From the NCBI GenBank assembly GCA_902793335.1, contig CADBCZ010000021.1, positions 23,723 to 87,722 of the forward strand: DNA of 64,000 nucleotides, read 5' to 3'. The DNA comes from an uncultured Lachnospiraceae bacterium. GTDB taxonomy: Bacteria; Bacillota; Clostridia; Lachnospirales; Lachnospiraceae. The notes under the pieces were generated by a model. The model was not told the DNA's origin. It did no database searches and saw only the letters and a list, made by a program, of their open reading frames with translations. Below, one piece after another: positions 1-64,000 of this stretch. The position numbers and the translations under genes are program-made. The number at the start of each line of letters is the position of its first letter. Position 1 is the first letter of the stretch.

Positions 1-411
1 ATAATATGTTGATTCACATACTACAATTTCATCTGACGTCTTAGCAAATCCTCCTTCTATCATATGTATATTTCCCATATCACGCGCTTTTTCACTTGCA
101 TAGCCTATTATATAATTACCCTCTTCTGCGCCAATTTCTATTTCACCCATCTCTTCTATATATGCATCTAAAGAAGAAATATTTGATTCTTTAATGTCTA
201 AAGTATAAAGATCTCCATCATATAATATATTATCAAATTTGCCATAAATCTTCTCATCTTCACTTTTACAAAAATCCACAAATGTATTTGAAATAAAAAA
301 GACAACAAACGGTAGCGAGAATAATATCGAAAGACAAATCATTGACACATATAATCTTTTTGAATGAATAAAAATCTTAACTAACATTGATAATTTATAT
401 ATTTTTTTCAT
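1..411 (-). CDS. FtsX/MacB-type ABC permease, N-terminal part (runs off window)
   Basis: Only the first 137 codons lie in the window; the gene continues past the left edge. The ATG at 409-411 overlaps the last bases of the ATPase gene upstream, suggesting translational coupling. After a basic start (MKKIYKLS...HSKRLY) residues about 20-45 form one hydrophobic segment, followed by a polar extracytoplasmic stretch that ends with DEIVVCES. A first membrane helix followed by a large outside domain is the usual layout of MacB/FtsX-type permeases. Inferred role: membrane half of an exporter working with the ATPase at 395-1079, possibly for the small secreted peptide at 1144-1506. The part carrying the remaining helices is not visible. 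Confidence 0.6.
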   Translation of the reverse strand, partial: MKKIYKLSMLVKIFIHSKRLYVSMICLSILFSLPFVVFFISNTFVDFCKSEDEKIYGKFDNILYDGDLYTLDIKESNISSLDAYIEEMGEIEIGAEEGNYIIGYASEKARDMGNIHMIEGGFAKTSDEIVVCESTYY

Positions 412-1079
412 CTCTTATAATTTTACCATCCTCAATTTCAACAATTCTACTACATTGCTCTGCAATATTATGATCATGTGTAACAATAATATATGTTTGA
501 TTAAATTTTATATTTGATTTTTTCATAAAACTAATTATCTCTTCACTTCTTTTTTTATCCAAATTTCCAGTCGGTTCATCTGCCAAAACTATCGCAGGTT
601 TACCTATCAAGGCTCTTGCAATAGCAATTCGTTGCTGCTGTCCACCCGATAGATATCTAGGAGATGTATCTAATATATCTTGTATATCTAATAATCTTAT
701 TATTTCTTTTTCAAAATTATAATCAAAATTCCAACCATTCAAAGTATGAACTATTCTTATATTTTCTTTTACAGTAATCTCTTCTAGCAGATTGTATTTT
801 TGAAATACATATCCTATTTTCTTTGCTCTGAATTTAGTATATTCGTTTTCTTTAAGAGTTGAAACGTCTATTCCATCTATAAATATTTTTCCTGATGTAG
901 GTTTATCTATTCCTCCTATCATGTTAAGAAATGTAGTTTTCCCTGAACCGCTACTTCCAAGAATTGCAACAAACTCACCTTTATCTACAGATATGCTGAT
1001 ATTATTATTTGCTTGTATAATAGTTTTTCCCTGTTTATATTTTTTTTTTCAAATTTAATGTTTTTACTACTGATTCCAT
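395..1079 (-). pseudogene. ABC transporter ATPase, frameshifted in a 10-A run near its start
   Basis: Lipoprotein-export/MacB-type ATPase. The long open part (from 922 down) contains the Q-loop (GYVFQKYNLL), signature LSGGQQQR, Walker B (IVLADEPTGNLD) and the H-loop (VTHDH). The Walker A motif GSSGSGKTT lies just upstream in the same frame (about 930-960), and that frame stays open to the poly-T run. The natural start is the ATG at 1077-1079, giving MESVVKTLNLKKK, but this frame meets TAA directly after ten A residues (plus-strand T run 1040-1049). Removing one A restores KYKQGKTI and a full-length protein of about 228 residues. So this is a one-base insertion: a pseudogene, a slippage or phase-variable site, or a sequencing error. 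Its 3' end overlaps the permease start. Confidence 0.8.
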
Positions 1080-1143
1080 ATATCCCCTCATTATCAGTTT
1101 AATAGGGCATCATTTTTAATGATACCCTACTTTAATATGTTTA

Positions 1144-1506
1144 TTAGAAACTAAACGAGTACCAAGCCGTAGATTTATGTACCTGTTCACCATTCCTATA
1201 GAAATATCCATACGACTGCCCACTTTTACCTTTTAGTTTACTTGAATAACATGTCGTTGAAGCTCCAGATGAATTTGTCTGTTTTGCATAATGTACTTCA
1301 TTTTTATTAGTTAACTGCCATGTTATCAATGCACCTATTGAATCACTTCCAGTTTGAGATGTTTTTGCAAGGCATTTCTTTGCTGTATTATCATTTCCAT
1401 GAGCAAATGTTAATTTATTTGCTGCAGAAACAGGGGCCGAACAAAATGCCAACATAAAAACTATAGCCATAGCTTATATTATTCTTTTTGATAATAACTT
1501 TCTCAT
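1144..1506 (-). pseudogene. Small secreted peptide (bacteriocin-like), signal peptide interrupted by a stop codon
   Basis: Reading from the ATG at 1504-1506, which has an AAAGGAG ribosome site upstream, the frame gives MRKLLSKRII, then TAA (1474-1476), then AMAIVFMLAFCSAPVSA-AN. Together these make a textbook signal peptide with an AxA cleavage site, so the stop sits in the hydrophobic core and the downstream ATG at 1470 is an unlikely real start (no ribosome site). The mature part is about 88 residues, polar, with two cysteines, rich in K/S/T/G, ending YRNGEQVHKSTAWYSFSF. Position beside an ABC exporter and an AgrC-like kinase fragment suggests a bacteriocin or immunity-type peptide; the aromatic C-terminal end faintly recalls lactococcin 972-like proteins, but I cannot assign a family. 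Confidence 0.55.
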
Positions 1507-1576
1507 ATTCAAATATTACTCCTTTAAATCAAATTTAGTTTTACTACATTAGAATCCTCTAGTTGACAAGCTAGTA

Positions 1577-2080
1577 ATGGACAAGACACATCCACATAAC
1601 AATTGCGATATCAACTGCTTTCTTCTTGATGCAATTTTATACTTTTTCTTTCTCTTATATTTACGATTAACCTCCCTACTTTATTTTTTCTTTATTGTAA
1701 TCCTTAACTTTATTATTATTTATGAAGAAAAAATCGTATTTCAAAAAGAAAAAGAACTTAATACATCACAAATCAATTCTGTTCTTATGGAGAATATGAT
1801 TTCTGAGATAAGAAGAAATCAACATCAATATGATAATAGAATCAATTCGCTAATGTCTGTGTCGACTATGATTCTTTAAAAACCGAAATCTTAAAATGTT
1901 CAGAAACGGTAATTAACAATAGCACCGATTATGATGTGCTTAAACTCAATTTAATCTGTATCAGTGGTGCTAATGAAAGAATTCCTATTGGCAGAAAATT
2001 CAGGTATTACTTTAAATAATTTCTCTAGAAAGCAATCGGATTTCTATCATAAATGCAAACCCATCTGGATTACTGTGAAA
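1577..2080 (+). pseudogene. AgrC-like sensor histidine kinase, fragment
   Basis: The first open part (to 1879) has hydrophobic stretches (about residues 15-48) followed by the EIRRNQHQYDNRINSLMSV region, which is the dimerisation/phosphoacceptor helix of AgrC/ComD-type kinases with GHKL domains (typically ...IRxxxHDYxNHL...). It then hits a stop. A shifted frame continues with related-looking sequence (DYDSLKTEILKCSETV...) to about 2020 and ends without any recognisable ATP-binding N or G boxes. It is therefore a 5' and 3' truncated, frameshifted remnant. Together with the broken exporter and peptide genes on the opposite strand it marks a decayed quorum-sensing/bacteriocin locus. Confidence 0.5.
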
Positions 2081-2088
2081 TATTATTA

Positions 2089-2111
2089 GCCGGGATTTGT
2101 ATAATCCCAGC
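2089..2111 (-). terminator. Hairpin terminator of the 2.1-9.0 kb operon
   Basis: On the minus strand GCTGGGATT pairs with AATCCCGGC around a 5-base loop, seven bases after the stop of the last operon gene, and is followed by an AT-rich tail (TAATAATATTTC). Confidence 0.55.
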
Positions 2112-2117
2112 TATTCT

Positions 2118-3302
2118 TCACAACTTTATATGATACACATCCAACTCTTTCCTCACCTGATCACGCAGATCAGGATCTCTTTTAAGAAGCTCTTCTATAT
2201 CTTTAAGACCTGCCGTTCTCAGATTCTCATTATACGCTATCTGTTCTCTTAGCTTCTGTCTTCTGACATTAAGGGAATGCTTGACCTCGACCATCTCTCT
2301 CGGATCAATAAGGGCAGGTGTCTGTTTCACCCATATGTCAGGATCATTTACTCCATGAGAAAATAGTAGCTTCGACAACTTATCGGAGAATTCCCGAAGA
2401 TCACCGCTGCTCTTTTGGAATTTTCTAACCTCGTCCACCATTATCATATACTGGTCATACAGGTATTCTAGTTCACGCAGACTCTTGACATTATATTTGT
2501 TGTACAGATATTCAAGCGTAGATGTATTATTGATATACTTTATCTTAACCTTATTCATCAGGCTGATTGCCTTGTTTTCACGTTTTTCCGACATTTTATA
2601 TTCGTACGACATCTTCCTGTATGTGACAACCGAAAGCGCTGACATCACCATTACCACAAGAATGATAAGGAGAACCGGAATCATGAGATCCACCTGCATC
2701 AGAACACCAATTACAGCAAGGGCTACGACCAGAAGTGCAGAGGTACCGCCTAACACAACCAGAAACAACCTAAGCCTTGACTGTTGTTCCTCCAGACTCA
2801 TCTGATAAAACTCCTGCGAATTCTTTTCCGCTTCAAGATGCTTCATATCACGTTTGATTTTGGCATCCATATCTTCGAGATCCTTAAGCCGTCCAAATAT
2901 CTCATTCATATCTTTTTCCATGCGCTGTATCATTCGGAAATTAGCGTCACTTATCCTGTCATCTGAATGTAAGAATTCCTTAGTCTCCCTTTCCAGATAA
3001 GCAATCTTTTTGGCTATCTCCATGATCTCAAGTCGCGTATCCTTAGAAAGTGACTCTATCGTCTGGATATCCTTAAAATAAGAAGTGACCATATCATATT
3101 CCACCTTAAGTTCATCAACCTGATATGTGGCATCAATAATCTGGTCACATTTATACGCAACATCATCCTGATCGTCCTTGATACCGAGTGTCTCTTTCGC
3201 CTTCTGTTTTGCCAGATAGCTGTCAATACTCTCGTATTCGAACGATTCTTCTGTTATTTCAGTTTTTGTAAAGATATCTTTAACTGTATCAAAAAATCCC
3301 AT
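2118..3302 (-). CDS. Membrane-anchored coiled-coil protein, last gene of a four-gene operon
   Basis: 394 residues, no named family recognised. Residues about 60-175 are strongly charged and heptad-like (for example KKIAYLERETKEFLH, KRDMKHLEAEKN), predicting a coiled coil. Two adjacent hydrophobic segments follow (about 179-203 LFLVVLGGTSALLVVALAVI and 207-228 LMIPVLLIILVVMVMSAL), then a second long charged helical region. This predicts a helical hairpin in the membrane with both coiled-coil arms on the same, probably cytoplasmic, side. It begins 14 bases after the stop of the TPR gene and is followed by a hairpin terminator, so it closes the operon. Inferred role: membrane anchor or scaffold of a complex with the three upstream products. 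Confidence 0.85.
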   Translation of the reverse strand: MGFFDTVKDIFTKTEITEESFEYESIDSYLAKQKAKETLGIKDDQDDVAYKCDQIIDATYQVDELKVEYDMVTSYFKDIQTIESLSKDTRLEIMEIAKKIAYLERETKEFLHSDDRISDANFRMIQRMEKDMNEIFGRLKDLEDMDAKIKRDMKHLEAEKNSQEFYQMSLEEQQSRLRLFLVVLGGTSALLVVALAVIGVLMQVDLMIPVLLIILVVMVMSALSVVTYRKMSYEYKMSEKRENKAISLMNKVKIKYINNTSTLEYLYNKYNVKSLRELEYLYDQYMIMVDEVRKFQKSSGDLREFSDKLSKLLFSHGVNDPDIWVKQTPALIDPREMVEVKHSLNVRRQKLREQIAYNENLRTAGLKDIEELLKRDPDLRDQVRKELDVYHIKL

Positions 3303-3316
3303 AATTAACCTCTATA

Positions 3317-4150
3317 TTACTCCATCTGACTGCGGAATTCCGACTTCAAAGATTCTATGACAACATCTAATTGTTTGGAGAAATCTGTCAGATTATTCTT
3401 CTCATGATGAAATACCGCCTTCTCTAGTCTGTGATAGTCCATAGAGCCTGCAACATCCTGCTGGGCATCGGATATAGCATAATATATCTCCTCTACCATA
3501 TCTTTTGCATCATAGCTATCTGCCACTTTCTCAATTTCCTTCTTGTCCTTCATTGTTGCCAGTAACAGAAGATACTCTTTTAGAGACTTTCGATTTCCGG
3601 TAAGCTCATATGATTTCATATATGAATCAAGCGCAGGAGCAAGTTCAAAGTTATTAGCATAGGCTACTGCTCTATTGTGATAAATGGAAGCCTTAAGCTT
3701 GATATCATTCATATCCGGATTCTTTTCAAGTATCTCATCATAGATTGAAAGCGCTTTAATATACTTGTGGTATCTTAAGAAACCATCTGCCTGAAGCTTT
3801 CTGGTCCTCTCGTAGGGAAGAGTCTTCATACGTTCACGAAGTAATATGAATTCCTTAACCTCATCAATCGAATAATACTCTCTGTAGGTCAGGATTGCTG
3901 TGAGGATGTCTGTAAGATCAGTTCCTGTTTTTTCTCTTATCTGAACAAGCTTATCAGCAAGATCTGCAAGCCCTAACTCATTTCTGATCCACTGTATAAA
4001 CGGAGTTCCTACATGTTCTTCCGACACCAATGCTATATTATTGTATATGTAATAACAAAGCTCCTCATAGGAAAATACCTCTATCTTAGTATTTGGAAAA
4101 ATATATGAAGTTTTTGCAGGCTGTGTCGTACACAGTATCACTCTTGCCAT
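3317..4150 (-). CDS. TPR-containing operon protein
   Basis: 277 residues. The N-terminal about 110 residues (MARVILCTTQPAKTSYIF...) form a compact domain I do not recognise, ending in a charged helix (VKEFILLRERMKTLPYERTRK). Residues about 118-200 look like two to three tetratricopeptide helices (GFLRYHKYIKALSIYDEIL; IYHNRAVAYANNFELAPALD). The C-terminus is helical and acidic. No signal peptide or membrane segment, so a cytoplasmic adaptor is inferred. The start overlaps the end of the Hsp70-like gene by 13 bases, implying coupled translation and probably fixed stoichiometry. Confidence 0.85.
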   Translation of the reverse strand: MARVILCTTQPAKTSYIFPNTKIEVFSYEELCYYIYNNIALVSEEHVGTPFIQWIRNELGLADLADKLVQIREKTGTDLTDILTAILTYREYYSIDEVKEFILLRERMKTLPYERTRKLQADGFLRYHKYIKALSIYDEILEKNPDMNDIKLKASIYHNRAVAYANNFELAPALDSYMKSYELTGNRKSLKEYLLLLATMKDKKEIEKVADSYDAKDMVEEIYYAISDAQQDVAGSMDYHRLEKAVFHHEKNNLTDFSKQLDVVIESLKSEFRSQME

Positions 4151-5394
4151 GATATCTCTCTCCTATATATCTTGTTAGTCGTAGGATATATACTTCCAAA
4201 TCCAACATCCCTGATGATTATGGCTCCATTTTTCTCATCATACAATTCGACTTCTAATGACAACTTGGTAGTCTTAGGTGGTCTCTTGGGCAGTCCATGA
4301 ATTTCAATAATATCCTTCTCCGTATCTTTCGTAATCCTGTCCCGATACATTATCTGAAGACGGTTGGTATCATCTAAGAATAACTCAACGCTTCCTTTCA
4401 TGTTATACCATTCACGCCCACCCGATACGATAGGATAAAAGCTGTTACGCCCTTCAGGATCTCCTAACAGCACACCTATATCATAAGTTATAAACTCATT
4501 TGAACGGAACACTACATCCTTATCATGTTCGTAAGCTCCGAGTCTTGCATGATAACATGCACCCTTCGTATACAGATTCTGACCCATAAAAACGCGTCTT
4601 CCGGAACACAATACATTCTTAGACTTCTCTATCCATTTATCATGAAATCCAGATCCGGTAAGATATACGGTTGATATATACTTATCCCTCATCTTAAGCT
4701 TTGCTATCTCTGCAAAGTCCGAATCTAATTTTTCAACATCTTCAAAAAGCATTGAATATGATATCTCAGGTATCTTTTCAACATTTAAGTTATATATTGC
4801 CGTCTTACCCTGATTCTTTTTATCAATACGATAATAATTCATACCTTCATTGCTGTATGTAAACATCGAAATGCTGTTGTTCTTAAGTTCCTCTTCCTGT
4901 CTCATGACATACTGGAAGAAAGCATTCTCATGGCTCATGATGTAGAAATCATCTTGGCCTAGCGATAACTCTTTTGAAAGCTTTCGCAACACATCAAAGA
5001 CATGGGGTTCATATTTTTCTACCGTTATGCTTACCTTCTTAAGAACCGCATCTTCAAATCTTTTCATAAATTCCTCTATCTGTTCCTTGAGAAGAATCAT
5101 AAGAAGTTCATCATAAGTATATGTATTACCGTTAATGACGAGATTATTGTTCAAACCGATATTTCCCATCACGTCTTCGATAATCTTACCGTTTTTGTTG
5201 AAGCGCACACCGCTAACATTATTACCTACATACCATTTATTCTCATCTGTACAGTAGAACATAACATTAGGTAGCTGATAGGTTTCCGTATTATTCAATT
5301 GATAGATTGATTCCGGCTCATTTCTATCCTCGCGGAAATAACTCATCTGCAGGTTTTTTCTGCAAAGATCAATGCCTAAATATATCTCTTTCAT
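4138..5394 (-). CDS. Hsp70/actin-fold-like protein (resembles DUF5716)
   Basis: 418 residues. The N-terminus MKEIYLGIDLCRKNLQMSYF has the phosphate-1 strand pattern of actin-fold ATPases (hydrophobic-GID-L), though the usual G-T-T/S after it is replaced by C-R-K. Further on, STVYLTGSGF (about residues 245-254) and GQNLYTKGACYHA resemble the adenosine motif and following helix of Hsp70-type proteins. The canonical phosphate-2 DLGGGTxD is not visible; MFTYSNEGMNYYRID sits where it might be. So the fold is likely Hsp70-like but divergent, and ATPase activity is uncertain. From memory the Lachnospiraceae family DUF5716 has this appearance; that is recall, not a search. It overlaps the upstream gene by ATGA and the downstream TPR gene by 13 bases. 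Confidence 0.8.
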   Translation of the reverse strand: MKEIYLGIDLCRKNLQMSYFREDRNEPESIYQLNNTETYQLPNVMFYCTDENKWYVGNNVSGVRFNKNGKIIEDVMGNIGLNNNLVINGNTYTYDELLMILLKEQIEEFMKRFEDAVLKKVSITVEKYEPHVFDVLRKLSKELSLGQDDFYIMSHENAFFQYVMRQEEELKNNSISMFTYSNEGMNYYRIDKKNQGKTAIYNLNVEKIPEISYSMLFEDVEKLDSDFAEIAKLKMRDKYISTVYLTGSGFHDKWIEKSKNVLCSGRRVFMGQNLYTKGACYHARLGAYEHDKDVVFRSNEFITYDIGVLLGDPEGRNSFYPIVSGGREWYNMKGSVELFLDDTNRLQIMYRDRITKDTEKDIIEIHGLPKRPPKTTKLSLEVELYDEKNGAIIIRDVGFGSIYPTTNKIYRREISWQE

Positions 5395-8300
5395 AATATC
5401 TCCAAGTTCTCCTCCATTACGGTTGCCAATTTGAGGTATTTGTCAATCTTGTCAATAAGCGCCTGATTCTTAGATGCCTCCTGATCTAAGAGCATCGAAT
5501 TGATCATTTCAAACCTGTTCTCATACTCTTCAGTTTCTCCTTTGGCCTTCATTGCCTGTGACTCGTACACTCTGGTGTATTTGACATTTTCCTCCGGCAT
5601 CTTATAAAGAAGATTTTCCCCATGGAACAGAACGAACTCCTTCATGTAATATCCCGGAATCACTTCCATCATACGGGCTTTTTTATTGATTTCCAGTTTC
5701 AGTGCGCCTGTCTGTATATTATAATTAAATGATATCTGACGTCCTGCCTTATCTCTTGTCACAACATAGGTCAGCAGGAAAAGATCCTTAGGCAACTTCA
5801 TATATTTCTTGAAGTGTCTGAAGAATGGGAACAGGATTCCCTTCTTCTCAAAATACTCAACCTCGGATTTGATCCACAAAACTTCCTGACTGTCTAACTT
5901 GGTCTTTCTGCTCATATATCTAAGGATTGCCGCACGACACATGTCATCATTCCATTCTTCAACTCTTATCTGCTCTCTGAGCATATCGAAAAACTCTTCC
6001 GGCATCATCTTATCTTCTATTATATACGCAAAAGATGCACGTTTAAAGAATGCCTTAATTACCATTCCGCGTTTCTTCTTTCGCAAGTAGGACTCAAAAA
6101 CAGATAATACCTGATCGTCCCACTGCTCTGTATAAAGCGACAGACAAATAATATTCTCTTCGTAATTTTCAAGCTTTTTAACTCTTCCGATAGCACGTTT
6201 CCAGAGCTTTAACATATCGGAAAGACCACTTTGATAATACTCCACCAGGTACTCAAGCACAGGTATAGTGTCAAGACCGCCTTTGTAGATAAATGCTGCC
6301 ATAGATAAGAGTGTATCTTCCCTTGCATATTGAGAAAACTCACACAAAGCCTCCACAAGTCTGATAATATTTTCATTTGTTACATTCTTATATCCAAAGA
6401 GTTTAATTGCAGCATACGCCTTGTCATACAATCCGCATAGTATAAGTCCATTGATGTATTCGGCACCATTTACAGCTGTCACATACTCAACTTCAACACG
6501 ATCGAGATAACTTCTTAAAACATCCACATCATGATGTTCATTGTAGTATCTGACGATTCCCCATATAGCCTGCTGTCTGGTAAATGAACTAATCTCCCTG
6601 AAACTTAAGATATCTCTTGCTATATTAACCTCTCTGGCATCCTTGGCATCATATGCAGAAAATTCATCATATCGGTACAAAACATAGCGATAATCATCTG
6701 ACGCATACTGTGAAAGAATATCCATGTACAATTCTTCATCGACAAGTTTTTGCAATTTATAAGGTATAGTGCTTATATATCTGTTACCGTTTCTGTCCAC
6801 TAAGGTTATAACAGCTGATTCCGTTATCATATCCACATACGCTATATGATTGGTCACAGGAACTATCTCCGGTTTTGAAAGTTCTCTGTGTGTAACTATC
6901 ACGGCAATGATATCCTCTGACGCAACCGTCAGCTTTCTCTTAAATATCACGTTGGTAAGCTTTGCGGCATAGTTAGCATTTACCGACTGGGGACGCAGAA
7001 ACTCCTCATATAAAACTGAGAGATCATCACTCATAGCACCCTTGACAATCTGTCCCTCCATAAATGCAAGCATATTAGGGAGGTAGTCCTCATACTGTGA
7101 CAGATACTGTCTTTTATTGGTAACCACATTGGCATAGAGATATGCATATTCGCTGTCGGTCAAAAAACTCTTATAATTAAAATATCTAAGCACCGAATCC
7201 GGTATCAGATCATATCTGCTCTTATCGATACTTCTGAGATAGTTTTCCTGAATACCAACCAGCTTATATCCGCATTTAATTCCCTCAAGATAATACTTGT
7301 TATAACGTGTTTCCAGCTTTCCTCCACGTATCAACATCGTGCATATGATTCGAATAATCTCAGGCTTATGCCACAACTCATATATATCAACCACCAAACG
7401 GAATATACGAGTTGAGAATGACTTCTCTTTTTCTGCTAATCGTAAGAATTCCTCTATAACTTCCTTACTGAGGTAATTATTTTTAAGACCAAATGTCAAC
7501 GCAGCCAACTCCACTGAATCAAGCTTTCTAAGCAAAAGCGGCTCCTGATTAAACAGATCACATACCTCTATAGCAAGCACAGGACTCTCATATCCGCCAA
7601 GATATAACCCCTCTATCTGTGAAAACAGCCACTGCTTGTCCTTCTGATATCTCTCATCAAGATTTAAAAGCAACCAGAAGAAAAATACTTTTTCTTCATG
7701 TACCGTCAAAGCATTCTCTATCTCTTCACAGGCGCCGACTATCTGTCTGACATCCTTAGACAGCAGTGCTTTCAAATACATATAATAGCAGCGTTCCGGA
7801 TATCCGGAAAAGGAATTGAACTCATCCGCCTCCATACGTCTGATTTCCTGTTTTACAAGATCCTCCTGACCGGCAAGTATGCTCATGTGCAGAAGTCCGA
7901 GTCTGTACATACCGTTATTCTTCTCTATACCAATCAGATTATGAAGTGTATGTCTCGAATTCTCGATAAAATTCTCCAATGACACCAAACCGATACGATA
8001 ATCAAGATAATTATGCACTAATGCTGACTTCTCTGTATTTTTTACCTTTCTGTCATCATTTTTTCCGGAAGGTATCTTTGTTCCATCTTCTTTTGCCTTC
8101 ACAGAAACTGACACTTTAATTTTCTGATATGTATTTTCCAGAACTATATAGCCGTAGGAGTCTTTGTCCTCACTGAGATATTCCGGATCTATCGTATAAT
8201 GAATCACTCCGCGATCATCCGTAAAGTCCATGCTGTAGACTTCCTTTTCGTGGACGATTAGGAACTTGGAATCCGAGTATACCTTCATCTTGCAATATCC

Positions 8301-8975
8301 CCAGGTATTCTTTCTGAGAATGAGCTCATGCTCCTCTCTCATCTTTGGGAAATTGAAATGATAGCGGTCATGCTCCACCTGAAACGAAAGTGTTCTCTTT
8401 TTGTGTGTATATACAAGAAATTCCTCCAAAGTCTGATTCTTTATAGATTCATCATTAGCGCTCACATCGCATAGACTTTTGTATGATTCTATATATTCAG
8501 GATTTCCATCGAGCAAGGTTTTTGAAAATTCATCCGAAAAGAATATATCAAGAGCCTTGTCCCAATCACTTTCGGCAAGCTCCGAGAACTTCATCATATC
8601 CTCAATAGCAACCTTATCCAAATCAATAAACGGCGCTACTATCTCTATACTATATGGAATAGTCATCTCCATTCCATTACCGATAACATGAATATTGCCG
8701 TCGTATACACTACCGCGAAGCTTATTCTCTCCGCTGAAGGTATAGGATATCTCTCCGCTCTCGCCTATTACACTATGATCGTTAAGATGGAGAATGCAGG
8801 CATCGTCATACACCATCATTTTCATTGGAATACCGTTACCTGATAATACAGAAATAGAGCCGGAGCAAATGCTTCCAGCCTCTACCTTGAGCTGAAGATA
8901 TGTCTTGGAAAATTTCACGTCAGGATATTCAACATAGAAATCTCCCTTTGCGTATTGTTCTACTTTGCTTTTCAT
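5391..8975 (-). CDS. Giant helical-repeat protein with N-terminal beta domains (resembles DUF5717), first operon gene
   Basis: 1194 residues from the ATG at 8973-8975, chosen because GAGG lies seven bases upstream; a further start at 9008 has no ribosome site. Residues about 10-125 and 215-310 are beta-rich and polar (SGSISVLSGNGIPMKMMVYD; LIVHEKEVYSMDFTDDRGVI), suggesting repeated immunoglobulin-like or carbohydrate-type modules. The rest is almost wholly helical, with Y/L/E-rich segments that look like degenerate TPR or HEAT-type solenoid repeats. No signal peptide or membrane helix is seen, so it is cytoplasmic. From memory it matches the Lachnospiraceae DUF5717 type. It is first in the operon and overlaps the Hsp70-like gene by ATGA. 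Function unknown; a scaffold or client-binding partner of the Hsp70-like protein is inferred. Confidence 0.82.
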   Translation of the reverse strand: MKSKVEQYAKGDFYVEYPDVKFSKTYLQLKVEAGSICSGSISVLSGNGIPMKMMVYDDACILHLNDHSVIGESGEISYTFSGENKLRGSVYDGNIHVIGNGMEMTIPYSIEIVAPFIDLDKVAIEDMMKFSELAESDWDKALDIFFSDEFSKTLLDGNPEYIESYKSLCDVSANDESIKNQTLEEFLVYTHKKRTLSFQVEHDRYHFNFPKMREEHELILRKNTWGYCKMKVYSDSKFLIVHEKEVYSMDFTDDRGVIHYTIDPEYLSEDKDSYGYIVLENTYQKIKVSVSVKAKEDGTKIPSGKNDDRKVKNTEKSALVHNYLDYRIGLVSLENFIENSRHTLHNLIGIEKNNGMYRLGLLHMSILAGQEDLVKQEIRRMEADEFNSFSGYPERCYYMYLKALLSKDVRQIVGACEEIENALTVHEEKVFFFWLLLNLDERYQKDKQWLFSQIEGLYLGGYESPVLAIEVCDLFNQEPLLLRKLDSVELAALTFGLKNNYLSKEVIEEFLRLAEKEKSFSTRIFRLVVDIYELWHKPEIIRIICTMLIRGGKLETRYNKYYLEGIKCGYKLVGIQENYLRSIDKSRYDLIPDSVLRYFNYKSFLTDSEYAYLYANVVTNKRQYLSQYEDYLPNMLAFMEGQIVKGAMSDDLSVLYEEFLRPQSVNANYAAKLTNVIFKRKLTVASEDIIAVIVTHRELSKPEIVPVTNHIAYVDMITESAVITLVDRNGNRYISTIPYKLQKLVDEELYMDILSQYASDDYRYVLYRYDEFSAYDAKDAREVNIARDILSFREISSFTRQQAIWGIVRYYNEHHDVDVLRSYLDRVEVEYVTAVNGAEYINGLILCGLYDKAYAAIKLFGYKNVTNENIIRLVEALCEFSQYAREDTLLSMAAFIYKGGLDTIPVLEYLVEYYQSGLSDMLKLWKRAIGRVKKLENYEENIICLSLYTEQWDDQVLSVFESYLRKKKRGMVIKAFFKRASFAYIIEDKMMPEEFFDMLREQIRVEEWNDDMCRAAILRYMSRKTKLDSQEVLWIKSEVEYFEKKGILFPFFRHFKKYMKLPKDLFLLTYVVTRDKAGRQISFNYNIQTGALKLEINKKARMMEVIPGYYMKEFVLFHGENLLYKMPEENVKYTRVYESQAMKAKGETEEYENRFEMINSMLLDQEASKNQALIDKIDKYLKLATVMEENLEIL

Positions 8976-9182
8976 ATATTGCCTCACATAATAGCGGCAC
9001 CCCCACAAACACCGGATGCCGGGTTATTAATAATACTTCTTGCAGTTTATATATAATGAATGCTATAATCAAATGAATGTTTATAACAAATACTGATATT
9101 AATCAGCTAATTATACCAAAAATCAACTCAAACATCAAGAAACACAATCATCAAAATATATTCAGAAAGAAGGTATACTAAT

Positions 9183-10271
9183 ATGTCCACAAAAGATTTA
9201 TTTCACGGAAGTGATGTGGAGGTTATTGCCGGACAATATGACATGGATGTACATTCCATAATCCCATATGCGTCTAATGTCAACCCGCTTGGCATTTCAC
9301 CTATGGTCAAAAAAGCATTACTTGATAATATCGATGCCATATCAGCTTATCCTGAAAGAGACTATTCCTCTTTAAGAGAACATATAAGCAACTACACAAA
9401 GGCTCCGACGGACAATATGATACTCGGAAACGGAACTTCCGATCTTATCAGACTTACCTTCGATATAATCAAGCCCAGGCACACACTTATTCTCGGACCC
9501 ACCTATGGAGAGTATGAACGTATGGCAGCACTTCATGGAAGTAAAGCCAGCATATATATGCTTAAAGATCTCGATGATTTCGAGATAGATGTAGACATGT
9601 TTGTGAAGGTACTCAAAGACGATATAGACCTGCTCATCCTCTGCAACCCTAACAACCCGACAAGCACACTGCTTTCAAGAGGCCAGTTAGATATCATATT
9701 GAGCACCTGTAAGAACCACAACATTTTTGTGATGATCGACGAGACATATATTGAATTTGTCAATGACACAGATTCATTTACAGCAATCCCTTTCTCAAAA
9801 AAATACCACAACCTTATTACATTAAGGAGTGTTTCCAAGTTTTTTGCAGCTCCCGGCATCAGATTGGGCTACGCTATAACCTCAAATCCTGATTTCCTTG
9901 CTGCTTCTGACAACTCCAAAACACCGTGGAATGTCAACGCATTTGCCTGCGTAGCCGGAGTGATGTTTGAGGACGATCATTACATCAATCTCACAAAGAG
10001 CCTTATACATACCGAACGCAATCTCATTTATTCCGCAATGTCTTCAAGAAAATCCATTAAGATTTTCAAACCGGAAGCTAATTTTATATTAATCAAACTG
10101 TTAAAGGAAAAGCAGACTGCTTCGGATGTATTTGAGCATTGCATACGCAACGGACTCATGATAAGAAACTGTACCGATTATGTGGGAGTCGGCAGCAAAT
10201 TTATCCGTTTCTGCTTCTTAAAACCTGAACAGAATGACAAACTTGTAAATACACTTTTAGAGATAGTATAA
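9183..10271 (+). CDS. PLP-dependent aminotransferase, HisC/CobD-like
   Basis: 362 residues, class I/II aminotransferase fold. Seen: substrate-end motif YASNVNPLG (typical of CobD/HisC proteins), glycine-rich LGNGTSDLIRLTF for phosphate binding, CNPNNPTS, DETYIEF (the aspartate contacts the pyridine nitrogen) and SVSKFFAAPGIRLGY with the PLP-binding lysine. Length is right for histidinol-phosphate aminotransferase or threonine-phosphate decarboxylase. No his or cob genes are nearby, so the substrate cannot be decided. It is transcribed divergently from the DUF5717-type operon across a 200-base AT-rich gap; an AGAAGG ribosome site precedes the ATG. Confidence 0.82.
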   Translation: MSTKDLFHGSDVEVIAGQYDMDVHSIIPYASNVNPLGISPMVKKALLDNIDAISAYPERDYSSLREHISNYTKAPTDNMILGNGTSDLIRLTFDIIKPRHTLILGPTYGEYERMAALHGSKASIYMLKDLDDFEIDVDMFVKVLKDDIDLLILCNPNNPTSTLLSRGQLDIILSTCKNHNIFVMIDETYIEFVNDTDSFTAIPFSKKYHNLITLRSVSKFFAAPGIRLGYAITSNPDFLAASDNSKTPWNVNAFACVAGVMFEDDHYINLTKSLIHTERNLIYSAMSSRKSIKIFKPEANFILIKLLKEKQTASDVFEHCIRNGLMIRNCTDYVGVGSKFIRFCFLKPEQNDKLVNTLLEIV

Positions 10272-10322
10272 TCCTTTATACAACTATCATATATATGGTT
10301 TTATGATAACGGGGGGGGATTT

Positions 10323-10705
10323 ATGAAAACAAAGCAGATTGTAGAATATAGATACTATAATATTCCCGAAAACGAATATGTTCTTCCTCTTTTAGGTGAC
10401 GATTGGCGTGGCATTTACGGAAACGAATGCGATCCATTACATTTCCACAATCTTATGGAGATAGGCATATGTCATGAAGGTAGTGGATATATGATTCTTG
10501 ACACATCGAAAGTGTCTTATTCAGAAGAATGTATAACTATCATTCCGGCCAACTATCCACATGTTACTGTCGGGCGGGAGAAAACGGTAAATTACTGGGA
10601 ATATTTATTTATTGATCCTGAATATGTATTGAACGAAATATATGGTAACGACAACGAATTTATTAACAAAATGCTGGAAAAACTTAATAAAACAGGACAT
10701 TTCCG
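10323..10705 (+). pseudogene. AraC-family regulator, N-terminal sensor domain only
   Basis: Starts at an ATG behind a run of Gs. Residues 1-125 are a cupin-type arabinose-binding-like domain: the DPLHFHNLMEIGICHEGSG segment carries the expected histidines, followed by ITIIPANYPHVT. The protein stops at about residue 129 with no C-terminal helix-turn-helix, whereas full regulators have about 280-300 residues. At the break, around 10700-10712, the sequence changes directly into the 3' part of a beta-galactosidase gene on the other strand. A deletion has therefore removed the AraC DNA-binding half and the lacZ 3' end together. Likely former regulator of the beta-galactoside locus that follows. 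Confidence 0.75.
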
Positions 10706-12827
10706 AGAATAACACTTCGAAATTATCTCCCTTAATTCCGATGTTAAAATCACCAACAGTAAGTCTTGGGCATGCAGAAATGATATCTTTTTGTTTACTT
10801 ACAACCCTGACTATACCCTGTCCAAATGCAACCTCATGTCCGGGGTCAGCCCAAATCTCAGCTTTTTTTGTTCTAAATGATATATTAACAATATATTCCC
10901 CCGTAGCATCAGGTATATTAAACGGCATTTCAAACTCACACTTTGACTGTGGAAGAACATTTATTCCTTCAAGCTCTTTCGTGAGTATAACAACACCATC
11001 TCTCATCAATTGTGCAATACATGAATACTTCAACGTATCGGTAAAAAGATTTTTGTTCCACACACAGAAACTGTTTTCATTGACTTCAATATTTATATTT
11101 TGATAATCATATTTGACCTCCTGCATTTTGGGAGAAGGTGTTCTGTCTGCATATACTATACCATTTCCACAAAAATTGTAGTCAGTAGGTCGTTCTCCAA
11201 AATCACCTCCATATGAGAAAAACCACTTTCCATGCCTGTCTTTTTTAGCTATAGACTGATCAATATAATCCCATATAAATCCTCCCTGATAGCCACTATC
11301 AGGGGCGTCTGCCAACTCTGTGTACTTATGAAGTGCCCCACAGGAATTGCCCATAGCATGAGCATACTCACAACATATAATAGATTTCTTACCTTCTTTT
11401 AAGTATTCCTCTATCTCAGTCACCTTAGCATACATTCTGCTCTCGATATCGGAGGTATCTTCGTATCTTCTATCAAAGAAAATACCTTCATAATGAACTA
11501 TTCTGGTATCATCCAGCTGTCGCATGAAGTTAGACATTTCATATATGACTTTGCCTCCAAAAGCTTCATTTCCCAAAGACCAGATAAGCACCGAAGGATG
11601 ATTCTTATCTCTTTGATAAGTGGAATTAATCCTGTCAAAAAGCATTTCCTTCCATACCATCTTATCACTTGGAATGACATAATCCATATCCTTTTTGCCA
11701 TTTAAATATGCAGCCCAGGTGCCATGAGTCTCTAAGTTATTTTCAGCTATAAGATATATTCCATAAATGTCACAAAGTTCATACAAAATCTCGTTATCTG
11801 AATAATGACTGGTTCTTATAGCATTTATATTATTCTGCTTTATGGTTATAATATCCCGCTCTATGTCCTCTCTTGTAACACTTCTTCCTGTGTAAAGACT
11901 GAATTCATGCCTGTTAACACCTTTAAAAACAATCCTCTGACCGTTTAACAGCATTCTACCGTTTTTCAGTTCAAACTTTCTAAAGCCAACATTTATCGGT
12001 ATATATTCTACCATTTTACCCTTCGAGTCATAAATCTCAATTTCCAGCTTATAAAGATTTGGCTTCTCAGAACTCCATAACAAGACATCCTCAATCTTTG
12101 TTTCAATCTTTATCTTGTCTCTAAGCTCAGAATCTCTGTTCCATACCGTCTTTTCTCCATAGCTAAGAGATAATCTGGCTCTTCCATTTCCTCTTGTATC
12201 AAGTTCTATTACAAGGTTACTGCTTTGGAAATCATCATCCTCAAACAATGTTTTGACCTTAATATCTTCAACATGGATATCGGGAACCGCATATAAATAT
12301 ACATCCCTGTAAATTCCGGAAAATCTATAGAAGTCCTGATCCTCACACCAGCTTGAAGAAGTCCATTTATAGACCTGTACAGCCAACTTATTATTACCAT
12401 CTTTGATATACGGAGTAAGATCAAAATCAGATTGGGTAAATGAATCCTCACTATATCCCACATATTTTCCGTTCAGCCACAATGCCATTCCGCTTTCGAC
12501 ACCCTGAAAGGAAATATATATTTTCTTATCCTTCATTTGCTTAGGTACTTCAAAATATTTCACATAACTTCCCGTTGGATTGAACGCCATCGGTATATCA
12601 CCCGGGACTACATCCTCAACTCCATCCCACGGATACTGTGTATTAATATATGCAGGCTTATCATATCCTTCAAGCTGAATATGAGCAGGCACTCTGATTT
12701 CATCCCAGTCCGATGCATCATATTCTTCAAGCTCAAAACCATCAATAGTCTGCGAAAAATTCTTAGAATAGAAAAACTTCCAAATTCCGTTAAGACTATA
12801 TACATTTCCGTAGGGAAATTCCTCGAA
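10703..12827 (-). pseudogene. lacZ: GH2 beta-galactosidase (LacZ), truncated at both ends
   Basis: About 708 codons of a protein that is normally about 1000 or more residues. Core motifs are intact: RHEFSLYTGRSVT, IRTSHYSDNEILYELCDIYG, LIWSLGNEAFGG (acid/base Glu) and IICCEYAHAMGNS (nucleophile Glu), as well as GGFIWDYIDQS. The frame is open upstream to a TAA at 12828-12830; its first recognisable residues are PYGNVYSLNGIWKF, so only a short N-terminal piece and any start codon are gone. At the 3' end the frame leaves lacZ homology near 10705 and runs into antisense AraC sequence. The C-terminal beta-sandwich domain is missing. An internal ATG (12692) would begin inside the sugar-binding domain. 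Expression of an active enzyme is unlikely. Confidence 0.85.
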
Positions 12828-12837
12828 TTATTTCTAA

Positions 12838-12901
12838 ACATCATTATAAGAAATGGTGTTGAAACAGAAGGAAGTATAAATGCCCATACAGTATTCAAAA
12901 G
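12838..12901 (-). pseudogene. Scrap of a MalG-type sugar ABC permease
   Basis: In this frame about 20 codons read LLNTVWAFILPSVSTPFLIM followed by MFRN. That is the conserved segment of carbohydrate ABC permeases (typically ..NTxxALILPxxxxxFxxFLMR..) just ahead of the coupling-helix region. It is flanked on one side by the binding-protein remnant and on the other by lacZ, both in other frames, so two deletions lie within 70 bases. No other part of the permease remains. Confidence 0.6.
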
Positions 12902-13838
12902 CTTAAGTGATCCTGAAGTGCTTTGTCATATGTAGCAGAACTTCCACCAAATGTATATGCGAGGAATTTCTTTGCCAATTCAGGATTAGAACAGTTAGAT
13001 GTTACATATAATGATGAACCACCGTTTGAAGCATATCCTTCTCCACCACCAAGAGTCGGTAAAGTAGTAATCTCCCATTTACCACTGTTCTCACTAACCT
13101 GCTCAATAGTAGGAATGATCCAGTTACCATTCATAACACCTGCTACCATATCTCCAAGGATTGACTGATCTGTATAGTCGCTCCAGCTGTTTGTCAAATA
13201 ACATACATTCTTCTGTGACATCTCAACGATCTTTTCGCAAACCTCAACAAGTTTTGCATTCTCTGTAATATAAGGCTTACCATCTTTGAACTGCGATTCG
13301 CCTTCTGCCTGTAACATCATATAAATAAGATCATTTCCGTCGCCATCCATAGAAAGAAGATATTTCCCTGTCTTAGCGTACACATCCTCTCCTATTTCAA
13401 TGAATTTGTCCCATGTGATTCCCTTCATGTCATCGATTGTATAACCGCACTCTTCAAGAATATCTGTTCTGTAAGCAAATATTGCCGTACCATTATCAAC
13501 TGGAATCCGTAATGTTTACCATCTATGGTCGAAAATGATAATTTCTCAGAACCAAAATCATCCCAGTTAACTTCTGCATCATCCACATCAATAAATGCAT
13601 CAGGATAATCTGTAACATATTTGCGAATCCAGTGATCCTGGAACAACACTATATCAGGAAGATTTGAGTAATCTCCGGAAGATCCTGCAAGTGTAATAGC
13701 ATCCTCAACATCTGTTGTTTTTGAAGGCGAACTGCTGTCTCCGCTTGATACGTTTCCGGTTGTGTTGTTACCACATCCCGTTACTAAAGTTGCAAGCATT
13801 GTACATACCAATATTTTCGATATTAATTTTCTCCTCAT
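12895..13838 (-). pseudogene. Extracellular sugar-binding lipoprotein, deleted and frameshifted
   Basis: Starts with a lipoprotein signal peptide (MRRKLISKILVCTMLATLVTGC, lipobox LVTGC) behind GGAGG. After about 45 residues the sequence jumps to SGDYSNLPDIVLFQDHW; family members have some 60-80 residues in between, so an internal deletion is inferred. Near 13505 the frame breaks: GGATTC-CAGTTGAT lacks one base needed to read on as VDNGTAIFAYRTDILEE. The second frame then runs through WDKFIEIGEDVY and NGNWIIPTIEQV to KKFLAYTFGGSSATYDKALQ and ends prematurely at the junction with the permease scrap (about 12900). Originally the binding protein for an oligosaccharide, probably a beta-galactoside judging by the neighbours. 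Confidence 0.8.
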
Positions 13839-13863
13839 AAAATAACCTCCATCCGTTTATAGT

Positions 13864-13922
13864 TTTTGTACACTTTTCACATTTTACGAATTCGAATTCA
13901 TACATTATTTATTTTGTACACT
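13864..13922 (-). promoter_or_regulatory. Upstream region of the decayed lac locus: direct repeats and palindrome
   Basis: An 11-base motif TTTTGTACACT occurs exactly twice, at 13864-13874 and 13912-13922, 48 bases apart. Between them lies a perfect 12-base palindrome GAATTCGAATTC (13888-13899). Same-orientation repeats at a near-integral number of helical turns fit binding sites of an AraC-type activator, such as the truncated one at 10323. I see no certain -10/-35 pair. Confidence 0.4.
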
Positions 13923-14047
13923 AATAATACAACACACTTATCAAAAAATGTTTGCGTAATTGGTCAAAAAAATGGCAAAAACAACCATATTTAATGGTCA
14001 TTTTTGCCAATACCGTCAATAAGTTACTAATTCATTGCAAATAATTG

Positions 14048-14686
14048 TCAGCCCAAAACGCTTTTTGTAACTTCAGGAAGTTCTGCAAAATTTTTAATTA
14101 CGGGCACTTCTTCGCTTATCCTGCCAAATCCGTAGGAGGCATGTATGAATCCTATTCCCGCTTCCGTACTGGCTATATAATCACCTTCAATATCACCTAC
14201 ATAAACTGCTTTATCCAAATGATTTCTGGAAACAACAAGTTTAATATTGTCACCTTTTTTCAGATTATTATTACCGTAACACTCTATATCTGTAAAGTAC
14301 TTTCCAAAACCATAATATTCTAAAAACGCTTCTATATATCCGCTTTGGCAGTTACTGACAATAAAGAGCTCATACTTCTCTTTCAGCTTAATAAGAGTAC
14401 TCTCCACCTCCGGATATAGAATACCACCATGCTTTGCAAGGTAGTTGTTTTCCGCCTCACAGCACATGGCAAGCAATTCCATTCTGCGCTCAGGAAAAAG
14501 CTCAGGAAAAACTTTCTCAGCAAGCTTATCCATAGTAAGCCCCATAACACTTTGTATCTTTTCGGCTGTAATCACTTTATCCTTAGAATACTCTCTTGCC
14601 ACAACTTCTGTCCAACTGCCTGCAACTCCCGCAGAAGAATCCCACAAAGTACCATCCATATCAAATATAATTCCTGATTTATTCAT
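14048..14686 (-). CDS. HAD-superfamily phosphatase (phosphoglycolate phosphatase-like)
   Basis: 212 residues, subfamily IA. Motif I IIFDMDGTLWD carries nucleophile D9 and D11; motif II is ELFIVSNCQSG; the motif III lysine and motif IV are in KGDNIKLVV...AVYVGDIEGDYIAS. A helical cap sits between motifs I and II. Substrate unknown; such enzymes hydrolyse small phosphate esters. Its ATG overlaps the stop of the alarmone synthetase gene (ATGA), so the two are co-translated. A coding link between a small phosphatase and (p)ppGpp metabolism is possible but not shown. Confidence 0.85.
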   Translation of the reverse strand: MNKSGIIFDMDGTLWDSSAGVAGSWTEVVAREYSKDKVITAEKIQSVMGLTMDKLAEKVFPELFPERRMELLAMCCEAENNYLAKHGGILYPEVESTLIKLKEKYELFIVSNCQSGYIEAFLEYYGFGKYFTDIECYGNNNLKKGDNIKLVVSRNHLDKAVYVGDIEGDYIASTEAGIGFIHASYGFGRISEEVPVIKNFAELPEVTKSVLG

Positions 14687-15591
14687 AAACTCTCCTTTTC
14701 CACAGAATCTAATTTCATTCTTATCTGTTGCATTATGTTATCCGTCTCTGCTATACGTTCCGCACATTCATGCAGTTCTTCTACTATTATTTCCTCCTCT
14801 GCAGGATCTATGTTCTTCTTATACTTAAGCTCATGGTCAAGGCTTGCCCAAAAGTCCATTGCAATAGTCCTTATCTGAATTTCAACCCGCATAGGTGTTT
14901 TTCCTTTAGAAAAGAAAACCGGGATTTCAACTATCATATGGTAACTGCGATATCCGTTAGGTTTAGGATACTTAATATAATCCTTGATTTTAATAAGTTT
15001 AAGATCATCCTGCATCGCTAACATTGCCGCTATGGAATATATATCATCCACAAATTCACATATAATTCTTACTCCGGCAACATCCGAAAGATTAACCATT
15101 ATAGCTTCTACAGTAAATGGGAGCCCTTTTTTATATAACTTGTTTGCGATACTCTCAGGGCTTTTCACCCTTGCAGTAATACTGCTTATAGGGTTTCTAT
15201 GATACCTGACAGACATCTCGTCATTAAGAACCTCAGCCTTTGTCTTAACCTCGCGTATCGCGCAGGCATACATCATCTCCATCTCCTGAAATTGTCTGGA
15301 ATGCTGCATTAGTATCTTCAATTCTTCCATTATATCTCCATCAAGAATTGGCAATTCCATCTCTTTTTCTCTAAGCGTCGGCAACATGATATTGTCTCTC
15401 AATGTTTCCTGATATTCCCTGATTACTTTTTTGCTATCTTCCACATCCTTATGATCACCATCTAAGTTATCAACATCCAATTCACTTTCTAATATCATTT
15501 CTGCTGCAGAATCCGGCATCCCATTGAGTATTTCTAATTCCTTTTCCAGTATCTCATTCGTAGCATTTTGCTTCTTTTTCTTTTTTAACAT
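14683..15591 (-). CDS. Small alarmone synthetase, RelA/SpoT synthetase domain (RelQ-like)
   Basis: 302 residues from the ATG at 15591, preferred because AGAGGT lies eight bases before it; an in-frame ATG at 15624 has no ribosome site. The first about 110 residues are charged and helical (MLKKKKKQNATNEILEKE...). The synthetase domain follows: ITARVKSPESIANKLYKKG, LSDVAGVRIICEFVDD, DYIKYPKPNGYRSYHMIVE (substrate loop) and VEIQIRTIAMDFWASLDHEL (catalytic Glu region). No HD hydrolase, TGS or ACT domain is present, so it makes (p)ppGpp but does not degrade it. The N-terminal extension is longer than in classic RelQ (about 210 residues). Paired with a HAD phosphatase. Confidence 0.88.
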   Translation of the reverse strand: MLKKKKKQNATNEILEKELEILNGMPDSAAEMILESELDVDNLDGDHKDVEDSKKVIREYQETLRDNIMLPTLREKEMELPILDGDIMEELKILMQHSRQFQEMEMMYACAIREVKTKAEVLNDEMSVRYHRNPISSITARVKSPESIANKLYKKGLPFTVEAIMVNLSDVAGVRIICEFVDDIYSIAAMLAMQDDLKLIKIKDYIKYPKPNGYRSYHMIVEIPVFFSKGKTPMRVEIQIRTIAMDFWASLDHELKYKKNIDPAEEEIIVEELHECAERIAETDNIMQQIRMKLDSVEKESL

Positions 15592-15824
15592 ATCTATTAC
15601 CTCTGGTGCAATTTCATTTCCCATCTATATTATATAAATCGTAATTATCCTGTTCCTTCACAGCTACGATTTGCAAATTCATTGATAATCAGCCTTCGCT
15701 GATGAAATTTGCTCACCACTTATTCGCTTTCACACACCTTACTACTATAACATCATTTTGTAAAATAAGTATGAACAAAATCTTTAATTTTTCTTATTTG
15801 TTCCTCAATATAATTGTTTAATTA

Positions 15825-15881
15825 TTGACAACACTTCTCATTTTATATACAATTTACTTTAACTGGTAAAAGTGTTAAAGT
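15825..15881 (+). promoter_or_regulatory. Promoter and palindromic operator of the acyl-CoA synthetase gene
   Basis: TTGACA (15825-15830), a 17-base spacer, and TACAAT (15848-15853) form a good sigma-A promoter. Immediately downstream an inverted repeat ACTTTAAC (15856-15863) / GTTAAAGT (15874-15881) with a 10-base gap overlaps the expected transcription start, as a repressor operator would. It ends just before the AAGGAG ribosome site (about 15888-15893). Confidence 0.6.
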
Positions 15882-15900
15882 GTTTATAAGGAGAAGAAAT

Positions 15901-17535
15901 ATGCCAATAACTGAAATACTCGAAAAAAATGTGCGCGAATACCCGGATGATATTTGTCTGGTTGAGATTAATCCTGAAGTAAAGGAGGTCCGTCGTGTAA
16001 CCTGGAAAGAATATGAACTTATGGAGCCTAATCCGACTACTCATTACAGAAGAGAAATTACCTGGCATGTAATGAACGAGAAGGCTAATCGTTTTGCTAA
16101 TCTCTTGATTTCAAGAGGCATCAAAAAAGGAGACAAGGTTGCAATCCTTCTCATGAACTGCCTTGAGTGGCTTCCAATATATTTCGGTATATTGAAAACC
16201 GGAGCTCTTGCTGTACCGCTTAATTTCCGATATGCCCCTGATGAGATTGAATACTGTGTCAAGCTCGCAGATGTTGATATCCTTGTATTTGGTCCGGAAT
16301 TTATTGGACGTGTTGAGGAGATTGCTGACAACATCAATAAGAATCGTCTTCTTTTCTACGTTGGTGATAACTGCCCTACATTCGCTGAAGACTACATTTC
16401 AATGACTGCCAATTGTTCATCGCTTTCACCGGATATCAAACTTACCGATGAAGATGATGCCGCAATATACTTTTCTTCAGGAACAACAGGATTCCCAAAA
16501 GCAATTCTGCACAACCATGAAAGTCTCATGCATTCATGCAGGGTTGAACAAAATCATCACGGTCAGTCCAAAGATGATGTATTCCTATGTATACCTCCTC
16601 TCTATCATACCGGCGCTAAGATGCATTGGTTCGGAAGCTTATTATCAGGAAGCAAGGCTGTTCTACTCAAGGGTACTAAGCCTGAATATATATTAGATGC
16701 CGTTTCAAAAGAGCATTGTACAATCGTTTGGCTGTTAGTCCCCTGGGCTCAGGATATTCTTGAAGCAATCGAAAGCGGTAAAGTTAAGTTAGAAGACTAT
16801 GAGCTCTCACAGTGGAGACTTATGCATATAGGTGCTCAGCCTGTACCACCTAGTCTTATAAAGAAATGGAAAGAATATTTTCCGAACCATCAATACGACA
16901 CTAACTACGGTCTTTCTGAGTCTATCGGACCAGGTTGTGTTCATTTAGGAGTTGAGAACATCCATAAAGTTGGTGCTATCGGCAAAGCAGGTTTCGGATG
17001 GGAAGTTAAGATAGTTGATGAAAATGGTAATACCGTAGAGCGTGGAAATGTTGGTGAATTGTGCGTTAAAGGTCCCGGCGTTATGACCTGTTACTACCAT
17101 GACAAAAAAGCTACAGACGACGTACTCAAAGACGGCTGGTTATTTACAGGAGATATGGCCCAGGAAGATGAAGATGGATTTATTTTCTTAGTGGACCGCA
17201 AGAAAGATGTTATAATCAGTGGTGGAGAGAATATCTATCCTGTACAGATAGAAGACTTTATCCGTACACATTCTGCAGTTCATGATGTGGCTGTAATCGG
17301 TCTTCCTGACAAACGTTTGGGAGAGATTACCTGCGCTATAATTGAACCTAAAGAAAACATGATTATAACAGAAGATGAAATTAACGAAATGTGTCATAGT
17401 CTTCCTCGGTACAAACGTCCTAGAAAGGTTATTTTTGCAGATATCCCTCGCAATCCAACCGGAAAGATTGAGAAGCCAAAGCTTCGCGAAATCTATGCAG
17501 GTGGTAGTGTCGTAGACGCACAGAACCGCGGATAA
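15901..17535 (+). CDS. Acyl-CoA synthetase (class I adenylate-forming ligase)
   Basis: 544 residues from the ATG at 15901, which follows AAGGAG at a normal distance; an in-frame ATG at 15880 lies inside the operator and is rejected. Two-step ATP-dependent activation of a carboxylic acid to its CoA thioester. Motifs: AIYFSSGTTGFPKAIL (P-loop), YGLSESIGPG, LFTGDMAQEDEDG, VDRKKDVIISGGENIYP (hinge) and PRNPTGKIEKPKLRE with the catalytic lysine. No signal or membrane segment. Fatty-acid or branched-acid substrate cannot be decided. Stands alone between its own promoter and a strong terminator. Confidence 0.88.
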   Translation: MPITEILEKNVREYPDDICLVEINPEVKEVRRVTWKEYELMEPNPTTHYRREITWHVMNEKANRFANLLISRGIKKGDKVAILLMNCLEWLPIYFGILKTGALAVPLNFRYAPDEIEYCVKLADVDILVFGPEFIGRVEEIADNINKNRLLFYVGDNCPTFAEDYISMTANCSSLSPDIKLTDEDDAAIYFSSGTTGFPKAILHNHESLMHSCRVEQNHHGQSKDDVFLCIPPLYHTGAKMHWFGSLLSGSKAVLLKGTKPEYILDAVSKEHCTIVWLLVPWAQDILEAIESGKVKLEDYELSQWRLMHIGAQPVPPSLIKKWKEYFPNHQYDTNYGLSESIGPGCVHLGVENIHKVGAIGKAGFGWEVKIVDENGNTVERGNVGELCVKGPGVMTCYYHDKKATDDVLKDGWLFTGDMAQEDEDGFIFLVDRKKDVIISGGENIYPVQIEDFIRTHSAVHDVAVIGLPDKRLGEITCAIIEPKENMIITEDEINEMCHSLPRYKRPRKVIFADIPRNPTGKIEKPKLREIYAGGSVVDAQNRG

Positions 17536-17549
17536 TCTCAAAATATATA

Positions 17550-17597
17550 AACAGGCTGTACTGCCGGGTGTATATAATACCGGCAGTACAGCCTGTT
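17550..17597. terminator. Strong bidirectional terminator
   Basis: A perfect 18-base stem (AACAGGCTGTACTGCCGG and its complement) with a 12-base loop, followed by TTTTATTT on the plus strand and TTTATATATTTT on the minus strand. It ends the acyl-CoA synthetase unit and can back up rpoC termination. Confidence 0.85.
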
Positions 17598-17619
17598 TTA
17601 TTTATAAAATCTCTAAATC

Positions 17620-17642
17620 AGGGCAGGTGTATCACCTGCCCT
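17620..17642 (-). terminator. rpoC terminator hairpin
   Basis: AGGGCAGGTG / CACCTGCCCT with a three-base loop, 45 bases downstream of the rpoC stop. The minus-strand tail is only moderately T-rich (GATTTAGAGATTTT), so full termination probably relies on the second hairpin at 17550-17597. Confidence 0.65.
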
Positions 17643-17686
17643 AAAACATTCTTTAGCTGTATATCTCAATATACTTATTATGGTTT

Positions 17687-20600
17687 TTACTCAACTGTCT
17701 CATCTGTTGCAGCATCTTCTACATCGGCATCTGCTGTAGTTTCAACATCTGCTGTAGCTTCAACTGACTCTAAAGTATCCTCTTCTGTATCCTCTACATC
17801 GAGAAAATCATCATCATCGAAGTTTAATACTTCTTCCTCACTGTCGAGCTTAACGTTACGATAACGTTTCATACCTGTACCTGCAGGAATCAACTTACCG
17901 ATAAGAACGTTTTCCTTAAGACCTGTAAGTGGATCGATCTTACCCTTGATAGCCGCCTCAGTAAGCACCTTAGTTGTCTCCTGGAATGATGCAGCAGAAA
18001 GGAATGAACTTGTTGCGAGTGATGCCTTTGTGATACCAAGCATTACCTGTGTACCAACTGCAGGTGTTTTACCCTCTTCCTCTAACTTCTGATTCATTTC
18101 CTCAAAATCTAATACATCAACGTGTGTTCCAGGAAGGTAACCTGAATCTCCACTCTGCTCTATCTTAATCTTCTTAAGCATCTGGCGAACAATGACCTCG
18201 ATATGTTTGTCATTGATATCAACACCCTGAAGACGATAAACCTTCTGAACCTCACGAAGCATATAATCCTGAACTGCACGAACACCCTTGATCTTCAAGA
18301 TATCATGAGGTGTTACAGAACCGATAGTAATCTCATCACCGGCTTCTACAACCTGATCATCGAATACTTTGATTCTTGAGTCATAAGGAATCAAATATGC
18401 CTTAGATTCACCTGTTTCTTCATTAGTGATAACTACTTCACGTTTCTTCTTAGTGTCACGAATCTGAACCTTACCTGCTATCTCAGTGATAATAGCAAGA
18501 CCCTTAGGCTTACGTGCCTCGAAAAGCTCCTCTACACGAGGAAGACCCTGTGTGATATCCTCACCGGCAACACCACCTGTATGGAAGGTTCTCATTGTAA
18601 GCTGTGTACCAGGCTCACCGATTGACTGAGCTGCGATAATACCAACAGCCTCACCAACCTGAACTGCCTGACCGGTTGCCATGTTGGCACCGTAACACTT
18701 AGCACAGACACCGATATGTGACTTACAATTAAGTATGTTACGAATCTTTAACTTAGTAACAGGATTACCATTCTCATCAACACCTGACTGAATGATTCTC
18801 TCTGCACGCTTTGGAGTGATCATATGATTAGCTTTAACTATCATATTACCATCTTTATCAAATACAGAAACTGCAGCATAACGACCTGTAATTCGCTCCT
18901 GGAAGCTCTCGATCATTTCCTTGCCCTCTGTAAATGCTTCAACAACTGATCCCGGAATAAATCCTTTACCTTCGCAACAATCCACCTCACGGATAATAAG
19001 CTCCTGAGATACATCTACAAGACGTCTTGTAAGGTATCCTGAGTCAGCTGTACGAAGAGCTGTATCTGAAAGTCCTTTACGAGCACCATGAGCTGAAATA
19101 AAGTACTCCAAAACATCAAGACCTTCACGGAAGTTTGACTTGATAGGAAGTTCGATTGTACGACCTGTTGTATCAGCCATCAATCCACGCATACCTGCAA
19201 GCTGTTTGATCTGCTGATCAGATCCACGCGCTCCTGATCTAGCCATCATGTTAATATTATTATAAGTATCAAGACCATCAAGAAGTGCCTTGGTAAGCTT
19301 TTTATCTGCAGCATCCCATGTCTTAACAACTGCCTGATAACGTTCCTCTTCGGTTCCGTAACCATCCTTGAACATAGCATTAATCTTATCAACTGTCTCC
19401 TGAGCATCATTAAGAATCTGCTTCTTGGCTGCAGGCACTGTCATCTCTGAAATTGAAACTGTAAGAGCACCCTTTGTTGAATACTTATAACCTATACTCT
19501 TGATGTCATCCAAAACCTCTGCAGTTTTGGTCGCCCCATGAATATTAATACATTTATCAAGAATTCCTTTAAGCTGTTTCTTGCCCACAAGGTAGTCAAT
19601 CTCAAGCAATAACTCATTGCCCGGAACACTTCTGTCTACTATTCCAAGATCCTGAGGAATTATCTCGTTGAAGAGAATTCTTCCAAGTGTTGACTCGATA
19701 ATTGTAGTGCCTTCTGTACCATCCGGCATAGTTCCTCTTACTCTTACCTTGACTCTTGCATGAAGTGTAATTTCACCATTTTCATATGCAAGAATAGCCT
19801 CGTTCTTAGATTTAAATATCTTTCCTTCACCCTTGTCTCCCGGCTTATCAATTGTAAGATAATAAATACCAAGTACCATATCCTGTGAAGGAACGGCAAC
19901 AGGAGCACCATCTGAAGGTTTAAGAAGGTTGTTAGGTGACAAGAGCAGGAATCTACATTCTGCCTGTGCTTCAACTGAAAGCGGAAGATGCACAGCCATC
20001 TGGTCACCGTCGAAGTCAGCGTTAAATGCTGTACAAACAAGTGGATGAAGCTTAATAGCCTTACCTTCTACAAGAATTGGCTCAAATGCCTGAATACCAA
20101 GTCTGTGAAGTGTTGGAGCACGGTTAAGCATTACCGGATGCTCTTTGATAACATCCTCTAATACATCCCATACAGCCTCCTCAAGCTTCTCAACCATCTT
20201 CTTAGCTGATTTAACATTATGTGCAAGCTTCCTTGCAACTAATTCTTTCATAACAAACGGCTTGAACAACTCAATAGCCATCTCTTTCGGAAGACCACAC
20301 TGATATATCTTAAGTTCCGGTCCTACGACGATAACTGAACGTCCTGAATAGTCAACACGCTTACCCAAAAGGTTCTGACGGAAACGTCCCTGCTTACCCT
20401 TTAACATATCCGAAAGAGACTTAAGAGCTCTATTTCCGGGACCTGTAACAGGACGACCACGACGTCCGTTATCGATAAGTGCATCAACAGCCTCCTGAAG
20501 CATTCTTTTCTCATTTCTTACAATGATATCAGGAGCACCGAGTTCTAACAATCTGTTAAGACGATTATTACGGTTGATAATTCTTCTATAAAGATCGTTA

Positions 20601-21388
20601 AGATCTGAAGTTGCAAAACGTCCACCATCTAACTGTACCATCGGACGAAGATCCGGTGGAAGAACAGGAACCGCATCAAGAATCATCCATTCAGGCTTAT
20701 TACCCGAAGTACGGAATGCCTCAACAACCTCTAATCTCTTAATGATCTTGGCACGTTTCTGTCCTGTCGAGTCTTTAAGCTCAGCCTTCAACTCTACAGC
20801 TTCTTTTTCAAGATCAATTGCCTCTAATAACTCTTTGACAGATTCAGCACCCATACCTACACGGAACTTACCAAATCCATACTCTTCCTCTGCATCGCGG
20901 TATTCTTTCTCTGAAAGTACCTGCTTATAAGCAAGATTAGTCTCACCCGGATCAAGTACAATATATGATGCAAAGTACAAAACCTTCTCCAAAGTTCTTG
21001 GAGAAATATCGAGTATAAGTCCCATACGGCTTGGGATACCCTTGAAGTACCAGATATGGGAAACCGGAGCTGCAAGCTCGATATGTCCCATTCTCTCACG
21101 ACGTACGTTGGCTTTAGTAACCTCAACACCACATCTGTCGCAGATTACGCCTTTATAACGAATCTTCTTATACTTACCACAGTGACATTCCCAATCCTTA
21201 CTTGGTCCAAATATTCTTTCACAGAATAAACCATCGCGTTCAGGCTTTAATGTTCTGTAATTAATGGTTTCCGGCTTCTTAACCTCACCACGAGACCACT
21301 CTCTTATCTTTTCGGGAGAAGCAAGTCCAATCTTGATCGCATCAAAGTTCATCTGTTGTTCTACTACCTGATTATTCATAGCTGACAT
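17687..21388 (-). CDS. rpoC: RNA polymerase subunit beta'
   Basis: 1233 residues, the usual length for Clostridia. The zinc ribbon ([20 protein letters not shown]...CDRCGVEV) is near the N-terminus. The catalytic magnesium loop [12 protein letters not shown] is intact; trigger-loop region [18 protein letters not shown] and second zinc site [13 protein letters not shown] are present. The last about 45 residues are very acidic ([21 protein letters not shown] then T/A/D/E repeats), an addition beyond the conserved core. It starts 18 bases after the rpoB stop with a GGAGGAG ribosome site and is transcribed with rpoB. Confidence 0.97.
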
Positions 21389-21406
21389 TTATCTGCTCTC
21401 CTCCTA

Positions 21407-24400
21407 TTATTCATCAAAATTATCATCATAGCTGTCGTCAAAACTATCGCCATCACCATAGTCATCATCATAGCTATCATCATAACCATCGCCTTCTAAT
21501 TCGAAGTTGTTATCATCCTCGTCTACACCGGAGTATCCATGTTCTTTCATCTCCGCTTCCTGACCATCATAATCCATATCTCCGAATCTTCTTATATCAT
21601 CATTGCCATAATCAACATTCTCGCCAATCTCAACCTCAGAGTATTCGCCATCGTCAGATGCCTTTAATACTCTAACATCAAGAGCAAGTGACTGGAATTC
21701 CTTAAGAAGTACCTTAAATGATTCCGGAATTCCCGGTTCAGGAATATTATCTCCCTTGATTATAGCCTCATACGTCTTAACACGTCCTACAACGTCATCG
21801 GACTTAACAGTAAGTATCTCCTGAAGTGTATATGAAGCACCATAAGCCTCCAGAGCCCAAACCTCCATCTCTCCGAAACGCTGTCCACCAAACTGTGCTT
21901 TACCACCAAGTGGCTGCTGTGTTACCAATGAGTATGGACCGGTTGAACGAGCATGAATCTTATCATCAACCAAATGGTGAAGCTTAAGGTAATGCATGAA
22001 TCCGATTGTTACAGGAGAATCAAACTCTTCACCTGTACGTCCGTCACGAAGTGTTACCTTACCTGTACGGTTGATTGGAACACCTCTCCACTCTTCTCTG
22101 TGGTCACGGTTCTCGTATAGGTAATCCATAACTTCATCAGATACCTGACTTCTCCATTTCTTATCGAAATCATCCCACTCTGAATTAACATAATCATTAG
22201 CCATCTCCAGAGTTTCCATGATATCTTCCTCATTTGCTCCATCAAATACAGGAGTCGAAATGTTAAATCCTAAAGCCTTGGCAGCAAGTCCCAAATGGAC
22301 CTCAAGCACCTGTCCGATATTCATTCGGGAAGGAACGCCCAAAGGATTAAGTACGATATCAAGTGGTCTTCCGTTTGGAAGGAATGGCATATCCTCAACA
22401 GGAAGGATACGCGAGATAACACCCTTGTTACCATGACGACCAGCCATCTTATCACCTACGCTGATCTTTCTCTTCTGAGCTATATATACACGAACAGATT
22501 TGTTAACTCCAGGTGGAAGTTCATCTCCGTTCTCTCTTGTAAACATCTTAGTATCCATTACGATACCGAAAGCACCATGAGGTACACGAAGTGATGTGTC
22601 ACGAACCTCTCTGGCCTTCTCACCAAAGATTGCACGAAGCAATCTCTCTTCTGCAGTGAGTTCTGTCTCTCCCTTAGGAGTAACCTTACCAACAAGAATA
22701 TCGTTGGCGCGAACCTCTGCACCGATACGGATTATACCATTCTCATCGAGGTTTTTAAGAAGATCCTGTGACTGACCTGCAAGCTCTCTTGTAATCTCTT
22801 CTGGTCCGAGCTTAGTATCTCTTGCATCTACCTCGTATTCTTCTATATGAACAGAAGTATATACATCCTCCTGAACCAATCTTTCTGAAAGAAGTACAGC
22901 ATCCTCATAGTTATAACCTTCCCAGGTCATGAAACCGATAAGAGGATTCTTACCAAGAGCAATCTCGCCACCGGATGTAGAGGCACCGTCGGCAATAACA
23001 TCACCGGCTTTAACTCTGTCACCCTTGACAACGATTGGTCTCTGATTCATACAGTTACCCTGATTACTTCTTGCAAACTTGATTACCTCATAAGTATCTT
23101 TGCTTCCGTCATCACATTTAACAACTATCTCTTTACTCGTCGATTTCTCAATAACACCATCGTGCTTTGCGATTATACAAACCCCGGAATCGACAGCAGC
23201 TTTTCCTTCCATACCTGTACCAACAACAGGAGCTTCAGTCTTAAGAAGCGGCACAGCCTGTCTCTGCATGTTTGATCCCATAAGAGCACGGTTAGCATCA
23301 TCATTCTCAAGGAACGGAATCATTGATGTAGCCACAGAGAACACCATCTTAGGAGATACGTCCATAAGATCTACTCTCTCTCTGTCAAACTCGGCAGTCT
23401 CTTCGCGGAAACGACCTGCGATACGAGAACGCACGAAAGTTCCATCAGCATTAACCTGCTCATTAGCCTGAGCTACTACATAATTGTCCTCTTCGTCAGC
23501 TGTAAGATACACAACCTCATCTGTTACGATAGGATTCTTAGGGTCTGTTTTGTCGAGTTTTCTGTATGGTGCCTCAACAAAACCATACTGATTAATTCTT
23601 GCATATGTAGCAAGTGAGTTGATAAGTCCGATGTTAGGACCTTCAGGTGTCTCGATAGGACACATCCTTCCGTAATGTGTATAGTGAACGTCTCGGACCT
23701 CGAATCCGGCACGATCTCTTGAAAGACCACCCGGACCAAGTGCTGAAAGACGTCTCTTGTGTGTAAGTTCTGAAAGCGGGTTGTTCTGATCCATGAACTG
23801 CGACAACTGAGAACTTCCGAAGAACTCCTTAACCGCAGCTGTAACCGGCTTAATATTGATAAGTGACTGTGGTGTAATTGTCTCGATATCCTGTGTTGAC
23901 ATTCTCTCTCTTACAACACGTTCAAGTCTTGAAAGACCGATACGATACTGATTCTGTAAAAGTTCACCAACCGCTCTGATACGACGGTTACCCAAATGGT
24001 CGATGTCATCATCATTACCAATTCCATACTCAAGATGAATATTGTAACTTATAGAAGCAAGAATATCTTCTTTTGTGATGTGCTTAGGTATAAGATCATG
24101 GATATCTCTCTTAATCGCACGTTTCAACTCTTCCTCGTCCTTATATTGCTCAAGCATCTGAGCAAGGATAGGATAGAATACTTCCTCTGTTACGCCAAGC
24201 TCCTCTGTATCAAAATTGACATATTCATTAATATCAACCATAAGGTTAGAAAGCACTTTGACGTTACGGGTCTCTGTCTGAATCATTACATAAGGAACAG
24301 CAGCATACTGTATAGCCTGTGCCGACTCTCTTGTAAGTCTCTCTCCAGCCTTTGCAACAATCTCACCTGTTACAGGACTAACTGCATCCTCTGCAAGAAC

Positions 24401-25276
24401 ATGTCCCGCAATACGATTCTTAAGTGCAAGTTTCTTATTGAACTTATAACGTCCAACCTTGGCAAGATCATAACGTCTCGGGTCAAAGAACATAGCATTT
24501 ATAAGGCTTTCTGCACTTTCTACCGCAAGAGGCTCACCCGGGCGGATCTTCTTATATAACTCTAACAAACCATCTTCATAACTGTTAGATGGATCTTTTT
24601 CCAAACTCGCAAGGATCTTCGGTTCATCGCCGAATAATTCCTTGATTTCTTCATTGGTTCCGATTCCCAAAGAACGAATAAGAACGGTAATCGGCACCTT
24701 TCTTGTTCTATCTACACGTACATAAAAAACGTCATTTGAATCTGTTTCGTACTCAAGCCATGCACCTCGATTAGGAATAACTGTACATGCATAAAGAGTT
24801 TTTCCCAACTTATCATGACTTATAGCATAATAAATACCAGGTGAACGAACCAACTGACTTACGATAACACGTTCAGCACCATTAATAACAAAGGTACCTG
24901 TTTCTGTCATCAGAGGAAGATCTCCCATAAAAATGTCATGCTGGTTAATCTCGTCCGTTTCCTTATTATGAAGACGTACATTAACTTTCAGAGGAGCTGC
25001 ATATGTAGCATCCCTCTCTTTACATTCTCCAATAGTGTACTTCTTATCTTCCTCGCAAAGCTGGAAATCAACAAACTCCAGGCTTAACTGACCGGAATAA
25101 TCGGTAATCGGAGAAATATCATCGAACACCTCTTTGAGTCCCGCAGTCAGGAACCACTGGTAAGAGTCCTTCTGGACTTCAATGAGATTGGGCATCTCAA
25201 GTACTTCCTTTTGTCTGGAATAACTCATTCGGATTCCTTTTCCCGCGTTAACAGGACTGATTCTGCTCTTTTCCAT
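21407..25276 (-). CDS. rpoB: RNA polymerase subunit beta
   Basis: 1289 residues from the ATG at 25276, chosen because AAGGGGTG sits nine bases upstream; a GTG at 25288 overlaps that ribosome site. The rifampicin pocket reads [20 protein letters not shown] then RLSALGPGG, with the usual sensitive residues (D, H and S of cluster I) unchanged, so no rifampicin resistance is predicted. Conserved [25 protein letters not shown] and [20 protein letters not shown] are present. The C-terminus carries a 40-residue D/Y/S/G-rich acidic tail ([19 protein letters not shown]), mirroring the acidic tail of RpoC. Confidence 0.97.
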
Positions 25277-25350
25277 TGACGTTTTCACCCCTTGATATAT
25301 TAGTCGAAATGGTTATTGAGGATAGATACCCACAATAATCACATTCTACT

Positions 25351-25379
25351 ATTCTAACACCAAGAATTTCCAGTGTCAA
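25351..25379 (-). promoter_or_regulatory. rpoB promoter
   Basis: On the minus strand TTGACA (25374-25379), a 17-base spacer and TAGAAT (25351-25356), about 75 bases ahead of the rpoB start. With the terminator after rplL this makes rpoBC a separate transcription unit. Confidence 0.8.
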
Positions 25380-25500
25380 CATATTTTTTGGGTATTGACA
25401 AGATTTTTTAGAATTTTATAGATGTTGTATGAATAAATTAGAATTATTGCTATATATTGTAGCACACCACTTCGGGCACTTATTTAATAATAATTGGCGT

Positions 25501-25763
25501 TTGCGAAACTCTATGAATTGTGAATTGCGTTGTGCATGTTATACATATTCCATAAGCACGGTGCTTTCGAGCCGCCGGTACTTCCAATGACACTTAACGA
25601 ACAACGTGAGTTCTAGTGTCATGCACCTACTTGGTGACGAATGCGACCTACTTGGTGACGAATGCGAAGCATGAGTTTAGAGACAGGGCATGCCTTGTGC
25701 TGCGTGCCTGCGTTGGATTGTATAACATGCACAAAAGCAAAACAAAGAAATAGCATTTCGCAA
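25501..25763. repeat. 263-base palindromic element between rplL and rpoB
   Basis: The 560-base gap between rpoB and rplL holds no gene. It contains an element with long inverted ends: a perfect 14-base pair GTGCATGTTATACA (25532-25545) / TGTATAACATGCAC (25719-25732), extended outward imperfectly to TTGCGAAA (25501) and TTTCGCAA (25763), giving arms of about 45 bases. Inside are further inverted pairs: AGCACGGTGCT and ATGACACT...AGTGTCAT (about 25589-25623). No transposase frame fits in it. It resembles a MITE-like or structured-RNA palindrome. It is upstream of the rpoB promoter, so it should not interrupt rpoBC. Confidence 0.6.
25626..25667. repeat. Tandem duplication of a 21-base unit
   Basis: Two exact, adjacent copies of a 21-base unit beginning CCTACTTGGTGACGAATGCG (25626-25646 and 25647-25667), inside the palindromic element. 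Looks like a slippage duplication. Confidence 0.9.
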
Positions 25764-25786
25764 TTACCTATTTAATAATAAGCAAG

Positions 25787-25817
25787 AAAGGTGCAACAGA
25801 TAAACCGTTGCACCTTT
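25787..25817 (-). terminator. rplL terminator
   Basis: Minus-strand hairpin AAAGGTGCAAC / GTTGCACCTTT with a nine-base loop, 20 bases after the rplL stop, followed by CTTGCTTATTATT. Ends the rplJ-rplL unit before rpoB. Confidence 0.75.
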
Positions 25818-25836
25818 GGACACATATAACTTTAAA

Positions 25837-26208
25837 TTACTTAAGAGTAACCTTAGCACCCTCAGCCTCAAGCTTAGTCTTGATGTCCTCAGCCTCAGCC
25901 TTAGAAGCACCCTCTTTAAGTACCTTAGGTGCGCCATCAACAACTTCTTTAGCTTCCTTAAGTCCAAGACCTGTTACTTCACGAACAACCTTGATAACCT
26001 TAACCTTATTAGCACCAACTTCTGTAAGCTCTACATCGAACTCATCCTTCTCAGCTGCTGCATCTCCGCCTGCTGCTCCGCCTGCTGCTGCAACTACAAC
26101 ACCTGCTGCTGCAGATACGCCGAACTCTTCCTCACAAGCCTTAACTAATTCGTTTAACTCTAATACGCTTAACTTCTTGATCTCTTCGATAAATTCCTGA
26201 GTAGTCAT
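25837..26208 (-). CDS. rplL: Ribosomal protein bL12 (L7/L12)
   Basis: 123 residues from the ATG at 26208, which follows GGAGG with eight bases between; an in-frame ATG at 26223 is the one overlapping that ribosome site and is rejected. N-terminal dimerisation helix [20 protein letters not shown], an Ala/Gly-rich hinge ([17 protein letters not shown]) and the C-terminal factor-binding domain [20 protein letters not shown]. Forms the ribosomal stalk with bound L10, made from the gene immediately upstream. Confidence 0.96.
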
Positions 26209-26265
26209 TATTAATTCCTCCATTAAAATATTCTAATTATTTGATTAAATTTGACATACAGATCA

Positions 26266-26775
26266 TTATGCCTCTGCTGTCTCTGCTGCTCCATCGCCTT
26301 TTTCTGCAATCTGATTAAGCACTCTTGCAAAATTGGTGATAGGTGACTGTAAGCTTCCAAGCATCTTTGAGAGAAGTTCCTCTCTTGAAGGAATGCTCGA
26401 AATAGCCTTGATTCCTGCCTGATCGTAGAAAGTTCCTTCTACAACACCACACTTAATCTCAAGCGCTTCTGCTCCCTTAGCAAATTTCGCAAGAATTCTT
26501 GCTGGTGCAGTTGCATCATCCTTTGAGATAGCGATTGCATTAGGTCCTTCTAATTCGTCCTTAAGGGATTCAAACTCTGTACCGTCAATGGCGAAACGTA
26601 CCATGGTATTCTTGTATACTTTGTAGACAACACCGGCTTCACGAAGCTCTTTACGGAGCTTTGTATCCTGCTCTACAGTAAGACCACGGTAGTCAACAAG
26701 TACTGCTGACTGCGCACCATCAAGCTGAGCTTTGATCTCTTCAACGATAGGCTGTTTCAATTCTACCTTTGCCAT
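26266..26775 (-). CDS. rplJ: Ribosomal protein uL10
   Basis: 169 residues. VLVDYRGLTVEQDTKLRKEL and YKVYKNTMVRFA match the conserved rRNA-binding domain; the C-terminal helices that bind L7/L12 dimers follow (LLSKMLGSLQSPITNFARVL). AAGGAGG precedes the ATG. It heads the rplJ-rplL operon behind an L10 leader. rplK-rplA do not adjoin it on this side. Confidence 0.96.
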   Translation of the reverse strand: MAKVELKQPIVEEIKAQLDGAQSAVLVDYRGLTVEQDTKLRKELREAGVVYKVYKNTMVRFAIDGTEFESLKDELEGPNAIAISKDDATAPARILAKFAKGAEALEIKCGVVEGTFYDQAGIKAISSIPSREELLSKMLGSLQSPITNFARVLNQIAEKGDGAAETAEA

Positions 26776-26820
26776 CGTATATGTGCCTCCTTATATTAAT
26801 ACTGATGACTGCACATTATA

Positions 26821-26949
26821 TAAAAAGAAAACTCCATGCCAACAGACACGGAGTGAAACGTCATAACCACGATTCATTACTCTTCCTCGGCAGGCGTTAA
26901 AACTTACACCAAAATGGTACCTGCTGTCTTCGGCAGCTCATCGCAAAGT
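26821..26949 (-). promoter_or_regulatory. L10 leader (ribosomal protein autoregulation)
   Basis: The minus-strand transcript reads GAGCTGCCGAAGACAGCAGG ... TTAACGCCTGCCGAGG, the characteristic arms of the Firmicutes L10 leader (Rfam RF00557) to which L10(L12)4 binds. It is followed by an attenuator hairpin ACTCCGTG...CATGGAGT with a run of Ts (26821-26853). Excess L10-L12 complex is expected to favour termination ahead of rplJ. Confidence 0.85.
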
Positions 26950-26978
26950 ACGATACCATATATTTAAAGGATTGTCAA
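26950..26978 (-). promoter_or_regulatory. rplJ promoter
   Basis: TTGACA (26973-26978), 17-base spacer, TATCGT (26950-26955) on the minus strand, immediately upstream of the L10 leader. Confidence 0.7.
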
Positions 26979-27110
26979 CAACATTTTTTTGCCACATATG
27001 CTTCATGACATCAATCAACCTTCCGGGCACCCCGTAGTATCGTATATTCATTAGTCTTATTCAACAACAGAGCACGGATTATATCCGTAAATCTTTGTGC
27101 AATATACCAA

Positions 27111-27207
27111 TAGACTTATACTTCCGCTTGCGCTATAATGACATTAATTATAATTATATTTAATCATGGGGTAATAGCCTCAATGGAAGGAGCGCCCTCC
27201 CATGATT
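27111..27207 (+). promoter_or_regulatory. Promoter and leader hairpin of the FliD-like gene
   Basis: TAGACT (27111-27116), 17 bases, TATAAT (27134-27139) make a probable sigma-A promoter. The leader then holds a perfect 9-base inverted pair AATCATGGG (27162-27170) / CCCATGATT (27199-27207) enclosing GTAATAGCCTCAATGGAAGG and GCGCCCT. This forms a stable stem just upstream of the ribosome site. No known riboswitch class is recognised, and no sigma-28 flagellar promoter is seen. Confidence 0.45.
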
Positions 27208-27244
27208 ATTCTAAGACCAGTATCCAAGGAAGGAGGTGGCTGTC

Positions 27245-28516
27245 ATGGTTAATCTTAATAATGTCTACAATTATTACAGCACGCAGATTCTGTCGCCGCG
27301 TAATAATCAGAAATCCAATTCATCCCATAAGAAAGACGACCTGAAAACCGTATATCAGAATATCGTCAAACAGAACAAAGATTCTCCACTCTACAAGTTC
27401 ACCTTTTCCGAACGAATACAGGCTTATGCAATCGGTATCAAAGAGGCAGCCATGGCTTTAGAGGCCGAGAGCGACTCTTTAAGTGGCGACAGCGGTAGTC
27501 TTTCCGAGATGAAAGCCATCTCCAGCAACGAAACAGTCGCATACGCAAGACTTCGCGAAGATGCCTCTGAAGAACTTCCGGAAGATCTAACCCTGAAAGT
27601 CAATTCTTTGGCACAGAGACAAACCAACGTAGGGTATTATCTTCCATCCGGCGAGTTATCAATCGAACCCGGCAGCTATTCATTTGGTATCGCAGTCGGC
27701 GAGAATGAATATACTTTCCATATGAATATACATAGCAACGATACCAATATTGAAATTCAGAGAAGCCTTGCAGGTTCAATTAACGATAACGATATAGGGG
27801 TAAGGGCATCTATCAGGAATAATCGTATGGAAGGAACAAGTGCCCTGGTCCTCCGTTCAGATGATGCTGGCAAACCCGATAACGGCGATGTATTCTTCAG
27901 CTTTGACGAGACATATCTAGAAAATGACATTACATCTATATTAGGTGTTCATAATATGGAAATTGCCCCGTCCAATGCAGAATTTCTTATCAACGATAAC
28001 CTGCACACCTCCGTCAGCAACAGAATATCTCTTAATCATTCTATGGATATCGACCTGTTGTCAACGAGTGATGAACCCATACACATAGGATATGTTCCGG
28101 ATGAAGACAAGTTATCAGACAAGATAGAAGATTTTCTTTACTCATACAATGCACTGGTAGATCTCGCAAAAAGCGATGAACAGCACGGTGCCAACAGACT
28201 CTTCCACGACATAACCAATGTTGCCAACAGACACTCCGAGGAGCTTAAGGCCGCCGGAGTTAACATTGATGAAAATGGGCATTTGATAAGATCTGATGAC
28301 GATGAGCTGTTTTCCGGCATCAGGTTCCAGGCTTTGTTCAGCGACAAGATTTCCGATTTCAAGAAAGATTTAGAGAAAGTAACCGGTAAGATGACGCTTA
28401 ACCCGTTAGATTATGTAGACAAAGTTGTAGTTACATACCCTAACACCTCAGGAACTTATCCAAACCCATATAATCCGTCAAAATATTCAGGATTACTTTT
28501 CAATGATTACAGATAA
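27245..28516 (+). CDS. FliD-like flagellar capping/hook-associated protein, orphan
   Basis: 423 residues from the ATG at 27245 (AAGGAGG upstream); a GTG at 27236 overlaps the ribosome site. Residues about 115-215 match the FliD pattern: LTLKVNSLAQRQTNVG, GSYSFGIAVGENEYTFHMNI, IQRSLAGSINDNDIGVRASI and ALVLRSDDAG. The C-terminal LSDKIEDFLYSYNALVDLAK...AAGVNIDENGHL resembles the FliD C-terminal helices. It lacks the usual N-terminal GLGSGLD start and has instead an S/N-rich leader. No other flagellar genes are near. No signal peptide, as expected for a substrate of the flagellar export apparatus. A filament-cap function is inferred only. Confidence 0.6.
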   Translation: MVNLNNVYNYYSTQILSPRNNQKSNSSHKKDDLKTVYQNIVKQNKDSPLYKFTFSERIQAYAIGIKEAAMALEAESDSLSGDSGSLSEMKAISSNETVAYARLREDASEELPEDLTLKVNSLAQRQTNVGYYLPSGELSIEPGSYSFGIAVGENEYTFHMNIHSNDTNIEIQRSLAGSINDNDIGVRASIRNNRMEGTSALVLRSDDAGKPDNGDVFFSFDETYLENDITSILGVHNMEIAPSNAEFLINDNLHTSVSNRISLNHSMDIDLLSTSDEPIHIGYVPDEDKLSDKIEDFLYSYNALVDLAKSDEQHGANRLFHDITNVANRHSEELKAAGVNIDENGHLIRSDDDELFSGIRFQALFSDKISDFKKDLEKVTGKMTLNPLDYVDKVVVTYPNTSGTYPNPYNPSKYSGLLFNDYR

Positions 28517-28544
28517 AAGAGCCCCAGATTTTCCTGAGGCTCTT
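28517..28544. terminator. Bidirectional terminator between convergent genes
   Basis: AAGAGCC / GGCTCTT stem with a CAG/CTG inner pairing, directly after the FliD-like stop and 28 bases before the end of the opposing gene. Confidence 0.65.
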
Positions 28545-28571
28545 AATTATTATACGATATTAAACCATTTC

Positions 28572-28940
28572 TCAGTTATCAAAGACTATCATCTTTGCAA
28601 CCAGTGTAAGCTTATTAAGGAACGGAAGAAAATCTTCCTCAAGACAATCAGCAACAAGTAAGTAGTCACCACTGCCAAGAGTTGTACCGAGATTATTTAC
28701 AGCAGTAATCATAGTCTTTTTATCAATATAACTGCTGCGCTCATTTATTATATCCGAACACTGATTATACACTTCTATCTCCCAGTTAATACCGGTTATA
28801 ACCTCATTGAGATATTCACCCGTATCCTCTTTCCTATCTGTGCGCATCTCTTTTATAAGCCCTTGCAATGCAGGTATAAGGTTCTCACTATATGAAATCA
28901 ACTGTTTTAAAACATCATGTTGTAAGTCGATTCTTTCCAT
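28572..28940 (-). CDS. Small helical protein of unknown function
   Basis: 122 residues, all-helical by composition (HDVLKQLISYSENLIPALQG; NKLTLVAKMIVFDN), acidic, with no membrane or signal segment and no motif I can name. AGGAAGG precedes the ATG. It converges on the FliD-like gene. Size and helical nature would fit an export chaperone such as FlgN or FliS, but there is no sequence evidence for that. Confidence 0.7.
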   Translation of the reverse strand: MERIDLQHDVLKQLISYSENLIPALQGLIKEMRTDRKEDTGEYLNEVITGINWEIEVYNQCSDIINERSSYIDKKTMITAVNNLGTTLGSGDYLLVADCLEEDFLPFLNKLTLVAKMIVFDN

Positions 28941-29053
28941 TACTGTTTCCTTCCTACTAACAAAATCACGTACAAATCTTAGTATAACACATTTTTCAAA
29001 AAAATCAAACTATGTGTAAAAACACTCAATCAGAGCAGCATTCCATGCATCTG

Positions 29054-29938
29054 TCAATCTAAATGATGAAGATTGTAATACCATCTAAGCACCGCCATTC
29101 CAATGATTATCACATACCCAACTATACTTAACGCAACCGGAATCTCATGCAGAAACAACATTCCCCACATTGCGGCAAATATCACCTGCGTGTAGTCAAA
29201 TACAGATATCTCTTTTGCCGGAGCATACTTATACGCTGTCGTAATCGAAAACTGTCCAATCGATGCACCGATTCCCGCCAACATCAAAAACAAGAATTGT
29301 TTCATCGTCATCGGGTGGAAATCCATGATAAGAAAAGGCAATGTAACCAGACATGAAAATACAGAAAAGCACATAACTATTATCGGTGTTCTCTCACCTT
29401 TCTTCCCAAGTTTTCTCACAAATGCATAGGCAGTACCTGCGCCAAACCCTCCATATAAGCCATACAACGCAGGCATCACCTCAGCACCACCAGTCGGTCT
29501 TATTATAAACAACGCACCTATAAAGGCAATTATCGTGGTTACAATATCCACCTTCGACGGCACTTCTTTCAACAACGGAATAGAAATAATTATCGCAAAA
29601 AACGGAGACAATTTATTAAGCATATTTGCATCCGCAATACCTAAATGATCTATTGCATAGAAATTGCATATAAGTCCGGAGGTTCCAAAAGCACATCGCC
29701 AGAATATATCCATGCGGTTTCCCTTTGCTATACTAATGCCCTTTCCCTCTTTAATCAGAAGAATTATTGCAACCACTGCCGCAAATGCATTTCTAAAGAA
29801 AGCTTTCTGCATCGTCGGCAGATCACCCGAAATCCTTACAAAAAAAGTCATAAATGAAAAACCCACCGCAGCAAAAAGAATACACACTATACCCTTCACA
29901 TGATTATTGTTCCAATTAACACTATTATTATCTCTCAT
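29054..29938 (-). CDS. DMT-superfamily (EamA) transporter
   Basis: 294 residues, two EamA repeats with ten hydrophobic segments. Typical features: GIVCILFAAVGFSFMTFFVR at the start, ADANMLNKLSPFFAIIISIP at the end of repeat one, YGLYGGFGAGTAYAFVRKLG starting repeat two, and EISVFDYTQVIFAAMWGMLF near the end. A metabolite exporter or uptake permease of the cell membrane; substrate unknown. Monocistronic as far as can be seen. Confidence 0.88.
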   Translation of the reverse strand: MRDNNSVNWNNNHVKGIVCILFAAVGFSFMTFFVRISGDLPTMQKAFFRNAFAAVVAIILLIKEGKGISIAKGNRMDIFWRCAFGTSGLICNFYAIDHLGIADANMLNKLSPFFAIIISIPLLKEVPSKVDIVTTIIAFIGALFIIRPTGGAEVMPALYGLYGGFGAGTAYAFVRKLGKKGERTPIIVMCFSVFSCLVTLPFLIMDFHPMTMKQFLFLMLAGIGASIGQFSITTAYKYAPAKEISVFDYTQVIFAAMWGMLFLHEIPVALSIVGYVIIIGMAVLRWYYNLHHLD

Positions 29939-29973
29939 TTCAAACCTCAGTAGTTATATTTTACTATCTTTCA

Positions 29974-30145
29974 TTAATCTAAATTAAGTTGATCATTTTG
30001 AATGAGATATAGCATAACATCCGCAATCTTCGGATCAAACTGTGTTCCCTTACCTTTTTCTATTTCCTCAATAATGCTTTCCTTAGAAAGCTTTTTTCTA
30101 TATACCCTGTCCGTGTTCATGGCATCATAATAATCAGAACAGCGT
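29974..30145 (-). pseudogene. HD-GYP phosphodiesterase, C-terminal remnant
   Basis: Read down to a TAA at 29974-29976 the minus strand encodes YYDAMNTDRVYRKKLSKESI, IEEIEKGKGTQFDPKIADVM and LYLIQNDQLNLD. DAM..DR.YR.. and G.G.QFDP are hallmark sequences of the end of HD-GYP cyclic-di-GMP phosphodiesterases. The catalytic HD and GYP motifs and the rest of the gene are absent upstream of about 30145, where unrelated AT-rich sequence begins. Remnant of a second-messenger enzyme. Confidence 0.75.
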
Positions 30146-30239
30146 GTTTTTTATCATCTCTTTTCATAACAGCAACCGCTCCCCCCACACTATATTACAC
30201 CCAACACAGTTCCTATATACTATCTAACATTCTTATTAA

Positions 30240-31178
30240 TTATCTTACACTTTTATCATATGGAATTCCCTCTGCTTTAGGAGCTCGTGAATTCTTCGAT
30301 GTAAACGCCAATACAAGCAATGAAATTATATACGGCATCATATTGTATATAGAGCCCGGGATATTGAGTGCCGTAAGAAAATCAAAGCCCGAATATACAT
30401 TAGACAAAGCCCTGAAGAAACCGAACAAAAGCGCTGCAAGTCCGATATTTATCGGCTTCCACTGACCAAATATCATAACCGCCAAAGCAAGGAAGCCAAA
30501 ACCCGCCACGCCAGTCTCAAATTTCCATTCAGAAACACCTGCCGTAATATAAGTAATACCACCAAGACCTCCCAAAAAACCTGAAATAAGAACACCTGCC
30601 CAGCGCATCTTAGCTACGTTTATACCAACCGAATCCGCCGCCTGAGGATGTTCACCACAGGCCATAAGTCTCAACCCAAAACGTGTCTTATACAAAAGCA
30701 CATACGAAATTATAAGTAGGATAACGGCAACAATAGTAAGCCAACTCAGTTGAAATGCTCCAAGCTTTATAACCAGTGATTTCTTAGCTGCTCCATATAC
30801 TACAGTAGAAGAAACGTTATCCGGATTCTCTGCAATATTAATTGACTTGACTGCTACCGTTGCTGCTGCTGCCGCCAACATATTCATCGCTGTACCTATA
30901 AGTGTCTGATCGGCGCTGAAATTAATAGACGCAACCGCCAGCAGCATTGAATACACAACTCCTGATAAAGCAGACACCGCAATGGTCCCTATAATTACTA
31001 CCACAGCTGACGAACTACCCATAGCCTTCATAACAAGGGCGCCTCCCAAAGCTCCCATAACCATAATTCCTTCAAGTCCAAGATTGATTACACCGGAATG
31101 TTCCGAAAAACAACCACCTAACGCTACCAACATCAAAACCTAAGCAAATATGAGCGTATACTGTATCAATAAACTCAT
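30240..31178 (-). pseudogene. BMP-type nucleoside ABC permease with amber stop at codon 13
   Basis: The start at 31176-31178 overlaps the stop of the preceding permease (ATGA), giving MSLLIQYTLIFA, TAG (31140-31142), then VLMLVALGGCFSEHSGVINL. The remainder is intact: GLEGIMVMGALGGAL, KTRFGLRLMACGEHPQAADS (the conserved ABC coupling helix) and nine or so membrane helices, ending PKAEGIPYDKSVR. Homologous to YufQ/NupQ-type permeases. A TTG at 31136 is the only nearby downstream start and has no ribosome site. A single nonsense change therefore disables it, in line with damage to all other genes of this operon. Confidence 0.85.
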
Positions 31179-31980
31179 TTAGACGTACCTCCCTTCTTCG
31201 AACTATGTCTCTTATTCAAGAAAAGTTTAAAGAAGAGAACAAAGCCGCACAGATAAATGATAACCGCACTGATAAGATCGGATATCTGTGACGGATATAC
31301 ATTCTTGTCCAGAAACGCACCGCCACTTGTTATGTGCTGAATGAAATATGAAGAGAAAATGGTTCCAATCGGATGTAATCCCCCAAGGAATGTAGCAGCA
31401 ATACCGTTAAATCCCATGCCGGGAACTGATGTCTGTGTAACCGACCACTGTTCATATCCCGTAAGATATAAGAAAGCTGCTCCGATACCTGCCAAAGCTC
31501 CACCTATCACCAATGTAAGCATGATACCCGAGATAACCTCATTAACATTGGCATATGCCTTTAAAAGCCCAACAACACTTCCAAACAAAGCACCTGCTAC
31601 AGCAGCTGCTATAAGACATGCTATCCAGGGAAGCTTTAACTGTAACGCACAGAACAGACATGCACCTGCACCCGCTACATACTGTCCCGCTGCACCGATA
31701 TTAAAAAGACCGGTCTTATAACAGAACTGAATCGACAGAGCACACATAAGTAAAGGTGCTGTCTTTACCAGCGTGTTACCCAGATACTTCATCTTTGCCG
31801 GAGTACTGGGGTAGATCAGATAATTTTTGAGCAGTGTCACAATAGCTTCATTAGCCCCTTCGAATTGATTGCCAATAAAACTATATATCCAACCAAAAGT
31901 CCTACAACAATACAGAGAACAGATGCAAGAATTGTCTGCACTGCCGGTATATTAAAAAAACTTTTCTTTTCCGTTTTCAC
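31175..31980 (-). pseudogene. BMP-type nucleoside ABC permease with frameshift and internal deletion
   Basis: The GTG at 31978-31980 overlaps the ATPase stop (GTGA) and reads TEKKSFFNIPAVQTILASVL...VGYIVLLAINSKG. The frame then shifts in a GGGG run at about 31856-31859, where one more G restores ANEAIVTLLKNYLIYPSTPA. After KAYANVNEVISGIML the sequence passes straight to TLVIGGALAGIGAAFLYLTG. YufP/NupP-type permeases are about 350 residues and have some 90-100 more at this point, including the coupling helix, so a deletion is inferred. End: HSSKKGGTSK, overlapping the next gene. Confidence 0.82.
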
Positions 31981-33193
31981 CCTGCCACCTCCATTCTCTT
32001 TGCACCGGACATATACATACCAAGTTCTTCACGGGTTGTGGTCTTTGGATCAAACTCTCCCACAATCTCACCTTCATACATCACCAAAATTCTATCTGAC
32101 ACAGACAATACTTCCTCAAGTTCCAAGGAAACCAAAAGAACCGCATGTCCGGCATCTCTATGCGCCACCAGTCTGCTGTGAATATATTCGATAGCACCAA
32201 CATCGAGTCCACGTGTTGGCTGAACCGCAATCAAAAGATCCGGATTCTTATCCAGTTCTCTTGCGATTATTGCCTTCTGCTGGTTACCACCCGACATACT
32301 TCTCGCTTTAGTAATCGCACCCTGCCCGCTTCGAACATCATATTGCTCGATCAATTTGTCAGCATAGTCCATAATCTCTTTCTTCTTCAAAAAACCATGT
32401 GACGAAAACTCAGGTTCAAAATAGCGTTGCAGTACCATATTGTACCCAAGCGAATAGTCGAGTACCAGTCCGTGTTTATGGCGATCCTCAGGAATGTGAC
32501 TCAAACCGCTTGTGGAGCGCTCACGAATAGATGCCTTAGAAATATCCTTTCCTGAAAGAGTGATTTTTCCTGACACCAACGGCTCCAATCCTGACAAACC
32601 GTATACCAGCTCAGTCTGACCATTTCCGTCAATACCCGCAATACAAACTATCTCACCGGCGCGCACCTTAAACGAAACATCCTTAACCGCATTATTGTGA
32701 TGCAGATTAGATGCCACCGTCATATGCTCCACATCCAAAATAACATCCTTCGGCTCAGCCGGTTTCTTTGCAACTTCAAATTGCACATCACGACCTACCA
32801 TCATCTTAGAAAGCTCTTCCTTTGTGGTATTCTCAACATCAACCGTACCGATATACCTGCCTCTTCTTAACACACTGCAACGGTCTGCCACCGACATTAT
32901 CTCATTTAGTTTATGAGATATGAACAAGATGGATTTTCCCTCTGCAGCCAGTCCTTTCATAATCTCCATAAGGTCTGATATCTCACTCGGTGTAAGAACC
33001 GCTGTCGGTTCATCAAATATCAGAATTTCATTTTCACGATACAACATCTTTAATATTTCGGTACGCTGTTGCATTCCTACCGTAATATCCTCAATAATCG
33101 CATCAGGATCAACCTTCAATCCATACTTTTCCGAAAGTTCTAAAACCCTGTTGCAGCTAATAATAAAGCTGCTAATCTTTTTAAATTCTTCAT
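31977..33193 (-). pseudogene. Chimera: BmpA lipoprotein start joined to nucleoside ABC ATPase lacking its N-terminus
   Basis: From an ATG at 33191-33193 with GGAGG upstream the frame reads MKNLKRLAALLLAATGF then stop: a lipoprotein signal peptide start as in BmpA. About 14 codons in, the sequence switches to the ATPase in another frame (NRVLELSEKYGLKVDPDAII). The ATPase then continues intact: VGMQQRTEILKMLYR, ILIFDEPTAVLTPSEI, the second cassette (GEIVCIAGIDGNGQTELVYG, RSMSGGNQQKAIIAREL), and ends EVAG overlapping the permease. The whole binding protein except its first residues, and the first Walker A of the ATPase (about 110 residues), are lost. A single deletion explains this. Confidence 0.85.
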
Positions 33194-33302
33194 TTTAATC
33201 CCTCCATATTAAAATTTGGTTTTGTAAAGAATTTATACGGATCGATTATACCACATACGTTTAAAAACTTCACTATTTTTTTAGTTTCCATTCTTTACTT
33301 TG

Positions 33303-33334
33303 AAAAAAGGGAACGATTGTGCAAAATCGTCCCC
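33303..33334 (-). terminator. Terminator of the maltodextrin operon
   Basis: Minus strand GGGGACGATT / AATCGTTCCC hairpin followed by TTTTTT, 17 bases after the GH13 stop. Confidence 0.85.
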
Positions 33335-33350
33335 TGTACACATTCAATAT

Positions 33351-34892
33351 TTAGTTAAAAATCGCAAAGCTGCCCTTTCCCATAAACAGGTTTTCGCCAT
33401 CAGCTTTAACGTTACCAATCACATAGAACAGTTCTTTTCCCGCCAGTTCTTTAAGCTTCACTGTCTTATCACTGTTGACAGGATTAACTGCACAGATTGC
33501 ATTGCCTCGTGTATATACAAAAGGCTCATCTTTCTCTCCGACAAGAACCGTGAAAGCGCTGTCTGCATTGAAGTCTTCCTGCGTCTTTCTAAATTCAAAC
33601 AACTCTTTTACAACATGGTAAATAGAATCTTTATCTGCCATAGCATCCTCAACCGTAGGCGCATCCTCCGCATCATCTATCGGTAAGTAAAGCATATCTT
33701 TTGATGCACCCGAAAATCCCTTATTCTCACCATCATTCCACTGCATAGGCGTACGGCTTCCTGTTCTTGTATAACCGCCCTCTTTTGTCTTAAGATCGAG
33801 GTAACGCATTCCAATTTCATCACCATAATAAAGGAACGGTACACCCGGAAGGGTAAACAGTGTGGCATACGCCACCTTAAGCTCTGGTATTGTCAGATTT
33901 TTTCTTGGACGCGGTGTATCATGATTACATGTAATCAACGATGTATATCCGGTATCCTTTGCCTTTTCCCATCTTGGCAAATACTCATCCAGAAAGCGGG
34001 TAATATCTCCGCCTGTAGATGATTTAAAGTAACTGCAATCTTCTCCCGGAGTTTCATAATCACGCAGTAATGCGTTATATCCGTTCCCTGTCCAGTTGAG
34101 GAAAAAGTCCATATCAAAACCTGCACTCATAATTGCCTGATCTGTATTATTCCACTCTGCCACAAAAACAGCTTCCGGATAATCCTTTTTGACAGACGAA
34201 AGAATGTCACGCCACACGGCACACGTACCACTCTTATTCTCATCATCGTTTTTCACAAGAGAATCCGCCATATCAACTCTAAAGCCATCACATCCCTTCG
34301 ATAACCAAAAGCGTATAATATCTTTCATCGCTTCTCTGGTCTTTAAACAATCCGGATCATCTATCCCTTTTTGCCACGACTCTTTAGGATTAAGAAAACC
34401 ATAATTCAACGCGGGTTGACATTTAAAAAAGTTCAACATGTATGTACCGTCACGCTCGCACTCGCCGCCGATATAAGGGCGTCCTTCTATGCCACGACAC
34501 CAGTTATCTGTCCATATGTATCTTCCTGAATACTCATTTAGCTCAGCCTTGGAACTTTCCACGAACCACGGATGCTCCTCCGATGTGTGTCCCGGAACCA
34601 GGTCAAGAAGTACTTTAATTCCTTTCTCGTGTGCAACCTGAAACAAACGCATGAGGTCATCATTAGTACCATACCTTGCTGCAACATTTTTATAATCCCT
34701 GACATCATAACCCGCATCCTTAAAGGGCGAGTCATAGCAGGGGTTGATCCACAGAGCATTTGCTCCAAGCTCCCTGATATAGTCAAGTTTTCTTATAATT
34801 CCTTCAAAATCTCCAATCCCGTCATCATTGCTGTCATAAAATGTCTGGGGATAAATTTCATAAAATACCGCTTTTTTAAGCCAATCGATCAT
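33351..34892 (-). CDS. GH13 alpha-glucosidase/amylase-family enzyme
   Basis: 513 residues, cytoplasmic (no signal peptide). Begins WLKKAVFYEIYPQTFYDSND and has the four GH13 regions: DLVPGHTS, GFRVDMADS (nucleophile Asp), VFVAEWNN (acid/base Glu) and CNHDTPRP. Closest in layout to oligo-1,6-glucosidase/neopullulanase-type enzymes that split imported malto-oligosaccharides. QPALNYGFLNP and FLYYGDEIGM fit that group. It is the last gene of the operon behind MalE, MalF and MalG, with GGAGG before the ATG, so imported maltodextrins are its likely substrate. Confidence 0.88.
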   Translation of the reverse strand: MIDWLKKAVFYEIYPQTFYDSNDDGIGDFEGIIRKLDYIRELGANALWINPCYDSPFKDAGYDVRDYKNVAARYGTNDDLMRLFQVAHEKGIKVLLDLVPGHTSEEHPWFVESSKAELNEYSGRYIWTDNWCRGIEGRPYIGGECERDGTYMLNFFKCQPALNYGFLNPKESWQKGIDDPDCLKTREAMKDIIRFWLSKGCDGFRVDMADSLVKNDDENKSGTCAVWRDILSSVKKDYPEAVFVAEWNNTDQAIMSAGFDMDFFLNWTGNGYNALLRDYETPGEDCSYFKSSTGGDITRFLDEYLPRWEKAKDTGYTSLITCNHDTPRPRKNLTIPELKVAYATLFTLPGVPFLYYGDEIGMRYLDLKTKEGGYTRTGSRTPMQWNDGENKGFSGASKDMLYLPIDDAEDAPTVEDAMADKDSIYHVVKELFEFRKTQEDFNADSAFTVLVGEKDEPFVYTRGNAICAVNPVNSDKTVKLKELAGKELFYVIGNVKADGENLFMGKGSFAIFN

Positions 34893-34922
34893 TTTTCCTC
34901 CATTCCGATATAACGCAACAAA

Positions 34923-35807
34923 TCAACCCTTCACAGAGCCACCCGTTACACCTTCTACGTAGTAATTCTGTAATAGCATGAACAGGATCGTTACAGGGAC
35001 AGCTATCATTATACCGCCTGCGCAGAACCTGGTAAAATATCCCTGATAATCATTAGTCCACACCCATCTGGTCATAGCAACCGCAACGTTGTAACTTTCA
35101 TCATGTCCAAATGCAATATAAGAAGCAAAGATGTAGTCACACCATGGACCCATAAATGCAACTAACGCTGTATAAATTATAATCGGTTTACTCATAGGAA
35201 GTGTCATCGTAAAGAATATTCTTGCACGAGACGCGCCATCTATCATAGCAGCTTCATCTAGTGCTCTTGGTATGGTATCGAAATATCCTTTACTTACATA
35301 ATACAACATACCCGAGCTGGCAACACCAACCAATATCAATCCCGGAATTGCACCTTCCTGTGTCAGGCCAAGCTGTTTTAACAAAAAATACAGACAAATC
35401 ATCGTAAGGAATCCCGGGAACATTCCAAGTACCAGCCAGAAGCGCATCAAAAAGGTACGTCCCTTAAAACGCATTCTTGAAAGAGTATATGCAACACACA
35501 AGATTACAACAGTCTGAAACAATGCGACAAAGAATGCTATAATCATTGTGTTTCCGTACCATTTCAAGAAATTAGTCTCACCCGAAAACAGAAATCTGTA
35601 ATTGTCTAAAGAAAATGTCTTCGGAATAAGATAATCAACCATTCCACCATATTCAACCTTAGGATCATACGATCTGAAACTCTGTAACAATAAACCTACA
35701 AAAGGGAACAACCATATAATAGAGATCACAACAAGCGCGATATACGATATGGTCAGATCCGTTTTTTTATTTTTTCTCATACCCGCATTGCTATTGCCCT
35801 TACTCAT
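34923..35807 (-). CDS. Maltodextrin ABC permease, MalG type
   Basis: 294 residues with six predicted membrane helices and the coupling-helix motif EAAMIDGASRARIFFTMTLP (EAA loop). Ends NYYVEGVTGGSVKG, the usual MalG ending. Its start overlaps the stop of the MalF gene by four bases (ATGA). Together they form the membrane channel for malto-oligosaccharide uptake; no ATPase gene is in the cluster, so a shared MsmK/MalK-type ATPase elsewhere is presumably used. Confidence 0.9.
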   Translation of the reverse strand: MSKGNSNAGMRKNKKTDLTISYIALVVISIIWLFPFVGLLLQSFRSYDPKVEYGGMVDYLIPKTFSLDNYRFLFSGETNFLKWYGNTMIIAFFVALFQTVVILCVAYTLSRMRFKGRTFLMRFWLVLGMFPGFLTMICLYFLLKQLGLTQEGAIPGLILVGVASSGMLYYVSKGYFDTIPRALDEAAMIDGASRARIFFTMTLPMSKPIIIYTALVAFMGPWCDYIFASYIAFGHDESYNVAVAMTRWVWTNDYQGYFTRFCAGGIMIAVPVTILFMLLQNYYVEGVTGGSVKG

Positions 35808-37108
35808 TGGAATCCCTCCTCATCTTTTACTGAAGGCAGTCTGTTATATACAACTAACATAATCACAGCAGTTACAACAAAGACCATGATTCCCAACACC
35901 GCTGCCATCTTATAATTTGTATCATTTACTGTCATTTTATAAAGCCATGTAACCAAAAGATCCGTGGAGCCTGCATTGTTAGCAAGTTTCATAGACTGCG
36001 GTTTACCCTGCGTAAGCAGATAGATTACATTGAAATTGTTAAGATTTCCAATAAACTGTGTAAGCAGGAACGGACCTGTTACAAAAAGCATATACGGAAG
36101 CGTGATATTCTTAAACATCTGCCATCCGGTAGCTCCGTCAACCCTTGCACTTTCATACAGATCTTCCGGAATATTCATGAGAATTCCTGTAGCTATAAGC
36201 ATCATATAAGGGATGCCAATCCAAATATTTACAACAAGAATCGTAACACGCGCCAACATAGGATCTACCCAGAATTGAATCGGCGAATCAATCAATCCCC
36301 ATTTAATAAGATAACCATTAAGAAGTCCATCATTTGCAAACAACTTCATTATATACAGAAGCGATACAAACTGCGGTACGGCGATTGTCATAACCAGAAT
36401 GGTTCTCCAGAGTTTCTTGAATCGCAGGCCATTTTTGTTAATAAGCATTGCCACCCCAAGACCAAGGAAATAATCAATAAAGGTTGCAAAAAATGCCCAC
36501 ACCAATGTCCAGAGCAAAACCTGGAAGAATGTCGATCCCATACCGTGAGAACCAAAGGAGAATAACTCCTTAAAGTTTTTGAGTCCTACCCATGTAAACA
36601 AGTTGGTAGGCGACTGATGATTTTTATCATAGTTAGTAAATGCCACACAGATCATGAAAATGATCGGCAACACAGTAAATACAAAAATACCTGTGACAGG
36701 TGCCGCCAATAATGTCTTGTCAAAATTTTCATCAAGAAGTGAGTAAAGCACTTTCTTATTAGACGGAAGCTCTTTTCCCTTCTTTAAAAGTTCCTCATCA
36801 TGCAGGTTATCTTTGATATTCAAATACCACAAAAATATAAAGACGAGAATAACGATTATGGTAAGTATACCAAACAAAAGAATCAGAAAAGAATTGTCTC
36901 CGTATACCGTCTTACGCCCTTGTTTAACAGTTTCTACCGTACCGAGTGTCGGCAGTTTTGAAAGATAACTTGCTCCAAATTTGACCATATAGAGTATGAA
37001 GAAAATCTCAGATATCAAAAATGCAAGACCCTTAACTATCTGTCCTCGCATTATCTGTCCGATACCCATGATCAAAAATGAAAGTTTGGTCTTAATATCT
37101 CCCTTCAT
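35804..37108 (-). CDS. Maltodextrin ABC permease, MalF type
   Basis: 434 residues. Two extra N-terminal hydrophobic regions (about 24-45 and 75-98) precede the permease core, which begins near LLAAPVTGIFVFTVLPIIFM. The coupling motif is YESARVDGATGWQMFKNITL. The long N-terminal part (with the KLPTLGTVETVKQGRKTV loop) is common in Firmicutes MalF. GGAGG upstream of the ATG. Separated from MalE by a hairpin, which probably lowers permease expression relative to the binding protein. Confidence 0.9.
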   Translation of the reverse strand: MKGDIKTKLSFLIMGIGQIMRGQIVKGLAFLISEIFFILYMVKFGASYLSKLPTLGTVETVKQGRKTVYGDNSFLILLFGILTIIVILVFIFLWYLNIKDNLHDEELLKKGKELPSNKKVLYSLLDENFDKTLLAAPVTGIFVFTVLPIIFMICVAFTNYDKNHQSPTNLFTWVGLKNFKELFSFGSHGMGSTFFQVLLWTLVWAFFATFIDYFLGLGVAMLINKNGLRFKKLWRTILVMTIAVPQFVSLLYIMKLFANDGLLNGYLIKWGLIDSPIQFWVDPMLARVTILVVNIWIGIPYMMLIATGILMNIPEDLYESARVDGATGWQMFKNITLPYMLFVTGPFLLTQFIGNLNNFNVIYLLTQGKPQSMKLANNAGSTDLLVTWLYKMTVNDTNYKMAAVLGIMVFVVTAVIMLVVYNRLPSVKDEEGFQ

Positions 37109-37157
37109 ATCTGACCTCCAAAATATTGATATAAAAATCTATCTCGTGATATAAAAA

Positions 37158-37190
37158 AATCCGGCAAAAGACAGATTCTTCTGCCGGATT
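37158..37190 (-). terminator. Intra-operon hairpin between MalE and MalF genes
   Basis: AATCCGGCA / TGCCGGATT stem with a 15-base loop followed on the minus strand by a run of seven Ts. Partial terminator or mRNA-stabilising structure after the binding-protein gene. Confidence 0.75.
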
Positions 37191-37202
37191 CTTAAGCTTA
37201 AA

Positions 37203-38558
37203 TTAATTAGCGTAAGACTCACATGTCTCCTGGAACTGTTTGAGTGTTTCCATTAACTCTTCATCTGTTGAGCTTGATGTGATATCACCATTTCTTACAC
37301 TGTCACCAAGTGATGTTGCCAATGTCCAATAATCTCCAGGATACTGTCCCTGAGGAATAGTATACTTTAACTGCTCAGCAAGTGCCGAAAGTGCAACGTC
37401 TGATTTAACAGCATCTGAAGCCTGTGCGTTAAGGTTAGAAGGGCCCCAACCAACTTCAGTGTATCTGTCAAGCTGAACCTGCTCACTTGCAAGGAAGTTA
37501 GCTAATGCATCACATGCTGCAAGCTTGTTATCGTCTGTCTGTGGTTTAACACCAAGAAGCTTGAATCCACCAAAACCGCTCATCTGATACTCTGTTCCGT
37601 TAGCATCCTTAAATGTAGGAAGCTTAGCACAAGCGAAGTTGTCACCAAATACGTCCTGAGCTGTTGAGCTGTCCCATGTACCATCAATAATAGCACCGAC
37701 ATTAGTAGCTTCACCCATAGCAGAACCGTTCTGGAATGCCTTTGACTCGCTAAGTGCAATCATCGCTTTAAGAGCAGCAACACCCTCATCTGATGCATAA
37801 GTTACGTTAGCCTTTGTAAAGTTACCACTGTCATCTGTATCATATGTAAGTTCACATCCTGTACCGAAGAAAAATGCTGTCTGATACCAGCCATTGTTGA
37901 TCTCCATGTAGAAGTTCTTTCCTGCTGCTTCACAATCTGCAACAATACCTTCAAGTGTTGATGGATCTTTTACTACACTCTTATCATAGTATAAGAAATA
38001 TCCATTATCTGATGTAAGTGGATATGCATACATCTCGCCACCTACTGTAGCAGCCTTAACTGAACCTTCATCGTTTGCGCTCTTAACATCATCAATTACA
38101 TCAGGATTAACTGTCTCAAGAGCACCTGCTGAAACAAGACGCGAAATCTGGTCCTGCGCAAATACATAAATATCAGCACCTGACTCAACGTCAGTGATCA
38201 TGTTTCCTGCAACATCTCCTTCACCAACCGCTTCCACTGTAACTTTGTATCCTGCATAATCAGGATTGTCGTTTAAGAACTGCTCAGCCTCTTTTGCTGT
38301 AAAGTCAACAACTGCATCTGCTACCCAAACCTTAATTTCACCTTCTGAACCATCACCAACAGTTGTACTTGGAGTTGCTTCCTCTGATTCATCAGTTGCC
38401 TCTGCATCTTTGTCCTCTGCCGCTTCTGTATCTTTATCCTCTGCTGCCTCTGTTTTTGCTTCTGTTGATTCGTCGGATTTAGTTGCTCCACCACAACCTG
38501 TCATAAGTGTTCCGACCATTGTCATTGCCAATAGTAACGATAATGCTTTCTTTTTCAT
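37203..38558 (-). CDS. Maltodextrin-binding lipoprotein, MalE type
   Basis: 451 residues. Lipoprotein signal peptide MKKKALSLLLAMTMVGTLMT-GCGG (lipobox LMTGC), then a 40-residue acidic tether of E/A/D/K repeats and a bacterial type-1 solute-binding domain (GEIKVWVADAVVDFTAKEAE...; YPLTSDNGYFLYYDKSVVKD; GTWDSSTAQDVFG). Anchored outside the membrane, it hands malto-oligosaccharides to the MalF/MalG channel. GGAGG precedes the ATG. First gene of the operon, under the promoter at 38679-38707. Confidence 0.92.
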   Translation of the reverse strand: MKKKALSLLLAMTMVGTLMTGCGGATKSDESTEAKTEAAEDKDTEAAEDKDAEATDESEEATPSTTVGDGSEGEIKVWVADAVVDFTAKEAEQFLNDNPDYAGYKVTVEAVGEGDVAGNMITDVESGADIYVFAQDQISRLVSAGALETVNPDVIDDVKSANDEGSVKAATVGGEMYAYPLTSDNGYFLYYDKSVVKDPSTLEGIVADCEAAGKNFYMEINNGWYQTAFFFGTGCELTYDTDDSGNFTKANVTYASDEGVAALKAMIALSESKAFQNGSAMGEATNVGAIIDGTWDSSTAQDVFGDNFACAKLPTFKDANGTEYQMSGFGGFKLLGVKPQTDDNKLAACDALANFLASEQVQLDRYTEVGWGPSNLNAQASDAVKSDVALSALAEQLKYTIPQGQYPGDYWTLATSLGDSVRNGDITSSSTDEELMETLKQFQETCESYAN

Positions 38559-38613
38559 TTTAATTCCTCCTTATTGAATGTGTATAATTAAAAAATTTTA
38601 ATAATACCATAAA

Positions 38614-38627
38614 TGAAAACGCTTTCC
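38614..38627. promoter_or_regulatory. LacI/CcpA-type operator (cre-like) in the malE leader
   Basis: TGAAAACGCTTTCC is close to the consensus of catabolite-responsive and LacI-family operators (central CG, TGAAA.. and ..TTTC arms). It lies about 45 bases downstream of the predicted malE transcription start, where a bound repressor would act as a roadblock. Confidence 0.65.
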
Positions 38628-38678
38628 GTCCAATCAATACGCACCGCAAAAAGTTTCGTATTGTTTCGCTACGCGTTC

Positions 38679-38707
38679 ATAATACTCCATTTCATATGGA
38701 TTGTCAA
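38679..38707 (-). promoter_or_regulatory. malE operon promoter
   Basis: Minus strand TTGACA (38702-38707), 17-base spacer, TATTAT (38679-38684). Confidence 0.75.
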
Positions 38708-38729
38708 TATCAATATTCATTTTATTGCA

Positions 38730-38771
38730 CGAAACATTTCGCTTGATTTTTTACGCAAACCATCTTATAAT
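38730..38771 (+). promoter_or_regulatory. lacI-type regulator promoter with upstream operator
   Basis: TTGATT (38743-38748), 17-base spacer, TATAAT (38766-38771) on the plus strand. A 12-base palindrome CGAAACATTTCG (38730-38741) abuts the -35 box and lies between the divergent promoters; it may be a second regulator site. Confidence 0.65.
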
Positions 38772-38823
38772 GTAATTGTTTTTATCCACAAAACGTCTTA
38801 CACTTTAAGAAAAGGGAAAAATA

Positions 38824-39813
38824 ATGGCAACCATAAAAGATATAGCAAAAAAATTGAACATTTCTACTGGAACTGTTTCAAAAGGGTTGAACGGTGCAAG
38901 TGACATTAGCGAAGCCCTTCGCAAACAGATATTGGATACCGCTGCCGAAATAGGGTATACCAAACGCGGTTCTAATAAGATTGCGAACAGAAAGCTTTGT
39001 GTATTTGTGGAAAACATGGATTATTATCTCGAAGATGATTTCGGATATGACATAATACTTGGATTTAAGCAGGCAGCATTTAACGAAAACTGGGCCGTAG
39101 AAGTAGTACCTATCAGCCATATAGTTCAGGAACGACACACTTATGATAGATTTTTGATAAGTCAGGGATTCTCCGGCTCACTGATTCTTGGTTTTGCCTA
39201 CGACGATCCATGGATGGATAGCATCAAGAACACACATATTCCTACTGTTCTTTTTGATCACTATACAACCGGCAATCCTATGGTAGGTTTCGTAGGAATT
39301 GATAACGACGAAGGTATAGAACTTGCATTGGAACATTTGATTTCACAGGGACATAAGAAGATTGCATTTTTGAGCGGTGAAGATACTTCCATGGTCTCCG
39401 AATTTCGTTTGACCGCATTTAAGCGAAGTATGAAAGCACATGGTCTTTCATTTATACCTGAACTCTATGCAGTTTCAAGCTATAGTGTCGGTGCGCGCCC
39501 GGAAACCGTACTTTCTCTGATCAACAACGGAGCAACAGCAATCATGTGCGGTAGCGATATTATAGCTTACAGCGTAATTCGTGCATGCGAAGAGATGAAT
39601 ATAAGCATACCGGAACAAATCAGTCTGGTAGGATATGACGATCTGCCGGCCTCCGAAATTACCAATCCTCCTCTGACCTCCGTCAGACAGGACAGAATCA
39701 TGATTGGAAAATCAGGATATTTTACGCTGTATGCCATAATCCAGGGAGTTCCACTCAGTCGTAACTTTCTGCGTCCAACACTTACCATGCGTAAATCGAC
39801 ACATACGTTATAA
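38824..39813 (+). CDS. LacI-family transcriptional regulator of the maltodextrin operon
   Basis: 329 residues. N-terminal helix-turn-helix ATIKDIAKKLNISTGTVSKG with hinge helix, then a periplasmic-binding-protein-like sensor domain (VGFVGIDNDEGIELALEHLI; KKIAFLSGEDTSM; SLVGYDDLPASEITNPPLTS). The end, FLRPTLTMRKSTHTL, is normal for the family. Divergent from malE and controlling it is inferred from position and the LacI-type sites between the two genes. Confidence 0.9.
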   Translation: MATIKDIAKKLNISTGTVSKGLNGASDISEALRKQILDTAAEIGYTKRGSNKIANRKLCVFVENMDYYLEDDFGYDIILGFKQAAFNENWAVEVVPISHIVQERHTYDRFLISQGFSGSLILGFAYDDPWMDSIKNTHIPTVLFDHYTTGNPMVGFVGIDNDEGIELALEHLISQGHKKIAFLSGEDTSMVSEFRLTAFKRSMKAHGLSFIPELYAVSSYSVGARPETVLSLINNGATAIMCGSDIIAYSVIRACEEMNISIPEQISLVGYDDLPASEITNPPLTSVRQDRIMIGKSGYFTLYAIIQGVPLSRNFLRPTLTMRKSTHTL

Positions 39814-39849
39814 TCAAAAAGCAGATAGGTAATTTGCCAATAATGAAGC

Positions 39850-39886
39850 AAAAAGAGACGCTCCTTAAACTAAGCGCCTCTTTTTT
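39850..39886. terminator. Terminator between regulator and diguanylate cyclase genes
   Basis: AAAAAGAG-A-CGCT paired with AGCG-C-CTCTTTTTT; T run on the plus strand and A/T symmetric, so usable in both directions for the convergent genes. Confidence 0.8.
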
Positions 39887-39903
39887 ATACAGTCAGAAAC
39901 AAT

Positions 39904-41241
39904 TCAATAAAATGTATATGTTCCTTTACCCTGTTTTTTTGATTCATACATAGCCAAATCTGCCATTTCAAATAAATGAGCCTTGTCTCTGGCATCCTTA
40001 CCATCCATAATACCAATGCTTATATATATCGGCGGTAATCCGTCATCTGTATTCTCAAGTTCGTTTTCTATTTGTTTTATCATTTTCTCAAGCTGATTTC
40101 GTTGCACAGCATCAGAATGCATCACAAATACAACAAACTCATCTCCGCCGATACGACATATACAATCATCGTTATCAAGCGCATTGTTTAATGCACTGAC
40201 AATTTTCTTCAACACCCTGTCGCCGGTTTCATGACCATATAGATCATTAAAATTTTTGAAATCATCCACATCAAAAAGCATCATATAGGTAGTTTCCAGT
40301 TCTATATTCGAAAGCAGGAATTCATATCCCGCCCTGTTATATGCCCCGGTAAGTTCATCGTGAAAAGCCTTATAACTAAGACTTTCAATGCTTGATTTAT
40401 TTTTTTCATACATTTTGTTGTATGCTTTCGCCAGATATCTGAACTCATTTGAGCCACCCTCTGAAATAGGGTTATTTGCTTTTATCTGTTCTACAGCATC
40501 AAGAACCGGATTAATAGATAGTCGTGTAGTCAGCCATATCAGAAAAAAAATGAAAGACGCCTGTATAATAACAGCAATACGTACAACACATATTTCCCTT
40601 CTTAAAGAATTCAGTTCCTCCTCTTCAATGCCCTTAGTCATTTTATCAACTTCATCAAGACTATCCTGCATGCTACTTCGAATTTTATCTTTTTGAGCAT
40701 AATATTCATCGCTATGTATCAATTCTGTTGCATATTTCAGTTTTTCCTGAGGACTCTTTGCCATATCATCAGCATCAAGTTCTACACTTGCCAAAACTTC
40801 AGGATAATCAGAATAGCCTTTAGCCTCAGTCACAAGTTTCATTGCATAGTACTCGATATCCATAAGCTCAACAGAGTTGTCAAGCGCCACCTGTAGCTTC
40901 TTGCGCGCAACATCAGTTTTCTCATCTACATCCATCTTTGCGATTGCTTCTTCACGTCTCTTTGATTCAAAGGCCTCTACAAAGTATTGGTGCAGAAATC
41001 TAATATCCCCATCAACAGTAAATCTCTGTGCCATCTCAGTCAGGTAGTCAGATGCATTCATAAGTTCATGTGCTGCTTTTTGCAATTTCGTGTTTTGTCT
41101 TGATGCATTGGTAATATCCCAAAATGTATCAGTAAGACGCAGCGTCGTATATACCACCGTTCCAGAGAAAATCAAAATAACTAGCACAAGCCAGAAATGA
41201 ACCAGCCTGTGCGAAATTCCTTTTTTCTTAGTATTATTCAT
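39904..41241 (-). CDS. Membrane diguanylate cyclase with extracytoplasmic sensor
   Basis: 445 residues from the ATG at 41241, preferred because AGGTG precedes it; an in-frame start at 41292 lacks a ribosome site. One helix at about residues 12-33 (LVHFWLVLVILIFSGTVVYT), a helical outside sensor of about 160 residues, and a second helix (about 205-225, IAVIIQASFIFFLIWL). The C-terminal GGDEF domain has YGHETGDRVLKKI and the active-site RIGGDEFVVF; no RxxD inhibitory site is seen just upstream of it. Predicted to make cyclic di-GMP in response to an outside signal. Confidence 0.9.
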   Translation of the reverse strand: MNNTKKKGISHRLVHFWLVLVILIFSGTVVYTTLRLTDTFWDITNASRQNTKLQKAAHELMNASDYLTEMAQRFTVDGDIRFLHQYFVEAFESKRREEAIAKMDVDEKTDVARKKLQVALDNSVELMDIEYYAMKLVTEAKGYSDYPEVLASVELDADDMAKSPQEKLKYATELIHSDEYYAQKDKIRSSMQDSLDEVDKMTKGIEEEELNSLRREICVVRIAVIIQASFIFFLIWLTTRLSINPVLDAVEQIKANNPISEGGSNEFRYLAKAYNKMYEKNKSSIESLSYKAFHDELTGAYNRAGYEFLLSNIELETTYMMLFDVDDFKNFNDLYGHETGDRVLKKIVSALNNALDNDDCICRIGGDEFVVFVMHSDAVQRNQLEKMIKQIENELENTDDGLPPIYISIGIMDGKDARDKAHLFEMADLAMYESKKQGKGTYTFY

Positions 41242-41469
41242 CTTTTCACCTGCCATCTGTAACATATTCCCATTTAACAAATATTTTAGCAAATAACAAA
41301 GTATAAAATCAAGACCTATTATTACCTAATCAAGAAAAACCTTATATTTCCATTCCGGAAAATCACACTACTCTTTGAATCTGGCTGCTTTACTCTTTTT
41401 GCAAAGCATCCTTTCCTGTTTAGGTGTTATACTTTCCGGGCAAAACAACGGGTATCGTGAGATATATTT

Positions 41470-42549
41470 TCAACCACGATATCTTGTTCTGCCGGAACTT
41501 GAATAAAAAATATCTTTCTGTTCATACATCGCTTTATCGGCTTCTTCCTGCATTTCACTTATCATTTTTCTTCCATCTGCAGAAAAGCTATAGCCGATGG
41601 CACAATGATATTGTGTTCTTGAAATATTCTTCTCAATACGTTCTATCAGACGTTTTATATCGTTCTCAGAGGATTTCCGGCAGATAATCATGAACTCATC
41701 GCCTCCAATCCTGTAAATTAGCTGTCTCGGCTTCGTGGCTTTTGCAAAGCAAAGTGCCAGCGTTTCTAATGCTTCATCACCGGCAGCATGACCTTTTTTA
41801 TCATTTATCTCCTTTAACCCATTCATGTCAATAGCCACCATAGCGTTAATCTCTTTGTTATCGTCTTTGATCGCAGAATCGTATGCCTGACGGTTGAGCA
41901 ATCCGGTCAGCGTGTCCTTTTTCGTCAATTGAAGAATAGAAAAATCATAATAAACAAAAAGCGCTATTGAAATATTCGTACAAAAAATCCGAGAATAATC
42001 CTTACCAATAAAAAACGGCAAAACAAGACCTGATAAAAATACAAAGCAAAGATAAATCGTTGGAATAACTTCTGCCGCCTGTTTATTTCCCTGCTTAAAC
42101 AAAGTATAAATCAGGAAAAAGCAATAGAGTCCGACAACGATATATGGCAGAAAGCCAAGAACTCCACGTCTAAGCGTTCCATCATCATTTAAACTGAATA
42201 CAATACCATTAAATACCGAAACAAAATTGACTCCGGTCAAAATAGCAGCAGGAATAAAAACATACCAACGCTCTTTTTTGGCCAGAGTATAGAGTGTCAT
42301 TGCAATAATAAACGGTGTTGAGCTGTATCTGATTGCCATTAAAACAATCCGCACATCATCAAATTTCCCCAAATTTTCCAGATAAAACTCTGCAAATACT
42401 ATAATTGAAAGAACAAAAACAGAAACAATCAAAATATACATTCTATTTCGTGTTTTTTTGTCCAGAAAGAAATTAGTTTTTACCAGAACCGCAAACGCAA
42501 TCAAAATGAGTGTTAGCGACCAGTTCTGTATTATTAATTCTTTTATCAT
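41470..42549 (-). CDS. Diguanylate cyclase with seven membrane helices
   Basis: 359 residues. Seven hydrophobic segments fill residues about 10-215 (from LTLILIAFAVLVKTNFFL to IFCTNISIALFVYYDF), a 7TM-type sensory module. The C-terminal GGDEF domain begins DTLTGLLNRQAYDSAI, has NDKKGHAAGDEALETLA and RIGGDEFMII, and is short at the end. No inhibitory RxxD. Adjacent to a second diguanylate cyclase in the same direction with a gap of 228 bases. Confidence 0.9.
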   Translation of the reverse strand: MIKELIIQNWSLTLILIAFAVLVKTNFFLDKKTRNRMYILIVSVFVLSIIVFAEFYLENLGKFDDVRIVLMAIRYSSTPFIIAMTLYTLAKKERWYVFIPAAILTGVNFVSVFNGIVFSLNDDGTLRRGVLGFLPYIVVGLYCFFLIYTLFKQGNKQAAEVIPTIYLCFVFLSGLVLPFFIGKDYSRIFCTNISIALFVYYDFSILQLTKKDTLTGLLNRQAYDSAIKDDNKEINAMVAIDMNGLKEINDKKGHAAGDEALETLALCFAKATKPRQLIYRIGGDEFMIICRKSSENDIKRLIERIEKNISRTQYHCAIGYSFSADGRKMISEMQEEADKAMYEQKDIFYSSSGRTRYRG

Positions 42550-42818
42550 ATGTTCTCACCTCATGCCTAACTGATAATTCTACATTCTTCTGTCTTTATA
42601 ATCTCTCCACTTTCTATACGCGACTCCAAGTCACATGAATCGTTTAATTATCTACATATTATAGCACTCCACATAACATTACACAATGTGACTCAAAAAA
42701 ACATTATTTAATTCTTTCATATATGTAAGATTTGAGAAATAATCTGGAAAGAATTATATGTTAGGATTAAGCCAATGAAAAAACAGAGAGTAAATCTTGA
42801 AAATGGAGGAAGAAAAAA

Positions 42819-43481
42819 ATGAGTATATTAATTGCAGAACATTTAAAGAAATATTATGGTGAGGGAGAAACTCTTGTGAAGGCTCTTGATGATGTAAGTC
42901 TTAATGTTGAAAAAGGCGAATTTGTCAGCATCATCGGAACAAGCGGAAGTGGTAAATCAACTCTGCTTCATATGCTTGGCGGTCTTGATAATCCTACAGC
43001 AGGAAAAGTAATAATAGATGACAAAGACATTTCAAACTTAAAGGGCGATGACCTTTGTATCTTCAGACGCAGAAAGATAGGGTTTATATTCCAGAGTTTT
43101 AACCTGGTTCCGTCAATCAGCGTATACGAAAACATTATCCTTCCAATCCAGCTGGACGGAAAGAAAGTTGATAAAGAATTTGTTAAAAATGTAGTAGACT
43201 CGCTCGGGCTAAGCAACAAGCTCGACAGACTTCCGTCAAAACTTTCCGGAGGGCAACAACAAAGAGTTGCAATAGCAAGAGCACTTGCATCAAAGCCGGC
43301 GATTATACTTGCCGATGAACCTACAGGAAACCTGGACAGTAAAACAAGTCAGGATGTTCTTAATCTCTTAGGTTCGACAGGAAAAATGTTCAACCAAACA
43401 ATAGTGATGATCACTCACAATGACGAAATAGCACAGATGGCCGACAGAACAATAAGAATAGAAGACGGACATATTATATAG
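42819..43481 (+). CDS. ABC transporter ATPase, MacB/LolD-type
   Basis: 220 residues. Walker A GTSGSGKST, Q-loop IGFIFQSFNLVP, signature KLSGGQQQRVAIARAL, Walker B IILADEPTGNLDSKT and H-loop MITHNDE. GGAGG lies ahead of the ATG; a possible promoter is TTGAGA (42732) - 17 bases - TATATG (42755). Works with the large FtsX-type permease 40 bases downstream. The pair resembles peptide/antibiotic export or resistance transporters of Clostridia; no two-component system is adjacent. The 270 bases upstream, shared with the divergent cyclase gene, hold no gene. Confidence 0.93.
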   Translation: MSILIAEHLKKYYGEGETLVKALDDVSLNVEKGEFVSIIGTSGSGKSTLLHMLGGLDNPTAGKVIIDDKDISNLKGDDLCIFRRRKIGFIFQSFNLVPSISVYENIILPIQLDGKKVDKEFVKNVVDSLGLSNKLDRLPSKLSGGQQQRVAIARALASKPAIILADEPTGNLDSKTSQDVLNLLGSTGKMFNQTIVMITHNDEIAQMADRTIRIEDGHII

Positions 43482-43520
43482 GATTTTTAAGATCACAGAA
43501 TAACAGAAAGGTAATGAAAA

Positions 43521-46112
43521 ATGAAGAACATTAATAACAAAAAAGCAATATCAAAACTTGCCCATAGCGGAATCAAATCAAACATAAAGAAATACATGGT
43601 TTTAATCGGAGCTGTAATTCTCACAACTCTTCTCTTCTCATCACTTTTTACAGTTGGCGGAAGTATCATCAACGAAACACAGATTTCTACCATGAGAGAG
43701 ATTGGCACTTCTTATCATGCAGGATTAAAGTATTTGAGTCAGCCTGAGTATGAGCAGGTAAAAAATGATTCTAAACTCAAAGATATCTCTTACAGTATCA
43801 TGGTAGGATACCTTTCAAGTGGGAATCTGAAGAAGCTCCCAACAGAGGTATATTATTCAGAAGACCAGAATGCAAAAAAATGCTTCTGTTACCCTGAAGT
43901 AGGTAGCCTTCCTGACAAAGAAAATGAAATCGTAACCAGTGATCTTGTTCTTAAGAGTCTGGGGGTACCGGCAAAAATCGGAAGTAAATTTACAGTCAAT
44001 CTTTTAGTTGATGACAAAGAGATTCCACAGGATTTTGTTCTTAGCGGTTATTATCGCGGAGATAAAATTGCAATGGCCCAGATGGCTCTCGTATCCAAGG
44101 AGCTTCAGGAAAAGGTAGCTCCGGTAAAAATGACAACCTATCCGGAACGTCAGGACAACGGCTTTGCCGGCTGGATGAGTGTAAATGTAGATTTTAGCAA
44201 CAGCTTTAACATAGAAAAAAATGTTCAGTCATTGATTGATAGAACCGGTCTTCGAAGTGATGTTGATTATGGTATAAACTATGCATATGCCGGATATGAT
44301 GTAGAGCCTTCCATGGCAATCGTATGTATTCTGATGTTAATTACATTTTTCATCGCCGGATATCTTATCATTTACAATATCTTTGATATCAATATCATCT
44401 CTGACATGCAGGAGTATGGACTTCTTAAAACTATCGGAACAAGTGGAAAGCAGCTTAAAAAGATTGTCACAAAGAGAGCAAATATTGTTTCATTAATCGG
44501 TATTCCTATCGGACTTCTTATGGGCGTTTTAGTCGGAGCATCTATTTTACCATTTATCTCCGGAAACATGAATACATTGAGTGTCGGTAAAGGAAGCTTA
44601 CATATTAATGTATGGATTCTTATCGGAGCAGCTGTTTTCTCTTATCTTACAGTAAGAATAAGCGCCGGAAGACCTTGTAGAAAAGCATCAAAAGTATCTC
44701 CTATAGAAACACTTAGATTTTCAAACTCATCAGATAATAGTGGTAAAGGTGGCAAAAGACTTAAAGTAGTTATTCTTTCATTATCATTATCCTTGATTAT
44801 TCTCAACGGCGTAATAGGTTTAGTAAGCGGATTCGACGTAAATGAATTTGTAAAAAATGATGTTGTAGCCGATTTCAGTATTCAGGATGCTTCACTTGAT
44901 AATCAGTCAGCCTCTTTTCACGATACAGATTCTATTAATTCAGATATGATTGAAAAGATTACGGCACAGCCCGGAGTAAACGAAATCGGAAATGTATATA
45001 TATCAACATTTGGTCAGGAGTTTTCTGATGATAGCTGGAATAAGCTTGAAGAAAACTTTTTCAAAGACGACGCAGTTATAGAGTGTATAAATTTCAACTA
45101 CACAAGTGAAAAATGTGATTATGACAAATGTATGAATGATTTCAGAACATCTAAGTCTATAAGTGGAAATACATATGGCATGGGTGAATACGCAACAAGC
45201 AAACTTAAAGTAGTTAAAACAATTGACGGTTCAGAAACAATTGATTGGAAAAAGTTTAATTCCGGAAATTATGTTTTAGCAACAAGATGGACCATTGATG
45301 GTCAATATTATACAAATATTGTTGAACCCGGGGATAAGGTACAGATTAGAAGCCACAATCCGAAATATGCAGAAAAACTTGAGGCACCTATAGACAACGG
45401 AAATACGACAATTTATGAAAGTTACGATAATGCCCCTGTTAAGGAATACGAGGTTTACGCCATAGTAGATATTCCTCTGGCAATGAAATATATAGTATCA
45501 GAGTTTATCGAACTTAATTATATACTTCCTGAGAATGCATATCTGGAATTGGAAGGCAACAAAAATGCTATGAGAACACTTGTCAATGTAGAAGACAACA
45601 AGGAAGCCGCATTTGAAAACTGGCTCAAAGAATACACCACTTCAGATGATTCAAGTTTCAACTACATTTCGAAACAGAGCGTAATTGCAGAATACAAGTC
45701 TCTCAGCGATACAATAGAAATCGTAGGAATAGTTCTTTCTGTTGTCCTTGGCCTCATCGGACTTATGAACTTTGCAAATACAATGACAACATCCATTATC
45801 GTCAGAAGCAGGGAGCTTGCTATGCTTGAGGCTGTAGGAATGACAGGCGGTCAGCAGAAGAAGAAACTTATGAAGGAAGGCTTAACATACTTCCTCTGGA
45901 CTATGGTGGTATCAGTGATTATATCATCTATCTTAAATGTTACAGCTATCAGATTTCTTGCAGATGCATTTGGAATGTTTGTCTGGCGATTTACACTCAT
46001 GCCTTTAGCAGCATGTCTTCCACTCATTTTGGTGCTGATTATCATTATACCGGTAATTGCATATAACAGACTTAGCAAAAGAAGTGTTATAGACAGACTC
46101 AGAGTAGAATAA
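43521..46112 (+). CDS. FtsX-type ABC permease, large two-domain form
   Basis: 863 residues. First helix at about 28-50 (YMVLIGAVILTTLLFSSLFT), a large outside domain to about residue 250, three helices (about 257-375), a fourth near 425-445, a second large outside domain, and three C-terminal helices (about 735-855). FtsX signatures YGLLKTIGTSGKQLKKIV and LAMLEAVGMTGGQQKKKL, one in each half, contact the ATPase. Membrane partner of the gene at 42819; substrate unknown. Confidence 0.92.
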   Translation: MKNINNKKAISKLAHSGIKSNIKKYMVLIGAVILTTLLFSSLFTVGGSIINETQISTMREIGTSYHAGLKYLSQPEYEQVKNDSKLKDISYSIMVGYLSSGNLKKLPTEVYYSEDQNAKKCFCYPEVGSLPDKENEIVTSDLVLKSLGVPAKIGSKFTVNLLVDDKEIPQDFVLSGYYRGDKIAMAQMALVSKELQEKVAPVKMTTYPERQDNGFAGWMSVNVDFSNSFNIEKNVQSLIDRTGLRSDVDYGINYAYAGYDVEPSMAIVCILMLITFFIAGYLIIYNIFDINIISDMQEYGLLKTIGTSGKQLKKIVTKRANIVSLIGIPIGLLMGVLVGASILPFISGNMNTLSVGKGSLHINVWILIGAAVFSYLTVRISAGRPCRKASKVSPIETLRFSNSSDNSGKGGKRLKVVILSLSLSLIILNGVIGLVSGFDVNEFVKNDVVADFSIQDASLDNQSASFHDTDSINSDMIEKITAQPGVNEIGNVYISTFGQEFSDDSWNKLEENFFKDDAVIECINFNYTSEKCDYDKCMNDFRTSKSISGNTYGMGEYATSKLKVVKTIDGSETIDWKKFNSGNYVLATRWTIDGQYYTNIVEPGDKVQIRSHNPKYAEKLEAPIDNGNTTIYESYDNAPVKEYEVYAIVDIPLAMKYIVSEFIELNYILPENAYLELEGNKNAMRTLVNVEDNKEAAFENWLKEYTTSDDSSFNYISKQSVIAEYKSLSDTIEIVGIVLSVVLGLIGLMNFANTMTTSIIVRSRELAMLEAVGMTGGQQKKKLMKEGLTYFLWTMVVSVIISSILNVTAIRFLADAFGMFVWRFTLMPLAACLPLILVLIIIIPVIAYNRLSKRSVIDRLRVE

Positions 46113-46285
46113 ATAATACGTTTTTCAAAAAATATAATATTTATTTTCTTCTTTTCGTTCTTCCGTATCATTGATAAGTGAGAGGATTGGTTATAAGTCA
46201 ACACGCATACTCTTACATAATCAAGTACTTTGTGTTATACTTTTTAAATCGGATAAACTATGAATATAAGAATGGAGTAATTATA

Positions 46286-47062
46286 ATGAAAGCTAATTAT
46301 CACACGCATACAGCAAGATGTAAGCATGCATCAGGAAGTGAACGCGAATATGTTAAACATGCGATAGACCACGGATTCTCCATCCTTGGATTCTCAGATC
46401 ATGTTCCACAACCCTATCCGGACAATTTCACCTCAGGAATACGCATGTCCATGGATGAATTGCCAGAATATGTGGATACCCTTATTAAACTTAGAGACGA
46501 ATACCGTGACAGGATCGAAATCCTGATCGGCTTCGAGGTCGAATACACACATAAATATTTTGATAAATTAATTAACATTCTCTCAGACTATCCGATTGAT
46601 TATATCATTCTCGGACAACACTACGTCCCTGATGAAATCGATGGTTTCTATGTCGGAGCTGCCACCTCCGATGAATCTAAGCTTAAGGCTTATGCTGATT
46701 TCACCATAGAAGCAATGAAGACCGGCTTGTTTACATATCCGGCCCATCCTGATCTTATCAATTATACCGGTGATCACCTAACATATCTTAAACATATGGA
46801 ACGAATCGTGGCCACCGCCATTGATCTTAATCTGCCTCTTGAGATAAATATGTACGGATTTCTTGACAAAAGGAACTACCCTCGCAATCTCTTCTTCAAA
46901 ATGGCTTCAGATATGGGGGCTTCTTTCATCATTGGCTGTGACGCCCACAGACCAGACATAGTATTGCAGCCAAATGAGCTTGCAGGCTTTGCCGAATTTC
47001 TTAAACGCAATAACATCACATATGGTGACAATACCGTACAGCTTAGAAGCATCCATGCATAG
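46286..47062 (+). CDS. Histidinol-phosphatase, PHP family (HisK type)
   Basis: 258 residues from the ATG at 46286, which follows GGAG; the frame is open upstream but without a ribosome site. Metal-binding PHP motifs: NYHTHTARCKH, GFSDHVPQPYP, GFEVEY, LGQHYVPDE, YPAHPDLINYTG and IIGCDAHRP. Hydrolyses histidinol phosphate to histidinol, the penultimate histidine step, in Firmicutes that use the PHP enzyme. No other his gene adjoins. Confidence 0.9.
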   Translation: MKANYHTHTARCKHASGSEREYVKHAIDHGFSILGFSDHVPQPYPDNFTSGIRMSMDELPEYVDTLIKLRDEYRDRIEILIGFEVEYTHKYFDKLINILSDYPIDYIILGQHYVPDEIDGFYVGAATSDESKLKAYADFTIEAMKTGLFTYPAHPDLINYTGDHLTYLKHMERIVATAIDLNLPLEINMYGFLDKRNYPRNLFFKMASDMGASFIIGCDAHRPDIVLQPNELAGFAEFLKRNNITYGDNTVQLRSIHA

Positions 47063-47160
47063 TGAAAATACTCATATGTTCACACAAAAGCTCCTTATAT
47101 TGCTTCTCTTCCACACTGAATCTAAGCTTATTATTTGAAAAGTCGGCAATTTCCTGATTC

Positions 47161-47979
47161 TTAGATATCAAACTCGTCATCGTGCTCATCTTCCGCTTCT
47201 TTACGGAAGATAAGTCGCTGCACATGATAAAACAAAAAAACCACTACCAGTAAAAAAAGATGCGTATAAAATACTCCCATGATGTAATAGTTTTGTTCCA
47301 GGAAGTACCCTAAAGAAAAACCGATAAATGTAAGGCTGCCTGAAACTGTAAGTCCAAGGGCCAATATCGGTAAGTTTAAGAGCATGTTCTTCATTGCTTT
47401 TAAAAAGTCCACAAAGGAAGCGTCGAAATACACGAATCGACCTACCATCAAGCCCAGATAATACATCATTACAGGACCGTATTCACTTTCATCACCGATT
47501 ACATTCAGAAATAAAAGGATGATAATGGCATAAAACATACCCAGCATACGTATAACGGCAATCTGATCTCGATCAAGCCCTTTAAGCGGAATCAGCATCT
47601 TATCAAGTATCGTATTAATAACGCAGGTTAAGCAAATCAAAAACAGGAGGGCAAAATCTTTCCAATCGCCCCATATTTTAAGAAATGCTCTCATGACGCC
47701 GCTAGTGGTTGCACCCTGACACAGAGCGTACACATGATTGCAAACCACGTAAGCACAAGCAAAGGACATAACGGATGTAGCCGAGATAATCAACTCAAAA
47801 AATCTCAAAAGAAGATTCTGATAACGTTCATTCACGCAATTTGTTTTCTTGCCACTCTTCAATCTGCTTAACCCATAAATCAAGTAAACGCTCAAAAAAA
47901 CAGCCAGGGCTGTAATGGTCAAAAAAATTAATTGTTTTACTATCGTAAAATCAGGATTCATGTAATCTTTTATTGTCAT
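47161..47979 (-). CDS. Polytopic membrane protein, unknown
   Basis: 272 residues with about seven hydrophobic segments (for example LIFLTITALAVFLSVYLIYG, FALLFLICLTCVINTILD, VIRMLGMFYAIIILLFLNVI and YTHLFLLVVVFLFYHVQRLI). A basic inside loop (RLKSGKKTNCVNERYQ) and acidic C-terminus (EAEDEHDDEFDI). No motif that I can link to a family. It is followed at 47063-47160 by sequence without a convincing gene. Confidence 0.75.
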   Translation of the reverse strand: MTIKDYMNPDFTIVKQLIFLTITALAVFLSVYLIYGLSRLKSGKKTNCVNERYQNLLLRFFELIISATSVMSFACAYVVCNHVYALCQGATTSGVMRAFLKIWGDWKDFALLFLICLTCVINTILDKMLIPLKGLDRDQIAVIRMLGMFYAIIILLFLNVIGDESEYGPVMMYYLGLMVGRFVYFDASFVDFLKAMKNMLLNLPILALGLTVSGSLTFIGFSLGYFLEQNYYIMGVFYTHLFLLVVVFLFYHVQRLIFRKEAEDEHDDEFDI

Positions 47980-47984
47980 TCTTA

Positions 47985-48125
47985 TTATCCTTTCGTAAAA
48001 GCAACACAGCGTTCTTCCAATTCTTCTATTTTATCATATACTTTATCCAAGCGAAAGTTCAGATCTGCCCTTTTTCGTTCATAATGCCTGTCTTCAAAGT
48101 CAAGAGTAGCCCTGATATAATCCAT
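47985..48125 (-). pseudogene. Remnant of a serine recombinase C-terminal coiled coil
   Basis: A 46-codon frame starting ATG at 48123-48125: MDYIRATLDFEDRHYERKRA, DLNFRLDKVYDKIEELEERC, VAFTKG. It closely parallels the coiled-coil segment of the intact serine recombinase at 57192-58868 (KHYDKKYEDMQVRLDKLYDE, IEEIE). So this is probably a leftover of another large serine recombinase, though a GGAG-like site precedes the ATG and it could be expressed as a small protein. It overlaps, in another frame, the read-through tail of the upstream gene. Confidence 0.5.
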
Positions 48126-48661
48126 GGGCCTCTCCTTCTACTCTCTCCGTTCCACTTCGGTCGGCGCAGAGCATCTACACTCCGTTTCGGTCCGCGCTGA
48201 ACGGATGGTCTACGTTCCACTTCGGTCGTTGCTGAACCGAGATCCCCCGGATCTCGAGCAACCCCCGGACATCCAGCGCCGTCCCCCGGACGATTTGCGC
48301 CCTCCGGATCTTTCCAATATCCACCCTTATGGAAGTTTTCATTTCCAAGAGGTTTCGCTGTCAGACGAAACATAACACAGCCATCAGGGCAGACAACCGT
48401 TTTCGAGTACTTGCTGTCTCCGCCAAGGTTTTCAAGATCTCCGCCGCTTCGAACAGCCTCCATCAACGGATATAGCATCATCATGGTTTTGGAACAGAGT
48501 CCGTATCCATCTTTGTTTACCGGGCATCCGTATGTGCAGGTGTATGTATCGCCTATCTCTTCTCCGTTACGGCAGTACCGTTCTGTGTGATCTCCCCTAA
48601 GAAAGCCTATCACTTCAACTGTAAATTCATACTCTTCATCATACCACTTCTTCATCGTCAT
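48059..48661 (-). CDS. TIGR04076-like protein with a repeat-encoded C-terminal extension
   Basis: 200 residues. Residues 1 to about 117 match the small conserved family I recall as TIGR04076: KKWYDEEYEFTVEVIGFLRG, GDTYTCTYGCPVNKDGYGLC, KYSKTVVCPDGCVMFRLTAK, with several cysteines; such proteins normally end soon after PLGNENFHKGG. Here translation goes on for about 80 residues through the palindromic repeat at 48147-48302 (NRPGDGAGCPGVARDPGDLG...RRPKWNG) and then antisense-frame recombinase debris. The extension is G/P/R-rich and unlike the domain, so it is an acquired tail. GGAGAG precedes the ATG. Confidence 0.75.
   Translation of the reverse strand: MTMKKWYDEEYEFTVEVIGFLRGDHTERYCRNGEEIGDTYTCTYGCPVNKDGYGLCSKTMMMLYPLMEAVRSGGDLENLGGDSKYSKTVVCPDGCVMFRLTAKPLGNENFHKGGYWKDPEGANRPGDGAGCPGVARDPGDLGSATTEVERRPSVQRGPKRSVDALRRPKWNGESRRRGPWIISGLLLTLKTGIMNEKGQI
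48147..48302. repeat. Palindromic repeat copy 1, apparently triple nested
   Basis: Three left modules in a row, each ending in TTCGGTC (CCGTTCCACTTCGGTCGGCG; CTACACTCCGTTTCGGTCCG; CTACGTTCCACTTCGGTCGT), are followed by three right modules in reverse order (GAGCAAC; CATCCAGCGCC; CGATTTGCGCC). They pair as nested stems: GTTGCT/AGCAAC with a GAGATCC/GGATCTC tip, GCGCT/AGCGC with GGATG/CATCC, and GGCGCA/TGCGCC outermost. So one element seems inserted in the loop of another, twice. No stop codon in the frame of the overlapping gene. Confidence 0.75.
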
Positions 48662-48669
48662 CTCTCCTG

Positions 48670-48776
48670 TCTACACTCCGTTCCGGTCCGCGCTAAGCGG
48701 ATGGTCTACGTTCCACTTCGGTCGTTGCTGAACCGAGATCCCCCGGATCTCGAGCAACCCCCGGACATCCAGCGCC
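48670..48776. repeat. Palindromic repeat copy 2, double nested
   Basis: Almost identical over 107 bases to the inner two layers of copy 1: TCTACACTCCGTTCCGGTCC, CGCTAAGCGGATGG, then the inner unit with GAGATCC/GGATCTC tip, and CATCCAGCGCC. Encodes the last 34 residues of the GyrI-like gene (ALDVRGLLEIRGISVQQRPK...), including its stop, and ends eight bases before the next start codon. Confidence 0.85.
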
Positions 48777-49399
48777 CTGATCGGATGCCTGATCACTGTT
48801 TTTAACTTCTCCGGCTGAACTTTTCTCGCATCAGAGAGATAAATCTCATGGTGCAATCTCTTGTCCGTGATATCAAGAACATAACCCTGTTCTTCCATAT
48901 ATCTGTGCATCGCATCTACCGTAGCCGGCTCATCGTCGTATGATCCGATATGCATGCACTGCACACACAACCCTTCATCATAAGTAAAGAACTCCACCTT
49001 TGAGAAATCCTGTTTCTTCTTAACCGTAGCTTCCCTGACAGCCCACTCAAAATCATCTTTCGTTACAAAGTCTGGCAGGCGGATGACGGATATCCACTTG
49101 AAATCTTCTTTATGAGCATAGTCGATACCGATTACTCCATTCTGCCACCACAAACCTTCCAATGGTGGAACTACATAATCAAAATATCCGTCAATCTGAT
49201 GATCACCTTTTTTACTCATCTTGATCGTAAATGCGATTCCATACAAAAGACCTATAGCCTGTTTATATTCGCCATCTTCATCATTTGGATTCCCACTGCC
49301 CCTAACCGCGATATAATTCATTTTCGGAACAGTAACGATAGATGGTGTGCCCTTCGGCATATAGAATTCTTTGTATTCCTTCTTGTAATCAAACGCCAT
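48671..49399 (-). CDS. GyrI-like small-molecule-binding protein with repeat-encoded tail
   Basis: 242 residues from the ATG at 49399 (GGAG nine bases upstream; an in-frame GTG/ATG at 49414 overlaps that site). Residues 1-208 match stand-alone GyrI-like proteins: FDYKKEYKEFYMPKGTPSIV, NYIAVRGSGNPNDEDGEYKQ, GLWWQNGVIGID, CMHIGSYDDEPATVDAMHRY. These bind small hydrophobic or cationic compounds. The natural end is near KLKTVIRHPIR; the last about 34 residues are encoded by repeat copy 2. Repeat copy 3 lies directly upstream and supplies the GTGGAG that acts as its ribosome site. Confidence 0.82.
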   Translation of the reverse strand: MAFDYKKEYKEFYMPKGTPSIVTVPKMNYIAVRGSGNPNDEDGEYKQAIGLLYGIAFTIKMSKKGDHQIDGYFDYVVPPLEGLWWQNGVIGIDYAHKEDFKWISVIRLPDFVTKDDFEWAVREATVKKKQDFSKVEFFTYDEGLCVQCMHIGSYDDEPATVDAMHRYMEEQGYVLDITDKRLHHEIYLSDARKVQPEKLKTVIRHPIRALDVRGLLEIRGISVQQRPKWNVDHPLSADRNGV

Positions 49400-49407
49400 A
49401 CCCTTTA

Positions 49408-49463
49408 TCTCCACTTCGTTTCGGTCGGTGCTAAACGATCGTCCACCGGACGATCAGCACCCC
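49408..49463. repeat. Palindromic repeat copy 3, single
   Basis: CCACTTCGTTTCGGTC-GGTGCTAA-ACGATCGTCC-ACC-GGACGATC-AGCACC: a clean hairpin GATCGTCC/GGACGATC nested on GGTGCT/AGCACC with the family's left module. Carries the stop codon of the cysteine hydrolase-VOC gene (GGGTGCTGA) on one side and the ribosome site of the GyrI-like gene on the other. Confidence 0.85.
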
Positions 49464-50425
49464 TCCGTCAAGTCTTTTGTTTCATAAGACTTATTCCAGG
49501 AACCGATCTCTATCAAGTTGCCTTCCGGATCAGCGATATAGCAGGTTCTCTGTCCCCAAGGTTCAAGTTCCGGTTCCAGCACGGATGTCGCTCCATTTTC
49601 CACGGCCTTCTTATATGCTTCATCCACCTCTTCAAAAGTATCGACATACAGCGCTATTTCAAAATGACCGTTCAGTCCTTTTATATACTCATACCGCCGG
49701 CTTGTCATCTTCTCAAAATCCTTCCTGCCGTAAAGCAGAAAAAGTGTTCCATCCTTTACAAGATAAACATTAGAAGTATTCTCTTCTTCCTTGATCTCAA
49801 ATCCGAGAACATCCCTGTAAAAGCGGATCATCTTCGCCATATCTTCAACAAGTATCCCAAAACCATCTAATCTCATGCTCTGTCTACACTTCGTTCCGGC
49901 CCGTGCCAAACGATCGTCCACCGGACAATCAGCGCCCTCCATATAATCCTCAAGTTCTTTGACCTCACAGCCCTTTTTCGCATAGTATGCGTACATTTCA
50001 TCCATCTTTTTCAGATCATAGCTTGTAACACAATCGGATATCACGTGAACGCTATATCCTGCCTTTGTCATATTGAAGCATGTGGACTTTACGCAACCTG
50101 TGGCATCCGCACCGGCAATAAAGAACTCGTTAATTCCATTCTTTTCAATGAACTCTGTAAATTCCTCGCTCGTAAGCGCATTTGCCTTCGTCTTCACAAA
50201 GATATTATCGGATACCACCTTCATTTCAGGAACCAGCTCAGCCCCTTTTGTGTCCGGCTTAAAGGTTCTGGTTCCCGGCGACAGATTATTATGCTTGATA
50301 TAGATGATCTGCATATTCTCTGTCACAGCCCAGTCGATAGCCTGATTGATACGATCAATGATCTTTTTGTAGTTCTTAGTAATGTCATTTTGAATGTCAA
50401 TTATCATCAGCGCTTTGTTTCCCAT
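49454..50425 (-). CDS. Fusion: cysteine hydrolase (isochorismatase-like) + VOC/glyoxalase domain
   Basis: 323 residues from the ATG at 50425 (AGGAGG ten bases upstream). Residues 1 to about 160 are an isochorismatase-family cysteine hydrolase: KALMIIDIQND, VKTKANALTSEEF, FIAGADATGCVKSTCFNMTK (catalytic Cys) and VISDCVTSYD. Residues about 182-320 are a vicinal-oxygen-chelate domain: LDGFGILVEDMAKMIRFYRD, FEIALYVDTFEEVDEAYKK and YIADPEGNLIEIGSW. The linker (about 163-181, ADCPVDDRLARAGTKCRQ) is repeat copy 4 read in frame. The second domain starts at its own Met (MRLDGFG), so these were two genes joined by loss of a stop inside the repeat. A separate translation start for the VOC part is possible but no ribosome site is seen. 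Confidence 0.82.
   Translation of the reverse strand: MGNKALMIIDIQNDITKNYKKIIDRINQAIDWAVTENMQIIYIKHNNLSPGTRTFKPDTKGAELVPEMKVVSDNIFVKTKANALTSEEFTEFIEKNGINEFFIAGADATGCVKSTCFNMTKAGYSVHVISDCVTSYDLKKMDEMYAYYAKKGCEVKELEDYMEGADCPVDDRLARAGTKCRQSMRLDGFGILVEDMAKMIRFYRDVLGFEIKEEENTSNVYLVKDGTLFLLYGRKDFEKMTSRRYEYIKGLNGHFEIALYVDTFEEVDEAYKKAVENGATSVLEPELEPWGQRTCYIADPEGNLIEIGSWNKSYETKDLTEGC
49883..49937. repeat. Palindromic repeat copy 4, inside a coding region
   Basis: TCTACACTTCGTTCCGGCCC-GTGCCAA-ACGATCGTCC-ACC-GGACAATC-AGCGCCC: same layout as copy 3 with a few changes. It is read in a stop-free frame as the linker between the cysteine hydrolase and the VOC domain. Confidence 0.85.
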
Positions 50426-51383
50426 GGTTCTTTTCCCTCCTTTCAAAAGCTCCGCATGGCTCCGCTTCGCTCACTGCTGTTGCATATTTTTCCGCCATAT
50501 CACAGGCGATCTCATACAGCTTATCCCTGACAGACTCCGGATCGATCACAGTCACCTTATCCCTGCATGAAAGCATCCATGATATCAGGCCTTCATCATC
50601 CGAATATTCATGTTCAAAGAGAAGCGATCCATCCGGTTGCTCTTCAAATGAACCCACGCCGTACTCTTCAACCAATTGCCACTTCATGGACGGATCAAAA
50701 ACTGCTTTGACTCTTCCTTTTGCAGGAAAGACCTTTTCATTTGATAGCTCCGGCAAAGGAATCTCGGATCTTCTGTCAAACACCTCACCATGAACGATAC
50801 TGTCCATCCTGTTCAGCTTGAACAGCCGGAAGTCTTCCCTTAACAGGCAGAACCCATATGCATACCAGCTAGACCATTTAAAGATCAGATAATAAGGCTC
50901 GATCTCCCTTTTCGTCTCGCCTCCCGGCGAATAATAATCGAATCGGATCCTCCTACGCAGTTCAATGGCGTCTTGGATGAGACCTATCTTCGGGGGAAGC
51001 GTATCCTGGTACCATGAAGACAGATCAATTAGGATGGAATCCCTGCCATTTACAAATTCCGAAGAACCTGCCTGGATCTTTTCCATCAACTGACCATAGT
51101 ATCTGCTCCCACTTACACTGTCCAAACTTCGGAGGCCCGCAAGGATCATCTGCATATCCCGTGATGTCAAAAGCGTCCTATCCATCCGGTATCCGTTCAT
51201 AATACTTATACCGCCTCCGGCTCCCTGAGAAGTCTGGATCGGTATTCCCGCTTTACAAAGAACTTCGATATCCCTGTTTATCGTCCTCATGGACACTTCA
51301 AAATGATCTGCGAGCTCCGGAGCCGTTGTCATCTCCTTCTGCAGTAGTATGGATAATATTCCGATAAGTCTGTCTATCTTCAT
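50397..51383 (-). CDS. HTH/WYL-domain transcriptional regulator (YafY-like)
   Basis: 328 residues. N-terminal DeoR-type helix-turn-helix KIDRLIGILSILLQKEMTTA...FEVSMRTINRDIEVL, linker GAGGGISIMNGYRMD, a WYL domain (YYLIFKWSSWYAYGFCLLRE) and WCX C-terminus. The natural end should be near EIACDMAEKY; the last about 25 residues come from a short repeat-like sequence at 50446-50480 (GCTCCGCATGGCTCCGCTTC...). That stretch also provides the ribosome site of the cysteine hydrolase gene, which overlaps this one by 29 bases. Probably senses a ligand and controls the downstream small-enzyme genes or itself. Confidence 0.88.
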   Translation of the reverse strand: MKIDRLIGILSILLQKEMTTAPELADHFEVSMRTINRDIEVLCKAGIPIQTSQGAGGGISIMNGYRMDRTLLTSRDMQMILAGLRSLDSVSGSRYYGQLMEKIQAGSSEFVNGRDSILIDLSSWYQDTLPPKIGLIQDAIELRRRIRFDYYSPGGETKREIEPYYLIFKWSSWYAYGFCLLREDFRLFKLNRMDSIVHGEVFDRRSEIPLPELSNEKVFPAKGRVKAVFDPSMKWQLVEEYGVGSFEEQPDGSLLFEHEYSDDEGLISWMLSCRDKVTVIDPESVRDKLYEIACDMAEKYATAVSEAEPCGAFERREKNHGKQSADDN

Positions 51384-51448
51384 TTGATCCCCCTCTTCGC
51401 ATATCTTACCAAACTAAACAAGACAACAGTATGTCATGTTCTATATAT

Positions 51449-51589
51449 AAAAATCCGCTTGCGGATTTTTTTGCGCCGAGCGCGCTTGCGAATGCAACAA
51501 TTACCATTCGCGCGAGTGCGCATCCAAAGCGGAGCATATTTGGCGTTAGCCAAATAGTTTTCCTGTACCCCGGCTTTCCGGGATACAGG
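51449..51589. other. Hairpin-rich gap between WYL regulator and chimeric gene
   Basis: The gap holds no gene but several stem-loops: AAAAATCCGC/GCGGATTTTT with a T run (51449-51472), a GC-rich stretch with ATTCGCGCGAGTGCGC, TTTGGC/GCCAAA, and CCTGTACCCCGG/CCGGGATACAGG (51562-51589). The last is nine bases beyond the stop of the gene at 51598 and likely ends it, though without a T run on the minus strand. Confidence 0.5.
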
Positions 51590-51597
51590 TTTTGAAT

Positions 51598-52644
51598 CTA
51601 CGCCTTCTTTTTTACAGGAATCCAGATCGCGCTGTGATAATCCTTGTCGGTCTTTTCTCCATTGACGCAGTCATACCATTCGACGTTAGCGTTTCCACAG
51701 AGCTCATAGTCAGGATTTCCCGGCAACCACTCCTTAAATATTCGGGTATTAAGGCTCTGCAGTGACTCAGGGATAGGACCTATGCAGTCAAACACCGCCC
51801 AATCACCACGTGGGAACTCATAGACTACCATGCCATCCGGAACATCTCCGCCGGAGTACTTTCCAGCAACCAGATATCGGAACTTACCTCCGCCGATATC
51901 ATCGATACAAACTCCATATTCTCCGATACAATGATCTATTATCGCCTTCTCTTGAAGGTTCGCCGGCTCATTCCCAGCATAAACATTTGCGGCATACTTC
52001 TCGCAGATCTCATCCCAGAACTTCGGAATCTCCTGATAAGCGGTTTCGTAGTCAAATTCCTTTTGAAATCCGATCACCTTGAACTGAAACATTGTTGTTA
52101 CCTTGTATTCCATTTGGATACCTCCTTGAACCTGTACTTTGATAGACAAGGGAAGAAAAGTCCTTACATCTGCTCCTTCACGGGCCTGCGTGGGTGTCAC
52201 GCCGTGGAAACGCGAGAAAGCCTTGCTGAAACTCTCTGGAGTTTCATAACAATACCGGAGTGCGATATCGATCACCTTATCCTCTGTCTCCTTATTCATC
52301 ACTGAATGAACCGCCACCAACTTTCTTTGTACAATGTATCCCGAAATGATGTTTATTATCTTTATCAGCGCAATCATTACGATCCATATACACAACCATG
52401 CCGGCATACTTATCACCGGGAGCAGCTTTATCAGGCATACTACTAAGAATACAAAATCCGCAGCAGTATCAAATCTCGCTCCAAACTCGGTGACAGTATT
52501 CATTTTTCGGGCAACCGTGCCGTCTATCATATCAGATAAGCCAGCGATCAGATAAAACATATAGAATGCCGGCGAAAACACCGGACAGAACAGTAGTGCA
52601 ATACTGATCAGTACCCTAAAGCCTGTTATTATATTTGCCATCAC
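51598..52644 (-). CDS. Chimeric gene: CDP-alcohol phosphatidyltransferase N-terminus fused to AraC/GyrI regulator C-terminus
   Basis: 348 residues. Residues 1 to about 116 are the membrane part of a CDP-alcohol phosphatidyltransferase: ANIITGFRVLISIALLF, GLSDMIDGTVARKMNTVTEF then GARFDTAADF (D..DG..AR..G..D....D pattern) and VAVHSVMNK. From residue about 117 the sequence is an AraC-type regulator: DKVIDIALRYCYETPESFSK and AFSRFHGVTPTQAREG are the second helix-turn-helix, then a full GyrI-like effector domain (YKVTTMFQFKVIGFQKEF ... VEWYDCVNGEKTDKDYHSAI). The junction is near 52293. Neither parent is complete: the enzyme lacks its later membrane helices, the regulator its first helix-turn-helix. 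Product of a deletion; function doubtful. Its start overlaps the upstream gene by ATGA. Confidence 0.8.
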   Translation of the reverse strand: MMANIITGFRVLISIALLFCPVFSPAFYMFYLIAGLSDMIDGTVARKMNTVTEFGARFDTAADFVFLVVCLIKLLPVISMPAWLCIWIVMIALIKIINIISGYIVQRKLVAVHSVMNKETEDKVIDIALRYCYETPESFSKAFSRFHGVTPTQAREGADVRTFLPLSIKVQVQGGIQMEYKVTTMFQFKVIGFQKEFDYETAYQEIPKFWDEICEKYAANVYAGNEPANLQEKAIIDHCIGEYGVCIDDIGGGKFRYLVAGKYSGGDVPDGMVVYEFPRGDWAVFDCIGPIPESLQSLNTRIFKEWLPGNPDYELCGNANVEWYDCVNGEKTDKDYHSAIWIPVKKKA

Positions 52645-52847
52645 TTAACTCTTTGAAACATGACTGTCTCTTCCTTCATTGAAATCTTTCCGACACAGAA
52701 GCCAAATTCCGAAAGTTGTTTCTTGTATTTAAGAAAAGAATGATCGATTGGTACCCCAGCAATCTCTTCAATTTCCGCATACGTCAGCTTGAGGCCATCC
52801 GTTCCATTCTCCCTGATCCATATCCAAAGAGGTTCATACTTACTCAT
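52641..52847 (-). CDS. Small conserved-type protein, unknown
   Basis: 68 residues: MSKYEPLWIWIRENGTDGLK, LTYAEIEEIAGVPIDHSFLK, a basic helix and a short beta end. A compact soluble domain resembling small YEPLW-starting proteins of Clostridia, in which a winged-helix-like DNA or protein-binding role has been guessed. GGAGGCG precedes the ATG. Overlaps the chimeric gene by four bases. Confidence 0.65.
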   Translation of the reverse strand: MSKYEPLWIWIRENGTDGLKLTYAEIEEIAGVPIDHSFLKYKKQLSEFGFCVGKISMKEETVMFQRVK

Positions 52848-52880
52848 ATGTCATAATCTCGCCTCCTTAAAAACCATGTA

Positions 52881-53303
52881 TTAATGCCCCCTATGCTTTT
52901 CCTTTTTCTTCTGCTGTTTCATTTCAAACAGTCTGTCGCTTTCCGCTTCCCGTTCCTTCTTGCTTCGCTCTTTTCTCACCAGTTTATTCTGTTCCTGTTG
53001 CAGTTTAAGAGCCTGTTGGGATTTCGTACCGATTCCTTTTTCTAAGATCTGTTTTTTCGCGTCGCGCTGTGCCCTTTTCGGATTTTTCTTTACATCCTTT
53101 ACATCGGTTTTAATCGCCGGACTGAATTGCAGCTGATAATAATGCCTGCTCACGAACTCCTGCACCTCATAATCCTTTGGTTCAGCACCAAATGTCACCT
53201 TTGCCGCCGATAGCTTCCCATTTTCAATTCGTTCAAATACTCCTACCCAAAAAGGATCCTCAAAGTATACCGTCAGCCGTCCCTGACATTTTTCTGTTCT
53301 CAC
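52881..53303 (-). CDS. YjdF-family protein (DUF2992)
   Basis: 140 residues. GRLTVYFEDPFWVGVFERIE is the family's hallmark start, with AKVTFGAEPKDYEVQEFVSR after it; the second half is the typical Lys/Arg/Gln-rich helix (KKNPKRAQRDAKKQ...). Function unknown; in other Firmicutes the gene is often behind the yjdF azaaromatic-sensing RNA, but I see no such motif in 53304-53416. Starts with GTG, GGAGG ten bases upstream. Confidence 0.88.
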   Translation of the reverse strand: MRTEKCQGRLTVYFEDPFWVGVFERIENGKLSAAKVTFGAEPKDYEVQEFVSRHYYQLQFSPAIKTDVKDVKKNPKRAQRDAKKQILEKGIGTKSQQALKLQQEQNKLVRKERSKKEREAESDRLFEMKQQKKKEKHRGH

Positions 53304-53416
53304 GTCGCCTTCGCCTCCGTGTTTTCGTTCGCAAAATAAAAGATGTTGTTCAATGAAATTACCTCCGTAAAGCCTGAATTTGACGCTCTGTCAAACTGAT
53401 TTTTAATATCCATTGA

Positions 53417-53848
53417 TTACTCGCAATACATACATATCGTTCCATTTGATAACTTAAACCCATTCTTCTCATAAAACTTAGCCGCTGGCGCATACTCGCT
53501 TGTATAAAGAACAATGCCCGCAAGTCCTTTGTCCTTACTATAATCTTTAACAGCGTTTAATAACTGCTTACCTATTCCTTGACCTTGTCGCTCAGGAAGT
53601 ACTGCCATCTCATTAATATAAATCTCTTCTTTGTTGCCGGAAATCTTACGAAGTGCAAATATACACCCTAGTACTTCTTTGTTTTCCTCATATACAAATC
53701 CCACAAATCTTCTCTGTTCAAAAAAATCCTGAAGATATTCTGTGGCATTTTCTGTCGTCCAATCTATTCCCCAATATTCTATAGGAAACGCCTTAGCATA
53801 TATCACTCCACACTGTTGCAAATCTTCCTCTTTCATTTTTCTTATCAT
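53417..53848 (-). CDS. GNAT N-acetyltransferase
   Basis: 143 residues from the ATG at 53848 (GGGGTG upstream; an in-frame start at 53878 lies inside the preceding gene without a ribosome site). Acetyl-CoA site RQGQGIGKQLLNAVKDY; YTSEYAPAAKFYEKNGFKLS near the end. Acceptor unknown. Follows a second GNAT gene in the same direction. Confidence 0.88.
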   Translation of the reverse strand: MIRKMKEEDLQQCGVIYAKAFPIEYWGIDWTTENATEYLQDFFEQRRFVGFVYEENKEVLGCIFALRKISGNKEEIYINEMAVLPERQGQGIGKQLLNAVKDYSKDKGLAGIVLYTSEYAPAAKFYEKNGFKLSNGTICMYCE

Positions 53849-53865
53849 TAAAATCACCCCGTAAT

Positions 53866-54378
53866 CTAAACATAACAAACCATTTGCAAATCATACGGTT
53901 CATCTTCTTCAATTTCCTTTATCGTACAATCTGTCAGTTCAGCTCCCATCGCTTTATAAAAAGCAATCGTTTCTTCAGATGAACATGCAGAAATATACAA
54001 GGCCTCTGCTACGGCCTTTCGAGCTTCTTCTTTCCCTGCATTAAACAACTTTCTTCCAATTCCCTGTCCTCTGCAGGCAGCCGATACTTGCATCATATCC
54101 AAAATCATATATGATTCAATCAATCCCTTTTTTAACCCAATGAATCCAACCACTTCATCCTTTTCAATTGCAAGATATGTAACATAATCATCACCGCTGA
54201 TATTCTTTGCGACAGTACGTCTTTTTTCCATATCCCAATCTTCTGTATAAACACAGTCTTCAAGAATATATTCTCCATTGTGTTTACGATATACTTTTTT
54301 TACATCCTGTTTTCTTGGATAATAGTCCAATGAATCCTGTTTAAAGTTTTCTGCTGATAATAATTCGATCCTGATCAA
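53866..54378 (-). CDS. GNAT N-acetyltransferase
   Basis: 170 residues. Acetyl-CoA-binding CRGQGIGRKLFNAGKEEARK and YISACSSEETIAFYKAMGAE, with acidic C-terminus. The longer N-terminal part (KQDSLDYYPRKQDVKKVYRK) is usual for a Clostridial subgroup of these enzymes. Lies 13 bases after the TetR gene and is likely co-transcribed with it from the operator-flanked promoter. Confidence 0.88.
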   Translation of the reverse strand: MIRIELLSAENFKQDSLDYYPRKQDVKKVYRKHNGEYILEDCVYTEDWDMEKRRTVAKNISGDDYVTYLAIEKDEVVGFIGLKKGLIESYMILDMMQVSAACRGQGIGRKLFNAGKEEARKAVAEALYISACSSEETIAFYKAMGAELTDCTIKEIEEDEPYDLQMVCYV

Positions 54379-54391
54379 TTTTTCTCTGCTC

Positions 54392-54976
54392 CTATCTCAT
54401 GTATACCTTACAAAAATGCCGCAAATGCTTTTCGATGTATTCCATGCATTCTTTCTCACACTGTGGCTGTCTGTCTGCTCTTGCTATCTGCAGAACAGCC
54501 GGCGCGGTAAGCTCTGCCGCAAGCAACTTCGGATCATCCTTTACTACTATCCCCTCATCCATCATTCCCTTGATAATCTTTGCAAACATCCTCTGTATTC
54601 CATCCAGCTGATGCCTGGTTGTAGCCTCGGAAATCCTTTCATTCCTGAACTGCTCTTGCACAAAAAGCATCCGCGTCTTTCGGATTATGGGATCCCGCAT
54701 TGTGAATGAGATCCTTTCCATAGTCACCTTTATAAATTCCTCCCGGCTCTGTGGCACCTTCCCGATGTTTTTCTCAGATCCAAACATTACCTCATACCGC
54801 TCTTCCGCAGAATCGATCAACGCATTCAGGATGTCCTCTTTGCCCTTATAGTGCTTGTAAAGCGATGGAGCTTTGATCCCGACAATATTTGCAATCTGCT
54901 CCACGCTTGTTCCATCGTATCCATTCTCTGCAAATAACGTTAATGCCGCATCCATAATTTTCTCTTTGGTAGACAT
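54392..54976 (-). CDS. TetR/AcrR-family repressor
   Basis: 194 residues from the ATG at 54976 (AAAGGAGG upstream); in-frame start at 55012 falls inside the promoter and is rejected. DNA-binding domain STKEKIMDAALTLFAENGYD, GTSVEQIANIVGIKAPSLYK then HYKGKEDILNAL; helical ligand-binding part after residue 60 typical of multidrug or metabolite repressors. Palindromic sites around its own promoter indicate autoregulation, which would also control the downstream GNAT genes. Confidence 0.9.
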   Translation of the reverse strand: MSTKEKIMDAALTLFAENGYDGTSVEQIANIVGIKAPSLYKHYKGKEDILNALIDSAEERYEVMFGSEKNIGKVPQSREEFIKVTMERISFTMRDPIIRKTRMLFVQEQFRNERISEATTRHQLDGIQRMFAKIIKGMMDEGIVVKDDPKLLAAELTAPAVLQIARADRQPQCEKECMEYIEKHLRHFCKVYMR

Positions 54977-54991
54977 TGTATCCTCCTTTCC

Positions 54992-55039
54992 GCTAACAAA
55001 CATTAGCCTCATTATAGCTAATGTTCATTAGCCCGTCAA
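54992..55039 (-). promoter_or_regulatory. tetR promoter with two operator palindromes
   Basis: Minus strand: TTGACG (55034-55039), 17-base spacer, TATAAT (55011-55016). The spacer contains GCTAATGAACATTAGC (55017-55032), a perfect 16-base palindrome apart from its centre, and just downstream of the -10 is GCTAATGTTTGTTAGC (54992-55007), a second copy with one changed arm base. Two repressor sites straddling the -10 give a clear autoregulated promoter. Confidence 0.85.
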
Positions 55040-55235
55040 GATAAAAAAAGAGACTGACCGATATAAAGGTTTGTTACCTTCATGCCATCATTGTGGTCAG
55101 CCACATACTTCTTAATCTCTGCGTATGTTGCAGTTCCTAACTTGCCTTCAAGTTTCTCAACATCTAAATCAATGTCGATATATCCGTCAACCATTTTGTC
55201 ACTTAAAAGTACGACCGTCTCGACGTCGTTTTCGT
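55036..55235 (-). pseudogene. rumA/rlmD (23S rRNA uracil methyltransferase) 3' remnant, scar 1
   Basis: The minus strand encodes NENDVETVVLLSDKMVDGYI, DIDLDVEKLEGKLGTATYAE and IKKYVADHNDGMKVTNLYIG then a stop. VETVVLLS is the conserved C-terminal motif of RumA-type methyltransferases and the rest matches the C-terminal extension found in Lachnospiraceae copies. The methyltransferase body is absent upstream, where an M24 peptidase fragment abuts. rumA at exactly this motif is a known integration site of large serine recombinases, so this looks like an integration scar. Confidence 0.65.
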
Positions 55236-55238
55236 TGA

Positions 55239-55451
55239 TTAACCAAAAATGCTTTTTGATTCATCTCCTGAGAAAACAAATGCCCCGATATCATAGTACC
55301 AAAACGAATCTGCTCCAAGTTCACGCATCTTATTTTCACATAGACTTCGTACTTCTATTAAAGACATCCCGGATCTTATTTCTGCTTTTATATTATTGAT
55401 CGTGTCCTTTGCAATCTTTTGAACAGCCTGATAATCCATCAAATCCGTCAC
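55239..55451 (-). pseudogene. M24-family peptidase, N-terminal fragment
   Basis: 70 codons from a GTG (AGGA upstream): AVQKIAKDTINNIKAEIRSG, MSLIEVRSLCENKMRELGAD, SFWYYDIGAFVFSGDESKS. This is the N-terminal part of the Xaa-Pro-aminopeptidase-like group of M24 enzymes; the catalytic metal-binding domain (about 130 further residues) is missing and the frame ends at the rumA scar. Overlap with the GNAT gene upstream suggests it was once translationally coupled. Confidence 0.65.
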
Positions 55452-55454
55452 TTT

Positions 55455-55922
55455 TCAGTCCTTTTCATAAAATACAATATCCATTTGGTCGTTGATATGC
55501 TCCACTTTACCGGTTTGATGATATCCCATTTTCTCATATAGGTACAGATTGCCCTTTTCCTGTAGAATGGTATCCAGACACCAGTAATTCTTTCCATATA
55601 TTCGTTCCGCCTCTTCCATTGCAGCTTGGGCATACCCCTTGTTTCGAAACTCTTTCATAATCCAAATAGGAGAAATACGCTTCCTGCTGCCATCCTTTTT
55701 ATCAATAATACGAATCACTCCGACCGGTTTGTCACCGGCCATTATAAAATAGTACTTTGAGCCGGGCTGTTCAAATCTCGCAGCTACGCTTTTCATTTCT
55801 TCGGCAGCGGGGCTTGTTTCATAATCCTGATATTTTTCCAGAAGTTCGGAAAAAGCCTCAACCTGCATCCTCCAGACTTTTTCAATATCATCCCTCAGAG
55901 CAGGTTTTAATTCAATCATCAT
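55455..55922 (-). CDS. GNAT N-acetyltransferase
   Basis: 155 residues. Acetyl-CoA loop WIMKEFRNKGYAQAAMEEAE and YLYEKMGYHQTGKVEHIND near the end. N-terminus IELKPALRDDIEKVWRMQVE is typical of the family. Acceptor unknown. Lies between the two rumA-type scars. Confidence 0.88.
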   Translation of the reverse strand: MMIELKPALRDDIEKVWRMQVEAFSELLEKYQDYETSPAAEEMKSVAARFEQPGSKYYFIMAGDKPVGVIRIIDKKDGSRKRISPIWIMKEFRNKGYAQAAMEEAERIYGKNYWCLDTILQEKGNLYLYEKMGYHQTGKVEHINDQMDIVFYEKD

Positions 55923-55956
55923 CTGTTCCCTTCATCAGAAAGACATTCTCATATCT

Positions 55957-56154
55957 TTATATTTCTGAATCCTTTATCCTATAGTAATCCTCGGCATCCT
56001 CACCGATTTCAACATAGTCCTTCGCTTTCTGTATTCTCTCAAGCATATCATAGGAAGTTCCGCTCTCGCGCTCCGCGCTCGCCGGAACGGCTGCGTCTCT
56101 AATCTCAGACTTCGCTTCGCTCGTCTTCGATAAGAGCACGCATGTCTCCACATG
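55957..56154 (-). pseudogene. rumA-type fragment, scar 2, with inserted repeat-like sequence
   Basis: The minus strand reads HVETCVLLSKTSEAKSEIRD, AAVPASAERESG, then TSYDMLERIQKAKDYVEIGE and DAEDYYRIKDSEI. H-V-E-T-x-V-L-L-S is again the RumA C-terminal motif, and upstream of it the methyltransferase sequence is absent. The middle part (about 56055-56130) is GC-rich and palindromic (GTTCCG...CGGAAC; AGACTTCGC...CGTCT), like the ORF-permissive repeats at 48-50 kb. The tail after SYDML is unassigned. Proposed left attachment-site scar of the serine-recombinase element to its right. Confidence 0.5.
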
Positions 56155-56266
56155 GTTCTAGGCGACACTAAGTACGTCATAGGATTTATACGTTAATGGA
56201 AACATATCCATAAAACTATTTAACGATAACTACGATTTTGCATACCCCTACCAGCACTAATTCAGT

Positions 56267-57154
56267 CTAACAATGTCCCGCATTATTTAATGCTCCAATT
56301 TCCTCATTTAATCTCTCCACGATGCTATCAGCTCTATTTTTTATAATCTTTTCTGCTTCATTTAAATAATTGGAAGTCATAGAAATGTATTCGTCGTTAG
56401 TATAAAATGATTTAGATCTTCTATTTCTTCCAATGTATTCTTTTTTACGAATATCAAGTGGCACATTGAAAACATCGTATGGTTTTTCGTCACGAATATA
56501 GCTTTTTAAATAGAACTCATTCACATAATCATCAAATGAAAATTTCTCTAAAACATCATTTTCTTTAAATACAACTTCTAATTCATTGCAGAAATCTCTA
56601 TAGACAGTACTCTCTTCAGGGTGTTTATATTGGTACATTGCGCCAAGAAAACTATCAAAGAAATCTTGTAATGTACAATAGTTGGCTCTTTTACTATTAA
56701 GATTTAGTTTATTGGGAATTACTATAAAATTTCCAATTGAATGATATAAGTGATAATATTCCATTATTATCTTTATAAGATCATCACTTAAACAATATCT
56801 TTTAGCTATAATCATTTCTTTTCCAAAAACACTGTTAAAGGAATTCATAGTGTCTCCCCTAAAAGGATGTTTTATTATTCTTCCCCATTGTCCCAAATTG
56901 TCAAAATCCAAATTGAAAACATATCCCCAAACGACAATATATATTGCTCGAGTTATGTAGTACATATCTGGATCATTAATATCTCCAAAATAAATATTCT
57001 GTTTTTTCCCATTATCAACTCTTCGAATAAGCAATGTAATATCATTATTTTTTAAACCATTAATATCTCCGCTTAATGCCTCGCTAATGAAATCACAAAG
57101 AATATCAATTGCTTTTTTATAATCCTTTGTGTTTCTATATTCTATCCTATCCAT
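56267..57154 (-). CDS. Protein of unknown function next to the recombinase
   Basis: 295 residues, no family named with confidence. Helical and aromatic-rich; conserved-looking stretches are IDPDMYYITRAI-like DINDPDMYYITRAIYIVVWG, DTMNSFNSVFGKEM (about residues 100-113), YHLYHSIGNFIVIPNKLNLN and EKPYDVFNVPLDIRKKEYIG, ending in a charged helix. GNFxVxP with N-S-x-R and a Y-x-D-F stretch recalls hypothetical proteins often found in mobile elements and defence loci. AT-rich compared with the 47-56 kb genes. It sits between the rumA scar and the recombinase gene. Confidence 0.7.
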   Translation of the reverse strand: MDRIEYRNTKDYKKAIDILCDFISEALSGDINGLKNNDITLLIRRVDNGKKQNIYFGDINDPDMYYITRAIYIVVWGYVFNLDFDNLGQWGRIIKHPFRGDTMNSFNSVFGKEMIIAKRYCLSDDLIKIIMEYYHLYHSIGNFIVIPNKLNLNSKRANYCTLQDFFDSFLGAMYQYKHPEESTVYRDFCNELEVVFKENDVLEKFSFDDYVNEFYLKSYIRDEKPYDVFNVPLDIRKKEYIGRNRRSKSFYTNDEYISMTSNYLNEAEKIIKNRADSIVERLNEEIGALNNAGHC

Positions 57155-57191
57155 ATATACATCCTTTCTATCGTCTCAACCCGTTTCGACA

Positions 57192-58868
57192 CTACACTTT
57201 AGACATCAAGCAAACACTCTCAACTGTTGTTTCGTTGTCCCAATCCAATTCGTATATCTCTTTCCCATTAAAAAATACAGGGAATCTAAACTTGAGACTA
57301 CGAAGGATTCTTCCGTCCGCCTGCTCTTCCTCGTAAATATTTACATCTGCAAGGAAGCTCTTCATAAACGTTTTCTTCTCAACATCCGTAAATCTGTCGT
57401 ACAGCTTATCAAAGAAGAGTAAAAACTGGTACACATTGTCACCGGATATTTTCTCCTGCCTAATATTATACAGTCTGGTCTCCACTTCTTCAATCAGAGT
57501 TTCGATTTCTTCTATCTCATCATAAAGCTTATCCAGACGCACCTGCATATCCTCATATTTCTTATCATAATGCTTGTCTGATACAGATAAGTTATCCATC
57601 TGATTTGCCAGCTTGTTCTTAGCTCCGATTACCTGCTTTAATCTCTCCTGCAAACCTGTATGCTCTCTGTCCAGTTCCTGCGTATCAATGCTTTGTCCGA
57701 TATGCTTCTGAATCTCCGTTTTGAATTTTGGATTATTCACAAGCTTGCGGATAACTTCTTCCACCGCTGCATTGATTTTATCCTCGCTCCATTGCTTGCG
57801 ATAAGTACACTTATGTCCATTTACAAAGGTTCTGTGCTTGCAGGCATAGTAGAAATAATCTCTGTAATGACCGCCGTCGGGATGCTTTTTACGATTTACA
57901 TTGCCATACATACCACTTCCGCAGATAGGACATTTGATAATACCTGATAAAATGTGCTCATGATCCAAGCTATGAGTTTTGATGTTGGCAACACCGGTTT
58001 CCTGTCTCTTTTTATGCACCTGATTCCACAATTCTTCCGATACAATCGCCTCATGAATACCGTCATTCAGCATATACTTGTCCTGCTTCACAATGTGGTA
58101 CTCATTCCTTGTACCCGGAATCTTCTCATTCTTTCTTCTGCCAAAAGCAAGCTTGCCACAGTACACGGGATTATCCAAAACACCTTTTACAAAAGATGTG
58201 GAAAAACCTTCTATGGTATTGTTCTGACGAAGCTTTTTCTTGTATCCGCTATTGTTCAGGAATGTAGCAATGGCCGCAATTCCCATAGTGGTATTGGCAA
58301 ACTTATCATAAATAATTCGGATAATCTCAGCCTCATCCTCGGCAATGTGCAGTTCACCATTGATTAGCTGATAACCGTAAGGGGCAAAACCACCATTCCA
58401 CTTACCTTCTCTGGCTTTCTGCCTGCGCCCTTCCATAGTCTGTACCAATATATTCTCACGCTCAATTTCAGCCACCGCAGATAACACGGAAATCATCAGT
58501 TTACCTGCATCTTTTGAACTGTCGATACCATCTTCCACACAGATAAGATTAACACCAAAATCCTGCATTCTCTGAAGAGAAGATAATACATCTGCTGCGT
58601 TTCGCCCGAATCGGGATAATATAAAGACAAGTACGAAATCAATGTTATCTTTACCTGTTTCAATATCCTGAAGCATCTGTTGGAACCGTGGGCGACCTTC
58701 CACACTTTTACCGGATTTACCTTCGTCGGAGTATTCACCGGCGATAATCATGTCCTGGTATTCAGCGTATTTATGCAATTTATCTTTTTGCGCATCTAAA
58801 CTGTAGCCATCTACCTGCATGGAGGTGGATACACGGGTGTAGATGTAGCATCTCTGTTGTTTTTTCAT
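57192..58868 (-). CDS. Large serine recombinase
   Basis: 558 residues. Catalytic domain: YIYTRVSTSMQVDGYSLDAQ with the nucleophile serine, SRFGRNAADVLSSLQRM, VSAVAEIERENI-type VLSAVAEIERENILVQTMEG. Recombinase domain with GGFAPYGYQLINGELHIAED and GFSTSFVKGVLDNPVYCGKL. Zinc ribbon CPICGSGMYGN...YYACKHRTFVNGHKC (about 315-355), then a long coiled coil (DMQVRLDKLYDEIEEIETLI) and C-terminal domain FTDVEKKTFMKSFLADVNIY. Complete and probably active: integrates or excises the element by strand exchange at short att sites. A GGAGG-like site precedes the ATG. Confidence 0.95.
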   Translation of the reverse strand: MKKQQRCYIYTRVSTSMQVDGYSLDAQKDKLHKYAEYQDMIIAGEYSDEGKSGKSVEGRPRFQQMLQDIETGKDNIDFVLVFILSRFGRNAADVLSSLQRMQDFGVNLICVEDGIDSSKDAGKLMISVLSAVAEIERENILVQTMEGRRQKAREGKWNGGFAPYGYQLINGELHIAEDEAEIIRIIYDKFANTTMGIAAIATFLNNSGYKKKLRQNNTIEGFSTSFVKGVLDNPVYCGKLAFGRRKNEKIPGTRNEYHIVKQDKYMLNDGIHEAIVSEELWNQVHKKRQETGVANIKTHSLDHEHILSGIIKCPICGSGMYGNVNRKKHPDGGHYRDYFYYACKHRTFVNGHKCTYRKQWSEDKINAAVEEVIRKLVNNPKFKTEIQKHIGQSIDTQELDREHTGLQERLKQVIGAKNKLANQMDNLSVSDKHYDKKYEDMQVRLDKLYDEIEEIETLIEEVETRLYNIRQEKISGDNVYQFLLFFDKLYDRFTDVEKKTFMKSFLADVNIYEEEQADGRILRSLKFRFPVFFNGKEIYELDWDNETTVESVCLMSKV

Positions 58869-58909
58869 AGTTACCTCCTATTTTCGCAATAAATTCTTAA
58901 CATCATAAC

Positions 58910-60391
58910 TTATCGAAAATCCTTTTCAAAACGTTTTAGTATATTTGCAAAATAATCTCTTTCATCTATAAAATGCATATCTTCAGTTGCACCGTACTCA
59001 TTCAACACATTCAACACACTTTCAAATTTTCCTTCGGTATTTTCATTTCTAATCAATTTGTGAATTACCTTTTTGAAATTTCCCCTATCATTCTGATATG
59101 TAGCCAATAGCATTTCCAAATCTTCAATCGTCATAATATAACATCCTTTATCCTTAACAAAAATGTCAGGTATAGATGACATTATAATCTGCATATTTGT
59201 TGCACTTTCATACAATAAGAAAATTTTAAGTATTGGCTTTTCACCGCAATACTCTTCTTCAGAATTTTTAAGTTGCTCATATGCCTCCAAAATATTTCTT
59301 TTGTAGAATGTGTCAATTTGCTGAACATCTGGCACTTGTTGTTTCGCACCTATCCCAAGTAGTCCTGATTTTAATTCAAACAATAAAATTACATCATCAA
59401 ATTCAACATAATAATCTGCGCTTTTTTTCTTCTGTTCCGGAATCTTAAACCATTGTTTTTTGTCTAAATAAATAGATGCCAATTCCTCAAAATAACCCTC
59501 AAACATTTCCCCAAATGCATTTATAAATCGCTGTCCCAAATTATTATTTCTGTAATAATCTCTGACTAACCAATATAGTCCGTCAGCAAAAGTCATTACT
59601 AATAAATAAAAGCTTACCATTATGCTTTCTTGCGTCTTCTTTGTTATTACAAATGGTTTGCTATAAAATATTTGCTTACCTATCGGCGAATTCCATACTT
59701 CTTCGTATGTGATACTATAGTATGCTACAACCCTTTCCAGCGTCTCTTTTGTTATTACACTTGTTTCTGTTCTGTGATAGAGTGTTTCCGGCGCAGACAA
59801 CGGATCGGGATTTTTACTACACAACCAAAGTATCATTATTTCAACTGCCAATAACTCATCAACATTTAGTCCCAATAATTCATTTGTTATTTGATTTATA
59901 TCTATAATTTTCTCTCTATTTATATTCGAGGAACCAATTAATATGTGATAATTTCTACAGAAATTCTGAATCGTCCATGCCAAATTCTGATATTTAAATT
60001 GTTCATATGTCATTCCCATTATAAATTTGAATATTTCAGATAAGGCTGCATCCTTTAAGAATCCACTATTTGAGTGCTCATTCTCATGCCCTCGATATAG
60101 ATTTACAATAGTACCAACATCTTGAGATGATAAATTACCATTTCTAAAATCATTCGAATGTCTTATGGATAAATATGCCATATCCTGAATATCCCATGCA
60201 GATAACATTACAGAAACTTGTTTGGGAATAAACCCAAACTCCATTATATCTAGTGGAAATTTCATACAACAATTCATCTCGTCATCATCGTGGTTTAATT
60301 GCTTCTTATAAATTTCTATAGATATCCTAGATAATAAATATATAAAATCTCTTGTTGAATATCTCTTTACAAAAGTAATAAAATCCTTCAT
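58910..60391 (-). CDS. Putative PD-(D/E)XK nuclease-domain protein (defence candidate)
   Basis: 493 residues from the ATG at 60391 (AAAGGTG eight bases before); an upstream ATG at 60412 lacks a ribosome site. The first about 270 residues are helical and unrecognised. Residues about 300-365 read FGEMFEGYFEELASIYLDKK ... SADYYVEFDDVILLFELKSG: a Glu helix, an Asp and ELK, matching the PD-(D/E)XK restriction-type nuclease core. The C-terminal part (ILKIFLLYESATNMQIIMSS...) is alpha/beta. Located inside the recombinase element beside broken RloAB genes. Nuclease activity against phage DNA or RNA is inferred. Confidence 0.7.
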   Translation of the reverse strand: MKDFITFVKRYSTRDFIYLLSRISIEIYKKQLNHDDDEMNCCMKFPLDIMEFGFIPKQVSVMLSAWDIQDMAYLSIRHSNDFRNGNLSSQDVGTIVNLYRGHENEHSNSGFLKDAALSEIFKFIMGMTYEQFKYQNLAWTIQNFCRNYHILIGSSNINREKIIDINQITNELLGLNVDELLAVEIMILWLCSKNPDPLSAPETLYHRTETSVITKETLERVVAYYSITYEEVWNSPIGKQIFYSKPFVITKKTQESIMVSFYLLVMTFADGLYWLVRDYYRNNNLGQRFINAFGEMFEGYFEELASIYLDKKQWFKIPEQKKKSADYYVEFDDVILLFELKSGLLGIGAKQQVPDVQQIDTFYKRNILEAYEQLKNSEEEYCGEKPILKIFLLYESATNMQIIMSSIPDIFVKDKGCYIMTIEDLEMLLATYQNDRGNFKKVIHKLIRNENTEGKFESVLNVLNEYGATEDMHFIDERDYFANILKRFEKDFR

Positions 60392-60596
60392 CCTATTCAC
60401 ACCTTTACTCATTTATCGAAATAGTCATTTACTGCTTTGTCAATTTTGCTCATCAACCAACACAGCATCTATAATAATTAAGGTTCTTGTGTCCCAACTA
60501 AATAGTACATCTGTTCCAACCATATTGCAACATAAAAACAGACAGCCATCATTCTGACTGCCTACCCGCTAATAAACCATTTGCTTTGCAACGTTA

Positions 60597-62102
60597 TCAA
60601 AGAATATATGTTTTTATCCACTCAATAATATTTTGAATTTCGCTTATAACAGCATTACCATTAATACTGCACAATGCAACTATCAAAGAAAAAACGGTTA
60701 TAACCATCATAAACCATTGCAGTTTAATATTCTCTTCACTACTTCTGTATTCAGCCGCATCATTCAACAACTTTAATATATTGTCAATTTGTATTTTAGT
60801 TTCTTGAATTCTTTTCGCAATATTTTCAAGACACCTTGATGATACAGATCCTTTTTTATAAAATTGGTGACAAAAAGCTTCCATATCATCGTAATCTATA
60901 GACTTCCCTGAAAACTCTGAAATAAAACGATAGCCGTAATATAACTTTCGTTCAACCTCTACTCTGACTTTCAATACTGCTGAAGTTTTAGCGTTTCTGA
61001 TTACCTTACTTATTTTTTTATTACAAATTGCAATATCTCGTTCCGAAACATCTCCCAGTGTAGATGCCGTTAAATAAACTCCATATATATCCGAAAGATC
61101 GTGATGAGCAATTTCTGGCAAATATTCACCTTTAGTATAGTTTCCACCACAAAATGCAGCTAAACGCATCCCTTCGTTATTGCCGTGCTTATAATCCCAA
61201 CATACACATGCATTATATATTGGTGCATAATCAGCTGCCCTGTCAAATGATATACTGTCCCAAAACTCTAAATTATCTCGTTCCTTGCTTGGACGGATAT
61301 TTGTCGAATATGTTTCAAAGGTAGGTACAAATATTTGATTATTCCAAAAGCGAACCGAAAAAATTTTGCGGATTTCTTTAAGTATTTCCCATTTTAGTCG
61401 AGAAATCATTTCATACATTTTTTCTTGGCGAACATTATTCCCTGTATGAAATGCTCTGCCAAATTTTTTCACAGCATACCAAGGTGTATTGAATTGTCTA
61501 TAAACTGACGTATATCCTACATATTTTTCCTTACATACCTTGTCTAACCTATCATTAAAGTCTTTTGTAATATATATACGATACTTTACTACAAGAAACG
61601 TAGCTGAAAGATTTCGAAGCGATATGGAAATATCCGAACAAGATTGTTGAATTATTTTATTTTTACGAAATCGAACAGATAAAATGTTTGTAAAAGCTTT
61701 ACCATCATAATATCGACCCAGATTATCAATTTTATCAATGTCCTGTCGAGAACGAAATGCACCAAATGGTGTTATTTTATTTTGACTAACACATTTTTTA
61801 AGCTCTTTAATAAATGTTGCTAAATCTTCTTTCGGAAGATAATCATATAAATCTATATAATCCAACCTCACAAATCCATCAACCGTCTTTTTTTCTATGT
61901 AATCAAACCCTTGTGGCATATCTGCAGATTCTTCTTTCGAAAACAAATCGTCTTCAAACCCATATTTCTCGTTCTCTGAAAGAGGAAATATTCTTTCAAA
62001 TCGCAATCTCAACATTTTGTATAAAGAATATGATATTTCAGCAAGTTTATCTGAAAATGACATAGCATATCTATCAAATACCTTGCTATACGTTAATCTC
62101 AT
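60597..62102 (-). CDS. Protein with C-terminal coiled coil and membrane helix, unknown
   Basis: 501 residues from the ATG at 62102 (GGGAGGGG just upstream); the in-frame start at 62165 lies in rloB. The body (residues about 1-390) is soluble and basic/aromatic (VRFRKNKIIQQSCSDISISL; FNTPWYAVKKFGRAFHTGNN; WDSISFDRAADYAPIYNACV). The C-terminus has a coiled coil (NIAKRIQETKIQIDNILKLL) and one strong helix WFMMVITVFSLIVALCSING near the end, so it is membrane-attached with the body in the cytoplasm. Directly downstream of the rloA-rloB remnants. Could be a defence effector (membrane-acting) or cargo of the element; no motif proves it. Confidence 0.65.
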   Translation of the reverse strand: MRLTYSKVFDRYAMSFSDKLAEISYSLYKMLRLRFERIFPLSENEKYGFEDDLFSKEESADMPQGFDYIEKKTVDGFVRLDYIDLYDYLPKEDLATFIKELKKCVSQNKITPFGAFRSRQDIDKIDNLGRYYDGKAFTNILSVRFRKNKIIQQSCSDISISLRNLSATFLVVKYRIYITKDFNDRLDKVCKEKYVGYTSVYRQFNTPWYAVKKFGRAFHTGNNVRQEKMYEMISRLKWEILKEIRKIFSVRFWNNQIFVPTFETYSTNIRPSKERDNLEFWDSISFDRAADYAPIYNACVCWDYKHGNNEGMRLAAFCGGNYTKGEYLPEIAHHDLSDIYGVYLTASTLGDVSERDIAICNKKISKVIRNAKTSAVLKVRVEVERKLYYGYRFISEFSGKSIDYDDMEAFCHQFYKKGSVSSRCLENIAKRIQETKIQIDNILKLLNDAAEYRSSEENIKLQWFMMVITVFSLIVALCSINGNAVISEIQNIIEWIKTYIL

Positions 62103-62127
62103 CACCACCCCTCCCTTCAAACAAACA

Positions 62128-62714
62128 TCATAAACTTTTACTTTTAATCTCTCCCACCAGCTCATGCACCGTCGTACAAGGACACATCTCCGATGGTTTT
62201 GTTTTACCTTCTCTTTTACACTGTTCCAGCTTCTGCTGTGCTTTTGCCATACATCTGCTCATCAGCCTTGGAGTATTTCTGTCCAGTCTTGGTTTCATAT
62301 ACTCGTCCAAAATCCGAACAACAAGTCCAGGAGTCTTGGATTGCCGGCATGGAACCAAAGTAGGCATACATCCATATTTCAAAACATGGATTGGACCACC
62401 CCACTTGTATTCCTTTATCCTCTGCCTCTTTTATAATCTCATCAAACCCTTGCACTTGGTCTCTATCAAACACAATCCATGGGATTCGATACTGTGCATC
62501 ATAAGCAGTGAGTTCCAGGCATTTATCAATCATGGTACGAGTCTTTGTCTCTACCACCTTTATTACAAGCTTGTTTCTCACATCTTCCGGCAATGCCTGA
62601 TGAAGACCGGTAAAGAAGCAGCGTTCCGTAGCCTCAGTAGCCCAATTCCGGCACCTTGAATTGTTTTCTCTGGTCTCTCGTTTTTCTATTACCTGTTCTG
62701 TCTTTTTTCGCCAT
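62128..62714 (-). pseudogene. RloB-like protein, frameshifted
   Basis: From the ATG at 62712-62714 (GGAGG upstream) the frame reads AKKDRTGNRKTRDQRKQFKV-PELGY, then a stop near 62636. A second frame carries EATERCFFTGLHQALPEDVR, VETKTRTMIDKCLEL, IVFDRDQVQGFDEIIKEAED, WSNPCFEIWMYAYFG and KTGQKYSKADEQMYGK, and a third (from about 62250) KPSEMCPCTTVHELVGEIKS. Comparison with the family shows small deletions at both switches (the expected xLIVTDT strand is missing at the first). RloB accompanies RloA in anticodon-nuclease-associated type I restriction loci and other defence islands. Not functional here. Confidence 0.8.
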
Positions 62715-62716
62715 AC

Positions 62717-63905
62717 TCATTCCTCCTTAAATATATCAATACTCTTTAAGGTAGGAATCGCACCGTACTTTCCAATTAGGTAATTCTTCTCATAACTTTC
62801 ATCCTTACGGATGCGGGAACCATCCTCATCCACGAAATCAGCCAATGAGTAAAGTGTGGATACACCTCTTTCATCCTTTTCAACAAACCAGATTTCGTCA
62901 CGGCGTAGCAACTGGTTAGATAACTGCCATGTGTCATGGGTTGTAAATACGAGCTGCGCGTGGTTGGTGTTGATTTCCGGATTCAAAAATGTAAGCAAGA
63001 AATTTCTTACAAGTAACGGGTGCAAACGAGCATTTAATTCATCAATAAAGAATACGCTCCCCTTCTCCAATACTTCCTGCAATTCCGGATATAACGCAAA
63101 CATCTTCAAGGTTCCGGCTGACTCCAATCCCAACGGAATTTCCGCCATTTCATCAGAATCTATCATCTTGTGAAGTGCATTAATCTTGTATCGCTCTTCC
63201 TTGCTTTCAGCCTCCTGGGGAACCTTTTCAATTCTGAAATCCTTGATATGCTCATCAAAAGATGCGAAATATTCTACAACCTTCTGCTGTACATTCTTAT
63301 CTTCCACAAATCCTTTCGGCAATCTTCGTGACATAAAGAAGTTGGTAAAAGGATCGCCAAAATCAGCAAACTCGTTTGCAATGAACCAATCCCTGATTGC
63401 CTTACACTTACCAATCTTCAGCTTTGCTCCCAAGGAAATGATAAGCACCTGCTTTTCCAATGCTACCTGAATATTATCCCTACTGATCTTAGGGAAGCCC
63501 GACAAATCAAACTCCTCGTCAGTAGTTCCACGATAAAATACTGTACTGTATTTTCTGGCAGTCTTTGCCTTGGAATTAAGCCATTCTTCGGTTACACCTT
63601 CCTTATTGATGCAAAAACCATAGTTAATCAAACAAGAACGGCGTCGGTCTAAACTCCTCAAACTTTTCCTCTTCATCGCCATACTTAAAGGATTCTGCAA
63701 CATACTCAGACATATATTCAAAAGCGTTATATATATTAGACTTTCCGCTTGCATTTGCACCATAAATGGCAGCAACCGGCAAAATCTTCTCACTACCAAC
63801 CGTCACTACTCTGTCTGAAAACTCGGTCATCTTCGCCGCAGACAAATCCAAAGTAGCCTCTTCTCTAAATGATTTGAAATTTTTGAAATTAAATTGAATT
63901 AACAT
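62717..63905 (-). pseudogene. RloA-like AAA ATPase, frameshifted
   Basis: From the ATG at 63905 (AGGT upstream) the frame has LIQFNFKNFKSFREEATLDL and Walker A IYGANASGKSN, then FRPTPFLFD and stop at 63624. A different frame continues with CINKEGVTEEWLNSKAKTAR, ALEKQVLIISLGAKLKIGKC, VFFIDELNARLHPLLVRNF (Walker B) and QLVFTTHDTWQLSNQLLRRD (H-loop/switch), ending IDIFKEE. About 10-20 residues between FLFD and FxINKEG are missing, so a deletion plus frame change. AAA15-type ATPase of the RloA family, partner of the RloB gene whose start it overlaps. Confidence 0.82.
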
Positions 63906-63936
63906 GATTGCTACCTCACCTTCTTTTCTACTTTCT

Positions 63937-63964
63937 ATTATATACAGTTTTTCGCACAAATCAA
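63937..63964 (-). promoter_or_regulatory. Promoter of the rloA-rloB unit
   Basis: Minus strand TTGATT (63959-63964), 16-base spacer, TATAAT (63937-63942), 32 bases ahead of the rloA start. Confidence 0.7.
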
Positions 63965-64000
63965 CATCCAAATACGATTTTTTCTCATTTTAATGTATAT

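Follow-up and report, generated by a model that had tools for sequence, protein, structure and literature searches.

We describe a family of palindromic DNA elements of about 52-54 nt in Lachnospiraceae and consider them, with a probability of about 0.7, to be non-autonomous mobile palindromes served by a putative enzyme acting in trans. The copies are dispersed through the host genome and the family, with a conserved build and unrelated flanks; relatives contain precise empty sites; and the elements are repeatedly nested in one another. The elements were recognised in a window (the whole 64,000-nt stretch of DNA that was analysed) from an uncultured Lachnospiraceae bacterium, for which a preliminary description had proposed a mobile palindrome family, a proposal that is borne out by these observations. 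A literature search, in which few subscription papers were covered, yielded no earlier description of the element family among the matches listed.

The four copies are present where they had been reported, at 48144-49936, and adjoin boundaries of minus-strand genes (Table 1). Copies 3 and 4 are single, as described. Copies 1 and 2 had both been called nested, and both are; copy 2 has two levels, with the inner 54-nt element in the 5' arm of the outer element's hairpin, and copy 1 has three, one level deeper than had been claimed. Without its outer element, copy 1 is a 107-nt block that is 97% identical to the complete copy 2, and the flanks of the two are unrelated (the outer element in copy 1, the end of the GyrI-like gene in copy 2). 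Judging from this sequence identity, the nested unit seems to have been copied or moved as one whole; gene conversion could also explain it.

All four copies overlap coding frames, as had been noted. Copy 4 is translated in frame and joins PF00857 and PF00903 in one 330-aa frame. Copies 1 and 2 lengthen gene ends, and copy 2 supplies the tail and the stop of the GyrI-like frame, replacing the gene's own end. Copy 3 lies immediately ahead of the GyrI-like start and provides the glyoxalase frame with its stop. The claim that the repeats are stop-free is therefore incorrect, since copies 3 and 2 contain the stop codons of the glyoxalase and the GyrI-like frame, respectively. The isochorismatase-glyoxalase open frame is a predicted fusion, at the level of the frame only. 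The 200-aa frame had no Pfam match; it may belong to the family named TIGR04076.

Table 1. Element copies in the window and the genes that they touch.
Feature	Position	Strand	Remark
Copy 1, outer element, left module and 5' hairpin half	48144..48173	+	aligned with other copies
Copy 1, middle element with the inner one, 107-nt two-level unit	48174..48280	+	
Copy 1, innermost single element	48209..48262	+	profile match E 5e-17 (G000:C21:71931-71984)
Copy 1, outer element, 3' hairpin half	48281..48301	+	
Copy 2, two-level nest	48670..48776	+	site empty in L130
Copy 2, inner element, 54 nt	48705..48758	+	match E 5e-17
Copy 3, single element	49408..49461	+	match E 3e-19
Copy 4, single element	49883..49936	+	match E 1e-15
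200-aa frame, C-terminal part from copy 1	48059..48661	-	
GyrI-like gene (PF06445)	48671..49414	-	tail after HPIR from copy 2
Isochorismatase (PF00857) and glyoxalase (PF00903), single open frame via copy 4	49454..50446	-	

The element is a double-hairpin element, composed of a left module that contains a mini-hairpin (consensus TCT-N-C-RY-TYC-RY-T-N-CGGTC) and a main hairpin whose 6-bp stem is followed by a bulge of 4 nt in the 5' arm and then by an 8-bp stem capped with a 3-nt loop; in longer variants, the left module carries a full hairpin. Using an alignment of 127 matches (124 distinct rows), we found that 97.1% of the main-hairpin cells were paired and that 356 cells had double changes, compared to 97.9 in shuffled controls; the alignment was fitted to the model and is thus biased toward the structure, the effect being nevertheless large. 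When the partner was slid by 1 to 3 columns as a control, pairing fell to 31-48%. The two RY dinucleotides of the mini-hairpin, which occur in all four combinations, were reverse-complementary in 121 of 122 distinct copies (shuffled mean 56.5, maximum 74). The family-wide covariation puts the structure beyond chance. Folded individually as DNA, copy 3 was better than all 200 shuffles (z -5.0), copy 2 was equalled by one of 200 (z -3.0) and a 150-nt part of copy 1 by four of 200 (z -2.5), and the fold of copy 4 by itself was unremarkable (z -1.2; 30 of 200 shuffles as good). An Rfam scan of eight element loci returned tRNAs and sub-threshold matches, with nothing at the elements.

Scanning the genome of origin and its relatives for further copies, as the preliminary description had advised, was productive. 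Of the seven matches with E < 1e-11 in the own genome, four belong to the window; the other three, two beside tRNA-Arg and one beside tRNA-Leu (tRNA kinds assigned by eye), are on two further contigs. In the genus, nine of 12 other genomes match (E up to 0.1), with 3 to 13 matches each. In a family-wide set of 150 genomes, drawn evenly with one per genus, own genome included, and searched with filters stricter than those of the genus search, at least 73 match at E up to 0.001, with up to 29 matches per genome. The limit to the family is not strict, because three of eight genomes from other families of the order gave one match each (E 1e-5 to 0.1). A pattern scan of GTDB found at least 120 stretches with the element; the match titles are Lachnospiraceae genera, Eubacterium, or loosely named Clostridia or bacteria, and the hosts among the matches listed include Butyrivibrio, Roseburia, Mediterraneibacter, Coprococcus comes, Oribacterium and Eubacterium ramulus. 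Five stretches with the element were found in a viral contig collection, one partial match only in a phage collection, and none in a plasmid collection; carriage by phages or plasmids was rejected, since the element is nearly absent from these collections.

Copy number within a genome partly reflects larger composite repeats in which the element is a passenger. This accounts for the identical copies in genomes G045 and G072; in G045, all 12 loci of identical copies examined are composite repeats carrying the element. The composites in G045 (L247-L258) and G072 (L227-L232) consist of several stacked palindromes with the element as the inner layer.

The search for empty sites, also suggested at the outset, yielded seven filled/empty pairs. 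In each, the element precisely substitutes one or two bases (T, T, TC, T, C, AA and AC), with no target-site duplication, and is followed by CC in six of the seven pairs and by CG in the pair at L194. Only these pairs define the ends of the element, because in the large site set the ends were fixed by the search pattern. A contig of an Oribacterium metagenome-assembled genome (L130), 94.8% identical to the window locus over 691 ungapped nt, lacks copy 2; its empty site is CTCTCCT-T-CCTGAT, the single T of which is replaced by copy 2 in the window, and its GyrI-like gene ends in an ordinary stop. So do all 11 other GyrI-like orthologues found in the genus, in the loci of which no element was found (their neighbourhoods differ). 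In Lachnospiraceae XBB2008 (L188), the isochorismatase and glyoxalase genes are adjacent and have ordinary stops, without copy 3 or 4; its glyoxalase gene is split by an element insertion of its own, with a net gain of 53 nt that causes a frameshift and truncation, and the corresponding empty site is the window glyoxalase, CTCTG-T-CCCCAAGG. At L194, the filled and the empty place lie on one contig and are 96% identical over 163 columns, the filled place being an element inside the left module of another.

The remaining pairs come from genome G183, in which a tRNA cluster of the order Lys - gene (HTH-like by eye) - Glu - Glu - His - Tyr - Ser occurs twice. The Lys, both Glu, His and Ser genes are split by elements in one cluster (L148) and only the first Glu gene in the other (L320), with four insertions having exact empty counterparts (Lys, Glu-CTC, His, Ser), in a comparison in which the second cluster could be a true duplication or derive from a mixed strain. 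Three of the four insertions are in T-loops and one is in an anticodon arm; the insertion in tRNA-His, in its T-loop, is reversed. No insertion was found in the HTH-like gene or the spacers of the cluster. In 32 stretches of G183 that were examined, two or three intact copies of every split tRNA kind are present, including copies beyond the second cluster, and in a relative (L120, 82% over the locus) tRNA-Lys is intact as well. Insertion or splicing at the RNA level is disfavoured by the reversed insertion in tRNA-His, and RNA-level removal need not be assumed, since G183 has intact versions of all the split tRNAs.

These boundaries bear on the alternative that no dedicated enzyme is involved and that the elements spread by hairpin-driven template switching in replication or by copying within larger repeats. 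The variable base at the left junction and the losses of one or two bases would fit such a process, as would the tandem growth at L168 and the passenger copies in composites. However, four tRNA genes of a single cluster each contain a full-length element, precisely placed and with nothing extra, and precise full-length insertions are also found in two protein genes; we consider this alternative unlikely, although it is the strongest of those weighed.

That the element is of the REP/BIME type and is moved by a Y1 tyrosine transposase of the REP-associated kind (RAYT) is quite improbable. In its favour, the elements are short palindromes in several to many copies, and the unpaired GNAG at the bottom-strand end (GTAG in 49 of 128 copies, GGAG in 54 of 128) recalls the GTAG tag that many REPs bear at one end; in the available text of one report, the tag of a REP is an unpaired GTAG or CGTC at one end (PMC3733652). 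On the other side, an association with a REP-type Y1 transposase, which the preliminary description had suggested looking for, was not found: among the 150 genomes, 45 have both Y1 and element, 28 the element only, 43 Y1 only and 34 neither (p = 0.51), and the best-scoring 30 Y1 loci contain no element. Nor was any PF01797 match found in the element-rich genomes G087 (27 matches), G110 (19) and G022 (15). The Y1 transposase was accordingly rejected as the mobiliser, its presence being independent of the elements. According to the available text of one paper, REPs with REPINs and RAYTs (a subject also of PMC3116915) resemble the element in being short bacterial palindromes thought to be mobile in trans (PMC3733652), and some lie inside genes and have a tag at one end (PMC3733652); the element differs from them, as far as the available text of that source describes REPs, in its lack of Y1 association, its double-hairpin build and its self-nesting (PMC3733652). 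The words Clostridi- and Firmicutes are absent from the main text of that paper (PMC3733652). It is not shown that the element is a REP, the end tag being ambiguous.

Among other enzymes, IS110 gained no support as the mobiliser from its presence among the 150 genomes and is not required, since no IS110 match was found in G047, which has 23 element matches; the best IS110 matches in G022, G072 and G110 are weak (E 3e-6 to 9e-4). By eye, no transposase was recognised among the ORF families recurring in at least four of 120 scanned element loci; the recurrent families listed resemble transporters and sensory or other proteins.

Recurrent targets of the element are tRNA T-arms, its own kind and other palindromes. 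In site sets drawn by pattern matches and top scores rather than randomly, nesting in another family member was found by an automatic rule (the member excised) at eight of 137 distinct sites in five loci, a strict T-loop pattern was found at 13 of 135 sites, and a loose one at 27 of 138, at least two of which (L188, L194) are not tRNA. The eight nested sites are L051, L067, two in L153, two in the tandem array of L168 and two in the window; further nesting was seen by eye at L099, L174 and L194. The elements at L168 form a tandem series that repeats every 51 nt, and the junction of each is close to the base of the hairpin before it. Both nesting and T-arm counts are, by estimate, far above uniform expectation, as both kinds of target make up a tiny share of a 3-Mb genome. 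Other palindromes are also entered: in G072, the element lies inside a TCCTAAGG hairpin, itself within a GATTCTTCGC...TCGCTCAGAATGAC repeat, and in G045 it lies within a longer repeat. Conversely, an unrelated double hairpin occupies the loop of an element at L081 (2855-2957), which suggests further families with the same nesting habit. Near tRNA 3' tails, one arrangement recurs in several genera: a terminator-like hairpin is followed by a palindrome derived from the T-arm and by a second tRNA tail, in whose T-loop the element is often found (contigs C45 and C17 of the own genome, that is L008 and L009, and L013, L018, L058, L065 and L085).

The preliminary description had named the tip of the element's own hairpin as the target. 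Nesting in its own kind holds, and the definition is too narrow, because the elements have also entered tRNA T-loops, an anticodon arm, gene ends and unrelated palindromes. General hairpin targeting is only modestly supported, the tests having given mixed results. The flanks of 101 non-T-arm sites fold more strongly than 2500 random places (-7.7 vs -4.6 kcal/mol, p 3e-19), a difference that is partly due to base composition, and pairing between left and right flanks is slightly better than in permuted controls (z -3.1, 89 sites). No such pairing was seen at 24 T-arm sites (z +0.9), and over all 125 sites the share of junctions falling in a predicted hairpin loop barely exceeded that of controls (0.34 vs 0.32).

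That the elements are passive remains of integrative elements using tRNA 3' ends as attachment sites is very improbable. Many copies do lie in tRNA-tail repeats downstream of tRNA genes; however, real tRNAs are split without tail duplication, also in the anticodon arm and in reversed orientation, and the existence of protein-gene and self-nested sites refutes the idea as a general account. Local tandem duplication alone, compatible with window copies within 1.8 kb and named beforehand as the refuting alternative, is refuted with a negligible remaining probability, because copies with unrelated flanks are dispersed elsewhere in the genome and across the family.

If the elements are mobile palindromes moved in trans, the enzyme would recognise a folded single strand of the element, as suggested by the maintenance of both hairpins by compensatory change and by the resemblance of the bottom-strand mini-hairpin, RY-GRA-RY, to d(GCGAAGC), a very stable DNA hairpin. 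The enzyme would join the element before CC, at sites prone to form hairpins; insertions would survive where harm is small, i.e., in spare tRNA copies, tRNA tails, gene ends and other repeats; and direct copies may then recombine and delete the intervening gene. We propose only tentatively, and at less than even odds, that this would represent a distinct class of bacterial mobile DNA, in which a non-Y1 recombinase inserts a folded double-hairpin strand before CC near hairpin loops, with the result that members of several unrelated palindrome families are stacked in one another and in tRNA loops.

Double-hairpin elements of mitochondria were reportedly first described in fungi. The hairpin elements of fungal and sponge mitochondria resemble the present element, as far as the available text of one paper goes, in being small, probably mobile and built as a hairpin or double hairpin, and in being tolerated in non-critical parts of genes (PMC2800124); they differ in being mitochondrial, whereas the present family is bacterial and has defined ends (PMC2800124). 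In the organelles of Volvox carteri, short palindromic selfish repeats of tens of nt have spread, often inserted in one another, building larger repeats (PMC2670323); in contrast to the present element, these belong to organelle genomes and have another sequence and loop, and targeting of tRNA loops is not seen in the available portion of that account (PMC2670323). By analogy, the element would work like the nested organelle palindromes and the mitochondrial hairpin elements, but in a bacterium. Rickettsia palindromic elements, to which the preliminary description had likened the repeats, are also palindromes that enter genes and extend proteins (PMC3767692); however, in the part of the source available they are 100-150 bp long and some are said to keep frames open (PMC3767692), whereas the element is 52-54 nt long, has stops in two window frames and caused one +53 frameshift at L188. 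The likeness in keeping frames open thus fails, as that insertion, the one inside a gene that is well resolved, truncates the gene. The host is not Rickettsia or Wolbachia either, the window locus being 94.8% identical to an Oribacterium contig, and the element lacks the defining features of the Rickettsia elements.

In L130, no glyoxalase gene is present between the isochorismatase and GyrI-like genes, and the single element there combines the left flank of copy 3 with the right flank of copy 4. The simplest reading of this arrangement is that the glyoxalase gene was probably lost via recombination between copies 3 and 4, because L188 has both genes adjacent without these elements. Lachnospiraceae are common in the mammalian gut. 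In their genomes, the element changes gene ends, opens frames between neighbours and splits spare tRNAs, and it apparently favours the loss of genes. The filled/empty pairs provide exact boundaries that are usable in an assay, and the old question of how short nested palindromes move in organelles and bacteria without an evident transposase is now testable.
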